The notes beneath the pieces were generated by a model. That model had not been told where the DNA came from. It was given only the letters and a program-made list of their open reading frames with translations, and ran no database searches. Shown piece by piece: positions 1 to 35,750 of a stretch of DNA of 35,750 bases (positions are counted from its first letter, which is position 1; each line of letters begins with the position of its first letter). The position numbers and the translations under genes were made by a program. Source of the DNA: Halieaceae bacterium (GTDB taxonomy: Bacteria > Pseudomonadota > Gammaproteobacteria > Pseudomonadales > Halieaceae); assembly GCA_029247075.1 (NCBI GenBank), contig JAQWLX010000055.1, forward strand, positions 1 through 35,750, given 5' to 3'.

Positions 1-857
1 CCAAATTGATTTGGCAATCCTGCATTTGGATGAACGCTGACATAACAATCAGCAATTTGAGAGAGATTTTGCAAAAATGGTCTAAGCTCAGATGCTCCTA
101 AAGCACAGTTCAACCCAATCGATATAGGTTTGGCATGTCGAACAGAATGACAAAATGCGGTAGTCGGTTGGCCTGATAACGTTCTGCCCGATGCGTCTGT
201 AATAGTTCCTGAAATCATAATTGGGATATCAATATTTCGCTCTTCAGAGACTAAATCTATGGCAAACAGAGCCGCTTTTGAATTAAGCGTATCGAAGATT
301 GTTTCAACGATTATTAAATCGGCTCCGCCATCCAATAAAGCTGAAGTAGCTACTTTGAATGTTGCAACTAATTGATCAAAATTAATATTTCTAAAAGAAG
401 GATCTTCAACATCTGGGCTTAAAGAGCATGTTCTATTTGTCGGCCCCAAAACTCCTGCAACAAAACCTTCCCTAGAATTCTTTTCTTTAAACTTATTAAC
501 ACTTTTACGAGCAATTTCTGCAGCAGAAAAATTAAGTTCATGTACAAGGCTTTCCATTTCATAGTCAGCCATTGAAGGACCATTTGAGTTAAATGTGTTT
601 GTTTCAATGATGTGCGCCCCGGCTTCCAAAAATTCTTTATGGATACCTTCTATAATTTCTGGCTGAGTAATGCTTAATAGATCATTGTTCCCTTTTAGAT
701 CTATAGACCAATTAGCAAATCGGTCACCTCTAAAGTCTTTTTCTTGCAAATTATATGCTTGAATCGAAGTTCCCATTGCCCCATCTAGGAGGACTATCTT
801 GGAATCTAATAGTTTGGTTAATTGGTTTCTTATTGAAGGTTTAACGTTGTTCGTCAT
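1..857 (-). CDS. metH: Methionine synthase (cobalamin-dependent), N-terminal homocysteine-binding domain, partial at window edge
   Basis: Minus-strand reading from ATG at 857 stays open to base 1: [47 protein letters not shown]...; DGAMGT and GLNCALGA motifs typical of MetH. Absent from the ORF track because no stop lies in the window. Confidence 0.93.
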
Positions 858-913
858 TTATATATAACTAAGCAATATAAAAACACTAGACATTAACTAA
901 ATAAGCTAATGCT

Positions 914-955
914 TTATGTTTTAAGTTGAATCCTGGGAGTAGCAGTCAATCTCAT
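914..955 (-). CDS. Possible 13-aa upstream ORF (MRLTATPRIQLKT) in the metH leader
   Basis: ATG at 955 preceded by AGGAAG on the minus strand, TAA at 914-916; lies about 57 nt upstream of the metH start. Confidence 0.2.
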   Translation of the reverse strand: MRLTATPRIQLKT

Positions 956-1143
956 AAAGCTTCTTCCTGTATGGGTTTCAGGCCGATTTGGGGGTACTTT
1001 TCCTGTAAAAAGGTCTAAAATTGAGGAGATATCCCCCGATTTGGTAGGATGTTATCGGATAGTATAATACATCAGATATAAAAAACCCATGCGACCTTTG
1101 GTTGCTAAACGAAACACTTGATTAATACCTTGCTAATTTCCGG

Positions 1144-1260
1144 CTACTCCTCGAAACTCCTCTTCGTATTCTTTTTAGCCAGCTTTGCTGCTTTTTTTTC
1201 TTTCTGGGACTTTGCTGGTTTTTTCTTGGCATCGCGTTTATTTTTGTGTTCTTTACTCAT
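1144..1260 (-). CDS. Small Lys/Ala-rich basic protein, 38 aa
   Basis: Minus-strand ORF MSKEHKNKRDAKKKPAKSQKEKKAAKLAKKNTKRSFEE*, below the ORF-track cutoff; the listed plus ORF 1118..1312 is antisense to it. Strongly biased coding composition. Confidence 0.6.
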   Translation of the reverse strand: MSKEHKNKRDAKKKPAKSQKEKKAAKLAKKNTKRSFEE

Positions 1261-1393
1261 GTTATTCACCCATAGTAAAGAGTGGTTTATCAGGGCCGAT
1301 AGACCCTTCTAAGATGTTGAAAATATCTGACTGAAACTGTTTGTGACACGGTTATGTGTAATGCTCAGGACTCGTCAAAATTTACGCTTTATT

Positions 1394-1837
1394 TTATGCA
1401 ACAGATTTCTCAATATAATTACTTATATGAGATTGAGCGATAGTCTTTTGTTTAATTCTAGTGGATGAGGTTCGAGAGTTATAGAGTACTTGAATAATTT
1501 CTTTCCCTTCGCTTGTCAAATAGGATTCCACATCAATATTGTGACGTTTATTGCCCCAATCTTCCCCTACCACGAATATGTCTACATTTAACTCCTTACA
1601 TCCAGAAACATATTCAAGTTCATGGTAAGGGCGCACGATATCAACACACCGCATAGCTTTTAGCATATCCACTCGTTGATCGAGCGGAATGACTGGCACA
1701 TTAGGTTTGTAAGAACTTACCACCCGGTCTGAGGCAACACCAACTGCTACGACATCAGCTATTGTCCTGCAATACTGCAACAAAGCAAGGTGTCCTACAT
1801 GTAATAAATCAAATGTGCCGACTGTATATACAATCAT
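1394..1837 (-). CDS. Cytidylyltransferase-like protein (TagD/glycerol-3-phosphate cytidylyltransferase family)
   Basis: MIVYTVGTFDLLHVGHLALLQ contains the GTFDLLHxGH nucleotidyltransferase signature and a C-terminal RTSSTRIK motif. ORF track starts at 1855; the internal Met at 1837 fits the family better. Confidence 0.88.
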   Translation of the reverse strand: MIVYTVGTFDLLHVGHLALLQYCRTIADVVAVGVASDRVVSSYKPNVPVIPLDQRVDMLKAMRCVDIVRPYHELEYVSGCKELNVDIFVVGEDWGNKRHNIDVESYLTSEGKEIIQVLYNSRTSSTRIKQKTIAQSHISNYIEKSVA

Positions 1838-1882
1838 TATGTTATTTAACCCCAAGATAAACTGTCTTTTGCTACTCTTTTT

Positions 1883-2542
1883 TTATTGTCTAAAAAGTTT
1901 CCATCCATAAATACCTGTAATGCAAAGGGTATAAATCGCAAGAATATAAACATTGAACGGGTTTCCAGAAAGCTTGGGTGTCTTTATCTGGGACACATTA
2001 AGGATGGCAAGCCCCACGCCACTGAAATAAAGAATGACTGCAAAAAGCCCTTGGCTTAAAACACTTTCAAACAGAAAGACAAAAACCAGAATAATATTGT
2101 TGTTATCGAGAGCTAAGCCTGTGTATTTGGATTCGTTCGTAAGGCCGAAAGTACTGAAATAACTCAATCGAATCGCACTTGCACTCAGCATCAAAAAAGC
2201 TCCCACCAGAAAAGATGGATTCAAATGTCCATAGCTTAGCAAGAGCACTGCCGGAGCGACGCCATAGCTTACAATGTCTATTAATAAGTCAAGTTGTGCA
2301 CCAAAAATTCGGTGGTGCCCTGTGCGTCCTTTCATTCTTCGTGCAACAAGTCCGTCGGCCCAGTCGAAAGCAACGGCCCAGATCATGCCAATCATGGCTG
2401 CGTAATAAACTCCAATAAGACTGAAGTAGATGGATAAAATCGCGCAGGCTAATCCCGCAAGGGAACATAAGTTGGGAAAATCTTTTACAAAAGACAGAAT
2501 GGTTGGTTGTAGATCTCGAAAGTCAGCGTTGTCGATATCCAT
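1883..2542 (-). CDS. CDP-alcohol phosphatidyltransferase family membrane protein (PssA-like)
   Basis: DWADGLVARRMKGRTGHHRIFGAQLDLLIDIVSYGVAPA matches the D-x2-DG-x2-AR-xn-G-x3-D-x3-D signature; multiple hydrophobic segments. Confidence 0.88.
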   Translation of the reverse strand: MDIDNADFRDLQPTILSFVKDFPNLCSLAGLACAILSIYFSLIGVYYAAMIGMIWAVAFDWADGLVARRMKGRTGHHRIFGAQLDLLIDIVSYGVAPAVLLLSYGHLNPSFLVGAFLMLSASAIRLSYFSTFGLTNESKYTGLALDNNNIILVFVFLFESVLSQGLFAVILYFSGVGLAILNVSQIKTPKLSGNPFNVYILAIYTLCITGIYGWKLFRQ

Positions 2543-2663
2543 AGCAATCCCAGAATTGACAGTTAGTATTCTTTTTTGATACTAACTAGATGCAGAATTT
2601 TCCCGACACGGTACTAGAATCAGCAGGTGCCAAAAGAGCAACAAAAAGTATAAAAGTTACTGT

Positions 2664-2765
2664 ATGAAAAAAATCATACATTTTCGAGAGCTGCGAAAAT
2701 TACAGTTAGGCTGCGACGAAAACGTACTGTTAATGATGGGGCGTCAACCTAAGAAGAACAAGTAA
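2664..2765 (+). CDS. Possible 33-aa small ORF
   Basis: ATG-initiated reading MKKIIHFRELRKLQLGCDENVLLMMGRQPKKNK* in an otherwise empty intergenic region; no good Shine-Dalgarno. Confidence 0.2.
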   Translation: MKKIIHFRELRKLQLGCDENVLLMMGRQPKKNK

Positions 2766-3166
2766 AATAAACAGCAGGGGATTGTATCATGTAAGAAATT
2801 AAAAAGAGACTTTTTAATTAAGCAGTCTTTTTGGGGTTGTGTTGTATGATGCAAAGAATCTATTTTCTAGTTCAAGGTATGCCTCGTCAGACATTATTTC
2901 GGTGCACCTAAAGATTTTAATAGGCCACATCTAAACTGGAACAATCAATCTGGAGTAGTAAACTCTACACTAAAACCGCACATCAATCCACACAGCTTTA
3001 GCACCTGATGGTGTGTGTTGCATTGGTTTTCTAGGGTTGGGTTTTGGTTCATTCGACTCGTTGGAATATAATGTTCTAGTTAGTAACACAATTGTTTTTT
3101 TGACGAGCCAATAGGTGATTAATAAACCAGATGACATTTCTACTTTAGAAAAAGGGAATGATTCAA

Positions 3167-3694
3167 ATGACTCAAACTGATAGCAAGCAATACAAAAAAT
3201 TATTTGAGACTGTCTGTGAAGCACCCATCAATGCTCCGAAAGAAGTATTTAATCTTCATGAATGGGTTTTTAATCTGTCTGATAAAGATTATCAAACAAC
3301 TGCGCGAGGACATATTGCTGCTGGATCGAGTATTCACGTTGATGGCACTCAGACATCTATAAATGTAGAGAGCGTTGGTGGCAACCTGCTAGTCCAGCAT
3401 TATGTTGCAGAAACCGCAGAACCTGATTATGTGAAGATGGTATCTTTTTCTGATCTTTGGCTGATGAAATTGATCCATGTTGTCGTAAGAGTCACTTGGG
3501 AAATGCGACTCATTTCAGTCTCTGACGATAAGTGTAAATTTCAGAATACAGTCCTAGTAGAGCATCCTAGCTTTATTATGCAAATAATGTCTGCTCTGGC
3601 ATTGGGAGCCTTCTTCGTACGAAAGCATAATGAAGAAGAAACTCCTTTGTTTGCTAAAAATCTATTCGAAAGAACTTTTCCAAATAAAGGATAA
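3167..3694 (+). CDS. Hypothetical protein (no family recognised)
   Basis: Long ORF with normal composition, MTQTDSKQYKKLFETVCEAPINAPKEVFNLHEW...; start at 3158 or 3167. Confidence 0.65.
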   Translation: MTQTDSKQYKKLFETVCEAPINAPKEVFNLHEWVFNLSDKDYQTTARGHIAAGSSIHVDGTQTSINVESVGGNLLVQHYVAETAEPDYVKMVSFSDLWLMKLIHVVVRVTWEMRLISVSDDKCKFQNTVLVEHPSFIMQIMSALALGAFFVRKHNEEETPLFAKNLFERTFPNKG

Positions 3695-3951
3695 TTAGGA
3701 AAAAGTAGAAGATCTTTTAATCTTTGCACCTAAATAATTCCCAAACGATGAAGAAGTAGACCTATCAATCTGCAAACAATAGGCACTAAATCCACATAGG
3801 TTTTCTTAAGAATCCCCGTGTTCAGGGCATCAAGGTGTTAATTAGGTTCCGGTAGTAGTCGGCCTGTGGCGACCATTGAAGTTTTAAAGAATACTTAAAG
3901 AACATTTAAATTAGTATTAGATGTATTCCTCTAGCCATTCATTATGATTAT

Positions 3952-4143
3952 TTACTCTAGCTTTATTTTCTTTAGTCTCTTTTCAACCAAAATTATTGCT
4001 GCTCTTCTGGCAGTTCTAAGATCACTGGTTTTTAAAGAGCGTACCACTTCATTTTTGCCTAGGATAGCTCTTAGATTCCGGGGTATCCAACGTCTAAAAT
4101 AGTAGACGTTATTGCGGTTAAGTAGGTAAGTTTGAGTCTTCAT
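3952..4143 (-). pseudogene. Truncated tyrosine recombinase/phage integrase, N-terminal fragment only (DUF6538-like)
   Basis: MKTQTYLLNRNNVYYFRRWIPRNLRAILGKNEVVRSLKTSDLRTARRAA matches the integrase N-terminal pattern YLxRRxxxYYFRRxxPxxLRxxLGKxExxxSLKTsdxxxAR; stops after 63 aa with no SAM-like or catalytic domain downstream. Confidence 0.75.
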
Positions 4144-4150
4144 ACTGTTA

Positions 4151-4191
4151 CATCACCTGTAGCAAATCGTGAGTTTTGCTAATGCGTGATG
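4151..4191. repeat. Nested inverted repeat between integrase fragment and ssrA
   Basis: CATCAC-ctg-TAGCAAA-tcgtgagt-TTTGCTA-atgc-GTGATG; both arm pairs (7 bp and 6 bp) are perfect complements. Confidence 0.75.
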
Positions 4192-4204
4192 AAACCCTAG
4201 AACC

Positions 4205-4237
4205 ACAAAACGTTGCTATTGCTTAGTTTCAGCAACG
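4205..4237 (-). terminator. Probable rho-independent terminator of ssrA
   Basis: Minus strand ACGTTGCT-gaaactaagcaat-AGCAACGT followed by TTTTG, 11 nt beyond the tmRNA CCA end. Confidence 0.7.
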
Positions 4238-4248
4238 TCCTATCAAAT

Positions 4249-4607
4249 ATGGTGGAGGCGGCGGGAGTTGAACCCGCGTCCGCCAGCACGCTGCCTTTGG
4301 CTCTACATGCTTAGACCCCGTTTATTAATTTAGCTGCTTTCAGCCCAGCGGGCAGGACGATAGCAGCGAGCCTTTATTTTTTTTTAACGGTTAAGCCCAA
4401 GACATGCCTAACTGCGATCCAGTTCTATATGACAGTCACAAGCGCGGGGCTGGAACCTTGCTATAGACCGCTAACGGGGTTTAAGCCGCTAGAGCGTAGT
4501 TGTCGTCGTTGGCAACTATTAAGTTACAGCTTTGGATTTACGTGATTGGCTGTCATCACGGCATGCACCGCAGGGTTTGTTACCGTCGTCGAATCCGTAT
4601 CGCCCCC
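4249..4607 (-). ncRNA. ssrA: Transfer-messenger RNA (tmRNA)
   Basis: 5' GGGGGCGATACGGATTCGACG...; 3' ...GTTCAACTCCCGCCGCCTCCACCA; the 7-bp acceptor stem GGGGGCG/CGCCTCC pairs (one G-U); tag ORF GCCAACGACGACAACTACGCTCTAGCGGCTTAA = ANDDNYALAA at 4513..4481. Confidence 0.97.
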
Positions 4608-4619
4608 ATTGAGCTTGGC

Positions 4620-4625
4620 ATTATA
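4620..4625 (-). promoter_or_regulatory. Putative -10 element of ssrA
   Basis: TATAAT on the minus strand, 12 nt upstream of the mature tmRNA 5' end. Confidence 0.5.
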
Positions 4626-4755
4626 ACTCAATCATCATCTCACTGAGATAAATAATTTCGTCTGTAAGGAAAGTGCTATAATTGCGCGTGATTCGATGTG
4701 TAAAAAAATCCATTCCTTCATCTACTTTTGAGTTATTAATTTATTTTTAAGATTT

Positions 4756-5520
4756 ATGTTTGAATTTTTACCAGCTACTTCTTTAAGTGTTTTGATGGCA
4801 TTGTGGGTTATTATTCTTCTTGCCTCTGTTCTTAGGGCTTTTACTGGTTTTGGCTTTGCGTTATGCGCTGTGCCAGGTTTTTCGTTGTTTTTGCCGGCTA
4901 CCGATTCAGCAGTACTCTCTGTAATGCTGACTCTTGGGATAAGCATCCTAACAATGCGAAATTACGTCAGAGAGTATCCTCCTAAATCGATGTCTCTTAT
5001 TCTCCTTATGGCATTGCTGGGTACGGTTGTTGGTAACCAGGTGCTATTGCAAATAGATCAAAATCTGTTTCGTATTTTAGTTGGAACGATAGTTATTTTT
5101 GCAGGTTTATTTTTGTCCCTATATAGACCGAAAACGCAGATAAAATCGAGGTTTTTAGAAGCTAACGGAGGTCTTTTCGCAGGTTTAATGAATGGTGCGT
5201 TTGCTATTCCAGGACCTCCTATAATTATTTACGCCATGTTTGCAGAACCCGAACCAAATCGAAGTCGAGCAATGCTAATGCAGTTCTTTGCTGTCGCAGC
5301 AGTATTAGGTTTTTTGTCATTTTCGTTCTCAGGCATGCTTCATCGGGAACTGACAAGTGTTTTCTTTCTTTGTATGCCAGTGATGATCATGGGTAACTAC
5401 ATAGGAAGTACTTTTTTTGAAAAATATGGTGATAGATCATATAGAGTGGTTGCTATATCCTCCTCAATTTTTATAGGGGCTGTCACAATAGCTAGCGTCT
5501 TGATATTGGATATTCAATAG
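4756..5520 (+). CDS. Sulfite exporter TauE/SafE family permease
   Basis: Polytopic membrane protein with RAFTGFGFALCAVP and GGLFAGLMNGAFAIPGPPIIIYAM repeats typical of TauE/SafE. Confidence 0.88.
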   Translation: MFEFLPATSLSVLMALWVIILLASVLRAFTGFGFALCAVPGFSLFLPATDSAVLSVMLTLGISILTMRNYVREYPPKSMSLILLMALLGTVVGNQVLLQIDQNLFRILVGTIVIFAGLFLSLYRPKTQIKSRFLEANGGLFAGLMNGAFAIPGPPIIIYAMFAEPEPNRSRAMLMQFFAVAAVLGFLSFSFSGMLHRELTSVFFLCMPVMIMGNYIGSTFFEKYGDRSYRVVAISSSIFIGAVTIASVLILDIQ

Positions 5521-5523
5521 ATT

Positions 5524-5997
5524 TTATTTCTTGGTATTTTCTCTGAGTATTCGTTGTTTCTGCCTATCCCAATCGCGATCGCGCTCAACATTTCGTTTGT
5601 CGTGAGTTTGTTTTCCTCTTGCCAGGGCAATCCGAGCTTTCACAAGATGTCCTTTCCAATGCAGTTGTGTGCAAACGCAGGTTTGGCCTTTCTGAGCTGT
5701 GGCAGAAATGAGCTTAGCTAATTCTTTTTTATGAAGTAAAAGTTTTCTTGTTCGGATAGGATCGGTCGCTAAATGACTAGATGCGGTTTCTAGTGGCACA
5801 ATCTGGGCGCCCAATAACCAAGCTTCCCCATTCTTTAGCAGCACATAAGAATCTGGAAGTTGTGCCTTTCCAGAGCGTAGACTTTTCACTTCCCAGCCTT
5901 CAAGTGCCAGACCAGCCTCAAAGGTTTCGATAAGATGGTAATCAAAGCGAGCTCTTTTGTTGGCTGCAATCACATTGCTAGGTTTCTTTTTTGCCAT
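5524..5997 (-). CDS. smpB: SsrA-binding protein SmpB
   Basis: [41 protein letters not shown]-terminal [18 protein letters not shown]. Confidence 0.97.
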
Positions 5998-6089
5998 AGC
6001 CCATATTATATGATGGCATTATGTATTGGTAACTGGAATATTGATTGAAGCATATATACTTTACAAATAAAGCAGTGCAGCATTAGTGA

Positions 6090-6521
6090 ATGACTGAAAT
6101 ACATCGAAGTGCGATGCTTCCTTATCCAGCTGAATCAATGTTTGATTTGGTGAATGATATTAAAGCCTATCCAGAATTCATGGACGGTTGTGTCGGAGTT
6201 GAAATTCTTCAAGAAGAAGACAATACAATAGATGCTCGCTTATATCTTAAAAAAGGTTTATTGAAGCAGCAAATCCGAACACGCAATATCAATACTTATG
6301 GTCGAACTATTGATCTGGAACTGCTTGAAGGACCATTGACTAAATTTAAAGGCCGTTGGGAATTCGTCGCACTTGGTCCACAATCATGTAAGGTCAGTTT
6401 AACGATAAGCTTTTCAATAAAGGTTTCTGTAGCCAATATGGGATTGTCTAAATCATTGAGCATAGTCAGCAATTCGCTGGTAGATGCAATTGCTGATCGA
6501 GCTAGAAAACTCTATGGATAA
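6090..6521 (+). CDS. ratA: RatA/COQ10-family START-domain protein
   Basis: MTEIHRSAMLPYPAESMFDLVNDIKAYPEFMDGC; conserved divergent pairing with smpB. Confidence 0.93.
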   Translation: MTEIHRSAMLPYPAESMFDLVNDIKAYPEFMDGCVGVEILQEEDNTIDARLYLKKGLLKQQIRTRNINTYGRTIDLELLEGPLTKFKGRWEFVALGPQSCKVSLTISFSIKVSVANMGLSKSLSIVSNSLVDAIADRARKLYG

Positions 6522-6544
6522 GGTGTAAATACATTTTTTAGGAG

Positions 6545-6937
6545 TTATTCTTTAGCAGCTGGCGGGTCTTCTTGAATTTGATCATCTGCTGAGGAAGAGT
6601 CTTCCGACAACCATGATGGCAACAAATCCCCCTCAACATTGGATAAGTTATCTCCATCAAAATAAATGGTTACTAATGATTGCTTGAGGGTCTCATTTCC
6701 TATCCGAAGCAAGTACCTATAATCCCACCTATTCTGATTTAGAGAATCCCTTACCAATGGTGTGCCAAGAATAAATTTCACTTGGCGTTGCGTCATGCCA
6801 GGTTCCAGCTGATCAATCATTTCCTGAGTTAATATGTTTCCCTGTTCAATATTTATTCGATAGGCGCCGGGAAATCGGCTCAAGCTACATCCCGAGAGTA
6901 TTAAAAATATTAAAGTATAATTAAAAGTTCGGCTCAC
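6545..6937 (-). CDS. bamE: Outer membrane assembly lipoprotein BamE (SmpA/OmlA)
   Basis: Lipoprotein signal TLIFLILSGCSL; GNILTQEMIDQLEPGMTQRQVKFILGTPLVRD. GTG start at 6937 gives a plausible signal peptide; ORF track extends to 6982. Confidence 0.93.
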   Translation of the reverse strand: MSRTFNYTLIFLILSGCSLSRFPGAYRINIEQGNILTQEMIDQLEPGMTQRQVKFILGTPLVRDSLNQNRWDYRYLLRIGNETLKQSLVTIYFDGDNLSNVEGDLLPSWLSEDSSSADDQIQEDPPAAKE

Positions 6938-7012
6938 GTTATTGTAATCTTCCACTTCCTCCAACAAAATGGCATGATACATGTCTCACGGCGCGTAGAG
7001 AACCTTCTTTTA

Positions 7013-7426
7013 ATGGTAGGCCAAAATAAAGAACTTCGAAAAGCGGGACTAAAGGTAACTCTCCCTAGGCTGAAGATATTAGAAATCTTAGAGTCAGATG
7101 AGAGTGCTCAGCATTTGAGTGCAGATGATGTTTATCGTGAGCTTTTAACTGCTGGTGAAGATGTTGGTTTAGCAACTGTTTATCGAGTCTTGACTCAATT
7201 CGAAAGCGCTGGACTGGTCATCAGGCATAATTTTGAGTCTGGACATTCCGTTTTTGAATTATCCAGAGGCGAGCACCATGATCACATGGTTTGTGTTGAT
7301 GATGGCGAAGTTGTGGAATTCACTGACCCGGTTATAGAAGAAAGGCAGTGCAAGATTGCTGATGAGGCTGGGTTTGAGATAATTGATCATTCGCTGACGC
7401 TATATGTCCGCAGAAAAAAAGACTAG
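7013..7426 (+). CDS. fur: Ferric uptake regulator Fur
   Basis: ELRKAGLKVTLPRLKILEILE...LATVYRVLTQFESAGLVIRHNFESGHSVFEL..HHDHMVCVDDGEVVEF; ORF track starts at 6974, the internal Met at 7013 is more likely. Confidence 0.95.
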   Translation: MVGQNKELRKAGLKVTLPRLKILEILESDESAQHLSADDVYRELLTAGEDVGLATVYRVLTQFESAGLVIRHNFESGHSVFELSRGEHHDHMVCVDDGEVVEFTDPVIEERQCKIADEAGFEIIDHSLTLYVRRKKD

Positions 7427-9081
7427 TTTTGACCTAGTTCTATCATTTCCTTCGCATTAGCGACGGCGCTTTCAGTAACTTTGGCTCCAGCGAGCATTCG
7501 CGCTATTTCCTCTATCTTTTCTGATTCACCAAGCTTGGTCATGGTAGCTTTAACTGAACCATTGTCTTCTAACTTTGAGGCAAATAAATGCGAATTTCCG
7601 AACGCGGCAACTTGTGGGAGGTGAGTAACACACAAAATCTGACAGCTCCTGGAGAGTTGCTTTAATAGGTTGCCTACTGTCTCAGCAACTGCACCGCCAA
7701 TTCCAGAATCTATCTCATCAAATATAATGCTAGGAATTGCTGCAGTATTTGCGCTGGCCACTTGAATTGCTAAGCTGATCCGAGATAATTCTCCACCAGA
7801 AGCAATTTTACCTAAAGGTTGTTCAGAGCTTCCTGGATTCGTAGAGACTAATAGTTCTACATCCTCAAGTCCTTTTGGGTGAGGATCGGGAGATCTTCTT
7901 TTATTTAACGCGACTACTAGTTTACACAGATGCATACCAAGAGAGCTAAGAAGCGCATGTGTTTTGGTCTCAAGGTCTGTGGCTGCAGAATGACGCTTTT
8001 TTGAAAGTCTTGTCGCGAGTTCCTTATATTCTGATTCGAGAGCCTTTAACTGTTCGTCTAGTAAAGGTAGTTTTCCTCTGCCTTCTTCAAGCTCGTTAAG
8101 TTGGGATTTGATCTGTGCGTGGAAAGTACTTATTTCTTCAGGAAAAATACGATGCTTCCTTGCAATTTCATATATTTTTTCCAGCCGAGTTTCTATCTCT
8201 ACCTGTTTTGAAGGGTTTACTTCAACTTCTTCAATGTATGACTTAATGTCCAGAATTGCTTCGTTGAGTGAAATTCTCGCGCTATCAATTAGTTCTCTCG
8301 CATTATCAAGATTTGATTGGTCATAGATCTTTGAGCCCATCAGAGACAGCGCCTTAGTTGCAGTATTTTCACTTTTTTCGATCAGGGAGATGGATTCGTG
8401 TCCCGATTCTAATATTTGAACTGCATTTGCGAATCGCTTTGCATCTGCTTCCAAGAGTTTTAACTCACCTTCGGCTAACTGGAGTAAATCAAGTTCATTT
8501 ACTTGATATGTTAGCAGTTGGATACTAGACGCCAGTTCATCGTCAGCACCCACTAGTATATCTCTTTCTTTTTTTAGTCGAAGCCAGTCAGATGCTGTCT
8601 CTTCTACTTTGCGTGCGAGTTCATTATTTTCGCTGAAGTTATCTAAAAGACCACGCTGTACTTCCTTTCTTAAAAGAGATTGATGGGCATGCTGGCTATG
8701 GACGTCAATTAGTAAAGAACCGAGTTCGCTGCAGTCCTTCAGAGTGCTTGGACTGCCATTAATATATGCTCTGGAGCGACCTTCACGTGTTATTACCCTT
8801 CTAAGCATGCAGTCGGTGCCAGAGCCAAGATCTCGATTCTCTAGCCATCTTTTTGCTTCGAGAATCTCTTTTACAGAGAATGTGGCATTAATTTCTGCTT
8901 TTTCACAATTAGGTCTTACCGCCGAGGCATCTGCGCGATCACCCAAGCATAGTCCTAGTGCATCTAAGGCTATTGATTTACCGGCACCGGTTTCACCGGT
9001 GATAACTGTAAGCCCTCTTGATATATCGATTTCGAGTTTATCGACGATGGTGTAGTTGCTAATAACTAGGTCTGTCAACAT
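7423..9081 (-). CDS. recN: DNA repair protein RecN
   Basis: MLTDLVISNYTIVDKLEIDISRGLTVITGETGAGKSIALDALGLCLGDRAD; ASGGELSRISLAIQV; FDEIDSGIGG. ORF track start at 9090. Confidence 0.96.
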   Translation of the reverse strand: MLTDLVISNYTIVDKLEIDISRGLTVITGETGAGKSIALDALGLCLGDRADASAVRPNCEKAEINATFSVKEILEAKRWLENRDLGSGTDCMLRRVITREGRSRAYINGSPSTLKDCSELGSLLIDVHSQHAHQSLLRKEVQRGLLDNFSENNELARKVEETASDWLRLKKERDILVGADDELASSIQLLTYQVNELDLLQLAEGELKLLEADAKRFANAVQILESGHESISLIEKSENTATKALSLMGSKIYDQSNLDNARELIDSARISLNEAILDIKSYIEEVEVNPSKQVEIETRLEKIYEIARKHRIFPEEISTFHAQIKSQLNELEEGRGKLPLLDEQLKALESEYKELATRLSKKRHSAATDLETKTHALLSSLGMHLCKLVVALNKRRSPDPHPKGLEDVELLVSTNPGSSEQPLGKIASGGELSRISLAIQVASANTAAIPSIIFDEIDSGIGGAVAETVGNLLKQLSRSCQILCVTHLPQVAAFGNSHLFASKLEDNGSVKATMTKLGESEKIEEIARMLAGAKVTESAVANAKEMIELGQN

Positions 9082-9197
9082 TGTGATCACTTATTTCCTA
9101 AAGGGCATGTGAACATTGTTTAGTGAATAAAATAGCGTCTAAAGCATAGACCGGCTTTTCTATCTTCTGACACTATGGTAAAACATAGTCGAGAACA

Positions 9198-10247
9198 ATG
9201 GTTAAAATTATGTCGAATGTAGATATTCCAGACAGGTCACTGGTATTACTTAAGACGCTTGTTGAACGTTTCATTAGCGAAGGTACCCCTGTAGGGTCGG
9301 CTAAGCTCCGAGAGGTGTCGGGGCTTTCCTTAAGCCCGGCAACAATACGGAATGTAATGTCAGATCTTGAAGAGCGAGGGTATTTACATTCTCCCCATAC
9401 CTCAGCAGGTCGAATTCCTACTTCGCTTGGCTATCGGCTTTTTGTTGATAGCTTGTTAAAGATCCGTCCGTTAGATGAGGAGGCGGTTAGCAGTATTCGT
9501 TCAGAGTTAAATCCTGACAAAACTGCTGCCGAGTTGGTTCAATCTGCCTCGGCCGCTTTGGCTACTATTACCTCTCAGGCGGGAGTGGTTACGGTGCCTC
9601 GGCGAGAAACCAATCAGCTTAGACAGATAGAATTCTTGCCTCTTTCAGACTCCAGGGTGCTCGTAATCTTGGTGATAAACGAGAAAGAAGTGCAAAATCG
9701 TATTATTCATACTCAGCGCACTTATACCGAAGATGAGCTTAGGACGGCTGCCGAGATGGTAAATCATAGATACTCCGGTTCCCTTTTATCTGAAGTAAAG
9801 TCCCGCATTCTCTCCGAAATGGAAGAAACTAAAAATTATATTGATGACTATCTATCATCTGCTTTGGAGCTAGCCAGTCAGGCGCTTAATCAGGAGACCG
9901 CTTCTGATGATGATTATATTGTTGCCGGAGAAGCTCAGCTAATGGGCAATGCTAGTATCGAAGAAATGGCTAATTTAAGAGAGTTGTTTGATTCTTTTGG
10001 AAAAAAAAGAGATCTTTTGCATTTACTAGAAAGATGTTCTCAAGCAGAGGGCGTCCAGATTTTTATTGGAGAAGAGGCGGGATACGATGTTTTCGGTGAT
10101 TATAGCGTCGTCACCGCTCCTTATAGTGACGGGGTTCATACAGTCGGTGTGTTGGGTGTGATTGGACCAACGAGGATGGCCTACGAGCGAGTAATTCCTA
10201 TTGTAGATGTGACAGCTAGGATGCTAAGTACAGCACTTTCAATTTAA
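9198..10247 (+). CDS. hrcA: Heat-inducible transcription repressor HrcA
   Basis: LLKTLVERFISEGTPVGSAKLREVSGLSLSPATIRNVMSDLEERGYLHSPHTSAGRIPTSLGYRLFVDSLL. Confidence 0.96.
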   Translation: MVKIMSNVDIPDRSLVLLKTLVERFISEGTPVGSAKLREVSGLSLSPATIRNVMSDLEERGYLHSPHTSAGRIPTSLGYRLFVDSLLKIRPLDEEAVSSIRSELNPDKTAAELVQSASAALATITSQAGVVTVPRRETNQLRQIEFLPLSDSRVLVILVINEKEVQNRIIHTQRTYTEDELRTAAEMVNHRYSGSLLSEVKSRILSEMEETKNYIDDYLSSALELASQALNQETASDDDYIVAGEAQLMGNASIEEMANLRELFDSFGKKRDLLHLLERCSQAEGVQIFIGEEAGYDVFGDYSVVTAPYSDGVHTVGVLGVIGPTRMAYERVIPIVDVTARMLSTALSI

Positions 10248-10257
10248 AGCCACAGAG

Positions 10258-10273
10258 ACGAAATATTTTTCGT
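10258..10273 (+). terminator. Weak hairpin/terminator-like element after hrcA
   Basis: ACGAAA-tatt-TTTCGT followed by TTTAT. Confidence 0.4.
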
Positions 10274-10279
10274 TTTATA

Positions 10280-10307
10280 CTTGATTTCCCTCTTTCTTGC
10301 CCTTATT
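10280..10307 (+). promoter_or_regulatory. Putative sigma-32-like promoter upstream of grpE
   Basis: CTTGATT-N13-CCCTTATT versus heat-shock consensus CTTGAAA-N11-14-CCCCATNT. Confidence 0.35.
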
Positions 10308-10365
10308 GACTGTCTCAGGAAAGTTTTTCTTTCAATGGTGATTAATTTAGGTCGCCACTAATCGT

Positions 10366-11007
10366 TTGAGAGTGATGCTGGTGAAAAATAAAGAAGAAGT
10401 AAGCGAAGAAGAAAAGAGCGCAGAGGAGCCAAAATCTGAATCAGTAGATGATGATTCTATAAAGGATGACCCTCTAAAGGAGGATCCTCCAAATGAAATT
10501 GTAGATTCAGAAGAAAGTTCCGAAAAATCTGAAGAAGAAATTGCGGTTGATTCTCTTTCTGAGTTAGAGGTGCAGCTCGAAGAAATGAGAGATCAGGTTC
10601 TGCGTCATCAGGCTGAGGTGCAGAATGTGAAGCGGCGAGCCGAGCAAGACGTTGAAAAGGCCCGTAAGTATGCATTAGAAAGATTCTGCAATGAACTGCT
10701 TCCAATAGTTGATAGTTTAGAAATGGCTATCCTGTCGGCATCTCCAGATCAGGAAGAGTCTGAATCGATTTTGAAAGGGATTAAGTTGACGTTAAAAATG
10801 TTTGTTGACACGTTAGCTAAGTTTAATCTTGAGCAAATTGATCCAGAGGGAGAGCCATTTGATCCAAAATTACATCAAGCTGTGAGTATGGTTGAAAATA
10901 ACGAGGTAGAGCCGAATACAGTGCTATCTGTGATGCAGCGCGGTTATGTTTTAAGTGGGCGTTTAATTCGCCCTGCGATGGTTGTGGTGAGTAAGGCTTC
11001 AGAATAG
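10366..11007 (+). CDS. grpE: Nucleotide exchange factor GrpE
   Basis: Acidic N-terminus, [47 protein letters not shown]...[26 protein letters not shown] C-terminus. ATG at 10375 is an alternative start. Confidence 0.96.
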
Positions 11008-11042
11008 TTAAAAAGCTTATTATCTAATTTTAGGCTCTTAGC

Positions 11043-11070
11043 CTTGAAAGTTATTTAATAGACCTTATAT
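11043..11070 (+). promoter_or_regulatory. Putative sigma-32-like promoter upstream of dnaK
   Basis: CTTGAAA-N13-CCTTATAT; exact -35 heat-shock consensus. Confidence 0.5.
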
Positions 11071-11132
11071 ATGCTAATTAGAATATAAAATGCACTGTCT
11101 TAACTAGAAGACGGTTACAGGAGAATTAACAA

Positions 11133-13052
11133 ATGGCCAAAATTATTGGAATTGATCTCGGTACCACTAATTCATGCGTATCAGTTTTGGATGGTGATAG
11201 TCCTCGAGTGATAGAGAATTCAGAGGGAGATCGCACTACCCCTTCAGTAGTCGCGTATAGCGATGAAGGAGAAATTCTCGTCGGTCAAAGTGCTAAGCGG
11301 CAGGCTGTTACAAACCCAACCAATACTCTATTTGCAGTTAAGCGATTGATAGGAAGAAAGTTTAAGGATGACGTGGTTCAGAAAGATATTTCTATGGTTC
11401 CTTACGGTATTGTTGAGGCAGACAATGGTGATGCCTGGGTTCAAGCCAAAGGTGAAAAGATGGCGCCGCCACAAGTTGCGGCAGAAGTTCTGAGAAAGAT
11501 GAAAAAAACTGCTGAGGAATTTCTTGGAGAGACTGTTTCAGAGGCTGTTATAACTGTTCCAGCCTACTTTAACGATAGTCAGCGACAGGCTACAAAAGAT
11601 GCAGGGAAAATAGCTGGACTTGAAGTCAAGAGAATAATTAATGAGCCTACAGCAGCTGCGCTTGCCTATGGCATGGATAAAGCCAAGGGAGATCACACTG
11701 TTGCGGTCTATGATCTAGGTGGAGGCACCTTCGATATATCCGTTATAGAAATTGCGGAAGTAGATGGTGAACATCAATTTGAAGTGCTCTCTACAAATGG
11801 AGACACTTTTTTAGGTGGAGAGGATTTTGATCTTAGGTTGATAGAATATTTGGCAGAAGAGTTTAAAAAGGAGAGCGGTATTGATTTGCACAGCGATCCT
11901 CTTGCTCTACAAAGACTGAAGGACGCCGCCGAAAAAGCTAAGATAGAACTATCAAGCGCCCAGCAAACTGAAGTTAATCTTCCTTATATAACAGCTGATG
12001 CGACAGGCCCAAAACATTTGGTAGTTAAGTTATCTAGAGCTAAGCTAGAATCTTTAGTAGAGGATTTGGTCAAAAGATCTATTGAACCGGTGAAGACTGC
12101 GTTAAAAGATGCAAGCCTTAGTCCGAGTGATATTGATGATGTGATTCTGGTGGGTGGCCAGACACGGATGCCTTTAGTGCAGAGTGCAGTGGCTAACTAT
12201 TTTGGTAAAGAGTCACGAAAAGATGTGAATCCTGATGAGGCGGTTGCAATGGGGGCTTCGATCCAAGGAGCTGTTTTATCTGGAGATGTTAAAGACGTTC
12301 TCTTACTAGATGTAACGCCACTCACCTTGGGGATTGAAACCATGGGTGGTGTAGCAACTCCATTAATCGAGAAAAACACTACTATTCCCACCAAGAAATC
12401 ACAAATATTTTCCACGGCAGAAGACAATCAGACCGCTGTTACGATTCATGTTGTCCAAGGTGAAAGAAAACAGGCTGGTGAGAATAAATCTTTGGGCCGC
12501 TTTGATCTTACCGACATTCCACCTTCTCCCAGGGGTATGCCGCAGATCGAAGTTGCTTTTGATTTAGATGCTAATGGTATCTTAAATGTTTCGGCGACCG
12601 ACAAGGCTACTGGGAAAGAACAGTCTATCCGAATTACCGCTTCGGGAGGGTTGAGTGATGATGAAATTGAAAAGATGGTCTCCGACGCTGAAGTAAATGC
12701 CGAGACGGATGCAAAATTTGAAGAGCTCATTGGAGCGAGGAATACATGTGATGGGCTTGTCCACGCAGCACGAAAAACCCTTGAAGAAGGGAAAGAGCAT
12801 GCGTCAGACGATGAAAAGAAAGCTATTGAGGTGGCTATTCAAGAAGCAGAAGATGCCCTAAAAGGTGGTGATAAGGAAGCGATCGATGGGGCGTCTGCAA
12901 AATTAACTGAAGCAACTAGCCCTGTGGCTCAGAAAATGTACACCGCTCAGGCAGCGGAACAAGCAGCACCAGAATCGACTGGTGAGGACGGATCTAGTAC
13001 AGATGACGCTGTTGATGCTGAATTTGAAGAAGTAAAAGAAGATAAAACCTAA
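11133..13052 (+). CDS. dnaK: Molecular chaperone DnaK (Hsp70)
   Basis: [21 protein letters not shown]...; full-length 639 aa; SD AGGAG upstream. Confidence 0.99.
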
Positions 13053-13067
13053 AGAAGTCCTTGGGTT

Positions 13068-13117
13068 CACGTGATAACGTGTCATTCTAGCCGCGCAATG
13101 CCTATGCATTCGCGGCT
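13068..13117 (+). other. Tandem hairpins in the dnaK-dnaJ intergenic region
   Basis: CACGT-gata-ACGTG at 13068-13081 and AGCCGCG-cAATGCctatGCATT-CGCGGCT at 13089-13117. Confidence 0.6.
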
Positions 13118-13156
13118 TTCGCGTATACTAAAACAAAATTTACGATACGGTTAATT

Positions 13157-14284
13157 ATGTCAAAACGTGATTATTATGAGGTGCTCGGGGTTGATAAAAA
13201 TGCCAATGAAGCCGATATAAAAAAAGCTTATCGCAGGGTGGCTATGAAATATCATCCAGACCGTAATCCGGATGATCCTCAGGCGGATGCAAAGTTCAAA
13301 GAGGCCAGTGAGGCTTATGAAATTTTGGCTACCCAAGAAAAGCGTGCAGCTTATGACCAGTTTGGCCATGCTGGCGTTGATCCAAGTATGGGTGGTGGAG
13401 CAGGCGGTTTTGGAGGTGGAAGTTTTAGTGATATTTTCGGAGACGTATTTGGAGACATATTTGGTGGCGGTGGAAATAGAGAAGGCCCTCAGCGTGGCTC
13501 CGATCTTCGATATACATTAGATATTTCCCTTGAAGATGCCGTTAAAGGCGCTACAGTAGAAATTCGTGTTCCTTCTCTAAGTTCTTGTGATCTTTGTGGA
13601 GGTTCGGGTGCGAAGAAAGGCAGCCAACCTACCACATGTGGCACTTGCGGTGGTGCTGGACAGGTTCGGATGCAACAGGGCTTTTTTCAGGTCCAACAAA
13701 CGTGCCCTAATTGTCGTGGCCGGGGCAAAACAATTTCAAATCCATGCTCTACCTGTCGGGGTCAGGGTCGGGTAGAGAAAAGTAAAACTTTATCGGTCAA
13801 GGTTCCTCCTGGAGTGGATACTGGTGATCGAATACGACTGTCAGGGGAAGGAGAAGCTGGGCCGGAAAGTGGGCCTGCTGGTGATTTATTCGTTCAAATG
13901 TCAGTTAAGGAACATCCGCTATTTGAGCGAGATGGTAAGCATCTCTATTGCGAAGTGCCTATTAGTTTTGCAGATGCAGCGTTAGGGGGTGAGCTAGAAG
14001 TGCCCACCCTTGATGGCCGTGTTAAGTTAAAAATTCCTTCAGAAACTCAGACTGGAAAGTTATTTCGTCTGAGGGGCAAGGGAGTAAAGCCCGTTCGAGG
14101 AGGAGGTACTGGAGACCTCTTATGCAGATCGGTAGTAGAAACGCCGATCAATTTATCAAAACGACAGCAGGAGATTTTAGAGGAATTAAAGATCTCTCTG
14201 GGAGAAGGTGGAAAAAAACAATCTCCTCGGCAAACAAATTGGTTTGAAGGTGTGAAACGTTTTTTTGATGACATGACCACATGA
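13157..14284 (+). CDS. dnaJ: Molecular chaperone DnaJ
   Basis: [42 protein letters not shown]-rich region; four CxxCxGxG zinc-binding repeats. Confidence 0.99.
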
Positions 14285-15102
14285 AAAATAGAATAGCTAT
14301 ATCAGGAGCAGGGGGGAAAATGGGCTGCGCGCTCTTAAATAGTATAGCGCGTTTGGATTGGTGTGAATTGGTTGCAGCGATTGAATCTCCGGATAGTAAT
14401 CTTATTGGTCTCGATGCTGGCGAGTTATTAAAAAATCGTAATTTTGGCGTAACTATCCAAGATTCACTGGATCAGGCGGCTGAAAAAATTGATGTCTTAA
14501 TTGATTTTAGTGCGCCAGAAGCGACGTTGAATAATATCGAGTTTTGTTCCAGTCATTCAATACCTATTGTAATCGGCACAACGGGATTTGCCAGTTCAGA
14601 TGAAGAGCTAATCGATGTTGCGTCAAAAATTATCCCTATTTGCTGTTCTGCTAATTATAGTGCTGGGATAAATCTTTGTTTCGAATTAATAGAAAGAGCT
14701 ACTGAAGTTCTGGGTAAGGATGCAGATGTGGAGATAATAGAATCGCATCATAGAGGGAAAATTGACGCTCCCTCAGGGACAGCATTAGCCATGGGAGAAG
14801 CTATTGCAGCTGGCTTGGGTAGAGATCTATCTGATGTGGGTGAATATGGTCGTGTTGGGGATGTAGGTCCTCGAGATAGAGAGTCTATAGGCTTTTCGGT
14901 GGTTCGCGCCGGAAATATAATAGGTGAACATACGGTAATGTTTGCGGTGGATGGAGAAATTTTAGAGATCACTCACAAGGCAAGCGACAGAGAAGCATTT
15001 TGTGCTGGTGCACTTAGGGCAGCACGGTGGTTAATTGGCCGCGCGCCTTCTCTATATAGTATGCGTGATGTTATAGCGAATTCAGATGGGACACCTCAAT
15101 AA
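14281..15102 (+). CDS. dapB: 4-hydroxy-tetrahydrodipicolinate reductase
   Basis: [41 protein letters not shown]; overlaps the dnaJ stop by 4 nt. Confidence 0.97.
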
Positions 15103-15968
15103 TGGATGAAGTAAGACCTGATGTAGTTGTTGATATAGACGAGAATAACGCCTCCCAGCTACTTATAGAGGAATCGCATAATAGATTAGTGGTTGTAGAT
15201 TTTTGGGCCGAGTGGTGTGAACCATGTAAAACGCTCATGCCAATTTTGGAAAAAATTGCAGCAGAATATGAAGGTGCTTTTCTACTTGCCAGAGTGAATG
15301 CTGATGACCAGCAAATGATAGCGCAACAGTTTGGAGTGCGTAGTCTTCCGACAGTAATGCTAATTCTAGAAGGGAAGCCAGTGGATGGGTTTGCAGGTGC
15401 TCAGTCTGAAAGTGTTGTGAGACAGCTTTTGGAAAAACATCTACCACCCCCATGGGAAAGTCTGCTTCTGGAGGCGCGTAGTGTCGCAGAAAGCGATGAC
15501 AGTACAAAAGCGATTTCTCTCTATCGTCAAGTTTGGGAAACTTCTGAACAAGCAATTAAAGTAGGTATCGAATACGCCCAAGTTTTAGTGGACTGTATGC
15601 GTTTGGATGACGCTGAGAATGTTTTAGAAACAGTACCGAAAATTGATCAGGATGCATCTTATGATCAGGTTTTTGCGCAAATAAAGATTAAAAGAGAGGC
15701 AAGTCGATCCCCTGAGTTAGAGGCTCTAGAGCAGGATCTTGAAAAGGATCCGCAAAATAATGAAGTTAAAGTTAAATTGGCCGTTCAGTATACGGGGGTA
15801 GGTCAGTATCGAGAAGCGTTGGAGTTACTCATGGCTGTACTTGAGAAAGATATTAATCATGATGATGGAACTACAAAGAAAATGCTGCTCGATACAATTA
15901 CGAGTCTCGGAAAAGCTGACCCACTAGCTGCGGAATTTCAAAGGAAATTATTTAGCTTATTATATTGA
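15102..15968 (+). CDS. cnoX: Thioredoxin-domain/TPR co-chaperone (CnoX/YbbN-like)
   Basis: VVDFWAEWCEPCKTLMPILEKIAAEYEGAFLLARVNADDQQMIAQQFGVRSLPTVMLI followed by a TPR-like C-terminal half. Confidence 0.85.
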   Translation: MDEVRPDVVVDIDENNASQLLIEESHNRLVVVDFWAEWCEPCKTLMPILEKIAAEYEGAFLLARVNADDQQMIAQQFGVRSLPTVMLILEGKPVDGFAGAQSESVVRQLLEKHLPPPWESLLLEARSVAESDDSTKAISLYRQVWETSEQAIKVGIEYAQVLVDCMRLDDAENVLETVPKIDQDASYDQVFAQIKIKREASRSPELEALEQDLEKDPQNNEVKVKLAVQYTGVGQYREALELLMAVLEKDINHDDGTTKKMLLDTITSLGKADPLAAEFQRKLFSLLY

Positions 15969-16032
15969 ATAGAGAGTTCTACGTTTTTATAGGCGACATT
16001 TGGATAGACAAGTTTTATGAAGGAGTTTTGGT

Positions 16033-17214
16033 ATGGACACATCTTTTTCGGAAGCTGATCTTCTGTTTCGTGATGAGGTTAAGAATTTCTTTTCATCTGC
16101 TTATGATGCAAGTTTACAGAAACAATTTGAGAGTTTTAATACATATAAGGACGCCGTTATAGAATGGCAAAAGAGATTATATAAGCAGGGGTGGATAGCA
16201 CCAAATTGGCCAGTTAAATATGGCGGAACTGGGTGGAGCAGCACTCAAAAGTTCATATTTGAAGATGAGAGAGCTTCGGCGGGCATTAGAGAAGTGATGC
16301 CATTTGGTTTAGGCATGGTTGGTCCAGTTATTTATACATTTGGCAATGAAAAGCAAAAAGAACACTTTCTGCCAAGAATTTTGAAAAGTGAAGATTGGTG
16401 GTGTCAGGGTTATTCTGAACCAGGGTCAGGCTCTGATCTTGCTTCGCTCAAGACTAGAGCGGAAGATGATGGTGATCACTACGTAGTCAATGGCTCTAAA
16501 ATTTGGACTAGCTTTGCTCAATATGCGGATTGGATTTTTTGTTTGGTAAGAACAAGTACTGAAGGGAAAAAACAAGCTGGCATTAGTTTTCTTTTAATAG
16601 ATATGAGAACAGATGGGATTAAGGTTAATCCAATTATCTCTATTGATAATCACCATAGCTTAAACGAAGTAGAATTTGTTGACGTTCGCGTACCGAAAGA
16701 AAACCTTATTGGCGAGGAAAATAAAGGGTGGACCTATGCTAAGTCTTTATTAGCTCACGAACGCACCGGTATTGCCGGCGTTGCTGATACCAAAAGGGCG
16801 CTCTTCAATGCTCAAGAATTAGCAAGAAGAGAAATTAATGGAGGCAAGGCTTTGCTTGAAAACCCTTTATTTCAAAAACGACTTTCAGATATTGAGATTG
16901 AACTTTTAGCTCTTGAGTTTACTGAATTGCGTGTACTTGCCTCAGTGGCGTCAGGTGGCGCGCCGGGGGCCGAATCATCTTTGCTGAAGATTAAGGGAAC
17001 AGAGATGCAGCAAGCGGTGCAGGAAATAATGATGGAGATCGCCGCACATTACCAAGGTGTTTTGGATACAGAACATTCTTCTGAAGTTATCGGGCATGAG
17101 TTTGGAAGTTCTGCTCGAAGAGCTTATCTCTATGGAAGAGCAGCTACTATTTATGGTGGATCTAACGAGATTCAGAAAAATGTGATTGCAAAAGCAGTGC
17201 TTGGTTTGGAATAA
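16033..17214 (+). CDS. Acyl-CoA dehydrogenase (pimeloyl-CoA dehydrogenase large subunit-like)
   Basis: WCQGYSEPGSGSDLASLKTRAEDDGDHYVVNGSKIWTSFAQYADW; AATIYGGSNEIQKNVIAKAVLGLE. Confidence 0.92.
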   Translation: MDTSFSEADLLFRDEVKNFFSSAYDASLQKQFESFNTYKDAVIEWQKRLYKQGWIAPNWPVKYGGTGWSSTQKFIFEDERASAGIREVMPFGLGMVGPVIYTFGNEKQKEHFLPRILKSEDWWCQGYSEPGSGSDLASLKTRAEDDGDHYVVNGSKIWTSFAQYADWIFCLVRTSTEGKKQAGISFLLIDMRTDGIKVNPIISIDNHHSLNEVEFVDVRVPKENLIGEENKGWTYAKSLLAHERTGIAGVADTKRALFNAQELARREINGGKALLENPLFQKRLSDIEIELLALEFTELRVLASVASGGAPGAESSLLKIKGTEMQQAVQEIMMEIAAHYQGVLDTEHSSEVIGHEFGSSARRAYLYGRAATIYGGSNEIQKNVIAKAVLGLE

Positions 17215-17228
17215 GAGGTAAACCTGAA

Positions 17229-18380
17229 ATGAACTTTGATTTTACAGAAGAACAAGTAATGCTGCGAGAATCCATAACTCGTTTCATTCAAGAGGATTAT
17301 AAGTTTGACGAGCGAAGAAGAATTTCTAAATCTTCATCAGGTATAGACAAGGAAGTATGGAAAACTTTTGCTCAATTGGGTTGGCTTTCAATCCCCTTCT
17401 CTGAGAACTCTGGAGGATTTGGAGGAGGACCTGTCGACGTATCAGTTATTATGGAGGAGTTTGGAAAAGGCTTGGTTCTCGAACCCTATTTACCCACTGT
17501 GCTGCTATTTGGTGGTTTGATAAATAGCGCAGGTAATGAAGAGCAGTGTTCTGATTTATTACCCAAGATTATAGAAGGAGATTTGTTTGGTGCTTTCGCT
17601 TATCTGGAAAGACAAAGTCGATATGAACTGACTGATGTGATGACAAAAGTCGAATCTCATTCTGAAGGTTTTATTCTAGATGGCGAGAAGGTAGTTGTTT
17701 TGAATGGACTAAATGCTTCGAAACTTATCGTCTCTGCTCGCACTAGTGGAGATCAATTTGACAGAGAAGGTATCTCATTGTTTTTGGTCTCTGCCGATGC
17801 TGATGGAGTTGATCGTGTGTCCTATCAAATGATGGATGGTCAAATGGTCTCTAACTTCAGGTTTAATAATGTTTCTTTGGGGACTAACTCCTTAATTGGT
17901 TCTCTCGGAGAGGGTTCAGAATTGATCGAACGCGTTGTAAGAGAGGCAACAGTAGCAATTTCTGCCGAAGCCCTCGGAATTATGGGGGAATTAAATCGCA
18001 AAACGCTAGAATATTCTAAGACTAGAAAGCAATTTGGATCTGCAATAGGCTCCTTTCAGGTTTTGCAACATCGTATGGTCGATACTTTTATGGCGTATGA
18101 ACAAGTTAAATCGCTACTTTATAGAGCAGTATGCGGTCTTGCTGAGGATTCTGATGACATGGAATGTATAGTCCACGCACTAAAAGCTTTAGTAGGCAAG
18201 ATGGGTAAGCAGATTTTTGGTGAAGCAATTCAGATACATGGTGGAATGGGTATCACCGATGAGCTTGATATAGGACATTACGCTAAGCGATTGATGATGA
18301 TCAATACAACGTTTGGAGGAGAAGATTATCATCAAGAGAAATTTAATAATTTGCGCTATGACTATCATTCCTTAGCGTAG
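17229..18380 (+). CDS. Acyl-CoA dehydrogenase (pimeloyl-CoA dehydrogenase small subunit-like)
   Basis: MNFDFTEEQVMLRESITRFIQEDYKFDERRRI..LGWLSIPFSENSGGFGGGPVDVSVIMEEFGKGLVLEPYLPTV; HGGMGITDELDIGHYAKRL. Confidence 0.92.
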   Translation: MNFDFTEEQVMLRESITRFIQEDYKFDERRRISKSSSGIDKEVWKTFAQLGWLSIPFSENSGGFGGGPVDVSVIMEEFGKGLVLEPYLPTVLLFGGLINSAGNEEQCSDLLPKIIEGDLFGAFAYLERQSRYELTDVMTKVESHSEGFILDGEKVVVLNGLNASKLIVSARTSGDQFDREGISLFLVSADADGVDRVSYQMMDGQMVSNFRFNNVSLGTNSLIGSLGEGSELIERVVREATVAISAEALGIMGELNRKTLEYSKTRKQFGSAIGSFQVLQHRMVDTFMAYEQVKSLLYRAVCGLAEDSDDMECIVHALKALVGKMGKQIFGEAIQIHGGMGITDELDIGHYAKRLMMINTTFGGEDYHQEKFNNLRYDYHSLA

Positions 18381-18420
18381 CGAAAGCTATTGATTGCAGA
18401 CAATTAATGAGGAGATTAAT

Positions 18421-19461
18421 GTGAAGCTGGGATTTCTTTTGGGGTACTCTGGTAAGCATATTCATATTCCCGTAGAACTAATTAAGCAAGCTGAATCGAT
18501 GGGTTACGATTCTGTTTGGACCGCAGAGGCGTATGGAAACGATTCGGTTACGACTGCAACTTGGGTTCTTGCTAACACAGAAAAAATTCGAGTTGGTACA
18601 GCAATAATGCAGATGCCGGCAAGAACTCCTGCGATGTGTGCAATGACTGCAATGTCCCTAGATCAGCTCTCCGGTGGGCGGTTTATTGTTGGTCTAGGAG
18701 CTTCTGGCCCACAAGTCGTAGAAGGGTGGCATGGAGTTCCATATGGGAAACCTGTTACTCGTACAAGGGAATATATCAAGATAATGCGTCAGATATTTGA
18801 TCGAGAAGGTCCAGTGGAATTTGATGGAAAAATGTATCAAATGCCATACAAAGGAGAAGGCGCCACTGGCCTTGGTAAGCCGCTAAAGTCAATTCTCGCC
18901 TCTACTCAAAGTATTCCAATTTACACTGCCTCGATCACACCAGCAGGTTTGAGATGTGCTGGTGAAGTTGCCGATGGGGTATTTCCAGTCTGGATGGATC
19001 CGACAAGGTATGATCTTATTGGTGACCATCTTAATCAGGGTTTTGCAAATGCTGGCAATGGAAAGGATTTGTCTAATTTTAATATTGCTCCTTTCGTATC
19101 GGTAGCAATGAATGATGATTTAGATGCTGCATTTGATTCGCTTAGACCTTGGATCGCCTTGTATGTTGGTGGCATGGGAGCCAAGGATAAGAATTTTTAT
19201 TTTAACTACGCTACCAGTATGGGGTTTGGGGATGCCGCGCGAAAGATTCAAGACTTGTATTTGGCTGGTAAGAAAAATGAAGCGGCTGCTGAAGTGCCAA
19301 ACGAACTGCTCGATGCTGTTTCTCTGGTTGGCTCCAAGAAACGGATTATCGATCGACTCCAGCCCTGGAAGGAAGCAGGAGAAAGAGGAGAGGTAGGCAC
19401 TATGCTCCTAGGAATTCATGATGTAGATATCCTTGAACTATTTGCGAAGGAGATGCTTTGA
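18421..19461 (+). CDS. LLM class flavin/F420-dependent oxidoreductase
   Basis: VKLGFLLGYSGKHIHIPVELIKQAESMGYDSVWTAEAYGNDSVTTATWVLANTEKIRVGTAIMQMPARTPAMCAMTAMSLDQLSGGRFIVGLGASGPQVVEGWHG. GTG start at 18421 with SD GAGGAG; ORF track starts at TTG 18394. Confidence 0.9.
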   Translation: MKLGFLLGYSGKHIHIPVELIKQAESMGYDSVWTAEAYGNDSVTTATWVLANTEKIRVGTAIMQMPARTPAMCAMTAMSLDQLSGGRFIVGLGASGPQVVEGWHGVPYGKPVTRTREYIKIMRQIFDREGPVEFDGKMYQMPYKGEGATGLGKPLKSILASTQSIPIYTASITPAGLRCAGEVADGVFPVWMDPTRYDLIGDHLNQGFANAGNGKDLSNFNIAPFVSVAMNDDLDAAFDSLRPWIALYVGGMGAKDKNFYFNYATSMGFGDAARKIQDLYLAGKKNEAAAEVPNELLDAVSLVGSKKRIIDRLQPWKEAGERGEVGTMLLGIHDVDILELFAKEML

Positions 19462-20246
19462 TGCATGTCAAAGATCGAATTGTGGTCGTGACCGGAGGTG
19501 GTAGTGGAATTGGAGAGGCGCTTTGCAAGCGATTTTACAAAGAAGGTGCGAAGAAAATAATAGTGGTAGATCAGGATGAAGAGCGGGCTAATAATGTAGC
19601 TTCTTTAGTAGAAGGAGATGCTTATCAAGTAAACGTTAGAGAAGAGCGAGCGATTGCGGATACTGTCCTAGATATAGAGAACAGGTACGAGGCCATTGAT
19701 TTGTTCTGCAGTAATGCAGGAATATTGGGAGGTGATGGCGAACAAGGCTGGGCAACTGGAGCTAGTAATGCTATCTGGCAGGCTATGTGGGAGATCCATG
19801 TTATGTCTCATGTTTGGGCAGCCCGAGCCTGTCTTCCAGGCATGATTTCGCGAGGGAAGGGTTATTTCTTGAATACAGCTTCAGCCGCAGGGATTTTAAA
19901 CCAGGTTGGCGATGCAGCATACTCTACTACCAAACATGCGGCCGTCGGTTTTGCGGAAGCTTTAGCTATTACTCATGGAGATGATGGAATCGGAGTGTCT
20001 TGCTTGTGTCCACAAGCCGTAGCAACACGTATGTTGGAGGGTTTAGACTCTGCTGGAACTGCGGGAGTGGATGGGATCTTAACTGCTGACCAAGTGGCAG
20101 CGTTTGTTGTAGAGGCTTTGGGTGAAGATCGTTTTTTGATTCTTCCTCATCCTCAGGTGGCTGACTACCGCGCTAAGAAGACTGAAAACTATGATAGATG
20201 GATTGGTGGTATGCGAAAACTTCGACGCCGTTTTATTCCATCTTAG
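19458..20246 (+). CDS. SDR-family NAD(P)-dependent oxidoreductase
   Basis: VVVTGGGSGIGEALCKRF; NAGILG; YSTTKHA catalytic YxxxK; overlaps the LLM gene end. Confidence 0.93.
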   Translation: MMHVKDRIVVVTGGGSGIGEALCKRFYKEGAKKIIVVDQDEERANNVASLVEGDAYQVNVREERAIADTVLDIENRYEAIDLFCSNAGILGGDGEQGWATGASNAIWQAMWEIHVMSHVWAARACLPGMISRGKGYFLNTASAAGILNQVGDAAYSTTKHAAVGFAEALAITHGDDGIGVSCLCPQAVATRMLEGLDSAGTAGVDGILTADQVAAFVVEALGEDRFLILPHPQVADYRAKKTENYDRWIGGMRKLRRRFIPS

Positions 20247-20266
20247 CGGTTATTTGGCCTTAGAGT

Positions 20267-22012
20267 ATGGAACGTCAGGAACGATTTGCACGGGCTATAC
20301 TGGATGGATTTGGGTCTTATTTTACCAGTTTTCAAAATATAACTTCACAAGCAAAAGCTCGATTCGATAGTGCGGATTGGCAAGTAGTCCAGAACGCCTC
20401 TTCAAATCGTATAGATTTATATAAAGAAAGTACTTTTCAAGTACAGAAGAAAGTAGATGTTATAGCTGGCGAGCGACTCCGTGATTTAGAGTTTTGGAGA
20501 AGTGTTCGCTACGTTTATGCCGAACTGATTAGTGACTACGCGAATTTTGAAATTGCGGAAACATTTTTTAATTCTATTTATTGCGCCACGTTTAAGCATC
20601 GACGGATTCGCGATGAGTACGCTTTTGTCTTCTCTTCGCAGGGAGACTTGCCTCCAGCCGACATTAGACGGGCCTATAGAACATATAATCTTAAAGATGA
20701 TTTAGAAGATCTAATCAATTCTTTATTATCTGATTATCAATTAGGACTTCCTTTTGAAGATCTCGCTAAAGACATAAAAAATATTTGTGGTGCAATAAGA
20801 AAATTCTCTTTTGACAGTGGTTTTGGAAGCAACTCTCCAGACGTAAATTTTCAGGTGTTGGAGCACCATTTTTTTAGGAATAAAGCAGCCTACATAGTAG
20901 GTCGAATTGTGTCGAGTTCAGATTCGATGCCATTTGTTATTCCGTTGCTTCATAACAATAGTAACGGAATATTTGCTGATACTATTTTGCTTGGGTCAGA
21001 TAAAGTGAGTGTCATATTTAGTTTTACCAGAGCTTACTTTATGGTGGATACATCTGTGCCATCGCAATATGTATTGTTTCTTCAGCAACTTATGCCAGCA
21101 AAGCCTATATCCGAGATATATAGTGCAATTGGGCATAATAAACATGGTAAGACCTACTATCATAGATGTGCGTATCGACATATTCAAAGCACGGAGGACA
21201 AATTTATTCTAGCTCCTGGAACCAAGGGTATGGTGATGTCGGTTTTTACCCTCCCTTCTTATGATTTTGTTTTTAAAATCATTAAAGATCGCTTCACCCC
21301 TCCAAAAGATATGACTAGAGCTCAAGTGAAAGAAAAATATAAATTAGTGAAACGCTGGGATCGTGTTGGAAGGATGGCAGATACGCAAGAATTCACTAAT
21401 TTAGCATTTGCTCGTCATCGGTTTTCAGATGAGCTCATGGAGGAGCTACATAATGTTGCGCCTTCACTAATCGAAGAACGAGGAAAAGCTCTGATCATTG
21501 GTCATGTATATGTGGAGAGAAGAATGACTCCTTTAAATCTATATTTACGTAATGCTACTGATGAGCAGCTTTATGCAGTTATGGATGAATATGGCAACGC
21601 GATAAAGCAGCTCGCTGCAGCAAATATTTTCCCAGGTGACATGTTGCTAAAGAATTTCGGTGTGACTCGTCATGGACGTGTCGTATTTTACGATTATGAC
21701 GAGATCGTACCTTTGGAAGATTGCAACTTTCGAAAGATCCCGGAACCTAGAAATGAAGCAGATGAGTTCTCAGATACACCCTGGTATTCTGTAGGCGAAA
21801 ACGATATTTTTCCAGAAGAGTTCCGTATGTTTTTCTCCGGAAATCAGAGGGCGAGAAAAGTATTTGATTCTATGCACAGTGAAATCTTTGAAATGAAGTT
21901 TTGGAAAGAACTTCAAGACCAAATTAAGGCCGGGTTTATTGGCGATTTTTTCCCCTATCGACGCAAGTATCGCTTTGAACGAGACGATGGCTTATTAAAA
22001 GAGGCTATTTGA
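20267..22012 (+). CDS. aceK: Isocitrate dehydrogenase kinase/phosphatase
   Basis: ILDGFGSYFTSFQNITSQAKARFDSADW; APGTKGMVMSVFTLPSYDFVFKIIKDRF; VFYDYDEIVPLEDCNFRKIPEPR. Confidence 0.97.
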   Translation: MERQERFARAILDGFGSYFTSFQNITSQAKARFDSADWQVVQNASSNRIDLYKESTFQVQKKVDVIAGERLRDLEFWRSVRYVYAELISDYANFEIAETFFNSIYCATFKHRRIRDEYAFVFSSQGDLPPADIRRAYRTYNLKDDLEDLINSLLSDYQLGLPFEDLAKDIKNICGAIRKFSFDSGFGSNSPDVNFQVLEHHFFRNKAAYIVGRIVSSSDSMPFVIPLLHNNSNGIFADTILLGSDKVSVIFSFTRAYFMVDTSVPSQYVLFLQQLMPAKPISEIYSAIGHNKHGKTYYHRCAYRHIQSTEDKFILAPGTKGMVMSVFTLPSYDFVFKIIKDRFTPPKDMTRAQVKEKYKLVKRWDRVGRMADTQEFTNLAFARHRFSDELMEELHNVAPSLIEERGKALIIGHVYVERRMTPLNLYLRNATDEQLYAVMDEYGNAIKQLAAANIFPGDMLLKNFGVTRHGRVVFYDYDEIVPLEDCNFRKIPEPRNEADEFSDTPWYSVGENDIFPEEFRMFFSGNQRARKVFDSMHSEIFEMKFWKELQDQIKAGFIGDFFPYRRKYRFERDDGLLKEAI

Positions 22013-22719
22013 TGGCTACCATTTATCTCATTCGGCACGGCCAAGCATCCTTTGGCTCTGATGATTATGATCAATTGTCACAACTAGGAATTCGTCAGGC
22101 GGAGGTTACAGGAGAATATTTTAGAGAATCTGGTATTTTTTTTGATGCAGCGTATAGCGGTGACCTTAAGAGACAGATAGATACGTCCCAATTGGTTTTA
22201 GCAAGTCAGCCTGCTACTTTCTCTAAAAATATTGACTCTCGATTTAATGAGATACGTAATGATGAGCAGTTAGAGTATCTATTACCAGAAATAGTCAAAG
22301 CAAGACCTGATATTGCTAGTTTAGTTGATCGAGGATTAGTTTCGAGTAAGGATTATCAAAAGGCCATTGATGCGGTATTTAACTTTTGGATCTCTGATGA
22401 GTGCAACCATCCTGAAATCCAAAGTTGGCATGACTATTCTACGGGAGTGCGAAATGCGCTGTCCGATGTTGTAAAAAATCAAGGCTCTGGAAAGACGATA
22501 GCGGTTTTTACATCTGGTGGCACAATCGCTACGATTGTGGCACAAGTGCTAGGCCTATCAGGCAAGCAAACATATTCGTTCTATGAGCCAATGTTTAATT
22601 GCGCAGTGACTCAATTATTTTATAATCAAGAGCGAATTTCGCTTTCCTATTTTAATGATCGATCCTTTCTCCAAGTCCTGGGCCGCTTTAACCAGGAAAA
22701 ATTGGTTACCTATCGTTAG
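22012..22719 (+). CDS. Histidine phosphatase superfamily protein
   Basis: MATIYLIRHGQASFGSDDYDQLSQLGIRQAE; start overlaps the aceK stop (TGATG). Confidence 0.9.
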   Translation: MATIYLIRHGQASFGSDDYDQLSQLGIRQAEVTGEYFRESGIFFDAAYSGDLKRQIDTSQLVLASQPATFSKNIDSRFNEIRNDEQLEYLLPEIVKARPDIASLVDRGLVSSKDYQKAIDAVFNFWISDECNHPEIQSWHDYSTGVRNALSDVVKNQGSGKTIAVFTSGGTIATIVAQVLGLSGKQTYSFYEPMFNCAVTQLFYNQERISLSYFNDRSFLQVLGRFNQEKLVTYR

Positions 22720-22722
22720 GCG

Positions 22723-23271
22723 ATGGATATTTTTTTAGTTCGTCATGGGACTGCATCCGCAACCTGGGAAGAACATCCAGACCCGGGCTTGAGTTCGCGA
22801 GGTCTTGAAGAAGTACAAAATTTGGAACCCGGTTTGTCTCCCTGTTTAGATGGATCAGTGAGACTGTTATCTAGTCCTCTTGCTCGTGCTCTAGAGACAG
22901 CTAGACCGCTAGCTCTGAAGCTTAATCAGAAAGTAGATGTTACCGAGTCTATATCTGAGGTTCCATCCCCTGTAGATCTTATACATAGAAAAAAATGGTT
23001 ACAGGAGTTTATGAAACAAAAATGGCAAGATCAGAATGATGACGTTCTGGCTTGGCGATCGACGGCAATTCGTTTTGTAAAATCGTTATCAAGCCCTTCA
23101 GTACTATTCACTCATTTTTTACTTATTAATGCTATCGTCGGTGAAATTATGAAGGTGGATCGTACTCTTTACTTCTGGCCGGAAAATTGCTCCATAACTC
23201 ATATCAGATCAAATGGAATTTCTTTAGAGTTAGTGTCTTTAGGCGATCAAATCCATTCGGTAGTGAACTAA
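22723..23271 (+). CDS. Histidine phosphatase superfamily protein (SixA-like)
   Basis: MDIFLVRHGTASATWEEHPDPGLSSRGLEEV...LSSPLARALETARPLA. Confidence 0.88.
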   Translation: MDIFLVRHGTASATWEEHPDPGLSSRGLEEVQNLEPGLSPCLDGSVRLLSSPLARALETARPLALKLNQKVDVTESISEVPSPVDLIHRKKWLQEFMKQKWQDQNDDVLAWRSTAIRFVKSLSSPSVLFTHFLLINAIVGEIMKVDRTLYFWPENCSITHIRSNGISLELVSLGDQIHSVVN

Positions 23272-23296
23272 AAAGGTGCAGGGATGGTATGAATAT

Positions 23297-24148
23297 TTAG
23301 TTTCTGAGACGCATGAGGGATTCCTGTGCAGTAGAAGCTACCAGGACACCATCTCTGGTATAAAACGAACCTCGATTGAATCCTCTAGAGCCGCAAGAGC
23401 TGGGACTATCAATATCGTAAAGTAAATAATCGTCAGCGCAAAACGACCTGTGAAACCATATTGAATGATCAAGACTTGCGAGTTGCAATTCCGGATCAAA
23501 GCCTGTGTATGGATGAGGAAGAAGGGCAGCGCTTAGAAGCGAATAGTCTGATATATAGGCTAATAGTGTCGCATGGCGAAGAGGCTCACTACCTAATTCT
23601 CCCAGCACCTTAAACCACATCTTTTGGTTAGGATGGCGAGGCTCTGGGTTTATATAATCTCTCCTATCTACCACACGTCTCTCGATGGCGTGTGCCTGAG
23701 GTGGTGGTGCTTTATCAGGATGATCTTTAGCAAACCTTTTCCAGAATTCAAAGTCGGTTTCGAGATCTTCGGGAGAGGAAGTTATTTTTATTGGTATTTG
23801 ATGCTCGAGCCCATTTTCCTTTTTTTGAAAGGATATAGAAGTGTTGAAGATGGTTCGTCCGCTTTGTTTTGCCACTACACGTCGAGTAACAAAACTTCGT
23901 CCATCGCGGATAAGATCTACTTCAAAAGTAATGATTTTTTTCGGGTCACCAGGACGAAGAAAATAGGCGTGCATGGAGTGCACAAGGTTTTTTGGATCAA
24001 CGCATCGCGCAGCTGAATTCAGAGCTTGAGCAAGCACCTGTCCTCCGAAAATTCGCTTGGGGAAATCAGGACTCCTTCCCTCAAAATTGAACTCATCGAG
24101 TTGTTTCACCTCGAGATAGCTCAGTAGTTTATCTACATCTTTTTGCAA
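23297..24148 (-). CDS. tesB: Acyl-CoA thioesterase II
   Basis: NFEGRSPDFPKRIFGGQVLAQALNSAARCV...HSMHAYFLRPGDPKKIITFEVDLIRDGRSFVTRRVVAKQSGRTIF. Confidence 0.95.
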   Translation of the reverse strand: MQKDVDKLLSYLEVKQLDEFNFEGRSPDFPKRIFGGQVLAQALNSAARCVDPKNLVHSMHAYFLRPGDPKKIITFEVDLIRDGRSFVTRRVVAKQSGRTIFNTSISFQKKENGLEHQIPIKITSSPEDLETDFEFWKRFAKDHPDKAPPPQAHAIERRVVDRRDYINPEPRHPNQKMWFKVLGELGSEPLRHATLLAYISDYSLLSAALLPHPYTGFDPELQLASLDHSIWFHRSFCADDYLLYDIDSPSSCGSRGFNRGSFYTRDGVLVASTAQESLMRLRN

Positions 24149-24243
24149 GAATATTCCTTAGTAAATAAGACTCTATATTTTTTAGAGGAGTTATATCTGC
24201 GGTTCTCTAGTTTGCTCATCTGTATATTCGATATTCTCCCTAT

Positions 24244-25587
24244 CTATATTACTTTTTCCATCCAGATCTTGGAGCGAAAGCGATAGATGACCATTGCTGC
24301 TTTTAGCATGTAATCTGTTAGCATAACCAGAAGTATCCAATATACAGAAAGGCCCATATTAGTAAATATCCAAGCGGGAATTAGTCGGGCGATTAGCAGG
24401 CCGCATAAAGTTGTTATCATTGGATAACGTATATCTCCAGCTCCTCTTAGCGCTCCGGCCAAAGACACTTCGCACGCCATGAAGGGCATTGCAATCGCAA
24501 TAATATAAAAGAATACTTTCGTAAGGTGGACAACCTCTGGGTCTTCCACCATGAAACTCGCCATATTATGCGCTTGCCAGACAATAAGTATAGAACCAAA
24601 AGTCATAGCTCCTAGAGCTAGCCTCATCGAACGCCAGCCAGCCTTCATTGCAAGAGAGTTTTTTCCTGCACCTAGCTGTTGTCCAACTAAGGTTGCAGCG
24701 GCGATACCGAAACCAAAACCTACAACTATAGGAAACGAGACAATGCTAATTCCTATTCCATAGGCGGCATATGCTTCTGTTCCAAATTGTGCGATAAGAG
24801 CGAAAAATAATAAAAATGAAAAGTGTATGATGAATTGCTCTAAAATAGCTGGAGATGCTAGGACTACAATTTGATTGATTCTTGACCAAGCGATTTTTAT
24901 TTTCTTCTCTGCCTTAATCGTAAAGTGACCACGCCACCAGAAAGTTAGGAAGAAAACCATTGTGATAGTTGACGCTAATCCCCCACCAAGCGCTATTCCT
25001 TCGACCTCGAGTCTTGGAAAAGGCCCAATTCCGTGAGCTAGAGATATTGCGAGCAATGTGTTCATCAGAGAGCTTGCTATCAGAAATAAAAGGGGAGTAA
25101 TTACATCTCCAGTCGCTCTCATCGCTGCTGAAAGAATAAGGCTTATTGCACTTGGAACTCCAAAAATTCCCAACCAATAGATGAAGTCAGACGCAATTAA
25201 TACGGATGATGGATCTAGACCAAAAAGGCTGGCGATCTGATTTGGAAGAAGTATTGCAGGGAGAGAAAAAAGTGCTCCAATTATGACAGAAATTTGTATA
25301 GCTGTAGAGCAATCCCTTGCTGCGGTCTCATAATTCCTAGCGCCCCATGATTGAGAAACCATTGCTGTTACTGCTACTGATAAACCCATCATTACAGCTT
25401 GCACCAAGAAGAACACTCGATGTCCTGTTGTTACCGCGGCTACAGAAGAAGTTCCGAAACCGGATGCGATTTTGATATGTACAAAACCAACTGTGGCGTA
25501 TAGTAGATTTGACAATATAGTTGGCCACGCAAGTTGCCATACCCTTTGACTGGATGCCTCAGTCTGGGAAACGGAAATATTATTCAA
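24244..25587 (-). CDS. MATE family efflux transporter
   Basis: 12-TM-type protein: QLAWPTILSNLLYATVGFVHIKIASGFGTSSVAAVTTGHRVFFLVQ; VGFGFGIAAATLVGQQLGAGK. Confidence 0.92.
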   Translation of the reverse strand: MNNISVSQTEASSQRVWQLAWPTILSNLLYATVGFVHIKIASGFGTSSVAAVTTGHRVFFLVQAVMMGLSVAVTAMVSQSWGARNYETAARDCSTAIQISVIIGALFSLPAILLPNQIASLFGLDPSSVLIASDFIYWLGIFGVPSAISLILSAAMRATGDVITPLLFLIASSLMNTLLAISLAHGIGPFPRLEVEGIALGGGLASTITMVFFLTFWWRGHFTIKAEKKIKIAWSRINQIVVLASPAILEQFIIHFSFLLFFALIAQFGTEAYAAYGIGISIVSFPIVVGFGFGIAAATLVGQQLGAGKNSLAMKAGWRSMRLALGAMTFGSILIVWQAHNMASFMVEDPEVVHLTKVFFYIIAIAMPFMACEVSLAGALRGAGDIRYPMITTLCGLLIARLIPAWIFTNMGLSVYWILLVMLTDYMLKAAMVIYRFRSKIWMEKVI

Positions 25588-25704
25588 GCTATTTTTACCT
25601 ACGTAGGAACGAGCGGATACTATCAGGCTATGAACTAATTTTCCCTACTTGTTTTTATTTAGTTAATTAGTTCGAGTTAGTGTATCTAGGCTTTTTTTAG
25701 GAGA

Positions 25705-26469
25705 GTGATTTTGACCGAAACAATTAATTTTTCCCAAGAGGGTGCTATAGCAAGAATCAATTTGAATAATTCATTTAAACACAATGCGTTAGGAAGTAGA
25801 GAGCTGTTGGCAATTCGTCGTCATCTTATTGAGATTAATAAAAAATCTACGGCCAGAGTTTTAATAGTATCCAGCACTAGTAATCCTACTTTTTGTGCAG
25901 GTGCTTCGTTGAAGGAGTTGCAATCAGGAGAGATCACTAGTAACGATTTCCAGTCTATGACAGATGCACTTGCTGAAACTAACATTCCAACGATATGCGC
26001 TATCGATGGCAATTTATTTGGAGGAGGGGTAGAGCTAGCGCTTAGCTGTGATTTTCGAATTGCTGCAAAGAACATAAAGATGCGCGTTCCAGCATCTGCT
26101 ATTGGTCTTTGTTATCCGGTATCTGGAATTTGCCGATACGTTGAACGACTAGGCCATAACGCGACTAAACGAATTTTACTTGCCGCAGAGAGCTTATCTG
26201 ACTCTCAACTTCTTGAGATTGGTTTTGTAGAAAGAGTCGTGGATTCTAGTGAATTTGAAACAGTAGTAAATCAATCTGCGGAGAACTTGTCGAAGTTAGC
26301 GCCTCTTGCAGTAAGAGCCATGAAGCATATTATTAATAAAAAATCGAGTGGCAAACTTAGCGACGAGGAGGCGGAAAAATTGGCATTAGAGTGTAACGAA
26401 TCTCAGGATGTTAGAGAAGGAATTGCAGCTCAAAGAGAAAAGAGAGCGCCAGTCTTTAGAGGAATTTAA
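25705..26469 (+). CDS. Enoyl-CoA hydratase/isomerase family protein
   Basis: LNNSFKHNALGSRELLAIRRHL; FCAGASLKEL; CAIDGNLFGGGVELALSCDFRIA. Non-ATG start (GTG 25705 or TTG 25711). Confidence 0.93.
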   Translation: MILTETINFSQEGAIARINLNNSFKHNALGSRELLAIRRHLIEINKKSTARVLIVSSTSNPTFCAGASLKELQSGEITSNDFQSMTDALAETNIPTICAIDGNLFGGGVELALSCDFRIAAKNIKMRVPASAIGLCYPVSGICRYVERLGHNATKRILLAAESLSDSQLLEIGFVERVVDSSEFETVVNQSAENLSKLAPLAVRAMKHIINKKSSGKLSDEEAEKLALECNESQDVREGIAAQREKRAPVFRGI

Positions 26470-27383
26470 ATAGAGTTAAGTTCTCCGTAACAATTTAAGC
26501 TTCTATTAATTGCGAAGAAAGGAAGTTCTAAGGATTCGAGCAAGCTGAGGCCATCTTTCTCGGGCTGGACCCAGCATAGTTTGGCTGCACTGTAGGCTTC
26601 AAGCGCCGTTAGTGCCTTAACCGCACAAATGAGCATACCGGGAACAAAATTTCCAGAGTAAGGATCTATTGCCCCACTAAATCGCTCTTCACCAACCGAA
26701 CTATTTTTTTCAACTTTCCCACATACGACGAGTGATTGCCCATCCAATTTTATTCTATTAATTCCTCCACCCGCTCCCGCTGAGTGTCGAAGACCAACTA
26801 GCCAGTTAGATCCATCGGACTGTTTTCCTATCGTTGTAGCGCTGCCGCTGATCTCTATTAAGGCATGTTCGACGCCAAGGGTGACAAGTTTTCTTCTTAT
26901 GCAGTCTAGTGCGTATGCACTTATGCATGAATTTAGTTCTATACTTGTCCCCATTGGTATTAATTTAGCGCCAGCATCATCTATTGTTAAATTTTTCCAT
27001 CCGACTAGTGAAAGGTTTTTACTCGGAGTGGTCCTGAGGTGCATTTCAGATTCTTTTACGTCAATTTTGCCACTTAGCGAATTTATTGTTGGATCAAAAC
27101 CACCGTTGCTCTTTTTATGCATTGCATCAACAAATCGTATGAGACTTCTGGCTTCTTCATCTAGAGGTGTAGAGTGATTGAGCCCTGCTCTCCTATTTAT
27201 TTTTGTGATGAGGCTATTATTTTTATACTTACAAAATTTCTCCTCGATCCGATATAGTTCATTAATAGCGACCTGAAGTGGGTCCTCGCCCTTATCTAAA
27301 ATATTTTCCACGGTAATCCGACATTGTTTTCCTAACGCTTTAAAGCTTTTACTAAAGGTAGGTTTGCTTTTAATTTGTGACAA
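26466..27383 (-). CDS. Divergent ApbE-like (FAD:protein FMN transferase family) protein
   Basis: ALGKQCRITVENIL, EEKFCKYKNNSLITKINRRAG, NGGFDPTINSL, GAIDPYSGNFVPGMLICAVKALTALEAYSAAK; overall ApbE layout with degenerate motifs. Confidence 0.8.
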   Translation of the reverse strand: MSQIKSKPTFSKSFKALGKQCRITVENILDKGEDPLQVAINELYRIEEKFCKYKNNSLITKINRRAGLNHSTPLDEEARSLIRFVDAMHKKSNGGFDPTINSLSGKIDVKESEMHLRTTPSKNLSLVGWKNLTIDDAGAKLIPMGTSIELNSCISAYALDCIRRKLVTLGVEHALIEISGSATTIGKQSDGSNWLVGLRHSAGAGGGINRIKLDGQSLVVCGKVEKNSSVGEERFSGAIDPYSGNFVPGMLICAVKALTALEAYSAAKLCWVQPEKDGLSLLESLELPFFAINRSLNCYGELNSI

Positions 27384-27531
27384 AATGTTACTCGTTTAGG
27401 AGATGCAAAATTTATTTGAGTGAATACAATTTCTAACTTCTAGTCAAATCTATTGGCAATTCCAGTGATAGAAAACTAATCTGTCGCATATACATCACTT
27501 TATTAAAGGGTGTAGTCTAAAAGAGGCTCTT

Positions 27532-27588
27532 ATGGTTGCGTTAAATTTCATTTATCTAATTTTATTTTGCATCATATGTGCTATCTAG
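27532..27588 (+). CDS. Possible 18-aa hydrophobic small ORF upstream of nadA
   Basis: MVALNFIYLILFCIICAI* with AAGAGG upstream. Confidence 0.2.
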   Translation: MVALNFIYLILFCIICAI

Positions 27589-27644
27589 ACAGAAGGTTTT
27601 TCTACTAGTATGTTACAGGCGATATTACCTTGTTATGAAAACGT

Positions 27645-28697
27645 ATGAGTATTGCATCCGAAAGGTTAGTTGAAATTCGAAATCAAGTGCAAAGACACTT
27701 AGATGGAAATCAATCGCCCAAATATAATCAAACACAGAAGAGATCCTTGGTTAGCCGTATCAAAAGGCAGCTTAAACAAGAGGATGCGGTCTTAGTTGCG
27801 CATTACTATACGGAACCAGAAATCCAGGCGCTGGCAGATGAGACAGGTGGATGCGTTGCGGATTCGCTTGAGATGGCAAGGTTTGGAAGAGATCATCCTG
27901 CCAGCACATTAGTAGTCGCTGGTGTGCGGTTTATGGGTGAAACAGCAAAAATTCTGACCCCAAAAAAGCGAGTATTAATGCCAACCCTCGAGGCTACTTG
28001 CTCTCTTGATATTGGATGCCCTATCGACGAGTTCTCACAATTTTGCGACAGCAACCCGGAACGTACTGTTGTCGTATATGCGAATACATCAGCAGCGGTT
28101 AAAGCACGAGCTGATTGGGTTGTGACCTCTAGTATTGCACTAGAAGTTACGCATCATTTAACTGATTTGGATCAGCCGATACTATGGGCTCCGGATAAGC
28201 ACTTAGGTGACTATGTTCGAAGAGAAACCGGGGCAGATATTTTAATGTGGGAGGGAGCATGTATTGTTCATGAGGAATTTAAGGCGCGCGGAATACATGA
28301 TCTCAAGCATATCTATAAAGATGCGGCTTTACTAGCTCATCCTGAGTCGCCTGCTTCGGTTGTAGAGGTAGCGGATTTCATTGGTTCTACTTCACAGATT
28401 ATTCAGGCAGCGAAAGATTTACCTAACCAAATTTTTATCATTGCGACTGACCAAGGTATTTTTTATAAGTTGAAGGAGCTCTGTCCAGAAAAAGACTTTC
28501 TGATTGCACCGACCGCGGGTAAGGGTGCTACTTGTCGCAGTTGCGCGAATTGTCCTTGGATGGCGATGAATGAACTTCAAAGCTTAACCGATGTGTTCTC
28601 AGAACCTGTTCAGGAAATTGCCGTAGATGAGAGCTTGGCTAAAAGAGCCATGATTCCTCTTGAGCGTATGCTGGATTTTTCCGCCAAGAATCACTAA
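27645..28697 (+). CDS. nadA: Quinolinate synthase
   Basis: [25 protein letters not shown] ([34 protein letters not shown]); [17 protein letters not shown] Fe-S cysteines. Confidence 0.97.
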
Positions 28698-28717
28698 ATT
28701 GAGTATTTTTCTGGTCG

Positions 28718-30175
28718 TTAGTAGTCTAGTCTGCTGCGAATATCTTTAATGTCCTTAAGGCGTTGATGCAGAATTTCTGATTTTTGATAATTAGTCTTGC
28801 TTAATTCTAAAGCGTAATTTAACTGTTTTTCTGCTTGATCTAAATTGCCATTCAAAATAAAGAATTCAGCTCGGCTTTCATGAAGTCCGATAATATTGCC
28901 CGCTAATCCTTGCGTTTCTGCCAAGAGATACCAGAGACCTGGGTCACTTGATTTTATTTCTGATTGTTCGATTAAGATTGCTTCTGCGATATGCGCCTGG
29001 TCATTGTGTACGAGAGTATTTGCGTAGGCCATGGTGAGTGGGTGATTTCTAGGTGATATGGAGAGGCGTTTTTTAAGTTTCTCTGCAGCCTGATTTGACC
29101 GATTTTCAAGCAAGTCAATTTCCGCATCTGCAATCACATACTCTATTCGATCAGGATCTTTTTTAATTAACGGTTCTAGTGCTGATTTGGCTTCTAGTGC
29201 TCGGCCACCTCTAGTAAGTGCTAGCACCAAGCCATAATAAATCGCATCTTGGAGAACCTCACCATCGCTAAGTGCTGCTCGAAAATATGATATTGAATCT
29301 TCATTAGAAATTTTGAGTTGGGTTATAGTTCTGGCTCTAACTAACTGATAAGTTAAGCTTGGCTGGCTATCCACATCAGGATAGTCTCGGGCTCTATTCC
29401 GAGCATCTGCGATTCTATTTTCGGATAAAGGATGAGTTCTTAAGAACTCAGGAATTTGTTTAGTACCAGAAAATTTCGAAGCCTTAAGCATATTTTCAAA
29501 CATAGACGCCGCCCCATTTGGATCCAAACCGGCAGCAACCAATGTCATCATGCCAATGCGATCTGCTTCCGCTTCATTGCTCCTGCTATATCCAAGAGCA
29601 GCATCTTGGGCGGCAGCTTGTCCTACGGTCAGTGCCGCTAGTCCGGCGTCGCCAGCGCCAACGGTAAGCAAAACTAATCCTGTCAGCATGGTCGCTAACG
29701 TTAGAGGTTGCTGCCTCTTAGCATACTCTATTCGTCTTGAAAAATGCCTTTGACTTAGATGAGCAATTTCATGGGATAAAACCGATGCTAGCTCGGATTC
29801 GGTCTCCGCATACTGGAGTAATCCATTATTTATTCCAATTATTCCACCGGGGACAGCAAATGCATTTATTTCCGGGCTATCTACTAGAACAATCTCCAGT
29901 CTGCGATCTTCAAGACGACTGTGAGGAACTAGTTGAAAAATCAGGTTCTCTACATAATCTTGAACAATTGGATCATCTAATGTTCTAACATTACTTCGAA
30001 AGAGTCTTAACCACATCCTTCCCAACTGGTATTCGTGTTCGGGAGAAAATACACTGGTACCAGTTTCTCCGAGATTTGGTAACTTTAGGTCCTTATTGAT
30101 TGCATAGTTAAGCGGCGATTTTAGTACGATGATTATCGTAGCCAAGATCAGACTTGAATTTCGGAACATGGTCAT
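28718..30175 (-). CDS. bepA: M48 family metalloprotease with TPR (BepA/YfgC-like)
   Basis: LASVLSHEIAHLSQRHFSRR (HExxH); NEAEADRIGM; C-terminal TPR-like helices. Confidence 0.92.
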   Translation of the reverse strand: MTMFRNSSLILATIIIVLKSPLNYAINKDLKLPNLGETGTSVFSPEHEYQLGRMWLRLFRSNVRTLDDPIVQDYVENLIFQLVPHSRLEDRRLEIVLVDSPEINAFAVPGGIIGINNGLLQYAETESELASVLSHEIAHLSQRHFSRRIEYAKRQQPLTLATMLTGLVLLTVGAGDAGLAALTVGQAAAQDAALGYSRSNEAEADRIGMMTLVAAGLDPNGAASMFENMLKASKFSGTKQIPEFLRTHPLSENRIADARNRARDYPDVDSQPSLTYQLVRARTITQLKISNEDSISYFRAALSDGEVLQDAIYYGLVLALTRGGRALEAKSALEPLIKKDPDRIEYVIADAEIDLLENRSNQAAEKLKKRLSISPRNHPLTMAYANTLVHNDQAHIAEAILIEQSEIKSSDPGLWYLLAETQGLAGNIIGLHESRAEFFILNGNLDQAEKQLNYALELSKTNYQKSEILHQRLKDIKDIRSRLDY

Positions 30176-30333
30176 TAACGCTAATTTTTAGACTGCATAT
30201 TAAAATTAATAAGTAACATAATTGCCATTGTAAGTCATTGGATCGGATTTCAAGGAATTTTATATATATACTCTTTTGGGGATTTTATCTCGAGTCTATA
30301 TACTGAGCCACCTACTAAGGTGAGGTATTAGAA

Positions 30334-30564
30334 ATGGAAGATGATGTGCTATTGGATGTTACGGGTTTAATATGTCCGATGCCTTTGTTGAAAGCTAAGC
30401 GAGCCCTAAATGCAATGGAAATTGGTCAGACATTACGTATTTTAGCTACTGATCATACATCGCAACAGGATTTTATAACTTTTTCAGAACAATCTGGACA
30501 CCAACTAATCAGGTCGAGCGTTAACGAGGGTGTGTATAACCATATTTTACGAAAAATGAGGTAA
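30334..30564 (+). CDS. tusA: Sulfurtransferase TusA family protein
   Basis: LLDVTGLICPMPLLKAKRALNAMEIGQTLRILATDHTSQQDF; CPMP motif. Confidence 0.93.
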   Translation: MEDDVLLDVTGLICPMPLLKAKRALNAMEIGQTLRILATDHTSQQDFITFSEQSGHQLIRSSVNEGVYNHILRKMR

Positions 30565-30574
30565 CAAGCAATTT

Positions 30575-31630
30575 ATGTTTGAAGTGCTCACGAAATGGTA
30601 CCGGCGTTATTTATTTGATGAAGAATCGATCCTTTTGCTGATAATGCTTATCTTGGGGTTGGTTCTGTTAAATTATGTTGGAGATATACTCGCACCATTG
30701 CTGGTTTCAATAGTCTTGGCTTACTTAATGCAGGGTGTTGCAATTACTTTGCGAGATAAAGGCTTGGCGAACTGGATTGCTGTGACCTTTGCATTTTTTC
30801 TGTTTATGGGTGGTTTTTTAGGAAGCACGTTACTGCTATTGCCATTAGTGTGGCGTCAACTTAGCAGTCTTGTTAGAGAATTGCCAGGGATGTTAGATCG
30901 TGCTCGAGATTTTTTAAATGTGCTTCCGATAGAATATCCGACAGTGGTCAATACCGAGCAATTGAATAGTGTGATCGACTTGGCCAGACTAGAAATTGCT
31001 CAGTTCGGTCAAATCGTGATAACGAAGTCTCTCGCAGGACTACCAGGGTTGTTAACATTAGGAATTTATTTAATCTTAATTCCGATACTCGTATTCTTTC
31101 TTCTAAAAGATAGAGATGAAATTATTAGCTGGTTCGTTAGATTTTTACCAAGTGAGCGACCGCTTCTAAAGCGCATTTGGGCAGAAATGGATGACCAAAT
31201 GTCAAACTATGTGCGAGGCAAGGTCGTAGAAATAATTATTGTTGGAGGAATTAGCTACTTTTGCTTTGCCTGGTTGGGTTTGAGTTACGCAGCTCTTTTA
31301 GGGCTATTGGTCGGGCTTTCGGTAATTATTCCTTATATAGGGGCAATACTCGTTACCATTCCAGTTGCTGCTGTAGGATTTATTCAATGGGGATTATATG
31401 AATCTTTTTATTATGTAATGGTTGCTTACGTGGTTATCCAGGTACTGGATGGCAATGTCTTAGTGCCACTATTGTTTTCAGAAGCAGTTAATCTTCATCC
31501 AGTAGCCATTTTATTGGCGGTTATTTTCTTTGGTGGTATCTGGGGAGTGCCCGGAGTGTTCTTTGCCATTCCACTAGCGACTCTTGTCAAGGCTGTTATT
31601 AATGCATGGCCAGCACCCTCTGACGCTTAG
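30575..31630 (+). CDS. perM: AI-2E transporter/permease family protein (PerM-like)
   Basis: LAPLLVSIVLAYLMQGVAITLRDKG...GLSVIIPYIGAILVTIPVAAVGFIQWG; multiple TM segments. Confidence 0.9.
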   Translation: MFEVLTKWYRRYLFDEESILLLIMLILGLVLLNYVGDILAPLLVSIVLAYLMQGVAITLRDKGLANWIAVTFAFFLFMGGFLGSTLLLLPLVWRQLSSLVRELPGMLDRARDFLNVLPIEYPTVVNTEQLNSVIDLARLEIAQFGQIVITKSLAGLPGLLTLGIYLILIPILVFFLLKDRDEIISWFVRFLPSERPLLKRIWAEMDDQMSNYVRGKVVEIIIVGGISYFCFAWLGLSYAALLGLLVGLSVIIPYIGAILVTIPVAAVGFIQWGLYESFYYVMVAYVVIQVLDGNVLVPLLFSEAVNLHPVAILLAVIFFGGIWGVPGVFFAIPLATLVKAVINAWPAPSDA

Positions 31631-31637
31631 GTGGACT

Positions 31638-31668
31638 GCTATATAGTTCTAATATAGAACTATATAGC
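31638..31668. promoter_or_regulatory. Palindromic operator-like element 1 upstream of aceE
   Basis: GCTATATAGTTCTA-ATA-TAGAACTATATAGC, 14-bp perfect arms. Confidence 0.75.
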
Positions 31669-31727
31669 CAATCTTCCTGTCATGCCGTACAATAACCCAC
31701 GTCAGCGTTTCCTTTGACCACCATTAA

Positions 31728-31744
31728 AGTTCTATAATAGAACT
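31728..31744. promoter_or_regulatory. Palindromic operator-like element 2 upstream of aceE
   Basis: AGTTCTA-TAA-TAGAACT; same core as element 1, centres 83 bp apart; 1 bp before AGGAG of aceE. Confidence 0.75.
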
Positions 31745-31758
31745 AGGAGATTAGCAAC

Positions 31759-34425
31759 TTGCAGAACAACCGGACTGAGTCAGATTTGGATTTATTGGAA
31801 CTCAAAGAGTGGCTTGACGCATTGGATAGCGTAGTTCGAGAGAGTGGGCCTGGTAGAGCGCGTTGGATTATAGAAGAACTAGCTGGTCACTCCGCAAAAC
31901 TTGGTTTAGAGATCTCTTCATCTATTAATACCCCATTTAAAAATACAATTCGACCAGTTGATCAAAAATCTATGCCTGGTGATGTGTTTATGGAAAGGCG
32001 AATTCGTTCGTTAATGCGTTGGAATGCGCTCGCTATGGTAATGCGAGCAAATGATAATGATGATGCACTTGGCGGTCATATTTCCAGCTTTTCTTCCAGC
32101 GCAACTTTGTATGACGTTGGGTTTAATCACTTTTTCCGTGGCGCAGATGGTGAACATTTAGGAGACTTAATTTTCTTTCAAGGCCATAGTGCGCCGGGTA
32201 TTTATGCCAGATCTTTTCTAGAGGGACGCCTAACAGAATCTCAGCTTGACCACTTCCGACGAGAGGTTGGTGGTAATGGCTTATCATCTTACCCTCATCC
32301 ATGGTTATTACCAGACTATTGGCAATTTCCAACAGTCTCAATGGGTCTTGGTCCGATACAGGCAATCTACCAAGCTCATGTCATGAAATATCAGGCCAGT
32401 CGAAAGCTTGTCGATCATGGCGATCGAAATATCTGGTGTTTTCTTGGCGATGGGGAATGCGATGAACCGGAGTCACTTGGTGCTATCTCATTAGCCGGTC
32501 GAGAGCAGCTTGGGAATTTGCATTTTGTGGTGAATTGTAATCTCCAGAGGCTTGATGGTCCCGTAAGGGGAAATGGCAAGATCATTCAGGAGCTGGAGGG
32601 TATTTTCCGAGGAGCAGGCTGGGACGTAATCAAAGTAATATGGGGACGTTTGTGGGATCCGTTGCTCGAGCGTGATACGACTGGCTTGTTACAAAAGAGA
32701 ATGGATGAAGTATGTGATGGCGAATTACAAAACTACAAATTTAACGGTGGTACTTACACTAGAGAACACTTTTTTGGTAAATATCCCGAACTGCTAGAAC
32801 TCGTGTCGGATTTAAGTGATCAAGAGATCATGTACCTAAATAGAGGAGGGCATGATCCATTTAAGGTTTATGCCGCCTATGCTAAAGCAGTCGCGCAGAG
32901 ATCTAAACCAACAGTGATATTGGCGATGACCGTAAAAGGCTATGGAACGGGAGAGGTTGGAGAAGCGAGTAATGAGACACATTCGCTTAAAAAACTGGAT
33001 CTAAAAAGTCTGAAGTCGTTTAGAGATCGATTTGGGATACCGATATCTGATGATCAGCTAAAGTCTGTTCCCTATTATAAGCCTTCTGACGATAGTCCAG
33101 AAATTCGCTATTTGAAAAAGCGTCGGGAAGAATTGGGTGGATTTGTTCCAAAACGTCGCACAGATTCACCTTCTTTAGTCGCTCCGTCTCTAGAGTTTTT
33201 TTCTTCGCGACTTACTGGATCTGGCAAGAGAGAAATCAGCACTACAATGGTTCTAGTGCGATTACTAGCTGACTTGGTAAAGGACAAGTCTTTGGGTGAG
33301 CGTCTCGTGCCAATTGTGCCAGACGAAGCGCGGACTTTTGGCATGGAAGGCATGTTCAGGCAGTTAGGTATTTATTCTTCTGTTGGTCAGAAGTATACAC
33401 CTCACGATGCTGATCAGATTCTATATTATAAAGAAGGTCAAGATGGCCAGATTCTAGAAGAGGGAATCAACGAGGCAGGAGCATTCTCGGCCTGGCTAGC
33501 AGCGGCGACCTCTTACTCGGTCAGTAATTTTCCGATGATTCCCTTCTATATTTTCTACTCAATGTTTGGTTTTCAGAGAATTGGAGATCTTGCATGGGCT
33601 GCTGGTGACAGCCAAGCGCGCGGATTTTTAATTGGTGCAACTTCGGGACGCACCTCATTAAATGGAGAAGGTCTTCAGCATCAGGATGGACATAGCCATT
33701 TAATCGCCAGTACTATTCCTAATTGTATTGCATATGATCCAGCCTATGGGTATGAGCTTGCTGTAATAATTCAAGACGGCCTGCGGAGAATGCTAGAGCT
33801 TGGAGAAAACTGTTTTTATTACATAACCACTATGAACGAAAATTACCGTCAACCGGCACTACCTAATGGTTCAGAGGAAGGAATTATTAAAGGCCTTTAT
33901 CAGCTTCAACATTCTGGATTGAAAAGTGAATTGAAAGTTAGATTAGTAGGTTCCGGTAGTATCACGGAAGAAGTTAAAGAAGCAGCAAAAATCCTAGAGA
34001 CTGACTATGGAGTGGCTGCAGACGTTTGGAGTTTAACCAGTGTTGTGCAATTACAGAGAGATGGTAAAGAGGCGGTAAGGTGGAATCTCTTACATCCGTC
34101 TTCTGCGCCCAAAGTCCCTTATCTGACAGAATGTTTTGGTAATTCTGATACACCCGTAGTTATTGCCACGGATTATGTTAAGGCACATGCTGACCAGTTA
34201 AGAGAATTTATTCCAGCACCAGTTACCGTTTTAGGGACTGATGGTTTTGGTCGAAGTGATACCAGGGAGAAATTACGCCAGTTTTTCGAGATTAGTCGAG
34301 AATTTATTGTTTTGAGCTCACTTAAGCACCTATTAGATAAAAAACAGATTAAAGAAAATATTTTAACCGACGCAATTCAGAATTTAGGATTGGATTCGGA
34401 AAAACCAAATCCTCTATCCGTGTAA
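31759..34425 (+). CDS. aceE: Pyruvate dehydrogenase E1 component (homodimeric type)
   Basis: 888 aa; ARWIIEELAGHSAKLG, MRANDNDDALGGHISSFSSSATLYDVGFNHFF, FLGDGECDEPESLGAISLAGRE; TTG start with AGGAG. Confidence 0.97.
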   Translation: MQNNRTESDLDLLELKEWLDALDSVVRESGPGRARWIIEELAGHSAKLGLEISSSINTPFKNTIRPVDQKSMPGDVFMERRIRSLMRWNALAMVMRANDNDDALGGHISSFSSSATLYDVGFNHFFRGADGEHLGDLIFFQGHSAPGIYARSFLEGRLTESQLDHFRREVGGNGLSSYPHPWLLPDYWQFPTVSMGLGPIQAIYQAHVMKYQASRKLVDHGDRNIWCFLGDGECDEPESLGAISLAGREQLGNLHFVVNCNLQRLDGPVRGNGKIIQELEGIFRGAGWDVIKVIWGRLWDPLLERDTTGLLQKRMDEVCDGELQNYKFNGGTYTREHFFGKYPELLELVSDLSDQEIMYLNRGGHDPFKVYAAYAKAVAQRSKPTVILAMTVKGYGTGEVGEASNETHSLKKLDLKSLKSFRDRFGIPISDDQLKSVPYYKPSDDSPEIRYLKKRREELGGFVPKRRTDSPSLVAPSLEFFSSRLTGSGKREISTTMVLVRLLADLVKDKSLGERLVPIVPDEARTFGMEGMFRQLGIYSSVGQKYTPHDADQILYYKEGQDGQILEEGINEAGAFSAWLAAATSYSVSNFPMIPFYIFYSMFGFQRIGDLAWAAGDSQARGFLIGATSGRTSLNGEGLQHQDGHSHLIASTIPNCIAYDPAYGYELAVIIQDGLRRMLELGENCFYYITTMNENYRQPALPNGSEEGIIKGLYQLQHSGLKSELKVRLVGSGSITEEVKEAAKILETDYGVAADVWSLTSVVQLQRDGKEAVRWNLLHPSSAPKVPYLTECFGNSDTPVVIATDYVKAHADQLREFIPAPVTVLGTDGFGRSDTREKLRQFFEISREFIVLSSLKHLLDKKQIKENILTDAIQNLGLDSEKPNPLSV

Positions 34426-34458
34426 ACAAATCGAACAGACGTATATGGAATTTTGCAA

Positions 34459-35750
34459 ATGAGCATAGTAACCCTAAAAGTTCCCGATATTGGGGGTGCC
34501 GAAGGCGCAGAAATCATTGAGCTTTTGGTTAATATCGGAGATGAGGTAGATGCTGGGCAGGGGTTGCTAGTTTTGGAGTCTGACAAAGCCTCAATGGAAA
34601 TTCCTGCAGAAGTGGCTGGTGTTATCAAGGAGATGTTTGTCTCTATTGGAGATCTGCTTTCTGAGGGTTCAAGAATAGCAGCCATAGAAAGCACTGAAAT
34701 GGATTCCAATAGTAATACAGAAAATGGGAATAGAGAAATATCTGAAGTTGGCTATTCAGAGAAGGATGAGAAAACTGAAATTTTCAATGATATAAATGTC
34801 CAAACGGTAGATACGGAACATTCCTCTGCGAAGGAGATGAATGGCAATGAAGACAAAGCTAGTTTTTTAGATGAGCAAGAAAAAGAAAACATAGTTTACG
34901 CAGGACCTGCTGTACGAAAATTGGCGCGTCAGTTTGGTATTGTTCTAGCTGAAATATCTGGTACAGGGCCAGGTGGGCGAATTGTCAAAGAAGATCTTCA
35001 TGGATTCGTAAAGAGAAACTTATCAACTACTGGGGCAGCTTCTACTTTATTAGAATATGCTGATATAGATTTTTCTAAGTGGGGAGAGGTTGAGCGAGTT
35101 ACGCGAAACAAAGTTGAAGTATTGACTGCTGAAAACATGCATCGTAGTTGGGCAAATGTACCGCATGTTACACAATTTGACGACGCAGATATAACAGACT
35201 TGGAAACGTTTCGTGCTGAACTAAAAGAAGAGTCTGAGCGCCGAAAAACTAAACTGACTTTAATGCCTTTTTTGTTGAAGGCATTGGCTGTACAACTTCG
35301 CGATTATCCAAATTTCAATGCTTCACTAACGGATTCAGGGAAAGTTTTAGTCAAAAAGCAATATATTAATATTGGAATGGCGGTCGATACACCGCATGGA
35401 CTTTTTGTTCCCGTCTTAAGGGACGTGGATCGCAAAACATTATGGGAGCTAGCACATGAAGTTGCCGAATTGGCTGCCAAAGCCCGAAATCGTGATTTGC
35501 GTCCTGATGACATGCAAGGTGGCTGTTTTACTATTTCAAGTCTAGGTAAGATAGGAGGTGGTGGTTTCACCCCAATTATCAATACGCCAGAGCTAGCGAT
35601 TCTCGGTGTGGGCAGGTCTGAAATTAGACCTGTTTGGGATGGATCGTCTTTTAATCCACATACGTTGCTCCCGATATCACTATCTTACGACCACAGGGCG
35701 ATAAATGGTGGTGAAGCAGGTCGTTTTTGCAGTGGTCTAGCCGCTATCAT
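34459..35750 (+). CDS. aceF: Pyruvate dehydrogenase E2 (dihydrolipoyl acetyltransferase), partial at window edge
   Basis: MSIVTLKVPDIGGAEGAEIIELLVNIGDEVDAGQGLLVLESDKASMEIPAE (lipoyl domain), AGPAVRKLARQFGI (binding domain), SLSYDHRAINGGEAGRF (catalytic DHR). Open to window end, so not in ORF track. Confidence 0.95.
   Translation, partial: MSIVTLKVPDIGGAEGAEIIELLVNIGDEVDAGQGLLVLESDKASMEIPAEVAGVIKEMFVSIGDLLSEGSRIAAIESTEMDSNSNTENGNREISEVGYSEKDEKTEIFNDINVQTVDTEHSSAKEMNGNEDKASFLDEQEKENIVYAGPAVRKLARQFGIVLAEISGTGPGGRIVKEDLHGFVKRNLSTTGAASTLLEYADIDFSKWGEVERVTRNKVEVLTAENMHRSWANVPHVTQFDDADITDLETFRAELKEESERRKTKLTLMPFLLKALAVQLRDYPNFNASLTDSGKVLVKKQYINIGMAVDTPHGLFVPVLRDVDRKTLWELAHEVAELAAKARNRDLRPDDMQGGCFTISSLGKIGGGGFTPIINTPELAILGVGRSEIRPVWDGSSFNPHTLLPISLSYDHRAINGGEAGRFCSGLAAI

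Follow-up and report, generated by a model that had tools for sequence, protein, structure and literature searches.

The locus considered here raises the question of which factor controls the pyruvate dehydrogenase operon in the Halieaceae. Pyruvate dehydrogenase is under the control of PdhR in E. coli and of RccR in Pseudomonas. The window (the whole stretch of 35,750 nucleotides that was analysed) derives from a Halieaceae bacterium whose genome is 70.8% complete and whose closest named relatives, judged by aceE, belong to the Halieaceae. Two palindromes lie upstream of aceE, the distal reading GCTATATAGTTCTA-ATA-TAGAACTATATAGC (31638-31668) and the proximal AGTTCTA-TAA-TAGAACT (31728-31744). 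Their positions, first given in a sequence-only reading, were confirmed on the sequence, with centres 83 bp apart. The features of the region are as follows.

30575..31630, + strand: gene for an AI-2E transporter family (PerM-like) protein, outside the system (ORF; Pfam PF01594)
31638..31668, strand not applicable: putative distal operator with extended 14-bp arms, 17-bp core at 31645-31661 (sequence and family conservation at aceE)
31665..31670, + strand: weak candidate for the -35 element, TAGCCA, sharing bases with the end of the extended distal palindrome (consensus scan alone)
31688..31693, + strand: predicted -10 element TACAAT, exactly 43 bp on from the start of the distal operator (consensus scan; conserved in the sister genome G002)
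31728..31744, strand not applicable: putative proximal operator, 17-bp core, adjoining the Shine-Dalgarno sequence (sequence and family conservation)
31745..31749, + strand: Shine-Dalgarno sequence AGGAG of aceE (sequence)
31759..34425, + strand: aceE (pyruvate dehydrogenase E1), TTG start (ORF; 70-76% identical to Halieaceae aceE)
34459..35750, + strand: beginning of aceF, the operon's second gene, cut off by the contig end (lipoyl-domain motif; aceE and then aceF also in relatives)

At up to two mismatches the 17-bp core was matched in the window by these two sites alone, against 0.22 matches expected from shuffling. No other exact copy occurs in the 2.14 Mb assembly (2,138,114 bases), across which a reversed-pattern control gave 0 matches; the sole other copy with one mismatch (C15:780) falls within coding sequence. 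In G002 the distal core differs by one base and the proximal operator is identical. The second palindrome abuts the Shine-Dalgarno sequence, as had been claimed, with AGGAG at 31745-31749 and the TTG start codon at 31759. An ORF check bore out the further claim that no regulator gene adjoins aceE in the window; among relatives none was found upstream of aceE and none was evident downstream. Several relatives (L012-L015, L030) have an M16-type peptidase gene separating the PerM-like gene from aceE, and the window's genome has no peptidase at that position (31630-31638). In Luminiphilus-type genomes the gene immediately before the aceE operators encodes an alpha-hydroxy-acid (lactate-type) dehydrogenase (L016:2409-3563, L152:234-1388). 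Many Halieaceae carry a second aceE-like gene, about 50-55% identical.

Relatives were searched for absence of the palindromes and for random genome-wide occurrence, the two outcomes that the sequence-only reading had named as contrary to it; the pair was found to be kept in most of the family and nearly confined to aceE. An exact-pattern search of 98 relatives matched nine genomes, in eight of which the matches were upstream of aceE. When one mismatch was allowed in 140 family members and many contexts were read, intergenic matches were at aceE and the others in coding sequence. A broad regulon was rejected, the other one-mismatch matches that were read being coding sequence or a tRNA-like stretch. 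aceE was located in 131 of the 140 genomes, upstream regions were taken from 110 of those, and a symmetric matrix was built from them (consensus WWRGTTCYAWWWTRGAACYWW). With this matrix, 87 of the 103 complete upstream regions were found to have exactly two sites, 4 to have a single one and 12 to have none, a count that is partly circular because the matrix was derived from the same upstream data. Dinucleotide-shuffled upstream regions gave 2 matches per 1200 at the matrix threshold and none at 12 bits. A stringent pattern applied to 40 genomes placed sites almost exclusively at aceE, with two exceptions. A stray site in G014 (C4), beside uncharacterised, mobile-element-like ORFs, was taken as chance. 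Judged from these genome comparisons, the palindromes are family-conserved DNA operators, almost specific to aceE.

Inverted repeats in a leader may also form RNA hairpins, acting here as a terminator of the upstream gene, as a riboswitch-like element or by sequestration of the Shine-Dalgarno sequence. Strong hairpins are predicted (fold z-score -3.3), and a weak candidate 'aceE' RNA motif was listed for gammaproteobacteria in 2010 (PMC2864571). This explanation is nevertheless very improbable, as no compensatory signal was seen and the half-sites change independently: Watson-Crick agreement between the halves was close to that expected under independence at each symmetric position (127 observed and 129.0 expected, 104 and 97.5, 92 and 102.7). 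An Rfam covariance-model search of the leader gave no match up to E 1. The distal repeat is not followed by a T-run (the sole terminator-like call is elsewhere) and sits before the predicted promoter, and the same palindrome is found in divergent promoters of HxlR genes. Since the half-sites vary independently, selection appears to hold each half-site near the consensus, as for a protein dimer, and not to maintain complementarity between the halves. Independent half-site conservation and the presence of the site in more than one promoter context are both as expected of a protein-binding operator.

The sequence-only reading had left the cognate factor unnamed; genome comparison now points to an HxlR-family protein as the most likely one. 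A search for HxlR (PF01638) genes was made because stray operator sites were found near HxlR, SDR and isomerase genes. One of two stray sites is upstream of a DsbA/2-hydroxychromene-2-carboxylate-isomerase-like gene, and in G009 an exact stray site is flanked on one side by an HxlR gene and on the other by an SDR gene, which is followed by a similar isomerase gene. Most of the family carries a member of a distinct HxlR orthologue group, to which the single HxlR protein of G002 also belongs (85.1 bits, against a Pfam PF01638 cut-off of 20.8). No HxlR match was obtained in the window's own assembly, which is 70.8% complete; its sister species G002 has the gene. Of 19 non-Halieaceae HxlR homologues (47-58% identity, from several families of the order), 18 have RGTTCYNNNNNRGAACY just upstream of their own gene, often as two copies 24-37 bp apart and usually facing an SDR and DsbA-like operon. 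Three Halieaceae genomes of genus g8 retain this layout: the HxlR gene has two sites of its own, 24 bp apart, and aceE is without operators. Genomes with aceE operators have an HxlR orthologue that shares the recognition-helix region. The HxlR tree unites the aceE-operator group (97/85), g21 among its members, and puts g8 outside, beside an outgroup sequence (a weakly supported join).

Among near-complete genomes, the orthologue and the aceE operator were both present in 61, the operator alone in 1, the orthologue alone in 4 and neither in 5 (Fisher p 5.5e-5, with related genomes counted as independent); at the genus level the co-occurrence gave p 0.005. The exceptions include G030 (97% complete), with aceE operators and an HxlR homologue of just 47%; G128 and G132 (estimated near-complete), with an aceE operator and no match to the orthologue; and G022, where the orthologue is present and neither aceE nor the regulator gene has a clear operator. 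Such genomes, in which one partner occurs without the other, and the fact that the HxlR gene adjoins aceE in none of the genomes examined, would agree with an unrelated factor at the operators and a coincidental association with HxlR. That explanation is unlikely in view of the presence and absence pattern of orthologue and operator, and it would hardly account for the 17-bp palindrome that recurs ahead of the HxlR gene in the three g8 genomes and in 18 of the 19 homologues from outside the family. The aceE sites therefore very probably bind an HxlR-family (PF01638) factor of this orthologue group, as judged by comparative genomics. In the loci L357-L375, L296, L297 and L300 the HxlR gene is mostly divergent from an operon of SDR and DsbA/HCCA-isomerase-like genes, with two operators 24-37 bp apart. 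Weak AGTT...AACT palindromes lie immediately ahead of a different HxlR paralogue (the MVKKSF group) in L317 (G007) and L318 (G021), hinting at related operators for that group.

The candidate factor exceeds the Pfam cut-off by a wide margin and is matched by solved structures of the HxlR/DUF24 family (including PA1607, 2f2e). Members of this family bind DNA as winged-helix dimers, and electrophile sensing is known among them, with formaldehyde as the signal (PMC7835342). Described members (B. subtilis HxlR, YodB) differ from the candidate in governing formaldehyde or quinone/redox responses, and the sensing Lys13 of B. subtilis HxlR is unmatched in it (CSVAR). An HxlR regulator of pyruvate dehydrogenase was not found in the literature searched, the coverage of which was partial, so that novelty is provisional.

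The known regulators of aceEF were compared in turn. PdhR (GntR family; Enterobacteria, Vibrio and Shewanella; PMC5343134) is likewise a dedicated aceEF regulator in several lineages. A PdhR regulon was rejected, because both window sites differ from the TTGGTNNNACCAA-type operator, in keeping with the earlier statement that the motif is not of the E. coli PdhR type; among aceE upstream regions, a PdhR-like pattern occurred in 1 of the 72 from outside the Halieaceae and in none of the operator-less ones from within the family. RccR of Pseudomonas fluorescens (RpiR family) represses aceEF and has two footprinted pseudo-palindromes per aceE promoter, with hypersensitive bands between the two sites that suggest bending (PMC5489143). 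The twin pseudo-palindromes at the aceE promoter resemble those in the window; RccR differs in its family, its operator (TGTAGT-N3-ACTACA), its response to KDPG and its larger regulon. An RccR/HexR (RpiR) operator was rejected for the window, where the half-sites are AGTTCTA/TAGAACT and not TGTAGT/ACTACA. RpiR genes were not detected in several operator-bearing near-complete genomes.

Outside the Halieaceae, TGTARTNNNAYTACA-type palindromes, frequently two of them, occur in 50 of 72 aceE upstream regions, and in P. fluorescens they are the footprinted RccR sites (PMC5489143); twin operators at aceE thus appear to extend beyond one family. Pairs of TGTARTNNNAYTACA in the non-Halieaceae loci L019-L091 are 52 bp apart in Pseudomonas and 71-73 bp apart in L044, L048, L049, L055 and L057. 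All five operator-less g24 genomes (5/5) keep a TGTARTNNNAYTACA-type site at aceE. Together with the similar twin-operator layout at Pseudomonas aceE for the unrelated RccR, these retained sites suggest a non-orthologous replacement of the regulator on a like layout. The replacement would not be clean: 18 operator-bearing Halieaceae also match a HexR/RccR-like or PdhR-like pattern when one mismatch is allowed, and many of these 18 still have RpiR genes. In the aceE tree most sampled operator-bearing genera form one clade (99/92), g20 and g24 are outside it, and the window's genus is at an unresolved deep fork. A fuller history, in which an HxlR regulator of SDR/DsbA-like neighbours was re-targeted to aceE as its single main task, with loss of its home operators, gain of a phased aceE pair and replacement of an RccR-like regulator whose twin-operator layout was retained, is about evenly balanced between being right and wrong.

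The second palindrome had also been read as overlapping a TATAAT-like sequence. The string is present (+ strand, 31733-31738), but its centre varies among relatives, and the conserved -10 element is instead TACAAT at 31688-31693, which places the promoter between the operators and not inside the second palindrome. Of 89 genomes, 69 have a TAnnnT motif at offset +42 to +44 relative to the distal operator, as do 14 of the 18 genera (mean 3.9 per offset), the -10 element being fixed at +43/44, and a second -10 element (TATACT) lies about 30 bp before the proximal site in several genera with long spacing. This fixed -10 position and the second TATACT indicate that the operators bracket one or two promoters. 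The spacing of the operators is 71-75 in g12 (83 in one genome), 83-84 in the window's genus, and 104-106, 113-116, 126 and 130-156 in the remaining genera. Genus-median spacings showed a 10.4-bp periodicity, clustering at whole helical turns with a mean phase close to 0 (R 0.65, p ~4e-4). The test treats genera as independent, which they are not, and the fit loosens at spacings of 138-156 bp, so the phasing is support and not proof. The loop by a dimeric repressor that had been called possible is thus suggested by the helical phasing. Two operators also bracket the promoter in the gal operon of E. coli, where a LacI-family repressor acts with HU. The window resembles it in the bracketed promoter and in operators about whole helical turns apart, a loop here being suggested by the spacing.

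The palindromes are likely operators for a dimeric HxlR-family factor that would control the aceEF operon. The distal operator would end just before the -35 region, the promoter would lie between the operators with a predicted transcription start at ~31699, and the proximal operator would occupy the short leader against the ribosome-binding site. One dimer per site, on the same helix face, could hold the promoter in a small loop; the likeliest action is that RNA polymerase would be blocked by the loop and aceEF repressed. Repression is favoured by the geometry and by the RccR parallel, and a loop of this type has roughly even chances. The N-terminal Cys is conserved among the HxlR orthologues and a C-terminal CxxC-type cluster is present in most, and release could follow from a signal sensed at either. 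By analogy, given the conserved Cys residues and the electrophile sensing of family members, the signal may reasonably be guessed, at a first approach, to be redox or electrophile in nature.

The main rival to loop-type repression is that the same HxlR factor activates from the distal site near the -35 element, with the proximal site serving as a road-block or autonomous brake and not as the foot of a loop. The distal operator is at a fixed distance from the -10 element and centred near -47, which would suit an activator; the distance from the proximal site to the start codon varies widely among relatives; and HxlR proteins can activate or repress, B. subtilis HxlR being annotated and described as an activator. 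Activation is rather doubtful, since the proximal operator is downstream of the predicted start, a repressor position, and since the phased spacing and the RccR repressor parallel at Pseudomonas aceE favour co-operative repression.

An abundant marine family appears to control pyruvate dehydrogenase through a third, unrelated protein family. The case would be an unusually clear one of transcription-factor replacement, the ancestral arrangement being seen in g8 and outgroups and the derived one in most other genera. An HxlR subfamily for which the literature searched describes no target also gains a testable operator; if the re-targeting is true, a family that senses electrophiles or redox state would be tied directly to the entry of carbon into the TCA cycle. 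No aceE relative was found on the viral contigs searched, and the bare TAGTTCTANNNTAGAACTA motif occurs on 18 viral contigs (L092-L109).
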